Shown: positions 1 to 64,000 of the stretch, piece after piece
How the letters are laid out: every line of letters begins with the position of its first letter
How positions within the stretch are numbered: the first letter of the stretch is position 1
Assembly: GCF_018687785.1 (NCBI RefSeq)
Contig: NZ_LTBL01000001.1
Location: 186,001-250,000 of the forward strand
DNA: 64,000 bases
Source: Methanovulcanius yangii
GTDB lineage: Archaea > Halobacteriota > Methanomicrobia > Methanomicrobiales > Methanomicrobiaceae
Reading direction: 5' to 3'
The notes under the pieces: generated by a model
Seen by the model: the letters and a program-made list of their open reading frames with translations, nothing else
The model's database searches: none
What the model was told of the DNA's origin: nothing
Program-made: the position numbers and the translations under genes

Positions 1-1287
1 ATGCTCCTTTTGGTGGCGGTGCTGTACTACCTTGAGTGCCGGCAGCGCCGGTATGTCCTCCTTGCGGCCGCCGCCGCGGGGCTGGGGATGTGCTGCAAGG
101 AGAATATGCCGATTATCATCGGCACGTTCGGCCTCTGGCTGATGGCGCTCGTCTTCTGGAAGAAAAAGATCTCCCTGCATACAGGGTGGTGGAAGGACGT
201 CCTCCTCTGGGTGGGAGGAACCGTCTGTATCATGGCGGTGCTCTACTCCTCGTTCGGGACGCAGCCGGAGGTGGTGATGACGGGATGGCTGGATGCCATC
301 GACCACTGGACGGCGATGCACAGTCAGCAGCGCCTTGGCGGACCCCCGTACTTCTACATGATGCTCTTCCTTCTCTACGAGGTGCCGATCGTCCTCTTTG
401 CCGCCATCGGTATCGGTCAGTTTGCTCTCCCCGGACGGGGTGCGGCGAAAGAGAAGGGCGGACATTCCGCGGGTACGGATACGGGGATGGAAGAGACGGG
501 CTCCTCGCGGGACTTCGGGGCCGTCTGCGCCCGGGCACTCGCCCAGCTCAGGGGTGAGGCGGGGGCCGCGGCCCCTCCGGCGGAGATGTCCTCCGGGGGG
601 GTTACGGGAGAAGGGGGACCGTCGTCCCGTCTCTCCTGCACCCCGGAGCGTCGGCAGTACGAGTTCATGGCATTTGCCATCTTCTGGATGGGTATCTCGC
701 TTCTCGCCTATGCCTACATCGGGGAAAAGGTCCCGTGGCTGATCCTGCATCAGCTTCTCCCGATGATCTTCGTTGCGGCCTACATGATGTCCTCGAAAAA
801 GGCGGTCATTGCGGTGATCACCTCGCTCTTCCTGGTGGTGATGATGGCCCACGTCGCCTTTACGCCGGCCGACATCAACGAGCCGATCGTCCAGGTGCAG
901 AACTCCGAAGACCTGCGGACCGTGATGGCATGGATCGACGCATCGGACAGGAAGGCGGCGATCACCGGGGAGCATTACTGGCCCATGCCATGGTACTATC
1001 GTGGCGGGGGGTCGGAGAAGATCTCCTATCTCGGTTCGGTCACCAATCCGGAGTATTTTGCAGATGGCGAGTACGGCGTGGTGATCAGCGACTATCCGGC
1101 AGGGTTTGACGAGGTGCCGGGGTATGAGCATGTGCTCCTTCACCATTCCTACTGGTTCTCCATCTATGACAACGAGGACCGCCTTGCCGAGTATTATTTC
1201 AGACGGGACGGAGAAGTCGGCAGCGTCAAATTGAATGTCTTCGTCCTGTCGGAGGGGGCATCCGGCCCCCCCGCTTCTTCATTCTGA
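1..1287 (+). CDS. Agl23-like membrane glycosyltransferase (TIGR03663 type), 5'-truncated
   Basis: This is the C-terminal part of a polytopic membrane protein that resembles the archaeal flippase-activity-associated Agl23 family, a PMT/ArnT-like glycosyltransferase group linked to surface glycosylation. The frame is open to the window edge, so the ATG at position 1 is probably internal and the catalytic N-terminus is missing. Several hydrophobic helices are followed by a soluble C-terminal segment rich in aromatic residues (EHYWPMPWYYRG). Between helices, residues about 142-215 form a Gly/Ala/Ser-rich, low-complexity hydrophilic insertion that is atypical of such a protein. The DUF2298 gene at 7315-9327 belongs to a family often found with Agl23 genes, which supports the call. 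The family assignment rests on pattern recognition and is moderately sure. Confidence 0.7.
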   Translation: MLLLVAVLYYLECRQRRYVLLAAAAAGLGMCCKENMPIIIGTFGLWLMALVFWKKKISLHTGWWKDVLLWVGGTVCIMAVLYSSFGTQPEVVMTGWLDAIDHWTAMHSQQRLGGPPYFYMMLFLLYEVPIVLFAAIGIGQFALPGRGAAKEKGGHSAGTDTGMEETGSSRDFGAVCARALAQLRGEAGAAAPPAEMSSGGVTGEGGPSSRLSCTPERRQYEFMAFAIFWMGISLLAYAYIGEKVPWLILHQLLPMIFVAAYMMSSKKAVIAVITSLFLVVMMAHVAFTPADINEPIVQVQNSEDLRTVMAWIDASDRKAAITGEHYWPMPWYYRGGGSEKISYLGSVTNPEYFADGEYGVVISDYPAGFDEVPGYEHVLLHHSYWFSIYDNEDRLAEYYFRRDGEVGSVKLNVFVLSEGASGPPASSF

Positions 1288-1406
1288 AATTTTGAGAGCC
1301 TCTCCGGACTTCATTCCCCGGCATCGTGCTTCCATTGAAATGTCCGGGGGGTAATCGCATCGCTTTTTCCGGCCGTAATGGGATACAAAAAAAAGTGTGA
1401 TGGCGA

Positions 1407-1877
1407 TTATGTCCTGACGAGTTCGATGGCTTCTTTTCCCGTCATATGCTCAATCGTTATTTGCACCACGCAGACCCTGTTCCATGTTCTCCGTATCTCC
1501 CCGGCGCCCTCTTCCTCATAATCGCCGGAGTATTTGCGGACAAGGAGTTCGAGTGCATCTCGTTTCATTGCATCATCGGTGAGGATGCGGGCTTGTCCAA
1601 AGGCGATGGCACTTCTGAAATACGTCGTGAAGTTCTCAGGTATGATCTCGTCTTTGTCAATTACGCAGAAGGATACCTTGCTGTTTCTGCTGATGGCGTC
1701 CAGTTTGTGGCCGCTCGTAGCGCAATGGAAATAGATGCTACCTGAATCATAGGCGTAGTTCAGGGGGACCGCATAGGGATAGTCATCATCGCCGCTGACG
1801 GCAAGGACCCCGGACTGTCCACGGCAGAAGATATCCTCTGTTGCCTCTTTTGGCAGTGACTGTTGTATTCTCCGCAT
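1407..1877 (-). CDS. Pyridoxamine 5'-phosphate oxidase-family (NimA-like) flavin-binding protein
   Basis: A small split-barrel flavoprotein of about 156 residues. The family pattern MRRxxxxL followed by GVLAVSGDDDYPYAVPLNY, and the later IYFHCATSGHKLD strand, is typical of the NimA/PPOX group. These proteins usually bind FMN, F420 or haem and reduce small substrates; the substrate here cannot be read. I chose the ATG at 1877 because it aligns with the usual family N-terminus. An upstream in-frame ATG at 1895 and a longer frame to 2021 exist, but no convincing Shine-Dalgarno separates them. It is transcribed in the same direction as the CetZ pair that lies upstream. Confidence 0.8.
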   Translation of the reverse strand: MRRIQQSLPKEATEDIFCRGQSGVLAVSGDDDYPYAVPLNYAYDSGSIYFHCATSGHKLDAISRNSKVSFCVIDKDEIIPENFTTYFRSAIAFGQARILTDDAMKRDALELLVRKYSGDYEEEGAGEIRRTWNRVCVVQITIEHMTGKEAIELVRT

Positions 1878-2002
1878 ATCCCGAAAGGATGCCATGAGTA
1901 CTGATACACGGCGATTGATGAACTGTATTTCGAAATTGAACCCCACGCATTCCATGCCGGGGGAAAAAATGATGAGTTTGGGGGGGTGGAAGATACCGGG
2001 TG

Positions 2003-3115
2003 TTAGCCCAGCTCGTCCCACTTGGTGTGGCGTTTATACACCGTATATCCGATGGCTCCGATGATTACCACGGCGACGATGATCAGGATGTAGGTGCCCA
2101 GGCCGCTCAGGTCGGGGAGGAATCCTCCGTCACCGATCTCCTCGCGGAGGTCCTCTGCGGAGGAAAGGGCCTCATCTGCAGTCAATGCCGCTTCCTCGGC
2201 GTTCAGGCGCGCCTGATAATAGTCGCCGTTGTCCCGGAAGTCCTTTGCCTGGGAGAGCTGGGTCTCGGCGATGGAGAGTTTCTTCTCGATGGAGGTGACG
2301 CGTGAGTCATCGCTCATCGTACGGTTTTCCACGAAGTAGGTGATGTGGGTGTTCGTCGTATCGATGGTCGTCTGGGCATCACTGATCAGCTTGTTTGCAT
2401 AGGCTGCCTTTGCGAGGTCGTCCGCCTCTTCAATCAGCGTGCCGGCCTCCGCGAGATACTCGTTTGCCTGCGTATAACTGGAGGTCTTCGCGTTCGTGAT
2501 GGCCGTCTTTGCTTCCTGGTACTTGGCCTCGGCATCTGCGACATTGACACCCTCGGTGGCGATGGTGTCGATGGTGGTCCGAAGCTCGGCGAGTTCATCC
2601 TCACGGACGTCAAGCACCTTGTCGATGTCTTCGGGGTTCAGGACGGTCTTTTCTATCAGGTATTCACCTGCGGAAACGATATTGCCGTTTCCGTCAAGCT
2701 CCCGGATGCGAATGACCTCAATCTCCCCTGTTGAAGAGACGGCAGGAGCCTTCCCTTCGAGGGTGATATAGATGGCGACCTCATTGGTATCGGGATACGA
2801 GAGTTCCCAGCCGGAGATTCTGACATATCTCGTCGAGACGGTCCGGGTCTGTTCAATGTCATTGATGGAAACGGTGTACTCGTATTCCGGATCGTCGAGA
2901 TCGGTGTAGATCTCAATTTCATTCCCCGCGTTGAAGGTCTGATCTCCGGACCCTGTCAGCTGGATTGCAATGTTCGTGATGATGCGGTCCCCGGGGGATG
3001 CGGGGCCGCTCGGATCAACGTCACTAGACTGTACCGAATATCCTGCTGCCATTGCCGGCGGAACCAGACATAATGCCAGCAGGATACAGAGAATCGCGAT
3101 AATTCCACGTTTCAT
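2003..3115 (-). CDS. Secreted coiled-coil protein with C-terminal membrane anchor
   Basis: No named family is recognised. The 370 residues begin with a clear signal peptide (MKRGIIAILCILLALCLV...AMAAG), followed by a beta-rich domain to about residue 150. A long charged helical region of about 160-325 has many Ala/Glu/Asp heptads and probably forms coiled coils. One transmembrane helix near 340-360 is followed by a short basic tail (YKRHTKWDELG). The topology therefore puts the coiled coil outside the cell and about ten residues inside. A strong Shine-Dalgarno (GAGGTGAGGC) precedes the ATG. The gene begins 19 bp after the CetZ stop on the same strand, so the two are probably co-transcribed. 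A link to CetZ-dependent envelope organisation is inference. Confidence 0.75.
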   Translation of the reverse strand: MKRGIIAILCILLALCLVPPAMAAGYSVQSSDVDPSGPASPGDRIITNIAIQLTGSGDQTFNAGNEIEIYTDLDDPEYEYTVSINDIEQTRTVSTRYVRISGWELSYPDTNEVAIYITLEGKAPAVSSTGEIEVIRIRELDGNGNIVSAGEYLIEKTVLNPEDIDKVLDVREDELAELRTTIDTIATEGVNVADAEAKYQEAKTAITNAKTSSYTQANEYLAEAGTLIEEADDLAKAAYANKLISDAQTTIDTTNTHITYFVENRTMSDDSRVTSIEKKLSIAETQLSQAKDFRDNGDYYQARLNAEEAALTADEALSSAEDLREEIGDGGFLPDLSGLGTYILIIVAVVIIGAIGYTVYKRHTKWDELG

Positions 3116-3134
3116 GCCTCACCTCTGCATCTGT

Positions 3135-4313
3135 TCATTCAAAGAGCGGGTCAACTTCTTCGTCGTCAAACATCGTTGCCCGGCGCTCTTTCGATTTAAT
3201 AACATCTTCCTTGGTCTCCTTTGCGATAGCAAGGAGTTCCCTGATACGGGGTGCATCTCCGATGGTTGCAAGCACCACCACAGCCGCAACCTTTGAACTC
3301 TCTGTCGGATAGTCACCGCCACGCACCTCGACACCGGCGATATTTTCCTCGACCCAGGACTTCGATTTCTCGACCCCTTTGCGGTCCATCTCATTGGGTG
3401 GACCTGCGATAAGGACCAGGGCACGCTCCGCCGTCGTATAATCACACGGGAGCGTCAGCCGGCCGAGCATTGCCCGCCGGACAAGACCGATGATCTTCGC
3501 GGATTTGTCTTCTCCGGTCAGGACCTCCTCGGCTGCCTCTTTCTTCTTGAAGCCTTTCAGGAGGCCTGCCGCCCGTCCCTGCCGCTGCTTGGTGCTCTTG
3601 CTCACCGTCTCGGAGATGGCATAGCCGACAGACGATATGCCGCCGCCCCGTAGGGTATTGATGATCTCACTGGAGTCGACGACCATCTCACCAACGCCGC
3701 TCTTGCCGACCTCGCCTGCCCGGAACATGACGCCGAACCTGCGGACAATTTCGTCATTGAGACGCTGGTAGGCTCCGCGGACGCTCTCGCCCTCGTTCTT
3801 CCACGCACTGTTGTCGAAGATGAAGGTGTTGTCTGCCTCATTGACCAGGGTGGACAGACTTCGGGCTGCATTATACGAATAGAGCCGACCTTCTTCTGGA
3901 GCGGGGAGGATACCCAGGGCATAGACCGGTTCCCTGTAGATCCTTTTCAGGTGGCGTGCCAGCACCGGAGATCCTCCGGAACCGGTACCGCCGCCGAGGC
4001 CGGCGACGATGACAAATGCATCAATGTCGTGCGTCCCGCGGTTGTCGATGGTGTTGATGATGCTGTCAATTTCATCTGCGGTGATCTTGGCACCGGTGAC
4101 GTTGTCGGTGCCGACGCCGTGGCCCTTGACAACTGTCTGTCCGATGAGAATTCTGTCCTTGAGCTCGATCTGGTCGAGCCCCATGAGATCGGTCCGGGCA
4201 GTGTTTACTGCAATGGCTCGGAAGGATCTCGTGGGATGTTTTTTGTCCTGTTCAATGAACATGTCGACAATTTTGCCGCCGGCCTGGCCAAACCCGATGA
4301 AAAAAACTCTCAT
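3135..4313 (-). CDS. cetZ: CetZ-type tubulin/FtsZ superfamily GTPase
   Basis: A tubulin-superfamily GTPase of 392 residues. The N-terminus MRVFFIGFGQAGGKIVD carries the first nucleotide loop, and the tubulin signature GGGTGSG lies at about residues 107-113 within AGLGGGTGSGGSP. A DNTFIFDN segment and the NTLRGGG segment follow in the order expected of CetZ proteins. CetZ proteins polymerise with GTP and, in haloarchaea, control cell shape and motility rather than division. The start at 4313 is chosen because the residues upstream of it (34-codon extension) do not fit the family. A secreted coiled-coil gene follows at 19 bp. The divergent FAD oxidoreductase gene starts 110 bp upstream. Confidence 0.93.
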   Translation of the reverse strand: MRVFFIGFGQAGGKIVDMFIEQDKKHPTRSFRAIAVNTARTDLMGLDQIELKDRILIGQTVVKGHGVGTDNVTGAKITADEIDSIINTIDNRGTHDIDAFVIVAGLGGGTGSGGSPVLARHLKRIYREPVYALGILPAPEEGRLYSYNAARSLSTLVNEADNTFIFDNSAWKNEGESVRGAYQRLNDEIVRRFGVMFRAGEVGKSGVGEMVVDSSEIINTLRGGGISSVGYAISETVSKSTKQRQGRAAGLLKGFKKKEAAEEVLTGEDKSAKIIGLVRRAMLGRLTLPCDYTTAERALVLIAGPPNEMDRKGVEKSKSWVEENIAGVEVRGGDYPTESSKVAAVVVLATIGDAPRIRELLAIAKETKEDVIKSKERRATMFDDEEVDPLFE

Positions 4314-4423
4314 GAATATACACCATCCAATGGTTGAAGATAATCGCCTCTTCAGGTTATTAAAGTGTTTATTTCTTAACTTCAAAAACTTTCTTATGAC
4401 GGTTGATAGCATAGTATACTTGA

Positions 4424-5653
4424 ATGAATATCTGCATCATTGGCGGAGGATTAACGGGTCTGACGGCGGCGTTCGCTCTTGCGGACGAGGCCTCCGTGGA
4501 TGTCCTGGAAGCCTCCTCTATAACTGGCGGACTCCTCTCCTCGACCCGTGTCGGTGATGCATGGATTGAGAATTATTATCATCACTGTTTTTCAGGTGAC
4601 CGTCTCCTCATCGGACTCATGGGAGAACTGGGCATAAAGGGAGGTCTCGAGTGGAGGAAGGGGAGCACCGGATATTATGTCGACGGTACCATCCATCCCC
4701 TGACGACACCCCTTGAGATCCTCAGATGTCCCGTTCTGACGCTTGGGGACAAATACCGTCTTGCCCGCCTCACCCTTTCGGCAAAAAAGTACAACGCAGA
4801 CGAACTGGATGATGTGACCGCACGGGATTTTCTTCTGGAAAAGTGCGGGAGGCATACGTACGAAGCGTTCTTCGAACCGCTCCTGAAGAGCAAGTTCGGT
4901 GCGATGCGGGATCAGGTCTCGGCGGCGTGGATGGTGTCACGGATCGCCATCCGGTCGGACCGCGGGCCGGAGGGAGAGCGGCTCGGGTACCTGAAATTCG
5001 GCTACCACACCCTTGTGGACGCACTGGTCCGGGCCATCCGGGAGAAGGGGGGGGCCGTGCATACAGGCATCGCCGCCCACTCGGTCCGGCAGATGGAGGA
5101 CGGGACATGGGAGGTGAACGGGGCCCCCTATGACGCCGTCATCTCCACCATCAGGCCGTCGGTCCTCGAAGGACTCGGGGGGCCCGCCCTGCCTGATATT
5201 CCCTATCAGGGGGCTGCCTGCCTGACGATGGGCCTCCCGCGTGATGTCACGAAGGGTATCTACTGGGTGAATATGAAGGACGAGGCACCCTATGGGGCGG
5301 TCATCGGACATACGAACTTCATCCCGGAGGAACGGTACGGGTCGCATATTGTCTACCTCGCCTCGTACTTCTCCGAACGTCTCCCCGCGGATCACGAGCA
5401 GACGATGATCAACGACTTCTGCCGCCGGTTTGCCGTGCGGCCCGAGGAGATCGAGTGGCATTTCATGACCGTCGATACTGCAGCGGGGCCGGTGTACACG
5501 ACCGGGTACCGGTCACTCATTGCCCCCTATGAAACGGACGGCCTCTATATGGCGGGGATGTTCTCCGCCCCGAACTATCCCGAACGGAGCATGGAAGGCT
5601 CGGTTGCGGCGGGTTACGAGGTCGCGAAGCGTGTGATGGAGGGACGGGCATGA
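4424..5653 (+). CDS. FAD-dependent amine-oxidase/protoporphyrinogen-oxidase-like oxidoreductase
   Basis: A 409-residue flavoprotein. The N-terminal dinucleotide-binding motif IIGGGLTGLTAAF is followed by an acidic residue ending beta-2 and by GGLLSS. The C-terminal FAD signature GLYMAGMFSAPNYPERSMEGSVAAG is typical of the amine oxidase/protoporphyrinogen oxidase fold. The substrate is unknown; related proteins act on haem precursors, carotenoids or nucleotide sugars (UDP-galactopyranose mutase-like). It is the first gene of an overlapping operon with a GT2 glycosyltransferase (ATGA overlap), a flippase-like protein and a DUF2298 protein. A role in making or modifying a sugar or lipid carrier for the cell surface is therefore more likely than haem synthesis, but that is inferred from context. 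Confidence 0.8.
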   Translation: MNICIIGGGLTGLTAAFALADEASVDVLEASSITGGLLSSTRVGDAWIENYYHHCFSGDRLLIGLMGELGIKGGLEWRKGSTGYYVDGTIHPLTTPLEILRCPVLTLGDKYRLARLTLSAKKYNADELDDVTARDFLLEKCGRHTYEAFFEPLLKSKFGAMRDQVSAAWMVSRIAIRSDRGPEGERLGYLKFGYHTLVDALVRAIREKGGAVHTGIAAHSVRQMEDGTWEVNGAPYDAVISTIRPSVLEGLGGPALPDIPYQGAACLTMGLPRDVTKGIYWVNMKDEAPYGAVIGHTNFIPEERYGSHIVYLASYFSERLPADHEQTMINDFCRRFAVRPEEIEWHFMTVDTAAGPVYTTGYRSLIAPYETDGLYMAGMFSAPNYPERSMEGSVAAGYEVAKRVMEGRA

Positions 5654-6366
5654 GCGAGTACGAGGTCTGTGCCGTCCTTCCGGTCTTCAACGACCGGGAG
5701 GCGCTGGAGACGGCGATTCCCGCCTCCCTCGGGGCCCTCGAGGAGATCACCGGTTCCTTCCTGCTCGTCGTCGCAGAGGACGGCAGCACGGACGGAAGCC
5801 CCGAACTCGTCCGTGAGTGGGAGAAGAGAGACCCCCGTGTACGGCTCTTCCATTCGGACGAACGCCTCGGGCGCGGGGAAGCCCTCAACCGGGCATTCCG
5901 GTCGGTCGATGCCGACATCGTCTGTTATTATGATGTGGATCTCGCGACCGACATCGCCCACCTCGGGGAACTCATCGGTGCCATCCGGGACGGCTATGAC
6001 ATCGCCACGGGGTCCCGGCTGATGAGGGAGAGCGACATCGTCCGGACACAGGAACGCGAGGTGGCGAGCCGGGGGTACAATATGCTGGTGCGAACGGTCC
6101 TCGGGAGCACGCTGCAGGACCATCAGTGCGGGTTCAAGGCCTTCCGGCGCAGCCGCCTCCTCCCGCTCATCCCTGAGGTCGAGTCGCACCACTGGTTCTG
6201 GGATACCGAAGTGCTCGTCCGGGGACAGAAGAGAGGATACCGGATAAAGGAGTTCCCCGTCCGGTGGCGGACCAGCGACAAGACGACGGTCCGGTTCAAG
6301 GATGTCTTTGAAATGGGTTCGGCGATCTTCCGTCTCAGGTGGCAGCTGCATGCTCAGAAAGATTAG
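5650..6366 (+). CDS. Family 2 glycosyltransferase, dolichyl-phosphate sugar synthase-like
   Basis: A GT-A fold glycosyltransferase of 238 residues with no obvious membrane segment. Motifs in order: AVLPVFND near the N-terminus, EDGSTDGS, the metal-binding DVD in YYDVDLATD, and CGFKAFRR in the acceptor region, followed by WFWDTEVL. This order matches synthases that move a nucleotide-sugar onto a polyprenyl/dolichyl phosphate. Its ATG overlaps the stop of the FAD oxidoreductase by 4 bp, and its end overlaps the flippase-like gene by 17 bp. In archaea such enzymes supply lipid-linked sugar for N-glycosylation or surface polymers. The sugar itself cannot be inferred. Confidence 0.9.
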   Translation: MSEYEVCAVLPVFNDREALETAIPASLGALEEITGSFLLVVAEDGSTDGSPELVREWEKRDPRVRLFHSDERLGRGEALNRAFRSVDADIVCYYDVDLATDIAHLGELIGAIRDGYDIATGSRLMRESDIVRTQEREVASRGYNMLVRTVLGSTLQDHQCGFKAFRRSRLLPLIPEVESHHWFWDTEVLVRGQKRGYRIKEFPVRWRTSDKTTVRFKDVFEMGSAIFRLRWQLHAQKD

Positions 6367-7318
6367 CGCCATCGTGCTGCCCACCGTCCTTGCGGTCGCG
6401 ATCGTCGGGTTCATGCTCGCCCGCGTCTGGGACGATCTCCTCGTAGCCCTTGAGCATGCCGTCTATTCCTATCTCCTCCTTGCCGTCCTCATCTGCATCG
6501 GGGCATGGTTTCTGCGGGGATGGCGGTACCGTTACATCCTCTCGTCGCTTGCGGTCACGGTGACGCTCTGGCTCTCGACGGCCTGCATCTACCTCTCCCA
6601 GACGGCAAACCTGATAGTTCCCGCCCGGCTGGGCGACCTCGTCCGTATCTTCGTCCTGCACCACGAGGCGGATGCCGGGTACTCGGTGAGCCTCTCGTCC
6701 ATCGTCGTCGAGCGGTTCTTTGATATCATCACGGTGGCGCTTCTGGGGGCGCTCGCCCTCCCCTTCGTCCTGAATGTCCCGGACTGGTTCGTTACGATCA
6801 TCGTTGCCGCCATCCTGCTCTGCGGGGCATTCGTCGTCTTCCTCCTCTTTGCGGGCAGGTTCGAGTCAAAGAACAAATACCTCGCGATGGGGCTTCGGCT
6901 CATCGGGCAGGTACGGGAGGCGTCGCTTTCGGTGGCGTCGGTGACCGTCCTCTCGGCAAGTTCGATTGCCATCTGGATCACCGACATCGTCATCTGCTAT
7001 GTGATTGCGCTCATGTTCGAAACGCCGGTCCCCTTCATCATCGTTGCCCTTGCGATCGTCATCGGCAATCTCGTCAAGGCGGTGCCGGTCACGCCCGGCG
7101 GGATCGGGACCTATGAACTCGCGGTGGCTCTCACCCTCGGGCTTGCAGGCGTTACGCCGGCCGTGGCGACGCTCATCGCGGTCATCGACCATCTCGTGAA
7201 AAATCTGGTCACCCTCGGTGGCGGCATCGTCTCCCTCTATCTCTTCGGCGACTGGTCGGTGGACCTGATGCGCCGGGCCTTCTCCCGTTCCCTGCAGGTG
7301 GAGGAGGCCGGGAAGTGA
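6350..7318 (+). CDS. Lysylphosphatidylglycerol synthase TM-region/flippase-like membrane protein (UPF0104)
   Basis: An integral membrane protein of 322 residues with about eight hydrophobic helices and the family hallmarks LRGWRYRYIL, ANLIVPARLGDLVR, SSIVVERFFD and TPGGIGTYE. This is the AglD/LPG-synthase TM family (PF03706 type), often encoded beside glycosyltransferases and thought to move or present polyprenyl-linked glycans. The start at 6350 is used because the 16 codons before it are not family-like. It overlaps the GT2 gene by 17 bp and the DUF2298 gene by 4 bp (GTGA). Translational coupling and a joint role in surface glycan assembly are likely. Confidence 0.88.
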   Translation: MLRKISAIVLPTVLAVAIVGFMLARVWDDLLVALEHAVYSYLLLAVLICIGAWFLRGWRYRYILSSLAVTVTLWLSTACIYLSQTANLIVPARLGDLVRIFVLHHEADAGYSVSLSSIVVERFFDIITVALLGALALPFVLNVPDWFVTIIVAAILLCGAFVVFLLFAGRFESKNKYLAMGLRLIGQVREASLSVASVTVLSASSIAIWITDIVICYVIALMFETPVPFIIVALAIVIGNLVKAVPVTPGGIGTYELAVALTLGLAGVTPAVATLIAVIDHLVKNLVTLGGGIVSLYLFGDWSVDLMRRAFSRSLQVEEAGK

Positions 7319-9327
7319 TCCCGGCGGGGGAGCAGGCACTGGCCGTCATCGGCTGGCTTTGCATCCTGAAGCTCCTGCAGCTCGCCCTCTGGCCGTGGCT
7401 GAAGGAGGGGTTCGGAAAACTCGCCTACGGGGCGGCCTATCCGCTCTCCCTCGTCCTCTTCACCCTGGTGAGCTGGTACTGCGGCATCATCGGTGTTCCC
7501 GTGCAGGCGGCACTTCTGCCGTTTCTCCTCCTGCTGGGCGCGGGTGTGTATCGGGGGAAGTATTCCCTCGCCGCCCTTCGCGGGGAGGTGCGGTGGGACG
7601 TTCTCTTCCTCCTCTGCTTCACCTTCATGCTCGAGATCCGGTTCTTCAACCCCTCGATATCGTATGCGGAGAAGTTCATGGACCATGCCTTCCTCGCATC
7701 GATAATGCGTGACCCCGTCGTCGCCCCGCCCGACCCGTGGTATGCGGGAGGCGACCTTGCGGTCTATTATTATCTCGGGCACTGGATGATGGGGGCCGTA
7801 GGGCTTTCGGCAGGGGTGCCCTCCCCCGTCGCATTCAACCTCATCCTCCCGACGGTCTTTGCAAACGCAGCCGCGGCGCTCTATGCGGCGGGCCATGTCC
7901 TCCTGAAGCGGTTCCGGCTGCTGCCGGTTCTGGCGCTCTTTCTGGTGAACCCCTCCTTTCTCGTCCTCGCCGCCTCCGGGGCCGGGGCACATGATATCCT
8001 GTGGGGGGCGACGCGGACGATTACGGACACGATAAACGAGTTCCCCCTCTTCTCCTTTCTCTGGGGGGACCCGCATGCCCATGTGATCGCCCTCTTCAAC
8101 CAGGCACTCCTCATCTTCATCCTCGTCTATGCCTACCACGAGTGGAACCACCGCTCGGAAATCGGCCGGTGGATCATCGTCGGGGCGGCGGCCCTCTCCC
8201 TCGGGTCGATGCCGGGGATCAACTCGTGGGACGTCCTCATCTACGCCCCGGTGATACTGGTGGCGGGCCTCCTCATCTGGCGGCGGGCCGTCCGTGAGGG
8301 GTCCGGCGACCCGTATCCGTGGCGGTTTCTCGTCTGCGTCCCGCCGCTCTCGGTGATTGCGTATCTCCCGTATTACCTGATGCTCGATTCACAGGGGATC
8401 TCAGGGGTGGGCATCGTCCTCTTCCCTTCCGCCGTGGGCGAGTTCCTGCTGGTGTACGGGTTTTTCATGGCGGTCTTCTGGATGGCCGCACTCCCCGACC
8501 TGAAGGTGCGGCCGTGGCTCGTCCTTGCCGCCGCCCCTTTTCTGGTCGCGGGCTATGCTGCGGCGGCGATCGCCGCGGTGCCGGCAGCCGCCTTTGCCCT
8601 GCGAAAGAACATGCGGGCGGCCGACCTTCTGGCGGTCTTCGGCCTTGTGGTCATCATATTTACCGAACTCTTTTACCTGATGGACGGGATGGGAGATGTC
8701 TACTACCGGATGAACACCGTCTTCAAGTTCGGGCTCGTCGCGTGGATGATGATGGGAACGGCGGCGATGGCATATGTCGGCGGATGGTGTGCCCGGTTCG
8801 TACCCGGGGGGCGCATACCGCAGGGGGCGAAGACCGCGGGAGTGCTCCTCATCATCCTCGTCCTCCTCGCCGCCCCGGTTGTGATCCCCGACCTGAGCTA
8901 CGGCTACGGGGGAAAGACGCTGGACGGGCTCGCATGGGTCGGCCTGCAGCACCCCGGCGATGCAGAGGCCCTTCCGTTCGTCTCCTCCCTCCCGGCGGGG
9001 ACAGTGATCCTCGAGGCGGAAGGCGGAGACTACGTCTACTACTCACGGATATCCTCCTTCACCGGGGTTGCGACCGTCATCGGCATGCCGTTTCATGAAC
9101 AGATGTGGCGGGGGGACGAAGGGATGGTCGGCACCCGGATGGCCGATGTCCGGGCGATGTATGAAGACCCGGAGCGTGCCCCTGCACTCTATGAGGTCTA
9201 CGGTGTCGATTATGTCTATGTGGGGACGCCGGAACGCGAAGAGTACGCGGTCTTTCTCCCCGAAGATGCGCTCCTGCCCGTCTGGAGCGGGGATGAGGTC
9301 GTCATCTACCGTGTCCGGGAGACCTGA
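7315..9327 (+). CDS. DUF2298 (Chlor_Arch_YYY) polytopic membrane protein
   Basis: A 670-residue membrane protein with many hydrophobic helices and the diagnostic VYYYLGHW box from which the YYY family takes its name. A conserved DPHAHVIALFNQ segment lies in an extracytoplasmic loop region. A soluble C-terminal stretch holds FHEQMWRGDEGMV and YVYVGTPEREEYAVF. The family is regarded as a putative membrane glycosyltransferase and usually occurs with Agl23-like genes. Here an Agl23-like gene lies at the start of the window. Translation starts at GTG, overlapping the stop of the preceding gene. The next gene, for L7Ae, has its own promoter and lies 183 bp away. Confidence 0.9.
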   Translation: MIPAGEQALAVIGWLCILKLLQLALWPWLKEGFGKLAYGAAYPLSLVLFTLVSWYCGIIGVPVQAALLPFLLLLGAGVYRGKYSLAALRGEVRWDVLFLLCFTFMLEIRFFNPSISYAEKFMDHAFLASIMRDPVVAPPDPWYAGGDLAVYYYLGHWMMGAVGLSAGVPSPVAFNLILPTVFANAAAALYAAGHVLLKRFRLLPVLALFLVNPSFLVLAASGAGAHDILWGATRTITDTINEFPLFSFLWGDPHAHVIALFNQALLIFILVYAYHEWNHRSEIGRWIIVGAAALSLGSMPGINSWDVLIYAPVILVAGLLIWRRAVREGSGDPYPWRFLVCVPPLSVIAYLPYYLMLDSQGISGVGIVLFPSAVGEFLLVYGFFMAVFWMAALPDLKVRPWLVLAAAPFLVAGYAAAAIAAVPAAAFALRKNMRAADLLAVFGLVVIIFTELFYLMDGMGDVYYRMNTVFKFGLVAWMMMGTAAMAYVGGWCARFVPGGRIPQGAKTAGVLLIILVLLAAPVVIPDLSYGYGGKTLDGLAWVGLQHPGDAEALPFVSSLPAGTVILEAEGGDYVYYSRISSFTGVATVIGMPFHEQMWRGDEGMVGTRMADVRAMYEDPERAPALYEVYGVDYVYVGTPEREEYAVFLPEDALLPVWSGDEVVIYRVRET

Positions 9328-9398
9328 ACGCCACTTCGCCGCGAGCGAATTTCCCTTAAAAGAAGGGGATTCAATAACATTTATCCGTGAAACTGTCG

Positions 9399-9407
9399 AT
9401 ATAATAT
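9399..9407 (+). promoter_or_regulatory. Candidate TATA box of the L7Ae operon
   Basis: The AT-only run ATATAATAT stands out between the DUF2298 stop and the L7Ae gene. A transcription start about 25 bases downstream would lie near 9428, just before the proposed kink-turn. The position is inferred from archaeal TATA spacing. Confidence 0.45.
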
Positions 9408-9427
9408 GGCTACATCAATCACTGACT

Positions 9428-9510
9428 GATGAGTGATGAAGGAGTACCCATTCGAATAGCGGGAACCGCATGGTCGGTCCCTGCCTCTATGCTCCTGAAT
9501 GAGGTGAGTT
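9428..9510 (+). promoter_or_regulatory. L7Ae mRNA leader with candidate kink-turn next to the Shine-Dalgarno
   Basis: Bases 9433-9439 read GTGATGA and 9495-9498 read CTGA. They fold as a kink-turn. The helix A40-U96, G41-C95, G42-C94, A43-U93, G44-C92, U45-G91, A46-U90 (last two digits, 94xx) is preceded by tandem sheared pairs G9438-A9498 and A9439-G9497. A three-base bulge GAT lies at 9435-9437, and U9434-A9499 plus G9433-U9500 start the other helix, which is only two pairs long. The Shine-Dalgarno GAGGTGA begins at 9501, immediately after the fold. L7Ae binds kink-turns, and autoregulation through a leader kink-turn is known for archaeal L7Ae genes. Its operation here is inference. Confidence 0.55.
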
Positions 9511-9879
9511 ATGTCAAAGGTATACGCAAAATTTGAAGTTCCGGACGAGATCCAGAACAAAGCCCTCGAGGCACTGGAGATCGCACGCGACACCGGCAAG
9601 ATCAAGAAAGGATCCAACGAAGCAACGAAGGCAGTCGAGAGAGGACAGGCCGAACTTATCCTTCTCGGCGGCGACGTTGAGCCGGAAGAGATCGTCATGC
9701 ACCTTCCCGCACTCTGCGACGAGAAACAGATCCCGTACGTGATCATCAACAAGCAGAACGATGTCGGTGCGGCAAGCGGCCTCGACGTCGGGTCCGCTGC
9801 AGCAGCCATCGTCAAGGCCGGGAAGGGCAAGGAACTTCTCGATGAGGTCGTCGGGCAGATTACCGCTCTGAGAGGGTGA
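9511..9879 (+). CDS. rpl7ae: Ribosomal protein L7Ae (kink-turn binding protein)
   Basis: The 122-residue archaeal L7Ae, a full-length member. It carries the [25 protein letters not shown]-binding region (with E and K that contact sheared G-A pairs) and the hydrophobic loop after [18 protein letters not shown]. It is a 50S protein and also the core of box C/D and H/ACA guide RNPs and archaeal RNase P. A strong Shine-Dalgarno (GAGGTGA, 9501-9507) precedes the ATG. It heads an operon with S28e, L24e and Ndk, spaced by 5-8 bp. The leader contains a candidate kink-turn that could let L7Ae limit its own translation. Confidence 0.98.
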
Positions 9880-9887
9880 ACTGACCT

Positions 9888-10094
9888 ATGGCAGACGCAA
9901 CGCCCGCAGAAGTCATTGAGGTGATCGGTTCCACCGGTATGCACGGCGAAGCCATGCAGGTGAAATGCCGTATCCTCGAGGGCAACAACAAGGGGCGGAT
10001 CATCACCCGCAATACGGTTGGTCCAATCCGCGAGGGGGATGTCCTCATGCTGCTCGAGACCGAGCGCGAGGCAAAGAAACTCTCGAGAAGGTGA
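9888..10094 (+). CDS. rps28e: Ribosomal protein S28e
   Basis: A 68-residue small-subunit protein with the OB-like fold. Recognisable features are the N-terminal [18 protein letters not shown] and the conserved C-terminal [14 protein letters not shown]. The length is normal for archaea. It follows L7Ae by 8 bp and precedes L24e by 5 bp in the standard archaeal order. The short spacing and the Shine-Dalgarno-like GGTGA before the ATG support co-translation. Confidence 0.98.
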
Positions 10095-10099
10095 AATAA

Positions 10100-10291
10100 A
10101 TGGTAGACTTTCATACCTGCACGTTCTGTGGCGAACAGATGGAACCGGGTACCGGGAAGATGTACGTCCGCAAGGACGGCACCATCTTTTATTTCTGCTG
10201 TTCCAAGTGCCAGAACAACTATCGCCTTGGCCGCGTTCCCCGCCGTGTCGCATGGACGAAGGCCGGACGCAAGGCACTGGGCAAGGAGTGA
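10100..10291 (+). CDS. rpl24e: Ribosomal protein L24e (zinc-binding)
   Basis: A 63-residue large-subunit protein. The four zinc ligands are visible as CTFCG near residue 6-9 and CCSKCQNN around 32-36. The motif [17 protein letters not shown] is typical, and the length matches archaeal L24e. A Shine-Dalgarno GAAGGTGA lies just upstream. It sits between S28e and ndk in the same operon, which is the usual euryarchaeal arrangement. Confidence 0.98.
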
Positions 10292-10297
10292 TCCTTC

Positions 10298-10747
10298 ATG
10301 GATCGCACTTTTTTAATGGTGAAGCCGGACGGCGTTCAGCGCGGTCTCATCGGCGACGTCATCGCCCGGTTTGAAAAGAAGGGCCTCAAGATGGTCGCCG
10401 GCAAGTTCGAGAAGCTCCCCGAAGAGCGTGTCCTCGAACACTATGCCGAACACGTCGAAAAGCCGTTCTTCCCCGGTCTCAAGTCCTATATCATGAGCGG
10501 ACCCTGTTTCCTCATGGTCTGGGAGGGAAAGGACGTCGTTGCCATCACCCGGCAGATGATCGGGGCAACGAACCCTGCAGAGGCGGCACCCGGCACCATC
10601 CGCGGTGACTACGCCCTCGAGATCGGCATGAATGTGATCCACGGCTCCGACTCCGACGAGACGGCGGCCCGCGAGATTGCCATCCACTTTGCTCCCGAAG
10701 AGATTGCCCCGTACGCCCGTATCGACGAGGCATTCCTCTACGAGTAA
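10298..10747 (+). CDS. ndk: Nucleoside diphosphate kinase
   Basis: A cytoplasmic enzyme of 149 residues that transfers phosphate between nucleoside tri- and diphosphates through a phosphohistidine. The N-terminal [16 protein letters not shown] and the active-site region [16 protein letters not shown], with the catalytic His in the HGSD motif, are intact. The length is normal. It ends the L7Ae-S28e-L24e operon, 6 bp after L24e, with GGAGTGA as ribosome binding site. A T-rich run downstream probably ends the transcript. Confidence 0.98.
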
Positions 10748-10768
10748 GGTGCAGACAGGCATCATACA

Positions 10769-10778
10769 TTTTTTCTTT
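10769..10778 (+). terminator. T-rich terminator after ndk
   Basis: The run TTTTTTCTTT lies 22 bases after the ndk stop, the form expected of archaeal factor-independent termination. No strong hairpin precedes it. Confidence 0.5.
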
Positions 10779-10912
10779 AACCTTCACAAGATCCCGGCTC
10801 CTGAGCGGAAGCGCCCTCGGGCGGGCTTCATTGGATTCAATCCATTTATCTGTATGTGGGTGGTAGAAGTAGATACGAATCCTGGGATGTGCAGGTGCGG
10901 CGGTTTTGTGAC

Positions 10913-11116
10913 ATGGATGCTGAAAAGAAGGTGATTGCAGGGGGCCTCGTTACCGCCCTGAGTATTGTTGTGGCAGGGGTACTGATCGGTGCACGGATAC
11001 TTGGGGCCACCGTCCCGTATGCAGGGTATGTCCTTATCCTCTGTGCCGTGGTCGTCGTCACCGGTGTCATGGTGATGAACCGGAATGCGGGCGGTGAGGA
11101 TGGTGTCTCCCCATAA
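10913..11116 (+). CDS. Small two-helix membrane protein
   Basis: A 67-residue protein with a short charged N-terminus (MDAEKKVIAGG), two hydrophobic helices (about 7-27 and 34-54) and a polar tail. No family is recognised. The start at 10913 is preferred because the 19 in-frame codons before it are not hydrophobic and lack a start context. Its end overlaps the next gene (nitrilase-like, ATG 11100) by 17 bp, so the two are probably translated together. The function cannot be inferred. Confidence 0.6.
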   Translation: MDAEKKVIAGGLVTALSIVVAGVLIGARILGATVPYAGYVLILCAVVVVTGVMVMNRNAGGEDGVSP

Positions 11117-11903
11117 AGGGGTCGTCAGGATCTGCTGTGCACAGGTAGGGTCCCGCTGGGACGCACCGGCGGTGAACCTGCGACAGGCGGCCCGCTGTGC
11201 GGGGGAGGCAGCGGAGCATGGAGCAGACGTCATCGTCTTTCCCGAGCAGTATGCGACCGGCTGGGATCCGCGGGCGACATCACATGCCGAACCGACGGGG
11301 GGCCCCGTCCAGTCCGCCTATGCCGCGATCGCCGGTGAGTCCGGCATCACGGTCGTGGGGTCGGCCCGCATCATGGGTGATGCCGGACTCACCAACTCCT
11401 GCGTCGTCTATGGGCCGGAGGGCGAACTCCTCACCTCGTATGCCAAGATGCATCTCTTCTCTCCCGCCGGCGAGGAGATGGTCTATACGCCGGGAAATTC
11501 TTTGGGCTGTTTTGCCGTCGGGGGCGTGCAGTTCGGTCTGGCCGTCTGTTATGACCTGCGGTTCGGCGACCTCTTTTCCGCCTATGCCCGGGCGGGAGTG
11601 CACTGTGTCTGCGTGCCTGCCGCATGGCCCTGCGAGCGCCTGCATCACTGGCGGCTCTTCCTTGCGACCCGGGCACTGGAGAACCAGTACTATGTGGCAG
11701 GCGCAGGCACGATCGGGACGACGCCCGTCGGGGAATACTGCGGAGGCACGGCCGTCATGGGGCCGGACGGTGAGGAACGGGCGGCGGCAGGCGACGGAGA
11801 ACGGCTCCTCTTTGCCGATATCGATGCCGGCGAGGTCGGACGTGTGCGGGCATCGTTTCCGGTGACGGCCGACCGGCGCGACGACCTGTACCGCAGGCTC
11901 TGA
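11100..11903 (+). CDS. Nitrilase-superfamily carbon-nitrogen hydrolase
   Basis: A 267-residue amidase of the nitrilase superfamily. The catalytic triad is visible: Glu in VIVFPEQY, Lys in YAKMHLF and Cys in AVCYDLRFGD. The motif NQYYVAGAG and the C-terminal strands are also normal. Members hydrolyse small amides such as omega-amides, deaminated glutathione or carbamoyl compounds; the substrate is not predictable here. The ATG at 11100 is preferred to the one five codons upstream (11085) because it gives a shorter overlap with the preceding gene, but this is not certain. Threonine synthase follows on the same strand after 77 bp. Confidence 0.9.
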   Translation: MVSPHKGVVRICCAQVGSRWDAPAVNLRQAARCAGEAAEHGADVIVFPEQYATGWDPRATSHAEPTGGPVQSAYAAIAGESGITVVGSARIMGDAGLTNSCVVYGPEGELLTSYAKMHLFSPAGEEMVYTPGNSLGCFAVGGVQFGLAVCYDLRFGDLFSAYARAGVHCVCVPAAWPCERLHHWRLFLATRALENQYYVAGAGTIGTTPVGEYCGGTAVMGPDGEERAAAGDGERLLFADIDAGEVGRVRASFPVTADRRDDLYRRL

Positions 11904-11980
11904 TGCGGGACCGCGGAGCCCTCCTCTTCCTGTTCCCTCCATCATCTATACTTACCCGAAGCGCGAAGAGTACTGGTATT

Positions 11981-13183
11981 ATGTTTCGTCTTGTCTGCAT
12001 CGGCTGCGGTGCGACGTATGCCAGTGATGAGATAATCTACCGCTGCAGGAAATGCGATCACCTGCTTGCGGTTCAATATGATCTGGACTCTCTGGAAATT
12101 TCCCGTGAGGAGTGGAACCGGCGTCCCCTGCGCCTGTGGAGATACAGGGAACTTCTCCCCGTACAGGGTGAGCCCGTCACCCTCCAGGAGGGAGGAACCC
12201 CCCTCTACCACATGAAACGGCTCGGCGAAGAGCTTGGTCTGAAGGAACTCTACGCCAAGCACGAGGGAATGAATCCGTCCGGCTCGTTCAAGGACCGCGG
12301 AATGACGGTCGGCGTCTCGATGGCCCGCGAGCTCGGGATGAAGACGGTGGCCTGTGCCAGCACCGGCAACACCTCGGCAAGCCTTGCGGTGTATGGTGCA
12401 AAGGCCGGCATGCCGGCGGTCGTCCTCCTCCCCGCGGGCAAGGTCGCCCTCGGAAAGGTGGCGCAGGCCCTGATGCACGGGGCAAAGGTGATCGCCATCC
12501 GCGACAACTTCGACCGTGCCCTCGAGATGGTGCATGAACTCTGCGTCACCGACGGGATATACCTCCTCAACTCTGTCAACCCCTACCGGCTCGAGGGGCA
12601 GAAGACCATCGGATTTGAAGCAGTCGACCAACTGGGCGACGTCCCGGACCGGATGGTACTTCCCGTCGGCAATGCCGGCAACATCTCGGCGGTGCACAAG
12701 GGTCTCGGCGAACTCATCGAGCTCGGGTTCATCGACCGGATGCCGATGATGACCGGCATCCAGGCGCAGGGGTCCCGGCCCGTCGTCGATGCGATCGAAC
12801 AGGGCCTCGACCCCCTCATCCCCCAGAAGGACCCCGAGACCGTCGCGACCGCGATTCGGATCGGTGCCCCGGTCAATGCCGAGAAGGCGCTGCGGGCCAT
12901 CCGGGAGACCGGCGGGACGGCCGAGGCGGTGACGGACGAGGAGATCCTCGCCATGCAGCGTGATCTTGCGAGAAAGGAGGGCATCGGGGTCGAACCGGCC
13001 TCCGCGGCCTCGGTCGCCGGTGTGAAGAAGCTCGTCGAGGCGGGCCTCATCGACCGCGACGAGCGTATCGTATGTGTGGTGACCGGGCACCTCCTCAAAG
13101 ACCCGGAGACGGTGATCAGGCAATGCGAGCCACCGATCGAGATCGATGCCGATATCGCATCGTTGCGGTCAGTCTTGCACTGA
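11981..13183 (+). CDS. thrC: Threonine synthase
   Basis: A PLP enzyme of 400 residues converting O-phosphohomoserine to threonine. An N-terminal zinc-ribbon-like segment has Cys6, Cys9, Cys22 and Cys25 (CIGCG, CRKCD). The PLP lysine is K104 in NPSGSFKDRG, the phosphate loop appears as ASTGNTSASLA, and the cofactor-binding PVGNAGN segment follows. The length and layout match archaeal fold-type II ThrC. The start at 11981 is where homology should begin; 26 codons upstream are open but unlike the family. The 3' end overlaps the next gene by 61 bp in another frame, which is unusually long. Confidence 0.95.
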   Translation: MFRLVCIGCGATYASDEIIYRCRKCDHLLAVQYDLDSLEISREEWNRRPLRLWRYRELLPVQGEPVTLQEGGTPLYHMKRLGEELGLKELYAKHEGMNPSGSFKDRGMTVGVSMARELGMKTVACASTGNTSASLAVYGAKAGMPAVVLLPAGKVALGKVAQALMHGAKVIAIRDNFDRALEMVHELCVTDGIYLLNSVNPYRLEGQKTIGFEAVDQLGDVPDRMVLPVGNAGNISAVHKGLGELIELGFIDRMPMMTGIQAQGSRPVVDAIEQGLDPLIPQKDPETVATAIRIGAPVNAEKALRAIRETGGTAEAVTDEEILAMQRDLARKEGIGVEPASAASVAGVKKLVEAGLIDRDERIVCVVTGHLLKDPETVIRQCEPPIEIDADIASLRSVLH

Positions 13184-13734
13184 TCCTCCTTTTTCAGGGC
13201 GCCGCAGCCCTGAATGCAACCTTCGTCGTGGGTGAGAACGGAACCTGGTATCGCGGCGACGTGATGGTCGAGGGTATTTCTGAATACAAGTTTTCCGAAC
13301 CCGGGTTTCTCGGGGAACCGGTGCCTCTTGCCGCAACAAACATCACCGTCACGAATGCCAGCGGTCCGGTCCCCTTCGAAGAAAAGAACGCCGGAACGAT
13401 CACCTTCCCCGAAGGTGACTATACCGTCGGGTATGACGCCCCGCTCAACGACCGACACCTTACCGTGATACTGGACACCGCCTCCGATGTGACCGTCGTT
13501 CTGCCGGATGCCTTTTCGATATCGAATCCGCTGCTGGGGTATACCAGCAACGGTGCATCGGTGAACCAGACGCCTCAGGGGACGATCATCACGTGGGAGG
13601 AGGAGCGGATGGTTGAGGTCCGGTTCTACGATGCCTTTCAGGAGCAGATGCTCGTCATCTTCGGGACCTTCTGGGTTGCCCTGGTCGTCATCTTCCTGGT
13701 GCCCTATTTCCTGACCCGCAGGAAACAGGAATAA
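13123..13734 (+). CDS. Secreted/membrane-anchored protein of unknown function
   Basis: A 203-residue protein with a basic N-terminus and hydrophobic signal or anchor helix (RIVAVSLALILLFQGAAALN), a beta-rich ectodomain of about 150 residues, and a C-terminal transmembrane helix (MLVIFGTFWVALVVIFLVPYF) ending in basic TRRKQE. The domain may belong to a DUF seen in Methanomicrobiales and haloarchaea, but I cannot name it safely. The ATG at 13123 lies inside the thrC end (61 bp overlap). No other ATG would keep the signal sequence, so the overlap is probably real. Translational coupling to thrC is likely. Confidence 0.7.
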   Translation: MRATDRDRCRYRIVAVSLALILLFQGAAALNATFVVGENGTWYRGDVMVEGISEYKFSEPGFLGEPVPLAATNITVTNASGPVPFEEKNAGTITFPEGDYTVGYDAPLNDRHLTVILDTASDVTVVLPDAFSISNPLLGYTSNGASVNQTPQGTIITWEEERMVEVRFYDAFQEQMLVIFGTFWVALVVIFLVPYFLTRRKQE

Positions 13735-13811
13735 TCTCTTTTCCACGGGTCTCGCGGTCGCAACCCACATATAGAGTACCGGATATAAGACTCCTCACAC
13801 GTGAGGAAGAG

Positions 13812-15272
13812 ATGATGAAATCCGGAATGATTGCCCTTGTAGCGGCATGTATGCTTGTCCTCCTGCTGGTGCTGCCGGCAGCGGCAGTGACCACCACGGT
13901 CCCGAAGGGAGGGACGGTCTTTATCGGGGAAGAGGGGCTCGACCTCTCCGGGACCCTTGTGGGCGGCGACTCGCAGATTGCCTACTACGCCCCAGGTGCG
14001 GACGTCGGGACTTCAGCGCCTGAAGCTCTCCGTTCGGTCAGTTCCGGGGCGACGTTCTATGTCTCGCCGTCCGACTTTCTGGGCCGGACGGGGGCATGGT
14101 ACTCGTACCCGAACGGTGTGAACGGCACGGCGGAGATAGCGGTCTTCGTGGAGGAGCCCTACCTGAATGTCCGCCTGTGGGTGTACCCGTCGAATGCCGC
14201 TCCCCGGACTGCGGAGGGCTACAAGCTCATCACCGGGGACAAGCTCAACTTCAGGATCGAGACGAACACCTACCCGATCTTCTCCCGGCCGGGCGTGACG
14301 GCCGCGGATGACGGCATCGACATCTACGTGACCGAACCGGACGGGACCACCTACACGGCGCTCTTCGACTCGGTGTCGGGGGCGACATCGATTGCCACCG
14401 TCAACCTGAAGCCGACATCGTCGGTCTGGTACATCCCGAATCCGTCATCGAAGCAGTACATCTGGGACACCGGCAATCCCGCCTACAAGTCGGGGACGTA
14501 TGAGTACCGGGCGGAAATTTCCGTCAATGACATGAAGGAGAACTATGGCGGCGGCGACGGCAACGCGGTGCAGGAGACGGTGACGTCCGACATCCTCGGC
14601 TCGGCGACAGAACCGCTCACCCCGACCGCGACGCCCACGCCCGATTACATCGAGGCGACCGGCACCGTCGATTTGAATGTCGACACCGGCGGGTATGTGC
14701 AGGTCGACACCCGCCTGTGGGACGGCAGCAGCGAAGGAGCGATGGAAGCATATGTCTTCCTTCCGAAAGGGACGCAGGCGTTAAACGAGAAGGCGCAGGC
14801 ACTCAGGGAGCTCTCCCTCTATGTGGCGGCTTTCCTGCATACGGGCGTCTGGCCGGACGTTCCCGAGGGGCAGAATGAGCTCGTCGCCTACTATCTCGGC
14901 CCGGGTACCGGTCCTGACGGCCGGGCGACCTTCTCCCCGGCGGTGGAGCTGGGCATCCTCATCAGCGACAACGCGGCCGTCCACAATCTGTATTGGTTGA
15001 ACGAGCGCCTTGACCGCTGGGACGAGGTGGACGCAGCGACAGATCCCGACGACGGGTACCTCAAGGCGGACATCACGAACTCCGGCATTTATCTGATGAC
15101 CTATCCGGCGGCGCCGACGACAGGACCGACGGTCCCGACCGAATCGCCGACGCAGATGCCGACCGATGAGCCGACCACCGCCGCTCCGACGCCCACCCCG
15201 GCGCCTCCCGGATGGCTCGCGCCGCTCGGTGCAGTGGCGGTGGGAGCCGCTCTCCTTCGTAGGAAGGGGTAA
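13812..15272 (+). CDS. DUF3821-type secreted surface protein with C-terminal anchor
   Basis: A 486-residue exported protein. The signal peptide is MMKSGMIALVAACMLVLLLVLPAAAV. An N-terminal beta domain (residues about 27-260) resembles the DUF3821 family of Methanomicrobiales surface proteins. A second domain, about 280-430, starts after a Thr/Pro linker. A Thr/Pro-rich stalk (TESPTQMPTDEPTTAAPTPTP) leads to PPGWLAPLGAVAVGAALLRRKG, a short hydrophobic helix with basic end that resembles an archaeosortase-type sorting tail. It is probably glycosylated on the stalk. GAGGAAGA precedes tandem ATGs (13812 and 13815). The gene is monocistronic by spacing. Confidence 0.78.
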   Translation: MMKSGMIALVAACMLVLLLVLPAAAVTTTVPKGGTVFIGEEGLDLSGTLVGGDSQIAYYAPGADVGTSAPEALRSVSSGATFYVSPSDFLGRTGAWYSYPNGVNGTAEIAVFVEEPYLNVRLWVYPSNAAPRTAEGYKLITGDKLNFRIETNTYPIFSRPGVTAADDGIDIYVTEPDGTTYTALFDSVSGATSIATVNLKPTSSVWYIPNPSSKQYIWDTGNPAYKSGTYEYRAEISVNDMKENYGGGDGNAVQETVTSDILGSATEPLTPTATPTPDYIEATGTVDLNVDTGGYVQVDTRLWDGSSEGAMEAYVFLPKGTQALNEKAQALRELSLYVAAFLHTGVWPDVPEGQNELVAYYLGPGTGPDGRATFSPAVELGILISDNAAVHNLYWLNERLDRWDEVDAATDPDDGYLKADITNSGIYLMTYPAAPTTGPTVPTESPTQMPTDEPTTAAPTPTPAPPGWLAPLGAVAVGAALLRRKG

Positions 15273-15284
15273 CGGAAGACTCCA

Positions 15285-15301
15285 ATTTTCATTCTTTTTT
15301 T
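15285..15301 (+). terminator. T-rich terminator after the DUF3821-type gene
   Basis: A pyrimidine/T-rich run (TTTTCATTCTTTTTTTA) follows the stop by 12 bases in the gap between two convergent genes. It would end the plus-strand transcript; the porB transcript ends from the other side. Confidence 0.5.
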
Positions 15302-15354
15302 AGAGAAGTGCGGGAAAAAAAGTGGCGAATGTCCACCGGATGGTGGCTTATTCC

Positions 15355-16242
15355 TTAAAGTTCGATATCGATGCCGTACTTCTCGGCATTGGCGTCCGCG
15401 ATGGCCTGGATCTTGGCGATCTCGTCGGTCACCGGGGCGGGCTTGAAGAGGTGGCGGAAGCGCTTCTGGGCCTTCAGGTAGGCGTCGACCGGAACGCGCT
15501 TTACCTTCTTCGCCTTGACGAGCCTGCCGTTCTCCATCTCGTAGTTGACCCAGAGGCCGCACTCGAGTGCCATCTTCCCGATCTCGATCGTCTTGCCGCC
15601 CTCGAATCCCCATCCCGTGCTGCACGGGGCATGGATCTGGATGTAGCAGGCGCCGGGCGTGTTGACGGCCTTCTCCACCTTCTTCATGAGATCCATCGGG
15701 TAGGCGACGCTTGCGGTTGCGACATAGGTCGCGCCGTGGGCCGCGAGGATCTGGGGGAGGTCTTTTTTCGGGCGGGAGTTGCCCATCGAGTACTTCCCGG
15801 CGGGAGAGGTGGTCGTCGAGGCGTCGTACGGGGTGGCCCCGGACCGCTGGATGCCGGTGTTCATGTAGGCCTCGTTGTCGTAGCAGATGTACGTGATGTC
15901 GTGGCCGCGCTCGAAGGCACCGGAGATGCAGAGCATCCCGATATCGAAGGTGGCGCCGTCACCACAGACGCAGACGACCTTCTCGGTGCGGTTGTTGTGT
16001 TTGAGCGAGGCCTCGATACCGGAGGCGACCGCTGCGGCGTTCTCGAAGAGGGAGTGAATCCAGGGGACCTTCCATGCGGTCTCCGGGTATGGCGTGGAGA
16101 ATACCTCCATGCATCCGGTGGAGGCGACGACGATCGTATCCTCTCCGGTCCCTTTCAGGATGAGCTTTGCCGCCAGGGCAGGTCCGCATCCACCGCAGGC
16201 GCGGTGGCCGCAGTCGAAGAGCTCGAGTGATTTGTCGACCAT
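15355..16242 (-). CDS. porB: Pyruvate:ferredoxin oxidoreductase, beta subunit
   Basis: The 295-residue TPP-binding subunit. Iron-sulfur cysteines are present in [14 protein letters not shown] near the N-terminus. The TPP/Mg motif runs from [10 protein letters not shown] to [11 protein letters not shown]. Together with PorA, PorC and PorD it interconverts pyruvate and acetyl-CoA plus CO2; in hydrogenotrophic methanogens it works mainly in the reductive, carbon-assimilating direction. ATG 16242 is chosen because [13 protein letters not shown] is the family N-terminus. It starts one base after the porA stop and is last in the porCDAB operon. Confidence 0.96.
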
Positions 16243-16243
16243 C

Positions 16244-17404
16244 TCAGAGCACCTCCTCGCGAAGACCGTAGAACATATCCCCTTCTCCTTTGACCGCAAG
16301 CTCCGCGATATTGCGGATATCCTTCTTGCGGATATCCCTGCCGCCGAGACCGGTGACATAGCTGTAGACGCTGATGCCGGTTCCGTTGAGCGCGTGCAGA
16401 ACCTCGGGGCCGACGGCGCCTTTCATGGCAGAGCCGATGGAGATGTTCTTCTCGAGGACGGCCACCGTGGCAACACCGGCAAGGGCCTTTGCGATATCAT
16501 TCTTCGGGAACGGGCGGTATGTCCGGATCTTGACGAGTCCCGCCTTGATGCCGTCCGCACGCATCTCGTCGATGGCGTCCTTGACGGTACCGCAGAGCGA
16601 TCCCAATGCGACGAAGGCGATGTCGGCGTCGTCCATGCGGTAGGACTCGATGTGTTCCGAGTAGTCGCGCCCGAACATCTCGCCGAACTCCTTTCCTGCC
16701 TCGGAAAGTGCTGTCGCGCAGCGGTCCATCGCCCGGTCGATCTCGTACCTGAACTCGTGGTAGTACTCGGGGGTGGCATACATGCCCATGGAGATCGGGT
16801 TTTTGGCGTCGAGCATGTTGTAGGGTACATACTTCGGGAGATAGGCATCGATCTCTTCCTGGGTCGGGATGTCGACCGGCTCGTAGGTGTGCGAAAGGAT
16901 GAACCCGTCGAAGCAGACGAATCCCGGCAGGAGAACGTCGTGGCGCTCCGCCGCCTTGTAGGCGATGAAGTGCTGGTCGGTCATCTCCTGTACATCCTCG
17001 CCGTAGAGCTGGAACCATCCGGAGTCACGCAGGGACAGTGAGTCCTGCTGGTCGTTCCAGATGGAGAGCGGTGCGCCGAGGGCGCGGTTGGCAATGGACA
17101 TGATGATCGGCTGGCGCATGCCCGCGACGTTGAAGACTACCTCTGCCATGAGCATCAGCCCCTGCGACGATGTGGCGGAATAGACACGGGACCCTGCCGC
17201 GGACGACCCGAGGCATGCGGAGAGAGCGGAGAATTCCGATTCCACGCAGATGTATTCTGCATCGAGGTCACCGTCAGCCACCATCTCGGCGAGGCGTTCG
17301 ACGATATGTGTCTGGGGGGTGATCGGGTATGCGGAGACGACCTCCGGGCGGCAGAGGCGCACGGCCTCTGCAACGGCGTGGGAACCTTCCATTATCTGCA
17401 GCAT
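16244..17404 (-). CDS. porA: Pyruvate:ferredoxin oxidoreductase, alpha subunit
   Basis: The 386-residue alpha subunit. It begins [20 protein letters not shown] and has the core [12 protein letters not shown] motif, the [12 protein letters not shown] region and the [14 protein letters not shown] segment of domain II. The length is normal. Its ATG directly follows the stop codon of porD (TAA then ATG), so the genes are translated in series. Substrate specificity for pyruvate rather than 2-oxoisovalerate or 2-oxoglutarate is inferred from the four-subunit gamma-delta-alpha-beta order, which is the methanogen por arrangement. Confidence 0.95.
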
Positions 17405-17662
17405 TTATTTCTCCTCCAGTTCCATTGCGATTGCATCGGTCGGGCACTCCTCGGCACAGAGGCCGCAGCCCTTGCAGTAGTCGAGGTCCACGACGATCTT
17501 GCCTTCGACCTCTTCCATTGCGGTCTCCGGGCAGATGAGGACGCAGTTGCCGCAGAGGGTACAGGTTTCGGGGTCGACGACCGGCAGGAAGACCCGCCAT
17601 GATCCGGTTTTATTGTCGCACGCCTTTCCGGGGGGTGCACAGCATCCGATTCGAAGCGCCAT
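17405..17662 (-). CDS. porD: Pyruvate:ferredoxin oxidoreductase, delta subunit (2x[4Fe-4S] ferredoxin)
   Basis: An 85-residue ferredoxin-type subunit with two cluster motifs, CTLCGNCVLICPE and CKGCGLCAEECPTDAI. It passes electrons from the TPP site to external ferredoxin. The start at 17662 gives MALRIGCCAPPGKACDNKTG, the usual PorD N-terminus; the much longer open frame upstream is the shadow of porC. It begins one base after the porC stop. Confidence 0.96.
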   Translation of the reverse strand: MALRIGCCAPPGKACDNKTGSWRVFLPVVDPETCTLCGNCVLICPETAMEEVEGKIVVDLDYCKGCGLCAEECPTDAIAMELEEK

Positions 17663-17663
17663 C

Positions 17664-18218
17664 TCAGGCACCTCCCCTGACCATCTCGTATGCCTTTCGT
17701 GCAGCGGCGATGTTCTTCTCTGCAAGAGAGCCTGCGAACCGCTCCTTGAGGGCCTCCTCAAGGGCATCAAGTTCGATCTCGCCGGTTGCGGCGGCAAAGG
17801 CGCCCATAAGGGTGGTATTCGTAATCGGCAGCCCGAGGACCTCCAGGGCGACCGATGTTGCATCGATAGTTATCAGTTTCACTCCGGCCGGGACGCCGGG
17901 GACGGTATCCTGTTCTGTATTGACGAGGGCAATGCCGCCCTCCTTCATACCGCCGAAGACATTCACATCGGCGATTAGCGAACTGTCCTGGACCACTATG
18001 TAGTCCGGCTCGTAGATCTGACTTCTGAGCCGGATCTTTTCATCACTGAAACGGACAAAGGCCTGCACCGGTGCTCCCCTTCGTTCAACACCAAATGCGG
18101 GAAAAGCCTGCGAATAGACGCCGCTTTTGAAAGCGGCAGTCGCAATAAGTTCTGCTGCAGTAACAGAACCCTGTCCGCCTCTTCCGTGGATTCGTAGTTC
18201 TCTCAAAAAAATCCCCAT
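17664..18218 (-). CDS. porC: Pyruvate:ferredoxin oxidoreductase, gamma subunit
   Basis: The 184-residue gamma subunit and first gene of the por operon. The family signature RIHGRGGQGSVTAAELIA is at the N-terminus, and GVERRGAPVQAFVRFS and TNTTLMGAFAAATG follow. It contacts CoA and the alpha subunit in the complex. A TATA-like element 20-28 bases before the ATG suggests that its transcript is leaderless or nearly so. The marker 12 gene lies just upstream (29 bp) on the same strand, so read-through is also possible. Confidence 0.96.
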   Translation of the reverse strand: MGIFLRELRIHGRGGQGSVTAAELIATAAFKSGVYSQAFPAFGVERRGAPVQAFVRFSDEKIRLRSQIYEPDYIVVQDSSLIADVNVFGGMKEGGIALVNTEQDTVPGVPAGVKLITIDATSVALEVLGLPITNTTLMGAFAAATGEIELDALEEALKERFAGSLAEKNIAAARKAYEMVRGGA

Positions 18219-18238
18219 GTAATTTTACATGATTAATA

Positions 18239-18246
18239 GATATAAA
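18239..18246 (-). promoter_or_regulatory. Candidate TATA box for porCDAB
   Basis: On the minus strand this reads TTTATATC, centred about 25 bases before the porC ATG at 18218. That spacing puts the transcription start at or next to the start codon, as in leaderless archaeal mRNAs. It fills the 29-bp gap after the marker 12 gene. Confidence 0.5.
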
Positions 18247-18247
18247 T

Positions 18248-19120
18248 CTACAGATCAACCGCGAGGCCGAGAATGGTATCGGTTCCGGTGAATACATCGC
18301 GTGCAATCCGCGATAGCCCCCGTGCTGCCGCCCATTCGTCAAATACCGAAACTGAGTCGCCCAGAATTGCCTGCACGTCGTCTGCGATGGCCGGCCCCTG
18401 TGACCCGGCGACGGCGATGGGGGCGCCCGGGGCGAGGATGCGGAGGGCCGCAATCTCCATCGCGGTCCAGAGGGCAAGGGCCGGTGCCTGCTGGTCCGCG
18501 GGGAGGGTGTGGCGGACCCCTGCGTGGAGGAATGCCTCGTTTGCGGTCTCCTCGCCGCGGTCGATGCGGCGGATGGCGTCGACGTCGAGGGCGCCGTGGG
18601 TGGTCCCCGGCGCGAAGACACACGCATCGAAGGCGCCGACGACGGCCCCGTCCTGAACGAGGAGCGAGACCGTGTTGGAACTGACGTCTGCGACGATGAA
18701 TGTGTCCCCGAGCGACTGCTGCGCCTCGTAGGCGATGCCGAGCTTCTCCGGGCTCGTCTGGTGGGAGTAGGCCTTGAAGCGCGGGTCCGTCGGGGACCCC
18801 CGGTGAATGCCGGGGATGACGACGGCGGGAATGCCGCTTTCCTTTACCATATCATAGACCCGTGTCCCGCCGCCGATGTGCTCGCCTGCGCCTTCGCGGG
18901 TGATGATGCCGCGGTTCTGTACCTTTCTGATATCGGTGATCGCACTGATGGCGTCGCCCATGGAGTAGCAGACGGCGATGCCGTCGAAGGCGCCGTTTCG
19001 GGAGAGCGGGGCAAGGTCATCCATCGTGAAGGCGGTCGCATCCCTGCGCGGGATCTTCATCTCGCCGGATGATGTTGCAAACCGCATTGCGGTCGTGCCG
19101 TGGTCAATGCCGAGGTACAT
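18248..19120 (-). CDS. Methanogenesis marker protein 12
   Basis: A 290-residue protein of the methanogenesis marker 12 family (TIGR03281), found almost only in methanogens. It has an ASKHA-like start (MYLGIDHGTTAMRFA) and a DVSSNTVSLLV phosphate-loop-like segment, which suggest an acetate-kinase/actin-type fold that may bind ATP. The biochemical role is not established. The gene is complete and shares strand and close spacing (29 bp) with porCDAB. Its position is consistent with methanogen core metabolism but does not define its function. Confidence 0.92.
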   Translation of the reverse strand: MYLGIDHGTTAMRFATSSGEMKIPRRDATAFTMDDLAPLSRNGAFDGIAVCYSMGDAISAITDIRKVQNRGIITREGAGEHIGGGTRVYDMVKESGIPAVVIPGIHRGSPTDPRFKAYSHQTSPEKLGIAYEAQQSLGDTFIVADVSSNTVSLLVQDGAVVGAFDACVFAPGTTHGALDVDAIRRIDRGEETANEAFLHAGVRHTLPADQQAPALALWTAMEIAALRILAPGAPIAVAGSQGPAIADDVQAILGDSVSVFDEWAAARGLSRIARDVFTGTDTILGLAVDL

Positions 19121-19272
19121 AAAATCTGTACTATGTTTACCTCCACCTTACATGAAGGGATTGGACGTCCGGGCCGTCTGCGACCGGGAAAACAGGAGTG
19201 TGGTGGTGTGGAAGGAGCCGGGGAGGGGCCACGCGGTGTGTCGTCATGATCGTCTCCTCGTCCGGACTTTGA

Positions 19273-20142
19273 TCAGCGACCGGCGGCAAACCGGCGGCGG
19301 GCCCACTCCATCAGGACGATGACCGCAATGCCGACCGCCGTGAAGAGCCACGCCTGCATGTCAAATCCGCCGGCGGCGCCGATGGTGTCTGCAAGGAGGC
19401 GGGTCGACCCGAGCATGAGCCCTGTCAGGAAACCGAGCATGATGCCGTGGTGGTGGCGCAGGAGATATTTGAGCGCCTTGGAGAAGAGCAGGAGACCCAC
19501 CACTCCCCCTGCCATGTACGCGATGATGTCGGGCAGGGAGAGCGTCTTCACTGCATTCAGGAGATACTCGTACTGGTTGAGGAGAAGGGTCAGGTACGCC
19601 CCGGAGATCCCCGGCAGGATCATCGCACAGAGCGCCACCATGCCGGTGAGAAAGAGGATGGGAAGCGAGTGCCCGAGGGAGGAGGGGGAGAGCCCGGCGA
19701 TGAGAAATCCCCCGGCAAACCCCGCGACGAGAAAGAGCCAGACCTTCGTCGTCCGCTCCTCGACCTCGAGGAGGATGAGCGCCGACGAGGCGATGATGAG
19801 CCCGAAGAAGAATGCGTAGGTGGGGACGGCATACCACTCCAGCAGAAGGAGGATGATGTTTGCCATCAGGAGGGCCGCGGCACCGATGCCCGCCCCGAGG
19901 GTGATGAGAAACTTCGGGTCGACGGCCGCGACCGCTGCACGGACACCGTCCCAGTCCCGGCGGGCGAGCGAGACGACGGCACGGGGGCGGATATTGCCGA
20001 TGGCGGTGACGAGCCGTTCGTAGATGCCGGTGATAAGCGCAATCGTTCCGCCGGAGACGCCGGGGATGATATCGCAGATGCCCATAGCACCGCCTTTGAG
20101 AAATATGAGCAGATATTCAAGGATATTCCGGTCGTCGTTCAC
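19273..20142 (-). CDS. DUF368 polytopic membrane protein
   Basis: An integral membrane protein of 289 residues (GTG start) with about eight helices and the family hallmark KGGAMGICDIIPGVSGGTIAL. A second copy-like motif, MILPGISGAYLTLLL, lies halfway, in line with an internal duplication. DUF368 proteins, sometimes called PopT-like, have been implicated in polyprenyl-phosphate recycling in bacteria. A similar role with dolichyl phosphate is an inference here. An ATG at 20187 would add 15 residues that overlap the AT-rich promoter zone, so I prefer GTG 20142. The epimerase gene is divergent. Confidence 0.88.
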   Translation of the reverse strand: MNDDRNILEYLLIFLKGGAMGICDIIPGVSGGTIALITGIYERLVTAIGNIRPRAVVSLARRDWDGVRAAVAAVDPKFLITLGAGIGAAALLMANIILLLLEWYAVPTYAFFFGLIIASSALILLEVEERTTKVWLFLVAGFAGGFLIAGLSPSSLGHSLPILFLTGMVALCAMILPGISGAYLTLLLNQYEYLLNAVKTLSLPDIIAYMAGGVVGLLLFSKALKYLLRHHHGIMLGFLTGLMLGSTRLLADTIGAAGGFDMQAWLFTAVGIAVIVLMEWARRRFAAGR

Positions 20143-20202
20143 GGTACAAGTATGTGAAAAGAGAGTGCTTAATGGTATAGCAGACAAAACCTTGCGACAG
20201 GT

Positions 20203-21141
20203 ATGAAAGCGATCGTAACCGGTGGTGCCGGGTTTATCGGGTCACACCTTGTCGATGCGCTCGTCGCACGTGGTGACGAGGTTGTGGTGATCGACAGTCT
20301 TGCGACCGGGACAACAGCCAACATCGACGGGCATATTGCCTCGGGTGCGGTGAAGTTCGTGCAGGCCGACCTGCTCGGTGACGGCTGGCAGGGTGAGTGC
20401 GCCGGCTGCCGGCGGGTCTATCATGTCGCGGCCGACCCGGATGTCCGGGCAAGCGCCGGTGCGGCGTACCATATGTACCGCCAGAATGTGGACGCCGCCG
20501 TCCGCGTCCTCGAGGCGATGCGGGAGCACGGCGTCCCTGAGTTCGCCTTCACCTCGACCTCCACGGTCTACGGCGAGGCGACGGTGATCCCGACGCCGGA
20601 GGACTACTCGCCCATGGTGCCGATCTCCATCTACGGGGCGACGAAACTCGCGGACGAGGCGATGATCTCGGCCTATGCCGCGACCTACGGGATGACCGCG
20701 TGGGTCTTCCGGTTTGCAAACATCATCGGCGAGCGGAGCAACCATGGCGTCATCTGGGACTTCGTCCACAAGCTCCGCGACCGGCCCGGCCGGCTGGAGA
20801 TCCTCGGCGACGGCAAACAGGTGAAGTCGTACCTCGAGGTCACCGCCTGCATCGAGGGCATCCTCTATGCGATCGGGAATGCAAACGAGACGTTCAACGT
20901 CTTCAACGTCGGGTCGGAGGACTGGATCAGCGTCACCGAGATCGCCGATGTGATCGTCGGGGAGATGGGGCTGGAGAACGTTGCATACGACTTCACCGGT
21001 GGCGACCGCGGGTGGGTCGGGGACGTCCCGAAGATGCAGCTCGGCGTGGAGAAGATCAAGGCGCTTGGGTGGGTGCCCCCGGTGAACTCGCGTGAGTCCG
21101 TTCGGCGGGCGGTACGGTCGCTTCTTGATGCGCTGGACTAA
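20203..21141 (+). CDS. NAD-dependent sugar-nucleotide epimerase/dehydratase (UDP-glucose 4-epimerase-like)
   Basis: An extended short-chain dehydrogenase of 312 residues. The NAD-binding motif is TGGAGFIGSHLVDAL, the catalytic triad is seen as the TSTSTVYGE serine/threonine strand and the YxxxK of YGATK, and the R/N-rich nucleotide-sugar region is RFANIIGERSNHG. The best guess is a UDP-glucose 4-epimerase or related dehydratase that supplies precursors for surface glycans. The exact sugar is not readable. It is divergent from DUF368; apgM follows after 65 bp. Confidence 0.88.
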   Translation: MKAIVTGGAGFIGSHLVDALVARGDEVVVIDSLATGTTANIDGHIASGAVKFVQADLLGDGWQGECAGCRRVYHVAADPDVRASAGAAYHMYRQNVDAAVRVLEAMREHGVPEFAFTSTSTVYGEATVIPTPEDYSPMVPISIYGATKLADEAMISAYAATYGMTAWVFRFANIIGERSNHGVIWDFVHKLRDRPGRLEILGDGKQVKSYLEVTACIEGILYAIGNANETFNVFNVGSEDWISVTEIADVIVGEMGLENVAYDFTGGDRGWVGDVPKMQLGVEKIKALGWVPPVNSRESVRRAVRSLLDALD

Positions 21142-21206
21142 ACAGATGAGCAATCCGGCTTGTTGCGATCGCAAAACGGACACCGACAGATACAATTGAG
21201 GCAGTT

Positions 21207-22358
21207 ATGAAATACGTGGTGGTTCTCGGAGACGGAATGGCCGACTGGCCCGACCCTGCCCATGACGGCAGGACACCGCTTGAATATGCGAATATTCCGA
21301 ATATGGACCGGATTGCCCGCGAGGGGCGGTGCGGGATGCTTGCGACGGTACCGGAGGGGTTCGAACCGGGCAGTGACATCGCCAATCTCTCCGTCCTCGG
21401 GTATGACCCGGTGAAATACTATACCGGAAGGGGCGCCCTCGAGGCGGTCTCGATGGGCGTCGACCTTGGGGCGGGGGATATTGCCTACCGCTGCAACCTC
21501 GTCTGCATCAAAGACGGGGTGATGGAGGACTTCTCCGCAGGACACATCACGAGCGGGGAGGGTGCCGCCCTTCTCGCCTCGCTTGCGGAGGAGCTTGCAG
21601 ACGTCGGACTCTATCCCGGCGTCTCCTACCGGCACCTCCTCGTCGCCCCCGGCGGCGGGGGGGCGGAGACGACGCCCCCGCATGACATCGTGGGTCGGGA
21701 AACAGCGGAATTCCTGCCCACAGGAGCGGATGCGGAGCTCCTCCTCCGGTGCATGGAGGTCTCCCGCCGGGTCTTTGCGGACCACCCGGTCAACGCCCGA
21801 AGGGTTGCGGAAGGAAAGACGCCCGCCACCTCCATCTGGCCGTGGTCGGGCGGGGCAAAACCCGCACTTCCGCTCTTCGAGGAGAAGTACGGCAGGACCG
21901 GCGGGATCATCTCGGCGGTGGACCTTCTCAACGGCATCGCCCGGTGCGCCGGGATGCAGGTGATCACCGTCCCCGGGGCGACCGGCTATCTCGACACCGA
22001 TTACGAAGGAAAGGCACGTGCCGCGGTGGCGGCCCTTGCGGAGGTCGATTTCGTGTACATGCACGTCGAGGCCCCTGACGAGGCGGGCCATCTCGGCAGC
22101 TGGGACGAGAAGGTAAAGGCCATCGAACGGCTCGATGCGGTGATCGGCATCATTCTGGACGAGGCGGATGCAACGATTGCAGTCCTGCCCGACCACCCGA
22201 CGCCGATTGCCCTCAAGACCCACACGAGCGAGCCGGTGCCGTTTGCCATCCTCGGCAAAGGAACGGACGATGTGCAGGCCTACTCGGAAAAGGATGCGAA
22301 GGACGGGTCGTATGGTCTGATGAATGCACTTGATTTCCTTCCGCTGCTCTTCTCCTAA
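21207..22358 (+). CDS. apgM: Archaeal 2,3-bisphosphoglycerate-independent phosphoglycerate mutase
   Basis: A 383-residue metalloenzyme of the alkaline-phosphatase superfamily that interconverts 3- and 2-phosphoglycerate. Visible motifs are VLGDGMADWP (metal Asp), GSDIANLSVLGYDP (catalytic Ser region), YRCNLVCI, HVEAPDEAGHLG and LPDHPTPI (metal Asp/His). The length is slightly below the usual archaeal size of about 400. In a methanogen it serves gluconeogenesis and serine synthesis. The gene stands alone, 65 bp after the epimerase. Confidence 0.95.
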   Translation: MKYVVVLGDGMADWPDPAHDGRTPLEYANIPNMDRIAREGRCGMLATVPEGFEPGSDIANLSVLGYDPVKYYTGRGALEAVSMGVDLGAGDIAYRCNLVCIKDGVMEDFSAGHITSGEGAALLASLAEELADVGLYPGVSYRHLLVAPGGGGAETTPPHDIVGRETAEFLPTGADAELLLRCMEVSRRVFADHPVNARRVAEGKTPATSIWPWSGGAKPALPLFEEKYGRTGGIISAVDLLNGIARCAGMQVITVPGATGYLDTDYEGKARAAVAALAEVDFVYMHVEAPDEAGHLGSWDEKVKAIERLDAVIGIILDEADATIAVLPDHPTPIALKTHTSEPVPFAILGKGTDDVQAYSEKDAKDGSYGLMNALDFLPLLFS

Positions 22359-22589
22359 GGGGAGCGGCGGGAAAAAAACGTTGAAGGACGGCTGCGGCAG
22401 GCAATCGTAATCAGGCATCAGTTCCCTGCGTCATCATGAGTGTCAGTGGGGGTAACTTTCATCATCTGCCCCGCCGTGCCGCACCGTTGTCGTTTACATA
22501 TATGTCCTTCAGATCACTTATCCTCTTTCTCACCGCACGGGTGTAACCCTTACATTCTCATGCAGCATAGTACAGCCTGAGTGACCGTC

Positions 22590-23102
22590 ATGCCCGCACC
22601 AAAGAAACTCACCATCGGCGTCTCCGTCAACCTCCAGCGGTACGAAAACCTCCGCCTCACGGTCGAGGGCGAGGTGGAGACCGAGGAGGATGCAGAGGAC
22701 CTTGCCCTGTATCTCGACCATGTGCTTGCCCGGTTCGGCAGAAACGATCCCGAGACCGCATCCCAGATCGACCGGTACCGGGAGCGGGTGATGCCGGTCA
22801 CGGCATCTCCCGGTGGGGAGGCTCAGGAGGCGGCACCAGTGGCGCCATCGGAAACTCCGGTCGGCCCCGGCCCTGTCGCAGCTCCCGGCTTTCTCTCCCG
22901 CAGAGCAGGCGGTGCGGAGGGTGTCGCAGCGTCAGGTCCCGCACAGGAGTCTGGCATCCCGGAACATCCTGCCCCGGCAGCAGGCGATCACGGCCGCTGT
23001 GAGGAGTGTGGGGCGCCCCTCTCCCGGCAGGAGGCGAAACTGAGCCACCTCTTCGTCGACCGCCTCCTCTGCAAGAAGTGCCTCGACACCCTTCAGGGCT
23101 GA
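22590..23102 (+). CDS. Zinc-ribbon protein of unknown function
   Basis: A 170-residue protein in two parts. The N-terminal 60 residues form an alpha/beta domain (KKLTIGVSVNLQRYENLRL...). The middle is Pro/Ala/Gly-rich and probably disordered. The C-terminus carries CEECGAPLSRQEAKLS and LLCKKCLDTLQ, two CxxC pairs that fit a zinc ribbon. No function is recognised. Both a GTG at 22581 and the ATG at 22590 are possible; I use the ATG. It lies 65 bp before the Orc1/Cdc6 gene on the same strand, so an association with replication or nucleic acid is possible but unproven. Confidence 0.72.
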   Translation: MPAPKKLTIGVSVNLQRYENLRLTVEGEVETEEDAEDLALYLDHVLARFGRNDPETASQIDRYRERVMPVTASPGGEAQEAAPVAPSETPVGPGPVAAPGFLSRRAGGAEGVAASGPAQESGIPEHPAPAAGDHGRCEECGAPLSRQEAKLSHLFVDRLLCKKCLDTLQG

Positions 23103-23167
23103 CACCGTGCGGGGGGTGAAAGTGAATATCATCTACCCTTATATATGGCGGAGTGTGATGCTTGAGT

Positions 23168-24295
23168 ATGAAGAAGAACCTGCTGATGTGGGAGGAAACC
23201 CTGTTCCAGGATATGGAGGTCTTCGAGATAGACCACATCCCCGAACAGTTCAGCTTCCGCGACACGCAGATGCAGGAGCTTGCCTTCCAGCTGCGTCCGG
23301 GCATGCGTGGGGGGCGCCCGCTCAATACCATATGCCGGGGCCTTCCGGGCACCGGAAAGACGACGGCGGTCCGAAAACTCTTCGGCGACATCGAAGAGGC
23401 GACGAAGAAGATGGTGCCGATCTACATCAACTGCCAGATAGACAATACGAAATTCGCCATCTTCTCGCAGATATATCGCAAACTATCCGGTCATCTCCCG
23501 CCGGCATCGGGGACCTCCTTCAAGCAGGTATTCGACGCGGTCTGCCGCCTGCTGGAGAAGGAGGGGCGGGTGCTCGTCGTCTGCCTCGACGATGCAAACT
23601 ACCTCCTTTATGAAAACGAGATCAACAAGGTGCTCTACACCCTCCTGCGTGCCCACGAGTCGTATCCCGGTACGCGCATCGGGGTGATCACCGTCATCTC
23701 GGACATGACGGTGGATCTCATGAGCGAGGTGGACTCCCGCGTGGCCTCGGTCTTCCGGCCGACGGACATCTACTTCCCTCCCTATGACGAGGAGGAGATC
23801 CATGAGATCCTCTCGCAGCGGGTCCGGCAGGGCCTCTATCCCGGCGTCCTTTCCGATGCGATGCTGGACCTCGTGACCGAACAGACGATGAAGAGCGCCG
23901 ATCTCCGGGTTGGAATCGATCTTCTCAAGCGGGCGGCCCTCAATGCCGAGAATGATGCCCGCCGGAGCGTCGAGATGGATGACATCTGCCGGGCCTATGA
24001 GGTCTCCAAGTATCTGCATCTCGCTGCAAGCGTTCGTACCCTGAAGGATGAGGAGAAGGTACTTCTCCGTACTATTGCAGAGCGGTCGCAGGCCGGGGGC
24101 GAGATGACGGCAGGAGAGGTGCACGAGGCGGCAAAGGAGACGATGAAGATCGGCTACACCCGCTACTATGAGATGGTGAAGAAGTTCGACGCGATGCGCC
24201 TCGTCAACCTCCATTATCGCGAGGGGCGTGGCAGGACACGGGTGATCACCCTGCGGTACGACCCCGCCCGGGTCATTGCAGAACTGGCCCGGTAA
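23168..24295 (+). CDS. Orc1/Cdc6-type replication initiator AAA+ ATPase
   Basis: A 375-residue AAA+ protein of the archaeal Orc1/Cdc6 family. Walker A is GLPGTGKTT (58-66). The Walker B equivalent is VVCLDDAN (137-144), where the usual LDE(I/V)D reads LDDAN, so the catalytic Glu is replaced by Asp. The sensor region is around MSEVDSRVASVFRP, and the C-terminal winged helix runs from about 285 onward. It could load MCM at an origin or be a paralogue with regulatory function. The ATG at 23168, after GGAG/GAGT, is preferred to the TTG two codons upstream. No convincing origin repeats are seen in the short upstream gap. Confidence 0.9.
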   Translation: MKKNLLMWEETLFQDMEVFEIDHIPEQFSFRDTQMQELAFQLRPGMRGGRPLNTICRGLPGTGKTTAVRKLFGDIEEATKKMVPIYINCQIDNTKFAIFSQIYRKLSGHLPPASGTSFKQVFDAVCRLLEKEGRVLVVCLDDANYLLYENEINKVLYTLLRAHESYPGTRIGVITVISDMTVDLMSEVDSRVASVFRPTDIYFPPYDEEEIHEILSQRVRQGLYPGVLSDAMLDLVTEQTMKSADLRVGIDLLKRAALNAENDARRSVEMDDICRAYEVSKYLHLAASVRTLKDEEKVLLRTIAERSQAGGEMTAGEVHEAAKETMKIGYTRYYEMVKKFDAMRLVNLHYREGRGRTRVITLRYDPARVIAELAR

Positions 24296-24370
24296 GGGCC
24301 GCTTCCATACCGCATTTGACAACTCTTATCTATTTTGCTTCAACAATGTATGCGTTAGGAGGATTCCCTC

Positions 24371-25318
24371 ATGATCAGTGTAAATGAATATGCATTGGAC
24401 CTTTTTGAGGAGCTTGCGGAATATCCGGAGGATTTCAACGCGATATTCCACCAGCTCGACAATGGCGCACGTATCGTCGACTGTGGTGTGAAGGCCAGGG
24501 GTGGCTATGCGGCAGGAAAGCGCTTTACCGAGATCTGTATGGGCGGCCTTGCGGACGTCTCGTTCAGGATGGGACAGATCCAGCGCGTCCCGATGCCCTT
24601 CATCGAAGTGAGCACCGACTTCCCTGCCATCGCCTGTCTCGGCGCACAGGAAGCGGGATGGAGAATCACCCACGAGAAGTACTTCGCGATGGGCAGCGGC
24701 CCGGCACGTGCCCTCTCGCTCAACCCGAAGGAGTGCTACGACATCATCGAGTACCAGGACGACTGTGACTATGCGGTCATCTGTCTCGAGTCCGACCAGC
24801 TGCCCTCCGAGGCAGTGATGCAGAAGATCGCCGACGGCTGCAACGTCGATGTGGCAAACGTCTGTGCCGTTGTTGCCCCGACCGCATCCGTTGTGGGCTC
24901 CATCCAGGTCGCCGGACGCTGTGTCGAGACCGCGGTCTACCGCCTCGAACAGCTCCACTACGACCCGAAGAAGATCGTCTGTGCGGCAGGCTGCGCCCCG
25001 GTGCCCCCCGTGAAGTCCGACTCCACCAAGGCAATGGGCTGCACCAACGACGCGACCATCTACCACGGCCAGATCAACCTGACCATCGACGGCGCCGACA
25101 TCGCCGACTACATCGACAAGATCCCGTCCAACACCTCGTCCTCGTACGGCAAGCCGTTCTACGACACCTTCAAGGAGGCAAACTTCGACTTCTTCAAGAT
25201 CGACCAGGGCCTCTTTGCACCGGCAGAGGTTACGATCAACGAGATCTCCGAAGGCAAGGTCTACCACTGCGGCTCAGTCAACACCGAAGTGACCCTCAAG
25301 TCCTTCGGCTACATCTGA
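24371..25318 (+). CDS. mch: Methenyl-tetrahydromethanopterin cyclohydrolase
   Basis: A 315-residue enzyme that converts formyl-H4MPT (N5) to methenyl-H4MPT in the CO2-reduction branch of methanogenesis. It is recognisable throughout (NGARIVDCGVKARGGYAAG, AIACLGAQEAGW, YFAMGSGPARAL, KIVCAAGCAPVPPVKSD, AMGCTNDATIYHGQ) and has the normal length. It is cytoplasmic. An excellent Shine-Dalgarno GGAGG (24358-24362) lies 8 bases before the ATG, and a strong T-run follows the stop. It appears monocistronic, as usual for highly expressed methanogenesis genes. Confidence 0.98.
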   Translation: MISVNEYALDLFEELAEYPEDFNAIFHQLDNGARIVDCGVKARGGYAAGKRFTEICMGGLADVSFRMGQIQRVPMPFIEVSTDFPAIACLGAQEAGWRITHEKYFAMGSGPARALSLNPKECYDIIEYQDDCDYAVICLESDQLPSEAVMQKIADGCNVDVANVCAVVAPTASVVGSIQVAGRCVETAVYRLEQLHYDPKKIVCAAGCAPVPPVKSDSTKAMGCTNDATIYHGQINLTIDGADIADYIDKIPSNTSSSYGKPFYDTFKEANFDFFKIDQGLFAPAEVTINEISEGKVYHCGSVNTEVTLKSFGYI

Positions 25319-25333
25319 TTTTTTTCTTTTTTT
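25319..25333 (+). terminator. Poly-T terminator directly after mch
   Basis: TTTTTTTCTTTTTTT begins at the base after the mch stop codon. It is the clearest archaeal poly-U terminator in the window and fits a highly transcribed single-gene unit. Confidence 0.75.
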
Positions 25334-25458
25334 GACCCCTTCAGCTCGTATCCGGGAGCGGGAGCTCCGTCCATCGTGATGGGAGGAGATTATGCGGGTG
25401 ACGGCTCGTGATGAAGAGGCGATGATGACGGGCGCCGGAGGAGTGGGGGGTGACCGAC

Positions 25459-25752
25459 CTACAGGAATCCTGCCGTCACCATCGCATATGCAAGCCCGGC
25501 GATGGCGGCGGCGTGGAGGATGAGAAAGGCGGGCACGAGGAGAAACTTTGTCTTCTGCGTCTTGTGGCGAAACCGGCGCATGCCCGCCCACGCGCCGAAC
25601 GGCCCGACGGCCGCGGCGGCAAGGAGCGTCCGTTCGCTCGTGCGCCATCGTCCGAGCTCCGCCTTTCTCTTGTCCTGCCCGTAGAGGACAAAGGCGGCGA
25701 GGTTGCAGAGGAGATAGAGGGCGATGAGCAGTTCGGGGGCGGGCAGGGTCAT
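25459..25752 (-). CDS. DUF1294 small membrane protein
   Basis: A 97-residue membrane protein with three hydrophobic helices. The DUF1294 pattern is clear: N-terminal helix LLIALYLLCNLAAFVLYGQDK, then RRTSERTLL-like RWRTSERTLLAAAAVGPFGAWAGM, then RHKTQKTKFLLVPAFL. The function is unknown; some bacterial homologues are fused to cold-shock domains. It is convergent with mch. The next 238 bases up to the tRNA hold only promoter-like AT-rich sequence and no convincing gene. Confidence 0.88.
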   Translation of the reverse strand: MTLPAPELLIALYLLCNLAAFVLYGQDKRKAELGRWRTSERTLLAAAAVGPFGAWAGMRRFRHKTQKTKFLLVPAFLILHAAAIAGLAYAMVTAGFL

Positions 25753-25990
25753 CGATGCCGTCTCCTGAAGGTACCGTTCTCCGGCTTGGGAGCAGGAGCT
25801 GTCATGGCATCCGGACCGCTATGAGGCATCGTCGTTTCCCTTCTCATCATTCTCATGTACCAAGGGGAGGGAAGGATAAATATCCTGCACAATCGCCGTG
25901 GAATACACAGAAAGCAGCCCCCATTTCGACCACCATTGCATAAGGCTTAATAGCTCAGAAAAAAATGAATTTAAAGCACATACCGCATGC

Positions 25991-26064
25991 GGGCTTGTGG
26001 TCTAGCTGGTTATGACATCGCCTTTACACGGCGAAGATCCCCGGTTCGAATCCGGGCAGGCCCA
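25991..26064 (+). tRNA. tRNA-Val (anticodon UAC)
   Basis: A 74-base cloverleaf. Acceptor GGGCTTG pairs with CAGGCCC (one G-U). The anticodon stem TCGCC/GGCGA encloses the loop TTTACAC with anticodon TAC at 26025-26027. The T arm CCCGGTTCGAATCCGGG is canonical. The discriminator is A and CCA is not encoded. TTTAAAGC about 20 bases upstream is a likely TATA element. Sequence composition changes to AT-rich immediately after this gene, which marks it as a probable integration site. Confidence 0.97.
26048..26058 (+). repeat. 11-bp repeat, copy 1 (in tRNA-Val T-arm/acceptor)
   Basis: GAATCCGGGCA within the tRNA recurs exactly at 31441-31451. The pair brackets the CARF-viperin-HEPN unit. It may be a worn attachment-site core, although it is short and does not reach the tRNA 3' end. 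Confidence 0.4.
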
Positions 26065-26175
26065 TCGTTTTTATGTTTTACCCAAAATAATGGCTAATTC
26101 TATCTTTGATTTGTTCAGGAAATAACAGGAGAAAAAAAGAGGAGAATTCGAGTAATCTAAATTTTGAGCCCTTCA

Positions 26176-26970
26176 TCACTGCTCTTTAAAGATATTGTAT
26201 GCAAATATCCCATCAGATGTAAGACGGTATAGAACATCTCTTCCAGATCTTTTTTCCTCAACGAGATCCCATGATTTGAGTTTTTTCATATCTCTTGACT
26301 GGTTCACCTTGTCATTACCACTCAGACGCTCTGAACTTGAGTTAATCATACCAAGTTCGATTAAGATATCCTTGTTTTTCATCCATCCGTCTCTTATATC
26401 AATATTCTTGTTACGGACTTTATTACCAAGAATTATTACAACTCTTATAAGATCCGGATAATTTTCCAGTTCACTTACTGACATTTTTGGAATTTTTAAT
26501 TCAATCAGAGAATCAGGAGTTCTGGTTATGCAGACATTGCCCCCAAGCCACACAGCCATAAGAAAAAGACTTGTGGAAAAGAGGGCTGTTCCGGCAGTAA
26601 CATTAAATGAAAAAGCTGCATTCTTGTGTTGATTACGAATTTTAAGGATGGCATCTCGAATAACATCTTGATTTAGTTCTGAAAGATGAATGAGCTTAAA
26701 CTCTCTTCGATTATCAGAATTCACGCGATGTTTTACTTTTGCAATCGCTGTTTTAATATTGGTCTTTCTCTCTTTTAGAGATTCAGAATCACCATTTTGA
26801 ATATTAAGCATCTCATTTTCGACCATAACAATTACATGCGATGGGTCGTACTTCTGAACAGAAATTGAATAGGTATTGTGGATATTTTCACCTGCACTTA
26901 TGATTAGCAGATGCTCTTGGTGATGATCTGGCATATACTTACTATTGGTTTGGACTAATAATAGTTTCAC
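26176..26970 (-). CDS. CARF-domain winged-helix regulator
   Basis: A 264-residue protein. Residues 19-150 look like a CARF Rossmann fold: first strand HLLIISAGENIHN, then after a hydrophilic stretch FNVTAGTALFSTSLFLMAVWLGG (122-145), the N-x-T-x-G-T ligand loop. The C-terminal 70 residues, with LIELGMI, RDMKKLKSWDLVEEK and YRLTSDGIFAY, form a winged helix. CARF domains typically bind cyclic oligoadenylates or other nucleotides. The start is GTG at 26970; ATG at 26934 is an alternative just before the CARF core. It is divergent, across 56 bp, from the viperin operon, which it probably controls. The gene is AT-rich. Confidence 0.8.
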   Translation of the reverse strand: MKLLLVQTNSKYMPDHHQEHLLIISAGENIHNTYSISVQKYDPSHVIVMVENEMLNIQNGDSESLKERKTNIKTAIAKVKHRVNSDNRREFKLIHLSELNQDVIRDAILKIRNQHKNAAFSFNVTAGTALFSTSLFLMAVWLGGNVCITRTPDSLIELKIPKMSVSELENYPDLIRVVIILGNKVRNKNIDIRDGWMKNKDILIELGMINSSSERLSGNDKVNQSRDMKKLKSWDLVEEKRSGRDVLYRLTSDGIFAYNIFKEQ

Positions 26971-27026
26971 ATACTATGTAATGGTTACAAAATACAATCA
27001 TCACTTCGTTTGATGACCTATGATAC
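26971..27026 (+). promoter_or_regulatory. Shared divergent promoter/operator of CARF regulator and viperin operon
   Basis: Only 56 bases separate the GTG of the CARF-wHTH gene from the ATG of the viperin gene. Both promoters must lie here or within the regulator's first codons. AT-rich elements (TTACAAAATACAA) are present, but no clear Shine-Dalgarno for either gene, which suggests leaderless transcripts. The layout is that of a regulator acting on its own promoter and on the operon. The operator sequence is not identified. Confidence 0.55.
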
Positions 27027-27896
27027 ATGTCACCAAAATCTGTCGTCAAATCTGTGAACTGGCATATTACAAACCGCTGCAATTATTCATGCCGGTTCTG
27101 TTTTGCTCAGAATCTTGGAAAGCATGAGGTATCACTTGAAGAGGGGCAAAAAATTCTAAAAAAACTTAGTAATGCCGGAATTGAAAAAATTAATTTTGCG
27201 GGAGGTGAACCGCTTCTCCATCCAAGGCTACCTGACTATTGCAAAACGGCAAAAAGTCTTGGTATGACCGTTTCAGTTACTACAAACGGTTCACGTCTTG
27301 ACCGTAAAATGATAGAATCCCTATCAGGGAATGTGGATTGGATTGCTCTCTCAGTTGATTCCTGCTTAGATACTGTAGAAGCAACTATGGGCCGTGGAAG
27401 GGGTGAACATGTTACTAACGCGCTGAATGCTGCCTTTCTGATCCATGAGGCCGACATTCGCTTGAAAGTAAATACTGTCGTAACCTCGCTGACCTGGCAG
27501 GAAAATATGAGGCCACTGATCAGGATGATGGCACCAGACCGCTGGAAAGTAATGCAGATGCTGGTAATTGAAGGTGAAAACAAGACCTCTTCAATTGGAC
27601 TTGGAATAACAAATGGACAATTCCGTGAGTTTAAAGAGCGTCATCGCTCGATTTGCCTCAGTCCGGGTGTATATCCGGTTTTTGAAACCGCGGATGATAT
27701 GGAGGGATCATATTTCATGATCACTCCTGATGGGCATGTGAAATCGGATGTCGGAAAAAAGATTACACTGTACTCTCTTGATGATGTTCTAAGAGAGGGA
27801 ATTGATACACTCGTTGATTCAGACAAATATCTGGATAGAGGGGGACTATATAATTGGAAGAATTTATGTGAGGATAATATAAAGGTGGTACTATGA
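27027..27896 (+). CDS. Viperin-family radical SAM protein (prokaryotic viperin, nucleotide dehydratase)
   Basis: A 289-residue radical SAM enzyme closely patterned on viperin. SVNWHITNRCNYSCRFCF gives the Cys18/Cys22/Cys25 cluster motif, and NFAGGEP lies at 56-62. SVDSCLDTVEATMGRGRG (109-126) corresponds to the viperin CDSF...GRG segment. RWKVMQMLVIEGEN (172-185) is the diagnostic viperin motif, and RGGLYNW occurs near the C-terminus. Viperins dehydrate CTP, or GTP/UTP in some prokaryotic members, to 3'-deoxy-3',4'-didehydro nucleotides that terminate viral RNA synthesis. The amphipathic N-terminal helix of animal viperin is absent. The next gene overlaps by ATGA. The gene is AT-rich, in an island beside tRNA-Val. 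Confidence 0.93.
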   Translation: MSPKSVVKSVNWHITNRCNYSCRFCFAQNLGKHEVSLEEGQKILKKLSNAGIEKINFAGGEPLLHPRLPDYCKTAKSLGMTVSVTTNGSRLDRKMIESLSGNVDWIALSVDSCLDTVEATMGRGRGEHVTNALNAAFLIHEADIRLKVNTVVTSLTWQENMRPLIRMMAPDRWKVMQMLVIEGENKTSSIGLGITNGQFREFKERHRSICLSPGVYPVFETADDMEGSYFMITPDGHVKSDVGKKITLYSLDDVLREGIDTLVDSDKYLDRGGLYNWKNLCEDNIKVVL

Positions 27897-30800
27897 ACAT
27901 ATCCATTCGAGAAAAATATGTCCCTTATTTTATATACGAATTACATCGACACCAGCAATATCAAGTGCTTGCAGAAAATGTTCAAAACTGGGATGACGAA
28001 AAAATATCGCAGGAAAATATAAAATCAAATCTTCTTTCACTTTTTCAATATCGAATGTTCACTGACCCTGGATTTTATCAGCATGTATTTGAAGCAATTC
28101 AAAATGATGAAATAATAATTCAGAATACCATTCGTTATCTGAAATATCTCTGGTATTCATGGACAGTGGATCCTTTATCCTATTTACAGGAACTTCCCGC
28201 AAGCAACACGGAATTTGAGGAAAGACTGGACGAGATTTGTGATAAACTGTGCACTGGATGCGAGAATTCTCTTGCAAAATATCTATACAAATATCCCCTG
28301 CATTCTGTATTGGATTATTCATTTATTCTGGAACTCCGAAACCTGTTGAAAAAGGAAAATCGAGACTTTTGGGAACTGTCCTTTCTTCAGTTGACAAGAA
28401 ATTGCGGTCCGTATTCTGATGTTGGGATTATCGCATATCTTGTAACAAAAGGACAGAAAGATCTTAAATTATGGAAAAAATTGGAACTGGAATGGCTGAA
28501 GTACTTTAACAATGAAATAACTTTTGAAAAAAACCTCTATCCAAGGTACTCGAATTTTGTGGATGATGATGAGGTTTTAGCCTCCAATGAAGAATTTGAA
28601 AAATTAGAACGATATTTCTTTTCTCCTGCTAGAAATAAAGAACCGGAAGCAAGCCTTTTCTTTTCTAAGACAAATTACTGCTTGGATTTACGTAAAAGAA
28701 TTGCTAAAGAATTCCATATTGATAATAAACCCTATTGGGAATTTATCCCACCAAAGTTTGAAGATTATCGATCTTCGGAAGAATGTTACTTCGAAGAATT
28801 TCGTGCAAATCTCATACAAGAATCACGGCCTTTTGTAATTTACCAGAAGTTTACAACAGACTTTATGAGTATTGCTGCCGAATTCTGGTTTTTATCAAAG
28901 ACAGAACCGGAAATGCTTTCTTTATTGAATCAGGAATGGGAATTTTCAACAGAGAAGATGCTGGTCTCATTTGCTGATCTGCCCTTGTCTGTTATAGGCG
29001 ATCATGGAACCTCATATCTCGATTACGGGTGCGCAGACGAGGCATTAGCGATATTTGAATATTATCTTACCTGTGCAAAAACCCCGGAAGAGCATTACCA
29101 TGGACATATGAACATAGCAGAGTGTCACCGGCTGCATAAGCAGTATGATGACGCTTCTTCTCATTATTTACAAGCAAAGGAAATCGTTGCTCCCTTCCTC
29201 GGAACAATGAATTGGCATGGTCTTGATAAGGAATTTCAGTCACCCGAAGCCTATGGGCGACTTGCCGAAATCCATATTCGTGAGATGAACTATCTTTTGA
29301 AAAAGAAAGAACTTAAAATCAATCCGAAAAAAATCCTGAAAACTTCATTGATGGCTTTCAATGAAAAAGATAGATTGGCAAATAATATTTTTAAAATTTA
29401 TCGCCGTGTCGGTCTTGGTAGAAAGGGATCAAAATTATCAGATGAATGGCACGCCTACTCTCTGAATGATAGTATAAATGAACTGAATCTGCCAAAAGAA
29501 AAAGCGGAATCTCTTCGAAAAGAACAAATTGAATTTGAAGAAATGTGGAGGCAGGTCAATGCCACTTTTGAATACAATGAAATGGATCCGATTTGGGAGG
29601 ATCGTGAGGAGCGGAAAAAGCAGTACCAGTATTTCACTAAAATCTGCAAAAATGCATTCCAAATCTCTCTAAATTCAAAATATTGTGAGAAATTGTGCAA
29701 TCTCCCAAAATTCTATCCAGAGGATATTACAATCAATCGCCAATTGAAGCTGAATTTAAATGTTGAAACGATATATCGGTCAGAGCAAGAATTCTATCTA
29801 CAGTGTATCTATGAATATGCTGAATCATTATACAAAATCGGGAATTACAAGCTATGTTCCGATCTGACCCGCGAATACCTGAGATTCTGTAAAGAGATTC
29901 ATTACTGGGATGCGAATTTGCCTGTAACTGATGACGAACTGAATAAGGATGTTAAACATCTCTTTCATTCAAACCCAAAAGACAAAAAAAACAATTCAAT
30001 TGTCGATCTTCATGCAGAATTGGTACGGGGGGAAAATTCTCCCTTTAAACAAGTCAAAGTATATCAAGATCTTTGTGCGGCATTAGGTCTATGGGGCATC
30101 TCTGCCTATGCAGGGTGTAGTTTGATTATGGAGGGTAAACTGGAGGAAGGTATGCAGATATTCTCTGATGAATTGAAACGCTTATCCTCCTTGCAGCATG
30201 AATGGGAGCTTTCACTGAGATTCGGTCATTTTATTGGCATAATAATTGAGAATGCATATTGTTCTGGTCTTGAGGTTCGGAAGAATTTATTTGAATATCT
30301 GGAAAATGCAACAATTGAGCAGTTCCCAGGGTATCCAGGTGTTTACCTTGTTTCTGATACATATCTTAGCCATTACTGGTTGCCGGAAGCGGAAATCTGG
30401 TTCAAAGGAAAGAAGCATGATCGCATTATCAAACAATTGTCATTGGATGATAAAGGAAGAATGTATCAGATTAAGGGACGCTTCTATCTGAAACGCGGTA
30501 GCATGGGTGCTGAGAAAATGCTTAGAAAAGCAGAGGAATCTCCGATCATGTCTAGACCCGGCCAAGAGATGATGTCGCTTCAGCGCGATCTTGCAAATCT
30601 GGCTCTGCTCAAAAAGGATTATTCCGGCATGAAAAAGTGCTATGTGAAGATACTTGAGTCCGGATATGAGCCGAATAATGAACCTTTAAAGAAAAAAATG
30701 GAGAGTATTCAGAATTATCTCGACAGACATCTTATATTGGATAAACTCTCATCCCCGAAGTTGGAAGAAGTAGTTAGATATTTTGAAAAGGCAGAGTTGG

Positions 30801-31336
30801 AATCCATTCAATTCTATAATTTAGAAGATTCAGACTCATCAAAGGATAAAAAGGTAGATTGTTCAGATCCTTTGAGTCATTATGCATGGGGGCTTGACAA
30901 ATATCTCTATCTTGTTTTGTGGACAAAAGTTCGGGATGATGTTTTTAGCAAAAAAATATCTGAATCAGAATACAATGATTTGAAGAATTCAAAGGAAATT
31001 TCGCGAAACTCCTGGTATCCTCCATTTGAACGTAATATATATGGTAAGTCTACCGAGAAATCACCAACTCTTGGAAATTGGAAGTATTTATTAGAGGCAT
31101 TGGATTCAGAAGCTCCTAATCAGGTAATTCTACATATGAGTAATTATCTTGATAGATTAGACCACGAACTGAAAGAAAATATTACGAAAATTGCAGGTAT
31201 TCTTCATCCTTATCGTAACGATATATGTCATGCCAAGCCAGTTTATTTGAAACCAAATGAGTTTCAAGAAAAAAGATTGAATATCGTGGGCTTATTGAAT
31301 GATCTCTTTGATAGCATGGCTGATTTAAAATTATAA
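27893..31336 (+). CDS. 1147-residue TPR-like protein with C-terminal HEPN-type RX4H motif
   Basis: A large soluble, mostly helical protein with no named family that I recognise. TPR-like helix pairs are visible around 372-435 (GCADEALAIFEYYL, NIAECHRLHKQYDDASSHY) and 870-935 (AEKMLRKAEES, LANLALLKKDYSGMKKCY). The last about 130 residues end in ILHPYRNDICHAKPVYL. Arg1108 and His1113 (31214-31231) form the R-x4-H motif, with Asn after Arg, of HEPN ribonucleases. The start overlaps the viperin stop (ATGA), with GGTGG just upstream, so the two are translated together. A plausible role is an RNA-cleaving or scaffold/sensor partner of viperin. The effector role is inference. It is strongly AT-rich. 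Confidence 0.85.
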   Translation: MNISIREKYVPYFIYELHRHQQYQVLAENVQNWDDEKISQENIKSNLLSLFQYRMFTDPGFYQHVFEAIQNDEIIIQNTIRYLKYLWYSWTVDPLSYLQELPASNTEFEERLDEICDKLCTGCENSLAKYLYKYPLHSVLDYSFILELRNLLKKENRDFWELSFLQLTRNCGPYSDVGIIAYLVTKGQKDLKLWKKLELEWLKYFNNEITFEKNLYPRYSNFVDDDEVLASNEEFEKLERYFFSPARNKEPEASLFFSKTNYCLDLRKRIAKEFHIDNKPYWEFIPPKFEDYRSSEECYFEEFRANLIQESRPFVIYQKFTTDFMSIAAEFWFLSKTEPEMLSLLNQEWEFSTEKMLVSFADLPLSVIGDHGTSYLDYGCADEALAIFEYYLTCAKTPEEHYHGHMNIAECHRLHKQYDDASSHYLQAKEIVAPFLGTMNWHGLDKEFQSPEAYGRLAEIHIREMNYLLKKKELKINPKKILKTSLMAFNEKDRLANNIFKIYRRVGLGRKGSKLSDEWHAYSLNDSINELNLPKEKAESLRKEQIEFEEMWRQVNATFEYNEMDPIWEDREERKKQYQYFTKICKNAFQISLNSKYCEKLCNLPKFYPEDITINRQLKLNLNVETIYRSEQEFYLQCIYEYAESLYKIGNYKLCSDLTREYLRFCKEIHYWDANLPVTDDELNKDVKHLFHSNPKDKKNNSIVDLHAELVRGENSPFKQVKVYQDLCAALGLWGISAYAGCSLIMEGKLEEGMQIFSDELKRLSSLQHEWELSLRFGHFIGIIIENAYCSGLEVRKNLFEYLENATIEQFPGYPGVYLVSDTYLSHYWLPEAEIWFKGKKHDRIIKQLSLDDKGRMYQIKGRFYLKRGSMGAEKMLRKAEESPIMSRPGQEMMSLQRDLANLALLKKDYSGMKKCYVKILESGYEPNNEPLKKKMESIQNYLDRHLILDKLSSPKLEEVVRYFEKAELESIQFYNLEDSDSSKDKKVDCSDPLSHYAWGLDKYLYLVLWTKVRDDVFSKKISESEYNDLKNSKEISRNSWYPPFERNIYGKSTEKSPTLGNWKYLLEALDSEAPNQVILHMSNYLDRLDHELKENITKIAGILHPYRNDICHAKPVYLKPNEFQEKRLNIVGLLNDLFDSMADLKL

Positions 31337-31361
31337 ATTATATTTTTTATTGAAAAATTAA

Positions 31362-31380
31362 CATCCAATGTAAATGGATG
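31362..31380 (+). terminator. Hairpin after the viperin-HEPN operon
   Basis: CATCCA and TGGATG (6-bp stem, 7-base loop) lie 25 bases after the stop, preceded by TATTTTTTATT. It may end or stabilise the operon transcript; the stem is short. Confidence 0.35.
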
Positions 31381-31440
31381 CGTGTTTCTTGCTGCAACAT
31401 TTTGAAAATTTATGAGTAAAGTGTTTATTGTTCCTAGTTA

Positions 31441-31451
31441 GAATCCGGGCA
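31441..31451 (+). repeat. 11-bp repeat, copy 2 (possible att remnant)
   Basis: An exact GAATCCGGGCA match to the tRNA-Val T-arm at 26048-26058. It is a GC-rich word inside AT-rich DNA. It falls just after the viperin-HEPN operon and just before the next gene, as an attachment scar would. No integrase is visible. Confidence 0.35.
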
Positions 31452-31457
31452 ATTCTA

Positions 31458-31637
31458 TTAATATTTACTCAGTAGTCCTAAGGCAATACCTCCAATACAA
31501 ACTATCCATGAGAATATGCCAACCGGGCCTGTATCATATTTTGCTATGGCAGTTCCTACTGCTAATAGTGAAAAAAACAGCCAGACAACCGTCAGGAATG
31601 AAGGGTTGATATGATTCGAATTATGAAACATTGACAT
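31458..31637 (-). CDS. Small two-helix membrane protein
   Basis: A 59-residue peptide with two hydrophobic helices (about 14-32 and 39-57) joined by AKYDTGPVG. The ATG at 31637 has a fair Shine-Dalgarno (AAAAAGGAAATTGAC before it); a TTG eight codons upstream is less likely. No homology is recognised. It lies downstream of the GIY-YIG gene on the same strand, separated by a perfect inverted repeat. In defence islands, short membrane peptides are sometimes effectors, but nothing here shows this. Confidence 0.55.
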   Translation of the reverse strand: MSMFHNSNHINPSFLTVVWLFFSLLAVGTAIAKYDTGPVGIFSWIVCIGGIALGLLSKY

Positions 31638-31660
31638 GTCAATTTCCTTTTTTAATTTCA

Positions 31661-31684
31661 AAAGGATTCATGTTTGAATCCTTT
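31661..31684 (-). terminator. Perfect 10-bp inverted repeat (terminator or operator)
   Basis: AAAGGATTCA and TGAATCCTTT are exact complements with a 4-base loop TGTT. It lies between the GIY-YIG stop (31702) and the start of the small membrane gene (31637). It could end the nuclease transcript or serve as operator for the membrane peptide. Confidence 0.5.
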
Positions 31685-31701
31685 GTTCTTCAATTTGTTT
31701 T

Positions 31702-31965
31702 TTAGAGTTTATCGTTATACTTCGGGAACCTTCCTTGGTTACGCTTGTATCTTGCAAGATCCTCAGTTTCGTGCTTTAATGCGGAGTCCTGGGTGCGTTT
31801 TGTAGAACTGGAATAATTGGTAAATCGCTTTCCGTCTCTTTCATGCTCTGCAATACGCCTGTCTAAGTCATTAGTAATTCCCATGTAGACAATTTTGTTC
31901 CTGTCACGAAGTGTATAATTCACGGTGTCTCTTTTTTGCGACAAGTAATCACCAGCCCCCCTCAT
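31702..31965 (-). CDS. GIY-YIG family nuclease
   Basis: An 87-residue single-domain protein. The GIY-equivalent strand is VNYTLRDRNKIVYMGITND, with a Tyr at each motif. RRIAEHERDG supplies the catalytic Arg region. HETEDLARYKRNQGRFPKYND gives the conserved Glu and the terminal PKYN, so the domain looks complete. Small proteins of this kind nick or cut DNA in mobile elements, phages and repair; the role here is unknown. No clear Shine-Dalgarno precedes the ATG. It lies in the AT-rich island between the HEPN operon and the second CARF gene. The 227 bases upstream are AT-rich and non-coding. Confidence 0.8.
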   Translation of the reverse strand: MRGAGDYLSQKRDTVNYTLRDRNKIVYMGITNDLDRRIAEHERDGKRFTNYSSSTKRTQDSALKHETEDLARYKRNQGRFPKYNDKL

Positions 31966-32192
31966 TTTATCGCGAGGTTTCTGATAAAAATCTCCGTGAA
32001 GAAAATTTCTGTCTTAGCTTTCTATATTGAATGCCGTATATTGTGAGATTAATTCCCGGAATTCTTTGTCACAGAATAGATATTGTTAATATGGTAAATA
32101 TTTTGCTCACTTATTAATATTAGCAAATAATAGTATTTAGCATAACTCATTTTTTAACAAAATTCATCTATGTTTAAAACAACAGGGAAATT

Positions 32193-33089
32193 ATGAGAAA
32201 TGATTTAGGGAAAATTGTTTATATCGTCCCTCTTGGTCATGAAAGGGACCGTGCAATAGCCCCATTTCATGATCGAAAAGCAGACCTTGTTTATCTGGTA
32301 ATAAATGACGAAATTCCAGAGAAGGGCGGAAAAGACGATCAGATGCAGAGAAAACAGGATATATATACAGATTTAGTTGTCAATGATCTTAAAGAGATGA
32401 ATATTCCGGTGAAAATTATTCGGACGGATATGTTTGATCTTAAGATCCTGATCAATACTCTTGCAAAGCTAATCATTATGGAAAAAGAGAAAAAGAGCAC
32501 TATTCGAATAAATATGTCTGCATCAGGCCGTTTTACCTCTGTTGCAGCCTCAATAGCAGGAATGGCATATGATGTATCAGTTTATTACGTGCACTCAAAT
32601 GGTTTTTCTGAGACTAAAGAAGACCTTCTGGAACATGGTGTTAGTATCTGTTCTTATGATTCAATCTGGATTGAAGAATTCTCAAATTATAGATTTGAAC
32701 TGCCAACTGAGACGGAGATTTGCATATTGGAAATGTTATATGAAAAATGTCGTGACAAGCATAAATGGGCGACAACCAAGGAATTGTGCGACCTTCTTCA
32801 CGATAAATATCCTGACAAATACGAGAAATTACCAGTTTTCCGAGATGTAGATACTAAACATTTTCCAAAAGATGAAAAAGACAGACTCCGAAAACTTCAG
32901 AGCAAACTTCTGATGAAATTAAACGGATCGATTATGAGGAAACTTGTTGCAAAAAAATATGCTGACCGAAATGATCCAAATGAATCATCTGTTAAATATA
33001 AAATAACTTCATCAGGCGAATATGCCCTCCATTTGTCAGGTTTTGGTGAAAAATTGAAAGTAGAGGATTATTTAAACCCGATCCCCTAA
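32193..33089 (+). CDS. CARF-like winged-helix protein (DUF6293/HFX_2341-type regulator)
   Basis: A 298-residue protein. The N-terminal CARF-like fold starts KIVYIVPLGHERDRAI, and the ligand loop is RINMSASGRFTSVAASIAG (105-123). The C-terminal half (about 170-290) is a winged helix: TETEICILEMLYEK, LRKLQSKLLMKLNGSIMRKLVAKKY and KYKITSSGEYAL. It matches the archaeal DUF6293/HFX_2341 group of CARF-wHTH proteins. It is a second, diverged relative of the regulator at 26176-26970. AGGGA lies a few bases before the ATG. The target is unknown; the viperin operon or the neighbouring nuclease are candidates. Confidence 0.85.
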   Translation: MRNDLGKIVYIVPLGHERDRAIAPFHDRKADLVYLVINDEIPEKGGKDDQMQRKQDIYTDLVVNDLKEMNIPVKIIRTDMFDLKILINTLAKLIIMEKEKKSTIRINMSASGRFTSVAASIAGMAYDVSVYYVHSNGFSETKEDLLEHGVSICSYDSIWIEEFSNYRFELPTETEICILEMLYEKCRDKHKWATTKELCDLLHDKYPDKYEKLPVFRDVDTKHFPKDEKDRLRKLQSKLLMKLNGSIMRKLVAKKYADRNDPNESSVKYKITSSGEYALHLSGFGEKLKVEDYLNPIP

Positions 33090-33348
33090 AATCGTCATAA
33101 TTTACCCTTAATACGCTAGAAAGAGTGCGATGACCCCATCATTTGCTTTAAGCGATGGAAAGAAAATATTCAATACGACTTGTAATGCCAATAATAGGGG
33201 CAAATTATGATTTACATTAATTTAGACATTTTTTACAAATTGTTCTGGTGTAGAGTGAAAATATCTCAATTTCTTGATGTCTTCTCCTAAGTTATTGGGG
33301 AAATAGAGGAAATTTCAGGGAACCTTGGGAGGTGGACCTCAATGGTTC

Positions 33349-33828
33349 TCACCTCACCGGAATACATATCTGTGTCAGGATCTCCTCTAACGGAACTTCC
33401 GCCGGGTCGTTGAGATAGATCTCCCGGATGGGTCCGGTGATTACCTTGTCATGCTCCTCTATCCAGGCATAGAGAGCTTCGTACGCAGGAGTGACGCTCT
33501 CGTAGGGGCCGCGGTGGACGACGCATGCCACGGTCTCGGTCGGGATCTCGTAGCAGGTGATCTCTTCGTTCTCCTCGGTCGGCCCTGAAATGGGAAGGAC
33601 GACCTCGACATCGGCGCATTCGTTCTTGTCCGCCTCCATTGCCTCCTCGGGCGTCATCTCGTGGCAGATGAACATCGGCGGGCCGGTAATGTCCAGTCCC
33701 TTCTCCTCAGCATAACAGCAGAGCTCGGGGATCATCTCGGCAATCAGGCGGTACGGGCCACGTCGCCTGGTGCAGATGACGGTGTGGCGGGGGCTCTTCT
33801 TTTCCGTGATTCGATACATGGTCCTCAT
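33349..33828 (-). CDS. GyrI-like small-molecule-binding domain protein
   Basis: A 159-residue stand-alone GyrI-like/SOUL-fold domain. Both halves of the duplicated fold carry the RxGPY signature: TRRRGPYRLIAEMIPEL near the N-terminus and VVHRGPYESVTPAYEAL near 110-125, and an EIYLNDPAEVP segment closes the domain. Such proteins bind or hydrolyse small cationic or drug-like compounds or act as effector domains of AraC regulators; no DNA-binding domain is present here. Sequence composition returns to GC-rich, marking the end of the island. An ATG three codons downstream (33819) is also possible. Confidence 0.88.
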   Translation of the reverse strand: MRTMYRITEKKSPRHTVICTRRRGPYRLIAEMIPELCCYAEEKGLDITGPPMFICHEMTPEEAMEADKNECADVEVVLPISGPTEENEEITCYEIPTETVACVVHRGPYESVTPAYEALYAWIEEHDKVITGPIREIYLNDPAEVPLEEILTQICIPVR

Positions 33829-33911
33829 CCCGCGTGTGTCGGGGGAATACCATTTATAGATTTCTCAGCGGCGGCCCGGATATGAATTGAAAAAGAGGTG
33901 GAAGGGGGTGG

Positions 33912-34685
33912 TTATGCAGCTGTGAAGCTGACGGAGAATGTCTCGTCGTCCTCTGCAGGCTCTTCCCACGGGCGGGCGTAGACTGCATCGAAGGTGCCGT
34001 CGCCGCCGTCCGGGAAGGTGACGAACCACTCGTGGGTGCCGCCGGCGCCCACCATACCCTGAGAGGCCTCCAGGGACATGATGTAGGTGTCAGCCGCGAT
34101 GGCTGCACCGCCGCCGACGGTAGCGTTCCACTGGTAGCCTGTGGTCGGGTTCTCCTCGAGTTTGATGAGGACGATATCGCCTGCGGGCACCGCAACCTCC
34201 CCGCCGTTGTCATCCGCCGTGACGGTGATGAGATCGGAGCCGGCCGGGACGACGTAGAAGGAGATGGTATACGTGTCATCGGAAGGCTCGCCTTCCCACG
34301 GCCGGTAATAGACGGCACCGAAGGTGACGAGGCCGGTCGTCCGCGGCTCCATTGTCCAGCCGTGCACCCCCGCGGCGCCAACGGTTTCCGTCTCGGGCGG
34401 GGTGTAGGTATCCTGTGTGATCGCAAGGCCGTCGGATCCCGTCACCTTCCAGACGTAGCCGGTCGAGGGGTTGTCCGGGAGCTTGATGATGATCGAGGCG
34501 GTTTCGTTGACCGGGATGACCTGACCTTCGTTCGTGTCATCGACGAGCACGACTTCGTCCGGGTCCGGGACCGGGATGGGGGACGGCATCTCCGCCCCGT
34601 CGCCGTTGTCCGCCGTCGTACATCCGGCGGCACCGATGACTGCACCGAGAATGCACGCGAGCAGAATTGCGTATATTGGTTTCAT
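33912..34685 (-). CDS. Lipoprotein with tandem chagasin-type (I42) cysteine protease inhibitor domains
   Basis: A 257-residue exported protein. A signal peptide with lipobox-like GAAGC is followed by two chagasin-fold repeats. Each repeat holds all three inhibitory loops: NPSTGYVW, GAAGVHGW and RPWEG in the first (residues about 65-150), and NPTTGYQW, GAGGTHEW and RPWEE in the second (about 165-255). Chagasin-family proteins block papain-like cysteine proteases. Two complete heads suggest binding of two proteases or higher avidity. ATG 34685 is used; the frame also opens at a TTG two codons earlier. The target protease is unknown. Confidence 0.88.
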   Translation of the reverse strand: MKPIYAILLACILGAVIGAAGCTTADNGDGAEMPSPIPVPDPDEVVLVDDTNEGQVIPVNETASIIIKLPDNPSTGYVWKVTGSDGLAITQDTYTPPETETVGAAGVHGWTMEPRTTGLVTFGAVYYRPWEGEPSDDTYTISFYVVPAGSDLITVTADDNGGEVAVPAGDIVLIKLEENPTTGYQWNATVGGGAAIAADTYIMSLEASQGMVGAGGTHEWFVTFPDGGDGTFDAVYARPWEEPAEDDETFSVSFTAA

Positions 34686-34853
34686 GGTCAATCAGGAGAG
34701 TATCGGCGCGGTCCCTTTTAAAGAAAGCGATGAATTCGAACTTTTTCGCAGTTATTACACAAAAAAGAAGGGGGGAGAACGGCAGTCTCGCCGGACGAAC
34801 CAGCACCTTTCATGTGACGATAGGAAGGGGGAGAGTGATTCTCCCGGTACTCC

Positions 34854-36092
34854 TCAGTCCTTGCGCCAGACGAGATAGAAGAGCACGATGCCGATGACGG
34901 CGAGAATGCCAATCAGGACGTAGAAGAGGTCGGGTCCGGTCGTCTCTGTCTTTGCAAGGAGGGCATAATCACCCGGAGCGGTTGCGGTCGCGGAGGTGAT
35001 CGCGCCGCCATTGTCCTCAATCGTGGTAGCGCCGGCGAAGACCGGTTTGGCACCGTCGATCCGGTAGAACCCGAACGTCTCCGCATCATAGCCTTCGAGG
35101 TCTGCTGCGGACGCCTCCGCTTCCATGAGGATAAAGGGGTCGGTAAAGGATTCCGCCCCTTCGATGGCGGTGAAGTTCAGGGCCCCGCCGAATTGCAGGT
35201 ACCCCTCGGGCGTGTCATATATCTGCCTGAGAAGTCCGAAATTCCATCCGCTCACGGTCCACGGGCCGCAGGCATACACGGTGTCGGAGAAGACATCCGC
35301 CGAAAAGTAATCCGGCCCTTCCATGGTGTCGGCCTCTACCGTACACCCGATTGCATTGTACATCTGGAGGTACTGGATCACGTTGGAAAGCGTCGAGCCC
35401 GTAATGCGGGTATCGGTGACCCCTATCCCGAGCATCCCCGCATCCACGTCGCTGAAGGTCGTCTCCTCGATGGTGCCGTTGCCACAGTGTTCTGCAATGA
35501 TCCCGATGTCGCACCCGAGTACGGCGCTCTTCCGCAGGGCGAACGCATCGACATTGTGCAGCGTGACTCCGCTGGCACCGCCGTTGACCCGGACCTCCTC
35601 TATTTCAATGTTCTCCGAAGAGGTGATCTCAAGTCCCGACTGGTCGGCGAGAATGCTGGTGTCTGAAACTGAACAGTTCACACAGTCGGAGAAGAGAATG
35701 CCGGTATCCCCGGCGACGACGTTGCACTCCCTGACATGCGAACCCGAGGAGGCATTGAGCATGATGCCGATGGCGGGACCGTCACAGGCAAGATCACTGA
35801 TCGTCACCCCGTCCGCCTCAATGATAAAGGCGGCAAGCTCACCGTCCGTCCCGATGGACACGCCGTCTGTGCCGAGAACCGTCACCGGCGTCCGCACCAC
35901 GATGTCGCCGGGGTAGGTTCCGGCCTGGACGGCGATCGTGTCGCCCGGAGATGCCGCATCGACGGCCGGCTGGATGGTGGTAAAATCGGCTCCCGACGGA
36001 GCGACCACGAGAGTCGCCCCCTGCACGCCTGACACTGCCGCCATGAGAAGGAGCACCGCCAGAATGCTGTAGTGTATCCAATGTGTATGCAT
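34854..36092 (-). CDS. Secreted right-handed beta-helix surface protein with C-terminal anchor
   Basis: A 412-residue surface protein. A signal sequence (ILAVLLLMAAVSGVQGA) precedes a beta-helix entry motif (DFTTIQPAVDAASPGDTIAVQAGTY), about ten NosD/PbH1-like rungs, and a domain at about 250-370. A C-terminal helix (FYVLIGILAVIGIVLFYLVW) ends in RKD. It is the last gene of a three-gene operon; its ATG overlaps the stop of the preceding gene (TAATG). Such proteins form cell-surface or extracellular structures in Methanomicrobiales. The ligand is unknown. Confidence 0.82.
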   Translation of the reverse strand: MHTHWIHYSILAVLLLMAAVSGVQGATLVVAPSGADFTTIQPAVDAASPGDTIAVQAGTYPGDIVVRTPVTVLGTDGVSIGTDGELAAFIIEADGVTISDLACDGPAIGIMLNASSGSHVRECNVVAGDTGILFSDCVNCSVSDTSILADQSGLEITSSENIEIEEVRVNGGASGVTLHNVDAFALRKSAVLGCDIGIIAEHCGNGTIEETTFSDVDAGMLGIGVTDTRITGSTLSNVIQYLQMYNAIGCTVEADTMEGPDYFSADVFSDTVYACGPWTVSGWNFGLLRQIYDTPEGYLQFGGALNFTAIEGAESFTDPFILMEAEASAADLEGYDAETFGFYRIDGAKPVFAGATTIEDNGGAITSATATAPGDYALLAKTETTGPDLFYVLIGILAVIGIVLFYLVWRKD

Positions 36093-38116
36093 TACTGTTT
36101 CACCGCCCTGAGGGTTACGTCCCGTGTAAATGATGAATCCATATCCATCCGCGCTTCGTATTCGTAGAACGTGAAGAGCTCCCCGTGGTACGAGTTGCTC
36201 TCCTGCACCGACCAGCGTCGGGTATAGACATTATTTCCTGTTTTTGTGAGCAGGCCGGTTACCTTTTGATCCGTCATCGCCGACATCTGGTCATCGACCG
36301 AGTCCGCCTGAATCCGGAGGAACCGGATAATCCCGTACCTCAGGTCGTCATCGGACACCCGCGGGAGTGTCTCTGCCACGATTCCTGTCACCGGTGTCCG
36401 GCCTGGAATCTGTATGGCCCCCGTGGTCGGGATCTGCCCTCCGCTCTCGGCGGTCTGGCCGCTGCCGCCTGTCTTGAAGAGGACTGACCCCGCGTACTGG
36501 ATGGTCCCCGAGACGTCGAAGGCCACCGGGAACGGGGTCAACGGAATATCGAGTGTCGACAACCGCTCCTTCACGACGGTATTGATGCTCTGGTGGTCAG
36601 TGATCTTACCGTTCACATTCGACCGGATGAGCCAGCGCTCCTCGAAGGGCACTGTATAGGAACCCTCCCATGTTCTCCCCTCGGAGTAGAGGGTGAGGGT
36701 GTCCGTATAGACAAACGAGCCATCGGTCAGCTCCTGGCCGGTGTTCTTCTCTCTCTGTGTCGTCGTGTCGATGCTCAGGGTGTACTGGTAATCACGCAGG
36801 TCGTACTGGTCCTGGAAGGAATACTCGTAGATGAGGTCTCCTGACTCCTTCCAGTCGACCGTTGCAACATACTCGTCTTTCTTCACCACGATCTCCGCCC
36901 ATGCCTCAATGGCGTCCTGATAGCCGGTGCCAACGTCCTGGAAGAGGATGCGCAGTTTTTCGAGCCCCTCCTTTTCACCGGCGACAAACTTCAGCACCGC
37001 CGTCCCGTCGGCGGCAGTGACGGGGTTACCGTCACCGTCGACTGGCCCCACCACCGAGACCTTGGCGCCCGTAGAGAGGCGGTGGGTCTCGATGTAGAGA
37101 CTGCGCCCCTCCAGCGGCCGCTTGGTGCCATCCGTATTGAGCTCGAAGAGCGAGAGGTAGATATCGGTTGCCCCGCGGGGGGCGATCTCGGCATCATTCG
37201 GATATGCCTCGAGGATGACGCCGGTGATCGCAATCGTCGCCTTCGACCGGACCTCTTTGTGTCCCCTGCCGACGGTTGCGATCGCGACCGTGTCGCTGCC
37301 GGCACCGACGCCATGCGACCGGGCAAGATGGTACGTGGCACGGGCGGTGCCGTCGGCACCGGTGGTGGCGACCTGCCAGCCCTGGTAGGCGGCGTCTTTT
37401 GATGCACCGTCATCGGTCGTCACCCGTCCACGGGCGGTCTCTGACTCAAAGTAGACCTTCGTCCCCGGCACCACGTCCCCCTTACAGTTTCTCACCGTAA
37501 CCGTGATCGTCGTGGTGTCCCTGATGTCCTCTGCCGTGACCGATTCCGGCCGGACCGTCACCGAGAGCGAGGGGGCACGCGGTGGGACGGGGTTTGCTGT
37601 CTCGTGTGTTTCTATGAGTGCCGAAAGGTCGCCGAGCGCTTCCACCTGTGTGTTGACGGCGCCGATAAGTCCCTCCATGGATGCCGTCTCCGTGCTGCCG
37701 CGTGCAATGACGGTGAAGAGGTCGGCATCGATAATCGTGGTTTGGACGACGTACCGCGATCCCACGGTGCCGATGGTCAGGGTGGCAATATACTCCGCAC
37801 TGGTACTGCGGGCGATGGTTGTCAGTGCCTGCGTCTCACCGCTGTCGGTGCCGAGGAGAATCTTATCATGCGCGAAGCCGAGCACGTTTCCCACGTCCTG
37901 TGCCGACAGGATTTCGACGGCAGGATTTGCATTGCGCAGCCCGATTGAGAATGCGTCATTGAGCGCCTGTCCCTGTTCCTGCGTGATGAGATCCGAATTC
38001 ACCTTCGTTGGCATCAGATAGACCTTCGGTGCCGGGCACCCGTCCGCAGCCGCCGCCGGGATGATGGCAGCCCCGGCCACCGCAAGGACAAGCATCAGGA
38101 CAAGATAGCGTTTCAT
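36092..38116 (-). CDS. Secreted protein with CsgG-like N-terminal domain and Ig-like repeats
   Basis: A 674-residue exported protein. The signal peptide is MKRYLVLMLVLAVAGAAIIPAAAADG. Residues about 28-160 resemble the CsgG/LpoB alpha-beta fold (ALNDAFSIGLRNANPAVEIL, AEYIATLTIGTVG, VVQTTIIDADLF). Two Big-1/invasin-like immunoglobulin domains follow (about 180-310 and 315-430), then a beta-rich C-terminal region without a membrane helix. The Shine-Dalgarno GGAGGTGAT lies within the last codons of the upstream gene and the ATG overlaps its stop (ATGA). The family is not named; the CsgG similarity is by eye. Confidence 0.72.
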   Translation of the reverse strand: MKRYLVLMLVLAVAGAAIIPAAAADGCPAPKVYLMPTKVNSDLITQEQGQALNDAFSIGLRNANPAVEILSAQDVGNVLGFAHDKILLGTDSGETQALTTIARSTSAEYIATLTIGTVGSRYVVQTTIIDADLFTVIARGSTETASMEGLIGAVNTQVEALGDLSALIETHETANPVPPRAPSLSVTVRPESVTAEDIRDTTTITVTVRNCKGDVVPGTKVYFESETARGRVTTDDGASKDAAYQGWQVATTGADGTARATYHLARSHGVGAGSDTVAIATVGRGHKEVRSKATIAITGVILEAYPNDAEIAPRGATDIYLSLFELNTDGTKRPLEGRSLYIETHRLSTGAKVSVVGPVDGDGNPVTAADGTAVLKFVAGEKEGLEKLRILFQDVGTGYQDAIEAWAEIVVKKDEYVATVDWKESGDLIYEYSFQDQYDLRDYQYTLSIDTTTQREKNTGQELTDGSFVYTDTLTLYSEGRTWEGSYTVPFEERWLIRSNVNGKITDHQSINTVVKERLSTLDIPLTPFPVAFDVSGTIQYAGSVLFKTGGSGQTAESGGQIPTTGAIQIPGRTPVTGIVAETLPRVSDDDLRYGIIRFLRIQADSVDDQMSAMTDQKVTGLLTKTGNNVYTRRWSVQESNSYHGELFTFYEYEARMDMDSSFTRDVTLRAVKQ

Positions 38117-41100
38117 GGGATCACCTCCGTCGGAACGAGGGCGGTCGCCGGCTGGACGACCACCCGCTGGTGTACCGTCTCCCCCGGACTGATACGGGCG
38201 CGGTTTGCCGGGTCGACCGGGATGGTCATCATCTCACCCGCCCCGGTCGTCACCTGCCCGCCGTACCAGTAGGTGCCGGCAGGGACGCTGAAGGTCACTT
38301 TGTCGTGATCGGTGCCCGTCTCCTGCTCCGCGACGATTGCAAGCGAGACTGCGTCCATCAGCCAGATCCGGCTCGATGAGGGCATGCCGCCGGTGACGGA
38401 GAGCGGGAAGGAGAGGGTAAGCGTCCCCTCCTCCCTTGCCACCGTGAACGTAGCAATATCCTGTGCGACGAGGGTATCCGTGCTGTTGTAGAGCATCGAT
38501 CGGATCAGGTAGGTCCCTTCGCCCCACCCGGCATCGACGGTCTCATCGAGTATGGTCTCGAAGAGGGAACCGAGGGGTGCATAGTGACGGGATGCATACG
38601 ATTCGGTACCTGCCGGCAGATAGGTCGTCGACCCGTCGGGGTGCTCCATCAGGATGACGAGCGTCTCCTCTTCTGCACGGGTGCCGCCGGTTGCGGCATG
38701 CATCACCTGAAGCGGCATGTCGTCGCCCAGAATGTCGCGGTTGATGTAGAGCCGGACCGCGGGTTCCGCGCTGAAGAAGACCGGGACCGGGGAGAGGGAG
38801 ACCAACCGGTCACTCCCCTCCGGTTCGAGGGTCGCCACGAGTTGGTAGGTCCCTGCGAGATCTGTTGCCGAAAAGCTGAGGCTTCCGGGGAGACGGCCGT
38901 AGTGGTTGCCATGGACATAGGCGTCATCGAGCGGTACGGCATCAAAAGACCCGTCGGGGAAGGAGATGATCTCTCCGTCCGGTGCGACGAGGTACACCCT
39001 CGCGGTGAAGCGATCCTCCGGTGCGATGCCTGCGATCTCCACCCAGACCATCATCTCGTCACCGGACCCGAGGGACTGGTCGGGGGTATAGACCCGGATG
39101 GAGGGAGCCGATGCCGGCAGGTCGGGAACGAGGGCGACGGTTCGCACATGCCATGAGGACAGATCCGCCATCCGGCCTGGGTTTTGGGTGTGGACGAATG
39201 AGATAATGTTCTCGTCATCCGGGACGATCCGGTCCGCCGGGACCGATATCGTCACCATTGTGTACACGCCGGCGGACGGGGAGGAGACGTTCTTGAGGAG
39301 AATGCCGGTTCCTGCAGCAGGGATGACGGACGTCTCGCCGCCCGGCACACCTGCGAGCTGCCGGTTCAGGTAGACGGATACCTCCTCGTTGGCTGTGGTT
39401 TCAACCTCGAAGGAGAGGGTATAATTGACTGTCCTGCCGGTGAACGACACCGCGGCATCATCGGGATAGGCCGTCGTCCCGAGGGGTTCGCCTTCACCGA
39501 TGGCAAGCGGGATCACCTCGAAGCTGACCGAACCCTGCCCGTACCTGCCGAAGTAATCGACGCCCGTCACCGTTATCTCATGGGTGCCGAGGGTGAGACG
39601 GTCCAGAGGAATTGCCCTGCCGGGTGAAACCCGCACGTATGCCCCGCCGTCGAGCTGGTAGTAGGCACGGGCGAGGGGGGAATTTGCCGAGTAGGTGACC
39701 TCCGCCTGACGCTCGACGGTCTGTCCGGCGTCGGGGGTGATGATGGTGATCAGAAACGCCGGTTCTTCAACGACGGGGAGAGGGTAGTCCAGCGGTTCGG
39801 GGGTGTCATCGCCGGTGTCGGCAATCGTCGGTTGGGGTGTTGGTTCCGGCTCCGGCGTCGCCGCATCCACGCTGAAGTTCACCATGGTCGCATTGGTATT
39901 GCCGATGATGTCGTCCATGTAGACCGCCACGGCATGGGTGCCGTTTGCAAGGCCCGTGAGGGTGGTGCCCGCGGCCGGACTGAGGGGAGTGCTGTTTGTG
40001 CCACCATCGAGTGCATACCACCAGGAGAAGGCATCGCCGTCCGGCGACCAGACGTTCAGAGCGACGTCACGGAGAGGGTAGGTGGTGTTCTCCTCCGGCG
40101 AGGAGACATAGAGGACCGGCGGGGTGGTGTCAACCGTTGCGGTGAAGGTCACCGACGAGCTGTTCTCGTTGCCGGAGGTGTCATTGGCCCAGACCTGAAG
40201 GGTGTGCTCTCCCACGCTCATGGCCGGAAGCGTGATGTTCGGAGTGAAGGTCACATTGGCGGCGGCATCGAGACTGTACCACCACGTCGCGACATCCGGG
40301 TCGGGGCTGGAGACTTCCAGCAGGACGGCGGCGCCGGGATAGCTCTCTTTCTCCACCGGGGTGTGGATGAGGACAACCGGCGGGATGTCGTCAGGGACGA
40401 AGGTGTCGAGGAGGGGGTGATGATCCTGACCGGGAGTCGCCCCGCCGGTGGTGTAGGGCAGCTCGGTGTCGCCCAGTCCGTCGCTGTTCAGGTCAAGGCC
40501 TGCATAGTCGTCCCAGTAATTTCCGGCAATCCACGGGCCGCCGAGAATGTTGGTGCCCGCCACGGGGGTGATATTCCAGCGGGTGCCGGTCCCCCAGTTC
40601 TGTGCATGCGCAACGGTATTGCTGAGGAAGCGGTTGTTGTAGAAGAGCGAGTTATCGGCATAGCTTTTTAGACCAATACCCTGTCTGCCTGCAAAGGTGT
40701 TGCCAATCGTACATCCCGTCACCGTCTGGTTGTTGTTGTCACCACTGGAATCCCAGATGCCGTATGACTCTTCCGTCTCGGTGGAGTGCCCGTTGTTGGT
40801 GACGGTGCACCCGGAGATGAGATTGTCGACACAGTCATACGAGAAGGTGATTCCCGTCGGATTGTTGGCAGTCACGGTTGTATTGGTAATCCGGCCAGCG
40901 GTCATGTTGTATGCCCAGATTCCTGCCATTCTACTCCCATCAACCACATCATACCCATTTGAGTCGGTTATGGAATCATTGATGGTGATATCATACCCGT
41001 CCCCGATGAGTATGCCCTGGTAGGCATTGCCGTGAGCAGTGACGGAATCGATGGTGACATTCGATGAACGGTAGATGAAGAACGACTGGGCATTCTTCTC

Positions 41101-43362
41101 CAGGTACAGGTTCTCCACCCGGATGTCGCTGCAGCTGATGAGGGCAAGGTACCCCGGTGCGGGAGAGAGGGTCGTGTAGTTGTACACCTCTCCTGTCGCA
41201 CCCACGATCCAGTAGATGGGGGCCCCTTCCACCGTGTTCGTGGTATCGATGACGTTGCGCGAGGGCCTGCTGCCTGCATAGACCACATCGCCGTCAAACC
41301 CAAACCCGTAGGTGCACCCTGCGATGGTATTCCCACTCATCTGCAGGTTGTCGGCCTGTTCAGTGAGCAGGATGCCGAACTTGTAATTTTCGACGGTGTT
41401 GTTGCGGACGATATTGCCGTCTTCCGATATGTCGATCCCCGCAAAGTGGTATTCGCACGGTCCCAGAACCCGATTGTCTTCGATGGTGTTACCGTCACCG
41501 AGGATGTGGATATATGTCTGATTCAGGAGGGTGTTGTGAGAAAGGACGTTGCCGCCGGTGTCCTCGATTAACACCTCTCTTCCATAGCTGTCATCATAGC
41601 CGGAGGGTGTCCACCCGGCAGGGTCAAAGGTATTGTTCTCTATCCGGTTGTTGGTGGCATAGTTGTTTACTGTTGTCGTCAGGTACGTGTTATGGAGAAT
41701 CCACGTTTTGCTGTTGGTGACCGTATTGTTCGCAAAGAGGGTGTTTCTGGCATAGTTGAGCCAGACCCCGTAATAGGTGCCGTTGATGGTGTTGTTGCGG
41801 ATGATGTTGTTTGAGGATGTGGCGATGATGCCGTACAAGGAATCATCGATCACGGTGTTGCGGATGGTAGTGTTGGTACTTCCGATCCTGACTGCCGCAG
41901 ACTCCAGTGAAGATGAACGGCTACACCAGGCGTCACGGATGACAAACCCGTCGAGGATGCAATCGCTCGTGTGGAACACAAAGACATCGCCATTGAAGGG
42001 GTAGGGGTCGGTCGCATTTCCGCTCACCACCGGCCACCCGACACCGGTCAGGTTGACCCGGGTGGTGACATCGTGGTAGCCGGAGTAGTTCCCGGCATAG
42101 ACGAGGATCGTATCGCCGTCCATGGATACTGCAAGGGCATCGGTGATATTTTCGTAGTCGGCGGGCGGCACCGGAATGTCGCCGTTGTCATCGTCCACGG
42201 TGATAACCATGGGGAGCCGTTCGAGGGTGGTGAAGGAGCCCGTGCTGCTCGTCGTGGTGCTGTCAGCATCATCCGTCCGTTCCGCGTAACAGCGGTAATA
42301 GTAGGTGGTGTTCGAGGTAAGCCCGGTAAGGGGAATGGAAGGTGTGGTGGTGGCATTGTCCCAGACGGACCATGAGGCACCGGCAAGTCCTTCGTCCGTG
42401 CCGTAGAGAACGCGGTTGTCGCTCTCCACGCTGTTGCCGATCGTCCAGCTTATATTTGCACCGTTCGGCGTGACCCCGGATGCCGTGATGCCGGAAATGG
42501 CGGGTGAAGGTGCGGGAATGGGTCCACCGGGCACCATCAAGGGGTAGGGATCTGAGTTTATCGTTGGCCCTTCGCCGCCGGAAATATTGTAGGGCGTATC
42601 GCCGATTCCATCGTTGGGATCCTCATCGATTCCGTCGTAGTCGCTATACCAATTGCCCCTTTCAAGAGTCTCGTTGTACCAGAGGTTTGTCGATGGGGTG
42701 GCACCGCTCTCAGCAGCATTGTTGTAAAATCCGCTGCCTATCTCACAGTAATTGTCGAGATTATTGTAATAGACCTCGTTACCTGATGAATCCTCGAGGG
42801 AAATGCCGGGCCAACCATCGTTGGCGTTGCCAGTACAGGTATTGTTACTGACTGTGCTGTCAGTCGTATCTAAAAGGTAGATGCCGCCACCAAAGTTGTC
42901 TTCGCAGGTATTGTTGAAGATGGTGGCCCCGTCCGAGCCCCTTATATATATGCCGACATATCCAGACGACATGATCCGATTGTTCCTGACCACCGTGTTG
43001 TTGTTCAGACGTACGTAAATGCCAGCGTAATCGGCGTTTCTCACCTCGAACCCCTCGAACACCACGTTGTCTGTTTCAAGCCTTACGGCATCGTTATTCT
43101 TCCCCGTCCCGTCGATCACCGGCCAGCCGCTTCCGGTCAGGGTGAGTTGCTTGTCGACGATGATGTTTTCATTATACGTACCCCCGCTGACGATGATGGT
43201 GTCCCCGGCGGAGGCACCATCAATCGCCCCCTGAATGGTTCCATACTGTGCCGGTACATTAATCTCTTCTGCGCAAACCCCCGGAATTCCCCCACAGACC
43301 AGAAGAAGTACCGTTACGAGAACAAGCCACCTGATTTTCTTTCCTTTTCCATACTTTATCAC
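38113..43362 (-). CDS. Giant NosD-type beta-helix surface protein
   Basis: A 1749-residue surface protein, the largest in the window. A signal sequence (WLVLVTVLLLVCGGIPGVCA) precedes a first beta-helix (about 35-270: TIQGAIDGASAGDTI, then NNTVVRNNRI-type rungs), a fibronectin III-like domain (about 290-380) and a second, longer beta-helix (to about 1000). Two tandem Ig-like units begin PPVVLIHTPVEKESYP and PPVLYVSSPEENTTYP, and beta-rich domains follow to the end. No C-terminal anchor is visible. Asn-x-Thr/Ser sites are dense, so heavy N-glycosylation is likely. GTG at 43362, behind GAGGTGA, is preferred to ATG 43413. It is first of the three-gene operon. Confidence 0.83.
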   Translation of the reverse strand: MIKYGKGKKIRWLVLVTVLLLVCGGIPGVCAEEINVPAQYGTIQGAIDGASAGDTIIVSGGTYNENIIVDKQLTLTGSGWPVIDGTGKNNDAVRLETDNVVFEGFEVRNADYAGIYVRLNNNTVVRNNRIMSSGYVGIYIRGSDGATIFNNTCEDNFGGGIYLLDTTDSTVSNNTCTGNANDGWPGISLEDSSGNEVYYNNLDNYCEIGSGFYNNAAESGATPSTNLWYNETLERGNWYSDYDGIDEDPNDGIGDTPYNISGGEGPTINSDPYPLMVPGGPIPAPSPAISGITASGVTPNGANISWTIGNSVESDNRVLYGTDEGLAGASWSVWDNATTTPSIPLTGLTSNTTYYYRCYAERTDDADSTTTSSTGSFTTLERLPMVITVDDDNGDIPVPPADYENITDALAVSMDGDTILVYAGNYSGYHDVTTRVNLTGVGWPVVSGNATDPYPFNGDVFVFHTSDCILDGFVIRDAWCSRSSSLESAAVRIGSTNTTIRNTVIDDSLYGIIATSSNNIIRNNTINGTYYGVWLNYARNTLFANNTVTNSKTWILHNTYLTTTVNNYATNNRIENNTFDPAGWTPSGYDDSYGREVLIEDTGGNVLSHNTLLNQTYIHILGDGNTIEDNRVLGPCEYHFAGIDISEDGNIVRNNTVENYKFGILLTEQADNLQMSGNTIAGCTYGFGFDGDVVYAGSRPSRNVIDTTNTVEGAPIYWIVGATGEVYNYTTLSPAPGYLALISCSDIRVENLYLEKNAQSFFIYRSSNVTIDSVTAHGNAYQGILIGDGYDITINDSITDSNGYDVVDGSRMAGIWAYNMTAGRITNTTVTANNPTGITFSYDCVDNLISGCTVTNNGHSTETEESYGIWDSSGDNNNQTVTGCTIGNTFAGRQGIGLKSYADNSLFYNNRFLSNTVAHAQNWGTGTRWNITPVAGTNILGGPWIAGNYWDDYAGLDLNSDGLGDTELPYTTGGATPGQDHHPLLDTFVPDDIPPVVLIHTPVEKESYPGAAVLLEVSSPDPDVATWWYSLDAAANVTFTPNITLPAMSVGEHTLQVWANDTSGNENSSSVTFTATVDTTPPVLYVSSPEENTTYPLRDVALNVWSPDGDAFSWWYALDGGTNSTPLSPAAGTTLTGLANGTHAVAVYMDDIIGNTNATMVNFSVDAATPEPEPTPQPTIADTGDDTPEPLDYPLPVVEEPAFLITIITPDAGQTVERQAEVTYSANSPLARAYYQLDGGAYVRVSPGRAIPLDRLTLGTHEITVTGVDYFGRYGQGSVSFEVIPLAIGEGEPLGTTAYPDDAAVSFTGRTVNYTLSFEVETTANEEVSVYLNRQLAGVPGGETSVIPAAGTGILLKNVSSPSAGVYTMVTISVPADRIVPDDENIISFVHTQNPGRMADLSSWHVRTVALVPDLPASAPSIRVYTPDQSLGSGDEMMVWVEIAGIAPEDRFTARVYLVAPDGEIISFPDGSFDAVPLDDAYVHGNHYGRLPGSLSFSATDLAGTYQLVATLEPEGSDRLVSLSPVPVFFSAEPAVRLYINRDILGDDMPLQVMHAATGGTRAEEETLVILMEHPDGSTTYLPAGTESYASRHYAPLGSLFETILDETVDAGWGEGTYLIRSMLYNSTDTLVAQDIATFTVAREEGTLTLSFPLSVTGGMPSSSRIWLMDAVSLAIVAEQETGTDHDKVTFSVPAGTYWYGGQVTTGAGEMMTIPVDPANRARISPGETVHQRVVVQPATALVPTEVIP

Positions 43363-43680
43363 AGGAATCACCTCATCCTGAAAAGAGCACGTGCGCTCCC
43401 CCCAAACAGGCATTTATTGGTATCGGTAACAATGGAAAGTATGTGTAAAAATTTATAACATTTTGGATGCGGCGAAGCATTTGCAATGATTTTTATTGAA
43501 TATCGCGTCGTTTTTCACTGGAAGTGGCATGGTGAAGTTGAATGATGGAGATATCTGAATTGTGAGGTATGAAGCGGAGGTAATGTCCCTTTTTGCTCAA
43601 CGGTGGACCCCTTGTCGGGAACATATATATTGGAGTATACTGATTCATCACCGGATACCCGGCACCTGAGGTGAAGGAAG
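43363..43680. promoter_or_regulatory. 318-bp divergent intergenic region
   Basis: No gene is seen. It holds promoters for both flanking genes. TTTATAAAT on the minus strand (about 43451-43459) would serve the beta-helix operon. ACATATATAT (43621-43630) would serve the lipoprotein gene, whose Shine-Dalgarno GAGGTGA is at 43668-43674. The middle is AT-rich and otherwise unremarkable. Confidence 0.5.
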
Positions 43681-44415
43681 ATGAAGAACAGGAATGCACT
43701 GGTGGTGGTTGTCGTGTCGATGCTGTTGATCATTTCAGCCGGGTGCACCGACGGGGTCTGGGACCGCTTATGGGGCACGGGAGACAAAGTGGATGACCTC
43801 TCCACGGGACTCAATGATACCGACGGTTCGGGTTCATTATCTCCCGCTGGTGGAACGCCGACGCCCTCCATGGCCGCGGCCGACACGAACGGTACGGGGG
43901 CCGATATCACGCCCGCGGGGGTGGGTGTTGGAAATGAATCGACGAGTGCATTGCCCACACCGACGACGGTTGCCCCCGTCTCCACGACAGAGGCCGGAGA
44001 CGATGATGAGGGGGAGGCAGGTTCATTTTCAATCCAGTACACGCCGCCGGACGGCTATGTCGCAGAAGAGGGCGAAACCCTCGCGATGATCTTCACTATC
44101 GTTCCCGTGGGAGGATTTGATGACCCGGTGCGTGTCACCCTTGACCTGTCGGTTCCCGACCCGGTATTCGGTATATTTTCCCTCTGGTCCGAATCCTATG
44201 ATATGGGAACCCACATGCCCCCCTACCCGCCGATCACCCAGACACTTCTCCTCGACCCCGAAAATCCTCCGGATGAGTATGCATGGGTGACGGATGTCTA
44301 CGATACGGCACGATCGGCGGGCATCTCCGAACTTGATGTCAAGGTCCATGTGTCAGCCACGGGGGGCGGAATGACCGTGGAAGAACGCCCGGTCTACCAT
44401 GTCCGTCTTGCATGA
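43681..44415 (+). CDS. Lipoprotein with Thr/Pro-rich linker
   Basis: A 244-residue exported protein. The signal peptide ends in a lipobox, ISAGC (Cys about 22). A low-complexity Gly/Thr/Pro/Asp-rich linker extends to about residue 115. It is followed by a beta-rich domain of about 125 residues (SFSIQYTPPDGYVAEEGETLAM to the C-terminus) that looks like a large Ig-like or transthyretin-like fold. A good Shine-Dalgarno (GAGGTGAAGGAAG) and TATA precede the ATG. It is convergent with the HNH nuclease gene. The function is unknown. Confidence 0.7.
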   Translation: MKNRNALVVVVVSMLLIISAGCTDGVWDRLWGTGDKVDDLSTGLNDTDGSGSLSPAGGTPTPSMAAADTNGTGADITPAGVGVGNESTSALPTPTTVAPVSTTEAGDDDEGEAGSFSIQYTPPDGYVAEEGETLAMIFTIVPVGGFDDPVRVTLDLSVPDPVFGIFSLWSESYDMGTHMPPYPPITQTLLLDPENPPDEYAWVTDVYDTARSAGISELDVKVHVSATGGGMTVEERPVYHVRLA

Positions 44416-44441
44416 TGCGTGGTATTGAACCGGGATAGAAA

Positions 44442-44876
44442 TTATTTTTTGAGAAGAGAGGATTCGCCATCGTGGGTGCGGACAGAGAGGGAAACCCCCT
44501 GCCGGTGGATGCGGGAGTGGCAGCGTTCGCAAAGGGTCGTCAGATTTGCCGGAGCATCGTTCGTCCGGTCGCAGTCGAGGTGGTGGATGTGCAGGTCGGT
44601 TTCGACGCCGCAGATGGTGCAGCGGCCGCCGTCCCGTGCGAGAATCTCCTCCCTGAGTGCCTTCCATGCCTTCAGGGCATACTTCTCCCGTACTGTAATC
44701 CTGATTCCATAGAGTGTGCAGACCAGGCCGTCATCCGAACGCCGGGACCGGGGGCAGTGGTAACAGAGCCTCCGGTAGCCGTTCAGGCCGGGCTCTCCGT
44801 TGCAGAGCGGGGTCCCGTTCCCGGCAAAGGAATACAGGACGAGCTGAAGATCTTCGGGTGCTGCACGTCGACGCAT
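44442..44876 (-). CDS. HNH endonuclease-domain protein
   Basis: A 144-residue protein. The C-terminal half is a compact HNH domain with zinc cysteines, CTICG and LCERCHSRIH, and the catalytic core HIHHLDCDRTNDAPANL. The N-terminal half has four more cysteines (LCYHCPRS, VCTLYG), possibly a second zinc site. Stand-alone HNH proteins of this type occur as homing or restriction-like nucleases and as housekeeping nucleases; no partner methylase is nearby. Its composition is GC-rich like its neighbours, so recent transfer is not indicated. Confidence 0.85.
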   Translation of the reverse strand: MRRRAAPEDLQLVLYSFAGNGTPLCNGEPGLNGYRRLCYHCPRSRRSDDGLVCTLYGIRITVREKYALKAWKALREEILARDGGRCTICGVETDLHIHHLDCDRTNDAPANLTTLCERCHSRIHRQGVSLSVRTHDGESSLLKK

Positions 44877-45172
44877 GAAGTACTTCGGTGTCTGTCATGG
44901 ACACCCCTTGAATATTCAGGTCTGTGCAGGGTGAAACTGGTTCCGATGCCGGGATGAGGGGGGTGTCTGCCGACGCGAAACGCAAAGGAATCCGAAAGAC
45001 GGGAAGATATCCGGTGCAGGCACCTCTCATTATGTATTGGGGCAGGAAGGCGGGTTGGTGGTCATCGCCCTACTGTCCCTGCTCAGGTTCCACCTCTCCC
45101 ACCGGGAAAACTGCAAAAGGTATAATCATACGGGCGAATATTTCTACAACGACAGGAATCGAACCAAACTAC

Positions 45173-46267
45173 ATGGACACAATTACCTATGGCCGGAAAC
45201 GGCACAAACTGGAGGAAGAAGCAACGCGCCAGGCCACGGAGATAGAAACCTCCACCATAGATATGCAGCGGCCGTCTGGCCGGGAACACCTGACACGGCT
45301 GATCTTCTTCGGGGTAATCCTCCTGAACCTTGTATATGTGACGGTTCAGCCCGGCTATGCCGTATTCTGGGTGGTGTCCTCGTTCATTCTCCTCATGGTC
45401 AATCCCTTCATTTTGATGCTTCCGACGGAGAAGGGGGATCTGGTCTTCCCGGAAACACAGAAGAAGGCGGATTTTCGAAAACTCTTCCATGAGGCCGCTG
45501 TCAGTGCGGGCACAATCAAGCGCGAGAGGGCGTCGTATGCACAGGCGGTATGGGATCTCTTCTTCATGAACTGTCAGCCAATAGCACCCGGATTCATCAT
45601 CCTCTTCGTGGTCAACATGATCTTTGCCGCTGCCGGAACCTTCGTGACCGGCGGGTTTGAGCAGAGTTCGGGGATCGCCATCATCATTCAGTCGCTCATC
45701 ATCATCGCCTTCTACGGGGGGATCCTGTATGTCCGCCCCTATTCACCCGGTTTTTTCAACTCGATGATCGGGGTGAAGACCGACCTGTCCGAGAAAATCC
45801 GCACCAACTGGCAGGATGCGTTCAAACTGATCCTGATTGTGGCATTCGCTGCGGCGTTTACGGGTGTGCTGTTCATCGGTGCCCTTCTGTTTCCCGGCCG
45901 GACCCTCTCGAATTTTCTGCAGATGGAAGAGGTCGTCATCGCCACCAGCCTCGTACCCCTTTTTCTGATATTCATCTCCCAGCTCGTGATCCTCCGGTAC
46001 TTCCAGGGGCGGTACTCCCGGACGCTCCTTCTCCGGATGGCGGAATACTGGAAGGAATTTCTTCAGAAAAAAATCATTGGGAATGTGCAGAAACTCCCGC
46101 GGGAGCCGGAACCGGCTTCAGAGCGTGATCTGGAAAGCCTCGAACGAGCCTTCATCAGGATAAACATGTTCAAGATCGATTATCAGGACTTTGCGGGACT
46201 CTTTCCGGTCTGGATGATCGTTCCGAACCTGGATGTTCTGATTGCCCGGGAGAAAAAAGAGGAGTAA
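45173..46267 (+). CDS. Polytopic membrane protein of unknown function
   Basis: A 364-residue protein with an N-terminal charged cytoplasmic stretch (about 40 residues) and six or more hydrophobic helices (around 45-65, 70-85, 140-165, 175-195, 230-255 and 265-285). A C-terminal soluble tail of about 80 residues is rich in Glu and Arg. The family is not recognised. ATG 45173 is chosen because the 83 open codons upstream are not protein-like and carry many Cys/Trp typical of shadow frames. The 296 bases before it, up to the HNH gene, hold no clear gene. Its function cannot be inferred. Confidence 0.68.
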   Translation: MDTITYGRKRHKLEEEATRQATEIETSTIDMQRPSGREHLTRLIFFGVILLNLVYVTVQPGYAVFWVVSSFILLMVNPFILMLPTEKGDLVFPETQKKADFRKLFHEAAVSAGTIKRERASYAQAVWDLFFMNCQPIAPGFIILFVVNMIFAAAGTFVTGGFEQSSGIAIIIQSLIIIAFYGGILYVRPYSPGFFNSMIGVKTDLSEKIRTNWQDAFKLILIVAFAAAFTGVLFIGALLFPGRTLSNFLQMEEVVIATSLVPLFLIFISQLVILRYFQGRYSRTLLLRMAEYWKEFLQKKIIGNVQKLPREPEPASERDLESLERAFIRINMFKIDYQDFAGLFPVWMIVPNLDVLIAREKKEE

Positions 46268-46291
46268 TTTCTCCTCTTCAATTTTGTATAA

Positions 46292-46834
46292 TCAGGTCCT
46301 GCTGTTGAGAACGACGCCGTAGTTCCACGGTTTTGAGGGGTCAATCTCCGAGGTCCTACCTTTTATTTGCATGACATCCCGGGAATAGGGGGGGTCAACA
46401 TTTCCGGGGAAGATCAGTTTTGTCATTGATGTATAGGGGATTTTGGCATCGATGATATCCTGGTATGACTGTGGGTTGAAGTCGTAGGGGACGGATTCAT
46501 AGTTGTAGGCAAATGCTGTCAGGAACATGTTGACACCCTCGCTTCCCATGTTCTGGGCGTGCCCGCCGGATGCATCGACGAGCGTGGTAACCCTCACTCC
46601 CATCACATTGGAGATTGCCCTTGCACTTACCTCCACATGGACCGGGTCGAAGACAGGGTCTTCCCGGATAATGATGGGTTCGGTAATCAGCCAGGTTTCT
46701 TCGGTTGTTGTCGGCGTGACCGGTGAAGGGACCGGTACGGGGGAGGGGGTATCATCGCCGGCAAGGCATCCACAGGAGGCTATAACCATTGCCACAATTC
46801 CCAGGAGAAGGAGTACGATTCGCATATTGTGCAT
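46292..46834 (-). CDS. Lipoprotein of unknown function
   Basis: A 180-residue exported protein: signal peptide MRIVLLLLGIVAMVIASCGC with lipobox Cys, a Ser/Pro/Thr-rich spacer (TPSPVPVPSPVTPTTTE), then a soluble beta-rich domain of about 130 residues. No family is recognised. Two ATGs three codons apart (46834, 46825) are possible. It is convergent with the membrane protein gene (24 bp gap) and divergent from nifB. Confidence 0.66.
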   Translation of the reverse strand: MHNMRIVLLLLGIVAMVIASCGCLAGDDTPSPVPVPSPVTPTTTEETWLITEPIIIREDPVFDPVHVEVSARAISNVMGVRVTTLVDASGGHAQNMGSEGVNMFLTAFAYNYESVPYDFNPQSYQDIIDAKIPYTSMTKLIFPGNVDPPYSRDVMQIKGRTSEIDPSKPWNYGVVLNSRT

Positions 46835-46937
46835 GTGAGGAGGTTTACGTCCAACTATATAGGTTCATACCCTCTTTCTCCCATTTGATGGCTTCAATAC
46901 CTTTATCATCCAGATTCCACAAAATTAGCTATAATCT

Positions 46938-47852
46938 ATGACTTCAGGCGAATATCCAACGGCAAAGGTCAACGGAAAGGACATTCCGTATGATCCCGAT
47001 GTGCTCCGAAAAATTCAGGAGCATCCCTGCTACAGCGAGAAGGCATGCCACACCTTTGGCAGGATGCATCTCCCGGTGGCACCCAAATGCAATATCCAGT
47101 GCAATTACTGCATCCGTGACTTCGACTGCGTCAACGAGAGCAGGCCGGGCGTCTGTAGTGAAGTGCTCTCTCCACAGCAGGCCATCGAACTCGTGCGGCA
47201 GGTCCTTGCCAAATACTCATATATTAAGGTCATAGGCATAGCAGGGCCGGGCGAACCTCTCGCGAACGAGGAGACGTTCGAAACCCTTCGCCTTCTTAAA
47301 GAGGAGTTCCCGGTACCGATCAAATGCCTCTCAACGAACGGTCTCGTGCTGCCGGAAAAGATCGATCTCCTCGAGAAATACGATGTCGGCAACCTCACCG
47401 TCACCCTCAACGGGATCGACCCTGCAATTACAGAGAAGATCTATGAACACGTCACGTGGGAAGGTCAGAAACTGCGGGGCCGTGAAGCCGCAGAAAAACT
47501 GCTTGAACAGCAGCTCAGGGGCATCGAGATGGCCATCGAGCGCAAGATGCTCGTGAAGATCAACACCGTCGTTGTTCCCGGAATCAACGACCACCACATT
47601 GTGGATATTGCAAAGAAGATGGGAGAGATGGGTGTCTACACCTACAACCTGATCCCGGTCATTCCCCAGTACAAGTTTGCAGACATCATCCCGCCGACCC
47701 CCGCCCGCAAACGCGAACTGCATGACGCCTGCGCCCCCTATGTCCGGCAGATGCGGCACTGCGCCCGCTGCCGGGCGGACGCCATCGGCCTTTTGGGCAA
47801 GGATGTCCAGAACGAAGTATACCGCAGCGGATGCGACGGCTGCAAAGAATAA
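46938..47852 (+). CDS. nifB: NifB, nitrogenase cofactor-biosynthesis radical SAM protein
   Basis: A 304-residue radical SAM protein that builds the NifB cofactor (an Fe8S9C core) for nitrogenase. The SAM cluster motif is CNIQCNYC in HLPVAPKCNIQCNYCIRD, with HPCYSEKACHTFGR upstream. GIAGPGEPL and VKINTVVVPGIND follow, and the C-terminal CARCRADAIGLLG supplies extra cluster cysteines. It is the short methanogen type without the NifX-like domain. No other nitrogenase gene lies in the window. An upstream lipoprotein is divergent; a stem-loop with T-run follows. Confidence 0.96.
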   Translation: MTSGEYPTAKVNGKDIPYDPDVLRKIQEHPCYSEKACHTFGRMHLPVAPKCNIQCNYCIRDFDCVNESRPGVCSEVLSPQQAIELVRQVLAKYSYIKVIGIAGPGEPLANEETFETLRLLKEEFPVPIKCLSTNGLVLPEKIDLLEKYDVGNLTVTLNGIDPAITEKIYEHVTWEGQKLRGREAAEKLLEQQLRGIEMAIERKMLVKINTVVVPGINDHHIVDIAKKMGEMGVYTYNLIPVIPQYKFADIIPPTPARKRELHDACAPYVRQMRHCARCRADAIGLLGKDVQNEVYRSGCDGCKE

Positions 47853-47869
47853 TTTTTTAATAAACTGAT

Positions 47870-47904
47870 CCCCGGAGGAATCGCACCCCGGGGGAATTTT
47901 TTTT
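47870..47904 (+). terminator. Stem-loop and T-run after nifB
   Basis: CCCCGG (47870-47875) and CCGGGG (47888-47893) form a 6-bp GC stem with a 12-base loop, followed by AATTTTTTTTC. It is a bacterial-style intrinsic terminator in form, and the T-run alone would suit archaeal RNA polymerase. Confidence 0.65.
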
Positions 47905-47966
47905 CACCTGATCATTCCGCTGTGTCGGTCCGGGAGTGCACGGTGAGGTTTTGCGGCACTGAGTGG

Positions 47967-48224
47967 TTATCTCCTGTCCTGTTTGCCGGAGTTGTCCTCC
48001 TCATCACTGGTGGCAGAAGCGGTTGTGCGATCGTCAGATAACCGGATCTCATCGCGTACCCAGTCCCACTGGGATGCCGCCGCGAGTGCGGCAAGGATCA
48101 CCGCCGCCGGGATGAGTACCCCTTGGCAGGCAGGAAAGGAGAGGACCAGCTGAAGGAGAAGTCCCATGCCGATACCGATCACGGCAGCGGCAACGATGAT
48201 GCGTGTGAGCGTCCTGCCGTTCAT
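47967..48224 (-). CDS. Small two-helix membrane protein
   Basis: An 85-residue protein with two hydrophobic helices (about 8-28 and 36-50) and a charged, Asp/Ser/Arg-rich C-terminal tail predicted to be disordered. No family is recognised. It is flanked by convergent nifB and the divergent HK-linked gene. Codon use looks like neighbouring genes, which supports it as real, but evidence is limited. Confidence 0.55.
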   Translation of the reverse strand: MNGRTLTRIIVAAAVIGIGMGLLLQLVLSFPACQGVLIPAAVILAALAAASQWDWVRDEIRLSDDRTTASATSDEEDNSGKQDRR

Positions 48225-48431
48225 CCATGAAGTGTGTGGGATGGAAGAGCAATGAAACCTTCTTTTGGGTGATGCACGTGGAAAAGGGCGTTACTAATAG
48301 TTACACTCGGCAGAATGTCCCGTAACAAATTGTTACTGGTTCGTGCCGGGCTGTGGACGGAAGGGATGGCTTCGGGCACTTTCGCCGCCCGTCCCCATGT
48401 CTCATATCCCTGCACCTGCTACCGATCGTAC

Positions 48432-48962
48432 ATGGCACAGGATGTTGTATTCAGACCAGCCGAGTATGTCGAGCGGGCACTCTTCACGATGATTACGGCC
48501 CCCCGTCCCCTCCTTGAGGAGACGGTTGAGGCGCTCCTTCTCCGGGTCCGGGGGGAGGCGGTGGTGGTGGCAGGTTCGGGCAGGCCACGCGATCAGGTCT
48601 TTGCGGAGATTGCCCGCCGTCATCCCGGGGTGCAGGTCCTCCGGGCGACGTCGCCGTCCCAGATCATCTCCCTTGCGGCCGGGTTTACGCCACCGCTTAT
48701 CATCGTCATTCATGATCCGGACATCTATGACGGTGACGACGATGCGGCACGGCGGGTTGCCGTGATGCTCAGGGAACATGCGTGGACTGCGGCAAACCGG
48801 ATCGTCCTGATGGGGCGCCCGGGAGAGGCGTTTTTGGATGAGATGTGGCCCGCTGCAGGGAAATACCTGTATATCGAACAGGACAGTGAATGGAAGAACG
48901 GACGGATGACCTGCGACCGGCAGATGACGCTCGATGCGATCTGCAGCGGGTCTCTCTCCTGA
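48432..48962 (+). CDS. Unknown protein linked to sensor kinase (RecA-like fold suspected)
   Basis: A 176-residue soluble protein. Alternating hydrophobic strands (EAVVVAGSGRPRDQVF, PPLIIVIHDPDIYDGDDD, NRIVLMGRP) suggest a Rossmann or RecA-like alpha/beta fold, but no Walker A lysine is present. ATG 48432 is used because the 39 preceding codons are shadow-like. It lies just before the histidine kinase gene, so it may be a signalling partner or response component. No receiver-domain signature is present. Confidence 0.6.
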   Translation: MAQDVVFRPAEYVERALFTMITAPRPLLEETVEALLLRVRGEAVVVAGSGRPRDQVFAEIARRHPGVQVLRATSPSQIISLAAGFTPPLIIVIHDPDIYDGDDDAARRVAVMLREHAWTAANRIVLMGRPGEAFLDEMWPAAGKYLYIEQDSEWKNGRMTCDRQMTLDAICSGSLS

Positions 48963-49015
48963 CCGGCCCGATGCCATCCGAAAGGAGGATACTCCATCCC
49001 GATCAACGATATACC

Positions 49016-50389
49016 ATGAGCAGTGCGCACCCCGTGCAGGAGGAACGGATTCTGCACCTCGTCAACCTCCTTATTCTTGCAACAACGGCGCTCTCCTTTG
49101 CTGTGATCGGGCTCCTTGCCGCAGGAATACTGCCGCTGATGTTCGTTAGCCTGGTGTACCTGCCGGGCCTTCTTCTGACATGGTACTACCGGGAAAAGGG
49201 ATTTCTTGCCGCCACGGGAATTGGTGTTGCGATTCTGGCCATGGAGTTATTCTTCTCCGGCATGTATGATCTCTTCTTAGGGACCACGGTGTTCGTCCTG
49301 CTGTTCATTACCTATCTTGCCATCTGCGGTCTGATGACCATCGTCTCGGTCATGATCCATCGCGAGCATCAGCGGGTTCAGGGCATTTCCGACTCGACGG
49401 GAACGGCACTCATCATCATCGGCAGGGACCGCTCCGTGCGGGTGGTCAACAAGGATTTTGAGGCGCTCTTCGGGTACGGGGCCGAAGAGGTCGTCGGGGT
49501 GATGGGCGTCGATGCCTTCTTCACCAATGAGGGGCGTGCCTTCATATCGCGTGCCCTGGCGCAGGAGAGCGGTGGGCACTCATCGGTCTTTGAAACGAAA
49601 GGACGGACGAAGGACGGCGATGAGATGGACATCCTCGTGACGTTCACGAGATATCCCGCAGACAACGAGGCGGTCATATCGGTGATCGACATCTCGTCGC
49701 GCACCATGGCCGAGACATCGCTTGTCGAGGCGAACCGGAAACTCGCCCTTCTTTCCGGGCTGACGAGGCATGACGTGCACAATCAGCTGGCGGTCATTCT
49801 CGCTTCGGTTGATATCATGCAGGATGGCGGATGCGGGAAGGACGACCCCGTCTGCACGGGTGCCATCTCCGCGATAGGGAGGGCTGCCGAGACCATCCGG
49901 CAGCAGGTCGCATTCATGAAGGATTACGAGGATATCGGGGTCCACACCCCCCTCTGGATGAACGTCCGGGCTGCCTTCGATGCCGCGGCAAAGATCATGC
50001 CGCTGGACCGGCCCGATGTTCGGATCGACGCCGTCGGCGCAGAGGTCGGGATCTTTGTGGACCCGATGTTTGCCCGTGTCGCGCTCAACCTCGTCGACAA
50101 TTCGCTCCGGCACGGGGGTGACTACCTCTCCGCCATCACCGTGCGGGCGGAACCGGTACAGGAAGACGGGACGCTCAGGATCATCTATGAAGACGACGGC
50201 GACGGTGTTGCCGTGGTGGACAAGGAACGGGTCTTTGAGAAAGGGGTGGGAAGCAACACCGGATTCGGCCTCTTCCTCATCCGCGAGGTCCTTGATATCA
50301 CGGGCATCACCATCCGGGAGACGGGGTCGCCGGGGGGCGGTGCCCGTTTCGAGCTCACCATCCCCGAAGGGGGCTGGCGGTCGGCCTGA
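49016..50389 (+). CDS. Membrane sensor histidine kinase with PAS domain
   Basis: A 457-residue kinase. Four N-terminal transmembrane helices (about 13-35, 38-56, 64-80, 88-112) are followed by a PAS domain (about 120-225: ALIIIGRDRSVRVVNKDFEALFGYG). The dimerisation/phosphoacceptor helix has His252 in TRHDVHNQL. The ATPase domain has N-box NLVDNSLRHGG, G1 YEDDGDGV and G2 GFGLFLI. It lacks a receiver domain. ATG 49016 keeps the first helix; ATG 48971, 15 codons upstream and 8 bp after the previous gene, is equally possible. GGAGG at 48984-48988 is too far for either. Confidence 0.9.
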   Translation: MSSAHPVQEERILHLVNLLILATTALSFAVIGLLAAGILPLMFVSLVYLPGLLLTWYYREKGFLAATGIGVAILAMELFFSGMYDLFLGTTVFVLLFITYLAICGLMTIVSVMIHREHQRVQGISDSTGTALIIIGRDRSVRVVNKDFEALFGYGAEEVVGVMGVDAFFTNEGRAFISRALAQESGGHSSVFETKGRTKDGDEMDILVTFTRYPADNEAVISVIDISSRTMAETSLVEANRKLALLSGLTRHDVHNQLAVILASVDIMQDGGCGKDDPVCTGAISAIGRAAETIRQQVAFMKDYEDIGVHTPLWMNVRAAFDAAAKIMPLDRPDVRIDAVGAEVGIFVDPMFARVALNLVDNSLRHGGDYLSAITVRAEPVQEDGTLRIIYEDDGDGVAVVDKERVFEKGVGSNTGFGLFLIREVLDITGITIRETGSPGGGARFELTIPEGGWRSA

Positions 50390-50475
50390 CCGGTGTCTCT
50401 CTGCCTGTGGAAACAGGCGAAACAGGGGGCAAACCTTCACAATCTCAATATACCCCTACATCCTATCACTAAAAC

Positions 50476-51030
50476 ATGAGTGCAGGACTTCTTCTCATAG
50501 ATATCCAGAATGATTATTTCTCCGGGGGGTTGATGGAACTGGTGGGGATGAAAGAAGCGGCCGCACGCGCCTCCTCGCTCCTGAGCGCATTCAGGGAGGA
50601 GGGTCTCCCCGTCATTCACGTTCAGCATCTCTCCACCAATCCGAATGCCGGATTTTTTATTCCCGGCACCATCGGGGCGGAGATCCATCCCCTTGTAATG
50701 CCCTATCCGGAAGAGATCGTCATCGAAAAGCACTTCCCGAACAGCTTCCACAATACCAAACTCGGCGAGGAACTCGCCTGGACGGGAGTCGAAAACCTTG
50801 TTATCTGCGGTGCGATGACGCACATGTGCGTCGATGCGACCACCCGGGCCGCCCGCGACCTCGGGTACGACTGCACCGTGATCGCCGATGCCTGCGCTAC
50901 CTGCGACCTCGAATTCCGGGGGACGCATGTGCCGGCGAATATGGTGCAGGCGGCGTTTCTTGCGGCCATGGAGGTCTACGGCGAGGTCTCGGACACATCG
51001 ACCATCCTGTACCGGCTGAGCGGGATCTGA
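50476..51030 (+). CDS. Isochorismatase-like cysteine hydrolase
   Basis: A 184-residue member of the isochorismatase/nicotinamidase superfamily. The catalytic Asp is in LLIDIQNDYFSGG, Lys in IEKHFPNSF, and Cys in VICGAMTHMCVDATTRAA. The cis-peptide bond GAM and the HMCVD motif are intact. Substrates in the family include nicotinamide, isochorismate, carbamates and ureas; no neighbour narrows the choice. It is followed 13 bp later by a lipoprotein gene on the same strand, probably one transcript. Confidence 0.9.
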   Translation: MSAGLLLIDIQNDYFSGGLMELVGMKEAAARASSLLSAFREEGLPVIHVQHLSTNPNAGFFIPGTIGAEIHPLVMPYPEEIVIEKHFPNSFHNTKLGEELAWTGVENLVICGAMTHMCVDATTRAARDLGYDCTVIADACATCDLEFRGTHVPANMVQAAFLAAMEVYGEVSDTSTILYRLSGI

Positions 51031-51043
51031 AAGGAACGGAGAG

Positions 51044-51502
51044 ATGAGATTATCTGAGCGACGCTTCAGTCTTCTGCTCCTCTGTCTGGTGGTACCGGGA
51101 ATTGCCGTATTCGGTGCGGGATGCCTTGATGGCGGAGACGATGAAGGGGTGACGGACCCCGGCATCGAGGCCTCGTATGAAATTGCGGAGGCGGATGCGA
51201 GGGAAGCCCTGACACAGACCATCGAAGAGGAGATTGCCGCCTCCCCCGCCCTTGCGAATTATTCGGTCGACTACTTCTACGATGGGTCTCCGCTTACGAT
51301 GGTGGGGGGTTCGGGGATGCATCCCGGGACGGAGGACGCATATTATGTCTTCAATTTCCGCCATGAGATGCCGTCCCTGAAAGATCCCGTGAACGTCCGG
51401 GACGAGGTGACGATCACCATCGTCGTCGAGGGCGGCGAGGTGACCGAGCGGATGATTGGGATGGGCGGGATTAACTTAAGTGAGAATGAGAATTTGAAGT
51501 AA
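51044..51502 (+). CDS. Small lipoprotein
   Basis: A 152-residue exported protein: a signal peptide (LLLLCLVVPGIAVFGAGC) with lipobox Cys about 27, then an acidic linker (DGGDDEGVTDPG) and a domain of about 110 residues with SYEIAEADAREALTQTIEEE and TITIVVEGGEVTERM. No family is recognised. GGAACGGAGAG precedes the ATG. It lies 13 bp after the hydrolase gene. The AT-rich zone starts immediately after its stop. Confidence 0.68.
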   Translation: MRLSERRFSLLLLCLVVPGIAVFGAGCLDGGDDEGVTDPGIEASYEIAEADAREALTQTIEEEIAASPALANYSVDYFYDGSPLTMVGGSGMHPGTEDAYYVFNFRHEMPSLKDPVNVRDEVTITIVVEGGEVTERMIGMGGINLSENENLK

Positions 51503-51553
51503 GGATACTAACAGGAGCCAAATTCATATATGAAATATTTAATCTAATTATTT

Positions 51554-52906
51554 CTATTTAAGAATTCCAGTATATTTCATGAACATTATTAGAGAAGTAA
51601 TGAGCAGTGTCAATGATATCATCGATCCAATACTGAGAAAGTGGGACAAATTTTCTTTAAAGAAGAAATATACAAAAGAAAAAATTGAAATTAAAAAGAA
51701 TATTTTAGTATACTCATTACAAAAGTATGCAAAAAACAAAGGTAAGAAGAAAATTAATAATAACCAACCAAAATATGAAAATATTTCCTTATTGGTCCGC
51801 TTTAAGATAATCTCTATCTTATCACTACTTATTTTAGCAGTCCCGTCTAACTCACTTTTATATGGTGTTTCAATTGCTTTCTCTTCTGGTATCAATAAAG
51901 GAGGATAAACTTCTATCTCGGTAGAATAGCTCTCAAATGGATAATAAAATCCATTTGATTTTGGGATGATCCATTCTTTGAAGTCAATTTTACTATTAGC
52001 ACTGATATCTTTTGTTGAATTTATTTGTTCATCGGCAGAATAATATTTGAATTGAATCTTAGATATTTGTGTTTCATTTAAACTGACTGTGATTTCTGGT
52101 AGTACCTTTAAATTTTCAGATATTTTTCCCGGATAAATGTCATCGATTTTAATATCAGCTTTTACAAAAACAGGTCTAAAGTAGATTTCCAGTGATTTTT
52201 CTTCTTTTCCAATAGTTTTCCTTTGAATAATTAAATAATAGGATTCATTAATCTCTCTAAAAATATAATAAAATTCATCTGTATTTTTATTGAAAACTAC
52301 TGCAATACCTTCTCCATAGATATACAGAAAATTCTCAGAAATAATTAGATCAAGAGTATCTTCGATTTTATTTTCTCCAACGAAAATTGGCCACTTTCCA
52401 AGTTCAAATATGAATGGGGAAACGTGGTTAATATTTTCATTTTTAATTTTATATTTGACTTTAAAATTGGCTTGTTTACCAATTTTTTGAGTTAAAAATG
52501 AATTAATCCCATCTGTTCTGGTCTTGTATGTGTTTATAGAAGATGTATTCTGAATCTTATCTTGATCAAAATTTGAAATGGTTGTTTTCTCTTCACTTAA
52601 GTCTGGAAAATTTCCATCATTTCTTTCAGGAGTACCTATTGAAAATGTTGTATTTTCGTCTGTGACAGTTATGCCATACAATAAATATTCGAATTCAATA
52701 TTTTCATCTGTATGATTTAATATGTCCCCTCCGTAGGTGTTTTCGCCTATTTGGTAGGATCCTTGTTGGGACACAATTATTGGTATATCATCATACTGGA
52801 ATACTGGCTTTTCATTTTTATTGTAAATTAAGTTTGGATTTGAAGACGCAGATGCAATCAAGCTAAAAAGAATTATTAAAATCGCAATTGGGGAGTAATA
52901 TTTCAT
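51554..52906 (-). CDS. AT-rich membrane protein, possibly DUF4436-like; likely acquired
   Basis: A 450-residue protein whose codon use is strongly AT-rich, unlike both neighbours. A signal peptide (SPIAILIILFSLIASASS) is followed by a large beta-rich ectodomain (about 20-370) with NxS/T sites. The segment FYYPFESYSTEIEVYP recalls the PFDxY motif of DUF4436-type membrane proteins. Three helices near 380-450 end the chain (GWLLLIFFLPLFFAYF, ISIFSFVYFFF, MISLTLLITSLIMFM). The family is uncertain. It sits alone between GC-rich operons and is a candidate recent acquisition. Confidence 0.72.
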   Translation of the reverse strand: MKYYSPIAILIILFSLIASASSNPNLIYNKNEKPVFQYDDIPIIVSQQGSYQIGENTYGGDILNHTDENIEFEYLLYGITVTDENTTFSIGTPERNDGNFPDLSEEKTTISNFDQDKIQNTSSINTYKTRTDGINSFLTQKIGKQANFKVKYKIKNENINHVSPFIFELGKWPIFVGENKIEDTLDLIISENFLYIYGEGIAVVFNKNTDEFYYIFREINESYYLIIQRKTIGKEEKSLEIYFRPVFVKADIKIDDIYPGKISENLKVLPEITVSLNETQISKIQFKYYSADEQINSTKDISANSKIDFKEWIIPKSNGFYYPFESYSTEIEVYPPLLIPEEKAIETPYKSELDGTAKISSDKIEIILKRTNKEIFSYFGWLLLIFFLPLFFAYFCNEYTKIFFLISIFSFVYFFFKENLSHFLSIGSMISLTLLITSLIMFMKYTGILK

Positions 52907-53000
52907 TATATGCTATATTCTATCAATTAGTATTATAAAATTATTTTGGGTGTGTAAGAATTTAAGATATGCTTTTTTTACAAAAAAAGAGAGTTTTTCT

Positions 53001-54836
53001 TCAGATATACCGCGGCTTCATGGAAAGCCGTGTGGGGGTGTATATCTTGCGGTAGGGCATCCCTGCGATCTCTTCTCTCACCGTCTCGATGAGGTTGACG
53101 GTGGTCAGGTTCTTCTTGAATGGCTTTTTTGGTTCGGAGAGTGCCCGGACGGTGACGGTCAGCTCGCCGGACTCGACCTCGGCGTCGCCGATGACTGCGA
53201 CGTACGGCACCCAGTCCATCCCCGCCTCGCGGACCTTCTTGCCGACGGACTCCTCGCGGTCGTCCCAGTCGCAGCGGACACCGGCGGCGTTCAGCGTGGC
53301 GCAGACATGCTCGGCGTACTCCTGGTGGCGCTCTGCCACCGGCAGGAGACGGACCTGCGTCGGGGCGAGCCAGACGGGGAGCATCGGGACATCCATCGTC
53401 GCGGTCTTCTCGAGGAGGGCGCAGATCACCCGCTCGACCGACCCCGTCGGGGAGCAGTGGAGAATGGGTGGGAAGACTTCGCCGCCCTCGCCGTCATAGT
53501 ATTTGATATCGAAGCGGAGTGCCGACTCGACGTCGATCTGCACGGTCGGGTTCTCGATTGGCCTGCCCTGCCCGTCGATTGCCGCAAGGTCCACCTTGGC
53601 GACCCAGTAGTGAACGCGGTCGGAGAGGATTTCGATGAGCATCGGGACACCGGACTTCTTTACGATGCCCTTCACCCAGTCCTCGTGCTCGGCGTAGAAG
53701 TCCTCCGTGCAGCGGAAGACCGCCGCAAATTCCGTCTCGAGGTCGCGGCCGGTCTGCCATCCCATCATGAGCTGCTCCTCAAAGCAGGTGAGCGTCTGAT
53801 CCATGTCGCGGCAGAGGGTGTGCATATCCGGCATCGTGAAGGCACGGAGGCGTTTTAAGCCGATGCACTCGCCCTTCTGCTCGTGGCGGAACGAGTAGGT
53901 GGAGAGCTCGTACATCTTCATCGGGAGCGTGTTGGGGGAGATGTGCATATCCCGCATGATGGAGAACATCCCGAAGCAGGCGGCAAAACGGAGCATCATG
54001 TTGCGGTTGCCGGACTTGAAGCGGTATTGGCGCTCGCCGAACTTGCCCGCATGCTCATTGATGGCGGCGTCGCCGAGGTCGTACATCACCGGGGTCTCGA
54101 CCGGCATGCCGCCGTAGTCGAGGACGAGGCCCAGCACGTAGTCGGAGAGGAGGTCGCGGACGATCTTGCCGCGGGGCATCCAGCGGTGGTGACCGACATC
54201 GGAGAGCGGTTCGTAGTCGACGAGTTCCTTTGAACGCATCAGGTCACAGTGGAGGGGTTCGCCGCCCTGTTCCACTCCGAGGCCGGTCTCCTTTTTCACC
54301 AGTTTTCCGAGGGGTGTATCATCCGCATACTCAGCGGTGTCCTTCGTCTCCCCGTCCGGCGTCATCACGAAGAAGGTGTGGGTGACCTGCTTTTTGGCCG
54401 GTTTCTCCGCCGCCTCCTCGGGGGTGATCGTCCGGGAAAGCTCTGAGAGCGGGTGGCCCTTGCAGGAGACGGTGAATGATTTGTACCAGCCGAAGGGCGC
54501 ACGTTTGACGGTGAACCCTTCCTGCTCACGGCAAATCTCCTCGATCCTGGTGAGCGCCTGCACCGCCGCCTTGGGCGACGAGAGGTCGTTTGACAGGTGG
54601 GCATAGGGGTAGATCATGATATTGGTCGTGCCCAGTTTTCCCGCAGTCTCGAGAATCTCCGCTGCGGTCTGTGCCGCAACTGCTTCGAGATTGTCTTCGT
54701 CAGCCGTCTCGACGGCACAGAATGCCGTCAGCGCCTCGTCGAGCGCGTCCTCGGGGATGATATCCTCCTCGGCTACCGGGGTCTTTTTCTGAGCCTGGTA
54801 TTGTATGTGATCCGAATGAATGAGCAGAAGTCGCAT
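53001..54836 (-). CDS. thrS: Threonyl-tRNA synthetase (archaeal type)
   Basis: A 611-residue class II synthetase. The N-terminus ([20 protein letters not shown]) is the archaeal D-aminoacyl-tRNA deacylase-like editing domain, which removes serine from tRNA-Thr. The catalytic core follows, with [13 protein letters not shown] (zinc Cys region), motif 2 [10 protein letters not shown] and motif 3 near [11 protein letters not shown]. The C-terminal anticodon-binding domain is [18 protein letters not shown]. The length and layout are normal. It heads a minus-strand block of housekeeping genes. Confidence 0.96.
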
Positions 54837-54919
54837 GGTGGTGCTCCTTATAAACGCCTATAAAATTGGTGGTGGTTCGTAATTAGGGTATGGTTTGGAT
54901 TCCCGTCGTGGCCGACTGG

Positions 54920-55474
54920 TTACTGGCGTACGTTGCGGTGATACCGGGACAGGGTCGCCTGCCGCTGGTTGAGGTATTTGGCGTCTCCCTTTGAGCCGTA
55001 GGGCTTTTCGGCACGCTCGGTCGTGTAGAAGACCAGCTGCCCGATGGGCATGCCCGCATAGAGCCGCACCGGCCGCTGGTTCGCATTGGAGATCTCCAGG
55101 GTGATCGTCCCGCAGAATCCCGCATCGATCCAACCACCGGTCTGGTGGAGGGCGATGCCGAGACGGGCGATCGAGGACTTGCCCTCGATCGTCGCCACGA
55201 CATCGTCGGGAAGCCCGATACACTCGAGGGTCTCGGCGAGGAGAAACATGCCCGGGGGGACATCGATGTATTCCGCATGCGTCTCGTGGACGCCCGCCGT
55301 AATTGTCTCCTGGTCATAGGGGTCGATAACGTCATCCGAGTCCTCATACCAGACAAAGTGGTCTCCCAGACGTATGTCAAGAGAATTGGGCTGGACGAAT
55401 TTTCCATCGTATGGGTCGATTTTGATATGGCCCCGTTCGATGCGGTTCTGGATCTGCCAGTCAACGAGAATCAT
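54920..55474 (-). CDS. dcd: dCTP deaminase
   Basis: A 184-residue enzyme of the dUTPase/dCTP deaminase fold that makes dUTP from dCTP for thymidylate synthesis. The characteristic motifs GKSSIARLG and [18 protein letters not shown] are present, with the catalytic Glu in the latter, and MPIGQLVFY follows. It is not clear whether it also has dUTPase activity, as in bifunctional archaeal enzymes. It is separate from thrS by 83 bp. Confidence 0.94.
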
Positions 55475-55557
55475 TCAGGTTTAGGTTGTCCGCACTGGTA
55501 AAAAGGAATTCTCTTTGCTGACGCAAATGATGCCCGGCAAGGTGGAGCAGGAGCGCC

Positions 55558-56322
55558 CTATTCCTCTCCATCACCGGAGGGGCAGTCGTCGCCGCTGTCC
55601 TCCCGCCCCTCAGATTCCCCGTGTTTCCATGGTTCGATCATCCATTCAGCGCGTCTGAGGAGCCCGTGCATCGTCGTCACCTCGCGGGGCGTCAGCATCG
55701 TACGGCCGAAGATGCGGCGCATCATCGTCATCGTGTTCGCCCGTTTGTATTCGAAGTGATCCACGAGGTCGAGGAACCTGTCGATGTGGTCGTAGAGGGA
55801 ATCCATCTCCTGGCGCGAGGCGAGCAGATAGTCGCCGCGCGGGAGGTGGGCAAGCTCGTAGCAGACCACCCCTACCGCGTGGGAGATGTTGAGGATGGGA
55901 TATTCCGGTGAGGTGGGGATGGTACAGACGACGTCACACCGGCGCACCTCGTCATTGCCGAGACCCCAGTTTTCCCTGCCGAAGAGGATGGAGACGCGCC
56001 CATCCACCGGCAGGACCATCTCCCGGAGTTCGGCCGGGGTATAGTATGGCATCCGCATGGCATGTGATATCGTCTTGGAGAGTTCGCCGGTGGTTGCGAC
56101 GAGGAGGTTCGACTCTGCGATCACCTCGTCGAGGGATGATACAATCCGGGCACCTTCGAGGACATCGCGGGCGTGCGAGGACCGGGCAATGGCTTCATCG
56201 CCCCATGCCGGAGGGTTGATCATCGTAAGAAGCGTAAACCCAAAATTTTTCATCACCCGGGCGGCAAATCCGATATTCCCCTCATAGAGGGGTTCGACAA
56301 GGACAATTTCAATCTCGGCCAT
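55558..56322 (-). CDS. SPOUT RNA methyltransferase, TrmJ-like
   Basis: A 254-residue methyltransferase of the SpoU/TrmJ type that would 2'-O-methylate RNA, probably tRNA position 32. The N-terminal EIVLVEPLYEGNIGFAARVMKNFG (motif 1), ILFGRENWGLGNDEV (motif 2) and PILNISHAVGVVCYEL (motif 3, trefoil-knot SAM site) are all intact. The C-terminus is a helical extension with a charged tail. It ends 83 bp from dcd and starts 23 bp from the end of the GGGP synthase gene, on the same strand. Confidence 0.9.
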   Translation of the reverse strand: MAEIEIVLVEPLYEGNIGFAARVMKNFGFTLLTMINPPAWGDEAIARSSHARDVLEGARIVSSLDEVIAESNLLVATTGELSKTISHAMRMPYYTPAELREMVLPVDGRVSILFGRENWGLGNDEVRRCDVVCTIPTSPEYPILNISHAVGVVCYELAHLPRGDYLLASRQEMDSLYDHIDRFLDLVDHFEYKRANTMTMMRRIFGRTMLTPREVTTMHGLLRRAEWMIEPWKHGESEGREDSGDDCPSGDGEE

Positions 56323-56345
56323 AAAAAATGAGATCCGGTTTTCGA

Positions 56346-57032
56346 TTATTTGACTGCCTTCACGGTCGCCTTCAGCGCATCGACGCCTTCGTCGTAGACT
56401 GCGTTTCCGACGACGATGGTGTCGGCGTACTGGCCCATCTCCGCCGCCTTTTCGGCGCTATTGATGCCCCCGCCGTAGAAGAGACGGCCTTCTGTGACGA
56501 CGTCCGAGACGGCGCTCACGATCGCCGGGTTGCCGTAGGTGCCCGAGTACTCGATGTACGTGACAGGGAAGCGGAAGTAACGGTCAGCGACCTCCGCATA
56601 TGCCGCCACGTCCTCGGCGGGGAGGTCGCATATGGCCCGGGTAACTTTGCCGACTGAGGAGGCCGGATTGAGCACGATATATGCCTCGGGCACAACCATG
56701 TTCCAGTCGACGGTGTTGTGCCTGACCCAGTACTGGTGTTTGCCGACCATCCAGACCATCTCCGGGGTGTTCAGGACCGATGGTACAAAGAGGCCGTCGA
56801 TTCCGTCCATGATGACGGCTTCGGGGCCCGCCGGTTCCACCACCATCGGAAGGCCGTATTCGCGGACCTGGTCGATAAGTTCTCCAAGGTTTTCCTTTGT
56901 GACATTCAGCGTCCCCGAGAGCATCAGGGCATCGGTCCCGCTCGTTGCGATCTCCTCCGCATCGGCAGAGCTTACGACCTTGTCCGGGTCGAGTTTGGTG
57001 ATATGTCTCCATTTCGTCCAGTCAATCTTCAT
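56346..57032 (-). CDS. Geranylgeranylglyceryl phosphate synthase (PcrB-like)
   Basis: A 228-residue TIM-barrel prenyltransferase that links geranylgeranyl diphosphate to sn-glycerol-1-phosphate, the first ether-bond step of archaeal lipids. The substrate-binding sequences [49 protein letters not shown] and [10 protein letters not shown] are all present. The length is normal for the group. It lies 14 bp after the end of topA's coding sequence on the same strand and may be co-transcribed. Confidence 0.94.
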
Positions 57033-57046
57033 AGCAATCTTTCCTC

Positions 57047-59842
57047 TCAGAGCGCCTCCTGAAAGGCACGTATCTTCTCTGCCGGTATGCCGGTCATCTG
57101 TGCTGTCTTCTCCGGGTCGGCGGCCGCAAGACCCTCTGCATCGTAGATGCCCGCCATGGAGAGGTGAAGGAGCGCCGCCTCCCCAAGGCCGGGAATGGCA
57201 AGAAGCTCCTTTCTTCCGGCATCGACCATCTTCTGCGTCACTTTTTCCGGTGTGGCGACCCCCATCCCCTCGCAGACTGCGGCGGCATGTTTTCTGGCCG
57301 TCTCCACCTTGATACCTGAAGCTGCGGAGAGGTAGGCCGGGTGAAGGGCACAGAAATCGGCCGGGGTGGTGATCCCTGCTGCCATGTACTTCTTGAGACT
57401 GACTGCAGGGACGCCGTACTCCCTCAGAAGCCTCGTATTGTGCTCACCACGGACCTCTGAGAGGAGGCTCTCCGCCTCGGCTTCCGAGAGGTGCATCTTT
57501 GTAAGGGAGGCCGTATCCATCGCCGCGAGGGTGCCGATGTCATTGATTCCTGCATCGATAAGGGCGGATGTGACCTTGGCAGGACTCCTGCCCCGGCGGG
57601 GAACAACGTGTTTGCGAACGAATTTTTTCATCTCGGTGCGGCGCCGCATCACCTCAAGGACATCCTCGGCCTCCGCCTGGAGTTTCGACGTCATGGCGGC
57701 GTCGGTGCCGAGTGCGTCCGCGACCTCTCCGGCGGGGCAGTTTGCGACATCGTACACGCTGTAGATATGTGCCGCATGCAGGCGTTCGATCATCCCATCA
57801 TCGACCGATGGCATCATCTTCAGCCCTTCACGGTTCGAATCGATATGGTTACAGAGCGGACAGCCGATCTCCCACGGCCGCGCCCCTTTGCGAATCAGCC
57901 GGATATGCCGCAGGCCGTGAACCGGGCAGACATCATTCTCCCGGATGGCGGTGCCCCAGTTTGCCGAGGGAAGGCCGATGTTGAAGGTACAGTCGGGATA
58001 GCCGGTGCACCCGATGAACTGGGACATGCCCTTCGTCTGCCGGATCATCAGATCCCTGCCGCAGACCGGACAGGGGCCGATGATCTTCTCCTCATCGGTG
58101 CGTTCCATGATCTCGCTGCCGATGTCGCATTCATGGGCCTCGAGGCGGTCGAAGACCAGGTGCAGCATCTCTTTCGATTCGGTGATGACATCGCCCGATG
58201 CCCGCTTTGCCCCCTTGATATCCTCCATGTGGTTTTCAAGGGTGCTCGTCATCTCTGGTTTGGTGATCATTGAGGCATAGTGTTCGAGTGCGTCGGTGAC
58301 ACCGCGCCCGACGAGGGTTGGGCGGAGGGGGGCTCCTTCGATATACCGGCGGCCGATGAGCTTGCCAATCACCTCATGACGGGTTGACTTCGTCCCGAGG
58401 CCCAGCTCCTCCATCGTCTGGATGAGCTTTGCCTGCGAATAGCGCGGAGGTGGAGTAGTCTCCTTCTGTTCGTTCAGCACTCCGAGGATGGGAAGGCGCT
58501 CACCCTCTTCAAGGCGGGGGAGCACTGTTTCCTTCGCCTCGCTGTAGGTGTAGACATGCCGGTATCCTTCCTCAGCGAGCCTTGATCCGGTGGCAGTGTA
58601 TTCCTCGCCGCCTGCATCGAAGAGATACTTGAGCGTTGTCCATCGTGCATCCGGCGAGAGTGTTGCAAGGAACCGGCGGACGATCAGTTCATAGACCTTC
58701 CACTGGTCGGGGGTAAGGGCGCTCTCCCTTGCCGCACCAGTCGGGTGAATCGGCGGGTGGTCGGTGGAGGACTTCTTCCCCCGCGTCGGCTGCGGTCGCC
58801 TGTGTGCCAGGGTCCACTCCACATCGCGGGAAAATGTGGTCTTTTTCAGTTCTTTGAGGACTCCATCGAGATCCAGGGATGCAGGGTAGACCGTATTGTC
58901 TGTCCTCGGATACGAGATGTACCCGTTCATATAGAGGTCTTCTGCGATGCGCATCGCATTCGCCGCTGAGATGCGCATCCGCGAGGCCGCGACGATAAAC
59001 GAGGTAGTATCAAATGGTGCGGGGGCACGATCCGTCCGGGTGCCCTCCTTGACGCTCATAACCGTCAGGGGCTCTGTTGTCCGTACCTCTGCTGCTTGTG
59101 CCTCATCCTGGTCCCAGAACTTGTCGTGGGTGTGCCTGGCCTCGAAGGCGTAGGTCGCCTTCCCGGTCTCGAGCGAGAGCATCCAGTAGGGTTCCGGGAC
59201 GAAGGCTTCGATCTCCTTCTCGCGGTCCACGATCATGGCGAGGACCGGGCTCTGGACGCGGCCCACCGAGAGGATGTTCGCACCGCCCCGTTTGGCGGCG
59301 ATGGAGATGAAGCGGGTCAGGGATGCACCCCATATCAGGTCGATCAGCTGCCGGGTCTCGCCTGCCGCCGCAAGATCGAAGTCAATCTCTGCAGGGCTTT
59401 CGAATGCCTGGTTGATTTCATGCGGCGTAATGGCGGAGAACCGGGCCCGCTGGACCGGGACCTTTGGATTTGCGCTGACAACAAGTTCATAGGCCTCCTT
59501 TCCGATGAGCTCTCCTTCACGGTCAAAATCCGTGGCTATGGTGACCTTTTCCGCATGACGGGCGAGCTTTTTTATGAGTCCGACAATCTTCTTCTCGGTC
59601 GGTTTTTTCACCGTCCCGGCATCGATAAGGGTGCGTGGGGTGTTGACCTCGCTTCGCCAGTTGCTGTAGCCCGGTTCAAAGTCGATCTCGACGACATGAC
59701 CCCTCAGTCCCAGCGCGACGGCATCGTCAAAGCGGTAGGTATTAACCCCGTTCTCTTTTCCGGTTTTGACCTTCTCTTTTCCAGCAAGGATGGTTGCGAT
59801 TCTCTGTGCTGCGATGTTCTTCTCTGCAATGATCAGATGCAT
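57047..59842 (-). CDS. topA: DNA topoisomerase I (type IA)
   Basis: A 931-residue type IA topoisomerase. The Toprim domain is at the start ([16 protein letters not shown], then the [10 protein letters not shown] acidic motif). The catalytic tyrosine is in [13 protein letters not shown], with [12 protein letters not shown] downstream. The C-terminus has zinc motifs (CPVCGRDLM...CTGYPDC; CPVHG...CPLC). An unusually long tail (about 690-931) of repeated helix-hairpin-helix units ([52 protein letters not shown]) may add DNA binding. gatB ends 6 bp upstream on the same strand. Confidence 0.95.
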
Positions 59843-59848
59843 GCGCAG

Positions 59849-61282
59849 TTACCCCTCCAGACCGTCGAGGTACGCACTCATCTGGGTATTGAGGACCTTC
59901 GGGTCCGCCCTGCCCCGTGTTTCCTTCATTACCTGCCCGACCAGGAAGTTGAGCGCACCCTTCTTCCCGGCAAGATAATCGCTGACTGCCTGGGGATTTG
60001 CCTCCACCACCGATGCGATGATCGCGTCAAACTCGCCGTCCTTCACCTTCGCAAGGCCCTTTTCATCGACGATGTCGGCGGGCATCGGGCAGTCCTCTTC
60101 ATTGAGGCAGTGATCGAGCATTGTCCGCAGGACCTCGACCCCCGACTTGTCGGTGATCTCATCGTCACGGACGAGGGCGATCAGGTCCCCGATATTGATC
60201 GCGGGGACATCATCTATCTTCATGGACCGGTAGTTGAGTTCGCCGAGGAGTATGTCGGCGACCCATGTGGCGGCAAGTTTCGGGTCGACGACTGCAATCT
60301 CTTCGTAGAAGTTTGCAACCTTCAGGTCCCCGGTCAGGGTGCGTGCATGGTTGACCGAGATGCCGTAGTCCCGCATGAACCGGTCGCGCCGGGCGTCGGG
60401 AAGTTCGGGCAGTTCGACTTCATCAAGCCAACTCCTCACCCGCAGGGGTCGAAGATCAGGTTCGGGGAAGTAGCGGTAGTCGTTCTCTTCCTCCTTGCTT
60501 CGGGAGGAGGTGGTAATCCCCCGCCCTTCCTGGAAGTGACGGGTCTCCCGGGTGATGTACTGACCACGGCGGATCAGGTTTCTCTGTCGGGTGATCTCGA
60601 AGGTGAGCGCCTTTTCCACGCCCTTGTAGGACGAGATGTTCTTGCACTCCACCCGGTTGTGGCCCTTAATGGAGATGTTGGCATCGACCCGGATGGAGCC
60701 CTCCCGCTCCCCGTCGAAGACTTCGAGGTACTCGAGCGTTGAGCGGAGTTTGTTCAGGAACCGCCGGGCCTCTTTCGGAGACCTTAGATCCGGTTCGGTC
60801 ACGATCTCGATGAGCGGGATGCAGCTTCGGTTATAGTCCACGAGAGAGTATCCCGCCCGGTCGCGTCCGGTCTTGTGCACCAGCCGTCCGGGATCCTCTT
60901 CGAGGTGAATGCGGGTGATCCGGACGATCTTTGTATGTCCCTCGTCGTCCTCGATCTCCAGATGCCCATTCTCGGCGATGGGCTTGTCGTACTGGGAGAT
61001 CTGGTATGCCTTGGGGAGGTCGGGGTAGAAGTAGTTCTTCCGGGAGAATTCGGAATACTCCGGTACCTCGAGGTTAAGCGCCTTTGCCACTTTGAGGGCG
61101 TAGAGGACCGCCTGTTTGTTCAGCCGCGGCATCGCTCCGGGAAGCCCGAGACAGATGGGGCAGCAGTGCGTGTTGGGAGGCGCGCCCTGGAAGTCCGTCG
61201 AACACCCGCAGAAGAGCTTCGTCTTTGTATTGAGCTGGCAGTGAATCTCAAGGCCTATGATGACCTGCTGGTCCGGTTCCAT
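59849..61282 (-). CDS. gatB: Asp/Glu-tRNA amidotransferase subunit B
   Basis: A 477-residue tRNA-binding and kinase-like subunit of GatCAB. It starts MEPDQQVIIGLEIHCQLNT and carries the CPICLGLPGAMPRLN zinc/catalytic area, the RKNYFYPDLPKAYQISQYD signature and a C-terminal YqeY-like tail domain. With GatA and GatC it amidates Glu-tRNA-Gln or Asp-tRNA-Asn. ATG 61282 fits the family start; upstream codons are a gatA shadow. It begins one base after the gatA stop. Confidence 0.96.
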   Translation of the reverse strand: MEPDQQVIIGLEIHCQLNTKTKLFCGCSTDFQGAPPNTHCCPICLGLPGAMPRLNKQAVLYALKVAKALNLEVPEYSEFSRKNYFYPDLPKAYQISQYDKPIAENGHLEIEDDEGHTKIVRITRIHLEEDPGRLVHKTGRDRAGYSLVDYNRSCIPLIEIVTEPDLRSPKEARRFLNKLRSTLEYLEVFDGEREGSIRVDANISIKGHNRVECKNISSYKGVEKALTFEITRQRNLIRRGQYITRETRHFQEGRGITTSSRSKEEENDYRYFPEPDLRPLRVRSWLDEVELPELPDARRDRFMRDYGISVNHARTLTGDLKVANFYEEIAVVDPKLAATWVADILLGELNYRSMKIDDVPAINIGDLIALVRDDEITDKSGVEVLRTMLDHCLNEEDCPMPADIVDEKGLAKVKDGEFDAIIASVVEANPQAVSDYLAGKKGALNFLVGQVMKETRGRADPKVLNTQMSAYLDGLEG

Positions 61283-61283
61283 C

Positions 61284-62588
61284 TCAGGCCACCTCCTGTT
61301 CAAAGGCGAAGGCAACATCCACGATCCGTTCATCCCCGAAGTGCGGGCCGATGATCTGGAGCCCGACGGGCAATTTGTCCACGGTTCCGCAGGGGACGGA
61401 GATCGCCGGGACACCGGCGAGGTTTGCTGGGACCGTCAGGATGTCGGCGAGGTACATCGAGAGCGGATCGGACTTTTCTCCGAGACGGAAGGCAATGGAG
61501 GGCATGGTGGGGCCTGCAATGACATCCGCATCCCTGAGGACCCGCACGAAGTCTTTGCGGACATTCTCCCGCGCCACCTGTGCCTTGGCATAGTATTTGC
61601 CATAATATCCGGCGGAGAGTGCAAAGGTCCCGAGGAGAATCCTCCGCTGCACTTCCCTGCCGAAGAGGTCGCCGCGATGGGTCCGGTATTCGTCGTGCCA
61701 TGAGCGGATCGTCTCCACCTTCGGGCCGTACCGCACACCGTCGAAGCGGGCGAGGTTCGAGGAGGCCTCGCTCGTACAGGTGACATAGTACGCCGCAAGG
61801 GCATATTCCATGGAGGGAATGGAGCAGTCGACGGTCTCTGCGCCGAGACCTTCGAGGGTGGCGATGGCGTCCTGCACCCGTGCCGCAACGGCCGGATCGA
61901 CGCCCTCGCCGAAGTACTCCTTCGGTACGGCAATGCGCAGACCCTTCATGTCGGGGTCCGGGGTGTGAGAATACGGCCGGTCATAGGTGGTCGAGTCGCG
62001 GGCATCGGGGCCGGCGATCACCGACATGAGCGTGTTTACATCCATTACCGTCTTTCCGAGAGGGCCGATCTGTTCCAGCGAGTTGGAGTAGGCGATGAGG
62101 CCGTACCGGGAAACACGCCCGAAGGTCGGCTTGAGACCGACCACGCCGCAGAACGCCGCCGGACAGCGGATGGACCCGCCGGTATCGCTCCCGAGCGCCA
62201 TATCAACCATGCCGGATGCGACCGCTGCCGCACTGCCGCCGGACGATCCGCCGGGCACGCGAGTCGGGTCGACCGGGTTGGTGGTCGGCCCGAACGCACT
62301 GTTCTCCGTCGTCGTTCCCATACCGAACTCGTCCATGTTTGTCTTCCCGACGATCGCCGCCCCGGCCTCCCGGAGGAGGGTTATCACATGAGCATCATAG
62401 GGGGGAACATACCCTTCCAGGATGCGGGATGCACACGTCGTCGGCATCCCGGCGGTCGATATGTTGTCCTTGACCGCCACGGCTCTTCCTTCCAGCGGGC
62501 CGCCGGTCGTCTCGAAGAGGGCCAGATCAAGGGTCGAGATGAAGGCGTTGTGCCGGTCTTTTTCATCAAAAATATATCCACCTTCCAC
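61284..62588 (-). CDS. gatA: Asp/Glu-tRNA amidotransferase subunit A
   Basis: A 434-residue amidase-signature enzyme that frees ammonia from glutamine. The catalytic Lys is in [11 protein letters not shown], the serine cluster is [15 protein letters not shown] and the nucleophile Ser is in [15 protein letters not shown]. The N-terminus is shorter than in many GatA proteins and begins [14 protein letters not shown] with GTG as start codon, directly after the gatC stop. It ends one base before gatB. Confidence 0.96.
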
Positions 62589-62858
62589 TCACATCACCTT
62601 CGGAGCCCTGATGAATCCGTCCTCGGTTTCCCCTGCATTGGCCGTAGCCTCTTCCTGTGAAAGCGACGGCGTCACAACGTCCTCGCGGAGCACATTCTCG
62701 AGGTCCGGTATCCCCTCCTCGCCGGGAGGTACCTGATCCAGGATATCAAAATATTCAAGAATATCATTGAACTGTGAGGTAAATGCCCCCAGTTCCTCCT
62801 TTGATATGGATATATCTGCAAGTTTTGCAATTCCTTCAACGTCGCTCTCGTTTACCAT
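62589..62858 (-). CDS. gatC: Asp/Glu-tRNA amidotransferase subunit C
   Basis: An 89-residue helical protein that clamps GatA to GatB. The VEGIAKLADISISKEELGAF start, FNDILEYFDILDQV core and LREDVVTPSLSQEEATANA tail are typical. It is the first of the gatCAB genes here, 4 bp after the asparagine-synthase-like gene. Confidence 0.94.
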   Translation of the reverse strand: MVNESDVEGIAKLADISISKEELGAFTSQFNDILEYFDILDQVPPGEEGIPDLENVLREDVVTPSLSQEEATANAGETEDGFIRAPKVM

Positions 62859-62862
62859 GTTC

Positions 62863-63858
62863 TCAGGCCCTGGTTAATTGGTTTATGTACCCTTGCACGG
62901 AATTTTTATAACCATTGTTACGTGCACATCGACGGATGACTTTCCATATGCCACTGCCGTACTGCATTGCCTTTTTTTCGTGACAGGCAATCTCTGCGGG
63001 CAGATAGTGCCGTGCGACCAGACGCAGCGGGCGTTTTCTCACCCCGCCGAAGACCCGTTCTGCGGCAGGAATGGCATGGGCAGCGCGCACAACCCGAACA
63101 TCGAGATAGGGGCAGGAAAGGGTGCACCCGAAGAGACCGGCGACTGCCTGGTCCCGTGCCCCCTGAATACGAAGCCCTTCAAAGTCCTGCCGGAAGAGGG
63201 CCTCGATATCGTCTGTCTCGAGATATCGTGCATAGCCTCCGAAGAGTTCATCGGCACCCTGCCCCGCGAGGATGCGGCGATGGCCGTTCTCCCCTGCCCA
63301 TCGTGCCACGAAGAAGAGGGTGGCCGCGATGGAGGCATCGACGGGCGACATTCTCGGGATGATCTCCGCGACCGCCTTCAGTGCCGGTTCGACCTCGTCC
63401 GGGGATACGATGACGCTGGTGTGATCAATGCCGATCTCCTCGGCGACACGTGCGGCGTGCAGAAGGTCATGCGATCCTTCGAGACCGACCGTCACGCAGG
63501 GGAGGTCTGCAATAGCGGCGATGAGTGCGGAGTCCACCCCGCCGGAGAAGGCAACCACCCCTTCGGTGTTTCGCAGACGGACAGCCGTTTCGATGGCATC
63601 CGCGAGGGGCAGTGCCGGCGGGTCGGGATGTACCGTGCCGATCACCGTTCCGTCGACGACGATCTCACCCGGGCCGCACCCGCCCTGGATGATGCCCATC
63701 CAGTCGCGGGCGCAGCCGTCGTCCCATGAAAGATAGAACTCTCCGCCGCATTCCCTGAGCCAGCCATACCCTTCACTCAGAGCGTCTGCAATATCGGCCC
63801 GTGTCATGACCCTGCCGTTTCGTTCGATCCAGCCGGTCAGCGAAAAATCATCCGTCAT
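62863..63858 (-). CDS. Asparagine-synthase-like ATP-pyrophosphatase protein
   Basis: A 331-residue protein with the C-terminal synthetase domain of class II asparagine synthetase. The PP-loop is SGGVDSAL (105-112), followed by GQGADELFGGYARYLE and FGGVRKRPLRLVARHYLPAEI. The N-terminal glutaminase domain is reduced to about 90 residues (a GGEFYLSWDDG remnant), and the catalytic Cys2 is missing, so ammonia or a partner must supply nitrogen. It is smaller than AsnB. It lies 4 bp before gatC and may be co-transcribed. The product is uncertain. Confidence 0.85.
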   Translation of the reverse strand: MTDDFSLTGWIERNGRVMTRADIADALSEGYGWLRECGGEFYLSWDDGCARDWMGIIQGGCGPGEIVVDGTVIGTVHPDPPALPLADAIETAVRLRNTEGVVAFSGGVDSALIAAIADLPCVTVGLEGSHDLLHAARVAEEIGIDHTSVIVSPDEVEPALKAVAEIIPRMSPVDASIAATLFFVARWAGENGHRRILAGQGADELFGGYARYLETDDIEALFRQDFEGLRIQGARDQAVAGLFGCTLSCPYLDVRVVRAAHAIPAAERVFGGVRKRPLRLVARHYLPAEIACHEKKAMQYGSGIWKVIRRCARNNGYKNSVQGYINQLTRA

Positions 63859-63950
63859 TGGTATTCAGCAATCCGTACAGGGATATCCCTGTCCTATATG
63901 GGTTGCAGCCGGATACAGAAAAAGAGTGTGGAGTATACCTTTCCCGGGAA

Positions 63951-64000
63951 TTATTCGGCGGTGAGGGGACGAAGTTTTAGCTCCAGCCGTTCGACCTGCA
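63951..64000 (-). CDS. 3' end of a truncated gene at the window edge
   Basis: The minus strand reads an open frame into the edge that ends QVERLELKLRPLTAE then TAA (63953-63951). Only about 15 residues are inside the window, too few to name. Some 90 bases separate it from the asparagine-synthase-like gene. The frame is plausible but not proven. Confidence 0.4.
   Translation of the reverse strand, partial: QVERLELKLRPLTAE

Follow-up and report, generated by a model that had tools for sequence, protein, structure and literature searches.

Viperin is common to animals and archaea. In Methanovulcanius yangii a viperin gene lies in an AT-rich segment next to a tRNA gene, together with a CARF regulator and a very large protein. 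Which of these genes form one unit, and what would such a unit do? The window analysed here is a stretch of 64,000 nt (positions 186,001 to 250,000 of contig NZ_LTBL01000001.1). With a probability of about 0.6, we read the locus as a mobile viperin cassette under Csa3 control, in which chain terminators would act together with RNA cleavage by a TPR-HEPN protein.

Insertion of the island at tRNA-Val

25991..26064, plus strand: tRNA-Val(TAC), at which the island is inserted (ARAGORN)
26048..26058, plus strand: left copy of an 11-bp repeat, GAATCCGGGCA, in the 3′ part of the tRNA (weak)
26075..33344: AT-rich island of 7.27 kb, absent at the same place in congeners L224 and L225 (BLASTN, GC contrast)
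31441..31451, plus strand: right copy of GAATCCGGGCA, just past the Csa3-viperin-TPR trio, a possible remnant att site (weak)

The island begins directly 3′ of tRNA-Val, and its GC content is 0.366 against 0.61 and 0.58 outside. BLASTN alignments of the window with both congeners jumped from position ~26074 to ~33345, and the empty site of L224 and L225 consists of the same tRNA followed by a GyrI-like gene within 60–74 bp. The insertion at tRNA-Val is recent. A tRNA-linked, AT-rich island had been predicted originally and was borne out by the empty sites and the GC contrast; its predicted extent, 26176–33089, was too short, as the two empty sites place the limits at 26075 and ~33344.

A search for tRNA att repeats at the island found the 11-bp copy alone, and its two occurrences in the window were equalled in 1 of 100 shuffles, which is weak support for an att site. 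A second Csa3-viperin-TPR trio elsewhere sits between two tRNA-Val copies. Viral contigs gave two weak radical-SAM matches (25–30% identity) and nothing more, no plasmid viperin exceeded 60% identity, and phages lacked any TPR-protein relative, so that nothing pointed to a virus or plasmid as the carrier. Judged from sequence, the island is rather probably a horizontally moved archaeal viperin cassette with a predicted role in defence.

Gene content of the island

26176..26934, minus strand: Csa3, a CARF and winged-helix regulator (PDLC02909; probable start, based on homology; listed ORF to 26970)
26977..26989: palindrome TGTAATGGTTACA between Csa3 and viperin, candidate operator (0 expected in shuffles)
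27027..27896, plus strand: prokaryotic viperin, radical SAM (NF038283, PDB viperins, alignment A1)
27893..31336, plus strand: 1147-aa TPR scaffold protein with a HEPN-like C-terminus (PDLC02907, Foldseek)
30755..31321, plus strand: C-terminal HEPN-like domain, residues ~955–1143 (AlphaFold2 model, calibrated hhalign)
31214..31231, plus strand: RX4H motif RNDICH (R1108, N1109, H1113), predicted RNase active site (24/24 conservation)
31702..31965, minus strand: small GIY-YIG protein, island passenger (PF01541; no relative in 20 neighbourhoods)
32193..33089, plus strand: second protein with CARF and wHTH (HFX_2341/DUF6293 family), a probable passenger (PF19810, PF22665)

All five predicted ORFs were present with open reading frames, and the ATGA overlap of viperin with the TPR gene was confirmed (4 bp, 27893–27896). 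Viperin scored 258.5 bits with NCBIfam NF038283 (cut-off 180), matched PADLOC PDLC02903 at E 1.2e-75 and aligned with PDB viperins at E ~1e-40. It carries the motifs CNYSCRFC and GGEP; C18, C22, C25 and G59–P62 were invariant in alignment A1. The large protein matched the PADLOC TPR model PDLC02907 at E 1.2e-25 (88 bits), as did 12 of 12 aligned homologues, and is a divergent member with about 15–23% identity to its relatives. Foldseek matched its model to TPR superhelices at E 8e-5; the full-length AlphaFold model is of low confidence (62.9) and was used solely to confirm a TPR-like superhelix.

The two remaining genes had been noted as lying next to the system; their membership was not supported. 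The GIY-YIG gene (PF01541, 25.0 bits, cut-off 22.6) had no relative in the 20 neighbourhoods searched, and the second CARF-wHTH protein (HFX_2341_N, PF19810, 95 bits; DUF6293_C, PF22665, 34 bits) had one, near the trio of L080. Both thus fall outside the conserved unit and are ruled out as system members by conservation: by this sequence comparison the GIY-YIG gene is a passenger, and the second CARF-wHTH gene probably is. No relative of either CARF protein was found in the PDB.

Conservation of Csa3, viperin and the TPR-HEPN protein

A lack of conservation next to viperin, named originally as the outcome that would speak against a system, was looked for, and the trio was found conserved. Among 394 genomes of the host phylum, Csa3 was present in 16/16 loci with TPR-HEPN beside viperin, against 6/13 viperin loci without it (Fisher p = 0.0011). 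The trio occurred in 15 genomes besides that of M. yangii. An independent genome scan found the large protein in 12 of 16 Csa3 loci. In the viperin tree, all 29 Csa3-linked viperins fell in one clade of 39 rows (SH-aLRT 100), with none among the 58 other viperins. As far as gene order and phylogeny can tell, Csa3, viperin and the TPR-HEPN protein are a real unit, recurring across families of methanogens.

The unit varies in composition. Six census loci keep Csa3 and viperin without TPR-HEPN; the HEPN arm is therefore not essential to the regulator-viperin pair. In loci of Methanosarcinaceae, viperin and TPR-HEPN are separated by VakA-like kinases. In Lokiarchaeota, the CARF-HTH gene next to TPR-HEPN comes from another subfamily, a parallel version. 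The TPR proteins beside viperin in Dehalococcoidia/Chloroflexi were considered as relatives and rejected, since they are of the ordinary TPR kind and lack a HEPN end.

A HEPN-like domain at the C-terminus of the TPR protein

R1108-N1109-xxx-H1113 was invariant in 24/24 non-redundant homologues; across these sequences six columns only were invariant, and R1108, N1109 and H1113 are three of them. The R and H of the motif, written R(G/N)xxxH, were also kept in three unrelated proteins sharing the C-terminal domain. AlphaFold2 modelled this domain with confidence as a helical bundle (pLDDT 82, pTM 0.84). The C-terminal profile was aligned by hhalign with the HEPN families Apea, Swt1 and DUF4145 at E 0.0033, 0.0043 and 0.024, each centred on the motif. 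Sixteen controls gave E 0.21–0.67 and known HEPN pairs 0.0016–0.54; three of four HEPN families beat all 16 controls. The matches are individually weak and as strong as those between known HEPN families.

Pfam searches of the C-termini gave sub-threshold matches only, to HEPN_Apea and HEPN_Swt1. A structure prediction lacking a HEPN fold had been named originally as the other contrary outcome; with the C-terminal model as query, Foldseek returned no significant PDB match, HEPN entries standing at ranks 9, 23 and 35 (E 3.6–5.5). The C-terminal profile, searched against PDB sequences, found no HEPN. At the sequence level, the RX4H motif, its conservation and the calibrated alignments support the original assignment: the C-terminus is HEPN-like, with a predicted RNA-cutting site. 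The window protein differs from its family at nearby positions, with W999 for K and D1002 for E.

The Csa3 regulator and the source of its signal

Csa3 matched PADLOC PDLC02909 over nearly its whole length (E 3.5e-73). The CARF residues G27, T33, E51, N123 and G127 are conserved, and an ArsR-type wHTH match covers residues 224–254; phmmer gave no match between the window protein and solved Csa3. The CARF-wHTH architecture and divergent orientation were as predicted, and the listed start at 26970 was not: translation probably begins at residue 13 of that ORF, the ATG at 26934, since the G091 homologue has its start there (83% identity over 13–264) and the 92–94-bp spacer of other loci is thereby restored. 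The palindrome TGTAATGGTTACA has a second window copy at 22542; its intergenic counterpart in L056 is TGTAACGGTTACA, with similar sequences in L042 and L043.

Like Saccharolobus Csa3a/b, the regulators of CRISPR loci, the window Csa3 combines CARF with wHTH and is divergent from the genes it presumably controls; unlike them, it adjoins viperin rather than cas genes, and Cas10 is mostly absent from host genomes. Saccharolobus Csa3a binds cyclic tetra-adenylate (cA4) with its DNA binding unchanged (PMC8699464, PMC8844856), and a simple ligand switch may therefore not hold. The Cas10 palm domain (PF22335) was found in 2/16 trio genomes and Cas1 in 16/16; no palm domain was found in the M. yangii genome (G000) with this one Cas10 model, which may miss divergent signal synthases. 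The same search was positive in the controls Methanosarcina, Methanocaldococcus, Sulfolobus and Thermotoga. Since no Cas10 palm domain was found, the signal here and in 13/15 other host genomes is probably not type III CRISPR cyclic oligoadenylate.

Proposed mechanism and alternatives

Csa3, as repressor or activator, would bind the intergenic region, perhaps at the palindrome, and would respond to a signal, either a nucleotide or an RNA end, that appears on infection. Viperin would make 3′-deoxy-3′,4′-didehydro-NTP (ddhNTP), at which the viral RNA polymerase would stop. The TPR superhelix may be a scaffold for sensing or for oligomerisation, keeping the HEPN RNase switched off until infection; once freed, the RNase would cut RNA and halt virus or cell. 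Both arms would have a common target, RNA synthesis and RNA stability.

The signal could also come from the HEPN RNase itself: 2′,3′-cyclic-phosphate RNA ends from cleavage by TPR-HEPN, or another enzyme, would bind the Csa3 CARF and turn on the operon, closing a positive feedback loop that does not need Cas10. Such ends are left by HEPN RNases (PMC3710099), and the CARF of RtcR binds tRNA fragments that carry them (PMC7790460); the census, with Csa3 at every TPR-HEPN locus and Cas10 mostly absent, and the Lokiarchaeota loci agree with this feedback. Csa3a, however, binds cA4, and Csa3 also adjoins viperins that lack a HEPN partner, and we hold the feedback to be rather doubtful. The broader idea of Cas10-independent, CARF-gated two-effector viperin immunity, in which a single operon supplies chain terminators and HEPN cleavage, CARF reads HEPN-made RNA ends in a feed-forward loop, and the same design is built on a different CARF-HTH in Lokiarchaeota, is likewise rather doubtful. 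The binding of cA4, and a Cas10 palm domain in two trio genomes, would fit a cassette serving as accessory arm of type III immunity through cyclic oligoadenylate; the absence of that domain from 14/16, the window's genome included, in a search positive in controls renders this quite improbable. We also judge it very doubtful that the viperin product is itself the signal, ddhNTP or a by-product binding Csa3 or the TPR protein, with viperin as messenger-maker and HEPN as killer. CARF domains do bind nucleotides, and the VakA kinase of some loci could tune NTP pools, but the CARF pocket of known relatives suits oligonucleotides, and we know of no precedent for ddhNTP as a signal.

Whether the C-terminal domain cuts RNA bears on the second arm. 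It might be related to HEPN in structure yet have no RNase activity, in a TPR protein that only senses infection or recruits viperin, as the lack of a significant Foldseek match in the PDB and the W999 and D1002 replacements could suggest; R, N and H nevertheless rank highest in conservation across the entire protein in the 24 sequences, an active-site-like pattern, and we regard inactivity as unlikely. Chance sharing of an island by unrelated defence genes, which the GIY-YIG and second CARF genes call to mind, is hardly credible for the trio, being refuted by recurrence across methanogen families and the 4-bp gene overlap; it holds for those two passengers.

Relation to known systems

It had been stated that no described system with this exact composition was known. 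That was not borne out: PADLOC contains a viperin-TPR system, and an archaea-exclusive one is reported in PMC12988326, citing Bernheim et al. 2021. There, too, viperin lies beside a large TPR protein; the window matches the pVip, TPR and Csa3 models, and PADLOC numbers its models for viperin, for TPR, for Csa3 and for the VakA kinase within one range. The HEPN end of the TPR protein is unnamed in the PADLOC label and in PMC12988326. The viperin-TPR pairing is thus already known; in open-access literature and PADLOC labels we found no description of the HEPN end, the constant Csa3, the Lokiarchaeota CARF-HTH version or the absence of Cas10 from 14/16 trio genomes.

VakA-type viperins and viperin-kinase fusions belong to the same enzyme family, with a VakA-like kinase in the Methanosarcinaceae loci; the window island, unlike these, has no kinase. 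LA2681-type proteins likewise fuse TPRs to a HEPN domain with RX4H (Anantharaman et al. 2013, PMC3710099), and the profile match to them is weak with the motif aligned (E 0.33); unlike the window locus, no viperin or CARF link is described for them in that paper. In Csm6/Csx1 nucleases, too, sensing by CARF and cleavage by HEPN belong to a single pathway, but here separate proteins carry CARF and HEPN, and the partner domain of CARF is one that binds DNA.

Should Csa3 function independently of Cas10, archaeal CARF signalling must use another messenger. The conserved RNxxxH offers a single-residue handle on what the archaea-only viperin-TPR system does. Archaeal viperin, with its predicted RNase and nucleotide-sensing regulator, would be one of two arms in a regulated defence directed at RNA, and not a lone enzyme.

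Gene content and start sites

All five ORFs of the original prediction were present at their positions, and library searches identified them as a Csa3-type CARF-wHTH protein, viperin, a TPR protein, a GIY-YIG protein and an HFX_2341/DUF6293 CARF-wHTH protein. The first three form the trio:

26176..26934, minus strand, Csa3
27027..27896, plus strand, viperin
27893..31336, plus strand, 1147-residue TPR protein with a HEPN-like C-terminus (TPR-HEPN protein)

The viperin end and the start of the large gene share the four bases ATGA, as had been predicted. The Csa3 ORF as listed starts at GTG 26970. We placed the probable start at ATG 26934 because homology to a protein of genome G091 (83% identity) begins at residue 13 and the Csa3-viperin spacer of relatives is typically 92-94 bp.

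Recurrence of the trio

The first conservation search used the PADLOC TPR model against 394 genomes of the phylum, and the large gene adjoined viperin and Csa3 in 15 further genomes. Since this search selects for the TPR gene, it was redone starting from viperin. Among 29 strong viperin loci of the phylum, 16 had the large protein, six Csa3 only and seven neither. Csa3 accompanied all 16 viperins with the large protein (Fisher p=0.0011), which bears out the claimed conserved adjacency. A viperin-alignment scan of 84,980 species genomes gave 80 loci, 16 of them with Csa3; the large protein was found in 12 of these 16 (one cut by a contig end, one broken). In a tree of 97 viperins, all 29 Csa3-linked first viperins fell within a single 39-row clade (support 100), and Csa3 lay beside none of the 58 viperins outside it; inside this clade, losses or gains of Csa3 occurred a few times. 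Two records of the viperin set, 'Bacteroidales' L060 and 'Acholeplasmataceae' L062, are probably mis-binned methanogen contigs.

Judged by sequence, the evolution of the trio is mosaic, the closest relatives differing between its three genes. The window's Csa3 is closest to that of G091 (83%), its viperin is closest to Methanocorpusculum-like contigs (79-80%), and the TPR-HEPN protein shares only ~25% identity over long stretches with any relative. Methanosarcinaceae loci add a VakA-type kinase and sometimes also a second viperin.

On Lokiarchaeota contig L112 (6669-11653), viperin is joined by a TPR protein of 1036 aa whose end reads RNPSGH, and both stand beside a divergent CARF-HTH gene, which has an ArsR-type HTH, matches PADLOC CARF_m5 (1e-14) and differs from Csa3. 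This is a parallel CARF-regulated version of the trio in Asgard archaea, followed by a 1311-aa protein whose repeats are leucine-rich-like.

Csa3-viperin pairs of L191 (8940-13944) and L066 (8350-13293) lack TPR-HEPN and adjoin a convergent gene trio of similar size and order, encoding a PLD-like protein, an unknown ~385-aa protein and an SF1 helicase (domains checked in L191). After the Csa3-viperin pair of L068 (8446-9714) come a VakA-type kinase and a weakly matching NT5C-like nucleotidase, possibly a nucleotide-processing chain. Several viperins of the same clade that have no Csa3 (L072-L075, L086, L187, L192, L193, L198) are accompanied by a protein of 541-591 aa that gave no Pfam match.

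Insertion at tRNA genes

GC content drops from 0.61 to 0.366 immediately past tRNA-Val and recovers near 33.3 kb. In two same-genus genomes, a GyrI-like gene (window counterpart at 33349-33828) follows 60-74 bp after tRNA-Val. Because tRNA-Val directly precedes this gene in both congeners, we recognize a 7.27-kb insertion at 26075-33344, directly after tRNA-Val, in agreement with the predicted tRNA-linked island. One congener, G395, has a related Csa3-viperin pair on a different contig. The G091 trio is flanked by two near-identical tRNA-Val(CAC) genes and its island contains an IS transposase; a Methanimicrococcus locus (L076), where the large gene is broken, is flanked by two tRNA-Glu genes, and the trio of locus L047 lies near tRNA-Val(TAC). 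An 11-bp stretch of the tRNA 3' end is repeated at 31441, directly past the trio, which is weak evidence. The window island showed no integrase, and no viral or plasmid carrier was seen.

A second AT-rich patch (51554-52906, ~35% GC), probably another foreign insert, has only one ORF, of 450 aa, the C-terminal part of which includes hydrophobic stretches.

HEPN-like C-terminus of the TPR protein

Among 24 non-redundant sequences (≤90% identical; mean pairwise C-terminal identity 28%), only six columns of the 1147-residue protein were invariant: D58, L345, R1108, N1109, H1113 and N1136. The resulting R-N-xxx-H fits the HEPN rule, RX4-6H with a polar residue following R (PMC3710099). The domain was also found, far from viperin, in three unrelated proteins that retain R(G/N)xxxH:

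L055 8533-10545, YaaA-like, HEAT repeats
L057 7853-9700
L058 7240-9207, YaaA-like, HEAT repeats

Against four curated HEPN profiles, the domain gave E values of 0.0033 (Apea), 0.0043 (Swt1), 0.024 (DUF4145) and 0.33 (LA2681), and all four alignments fell on the catalytic motif. In this low-power comparison, known HEPN families among themselves gave 0.0016-0.54 and 16 controls from other locus parts 0.21-0.67; the domain seems to behave as a HEPN family would. AlphaFold2 models the domain confidently as a helical bundle (pLDDT 82.3, pTM 0.84), in which the motif lies where a long helix ends. Foldseek of this model against PDB gave no significant match, the HEPN proteins (Csm6 4rgp, 4nqf, 7ae6) appearing only at E 3.6-5.5. 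We regard the C-terminus as HEPN-like, with a putative HEPN fold, and as a predicted RNase that is likely active. The remainder of the protein is TPR-superhelix-like (Foldseek E 8e-5).

Csa3 regulator and its possible signal

Csa3 keeps the CARF patterns SAG...T and N-x-(S/T)-(G/A)-G-T. At almost every locus its gene runs divergently from viperin; in two loci the genes are co-directional. The intergenic region contains:

26977-26989, palindrome TGTAATGGTTACA, none expected by shuffling

The palindrome recurs in the G091 intergenic region as TGTAACGGTTACA and in imperfect forms in two more genomes; other lineages have different inverted repeats there. Since the G091 region is similar along its whole length, the case for an operator is only moderate. 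A second window copy, TGTAANNNTTACA (TGTAACCCTTACA), lies at 22542-22554 upstream of an ORF at 22581, where none was expected by shuffling.

Csa3a binds cA4, yet its DNA binding is cA4-independent (PMC8699464, PMC8844856). Cas1 was present in 16/16 trio genomes. A Cas10 palm domain was absent from the window genome and 13 of the 15 others, and a type III messenger is therefore unlikely in most hosts. The CARF domain of RtcR is able to bind RNA with a 2',3'-cyclic phosphate end (PMC7790460), and HEPN RNases leave such ends (PMC3710099). An RNA-damage signal is attractive because of this correspondence, and by analogy Csa3 may respond to one.

Proposed mechanism and relation to known systems

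Prokaryotic viperins produce chain-terminating nucleotides, RX4H-bearing HEPN domains are RNases, and CARF-wHTH proteins are regulators responsive to ligands. Gene order, overlap, insertion, recurrence and invariant motifs of the trio are established at the sequence level. In the proposed mechanism, the operon would be induced via Csa3, the TPR scaffold would restrain the HEPN RNase, and two parallel attacks would be directed at viral RNA synthesis and at RNA itself.

Viperin-TPR is the only archaea-exclusive defence system type in the data of PMC12988326, which cites earlier work, and the PADLOC models pVip, TPR, Csa3 and VakA share one number range. The composition is therefore not undescribed, contrary to the original prediction. 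Viperin joined with Csa3 or with the trio's HEPN was not found in the open-access literature, and prior description elsewhere is possible; the only open-access paper with both 'viperin' and 'Csa3' has Csa3b within a reference title and HEPN text on another system. The kind of system is thus already known, and the functional reading of the trio suggested here would be new and testable.
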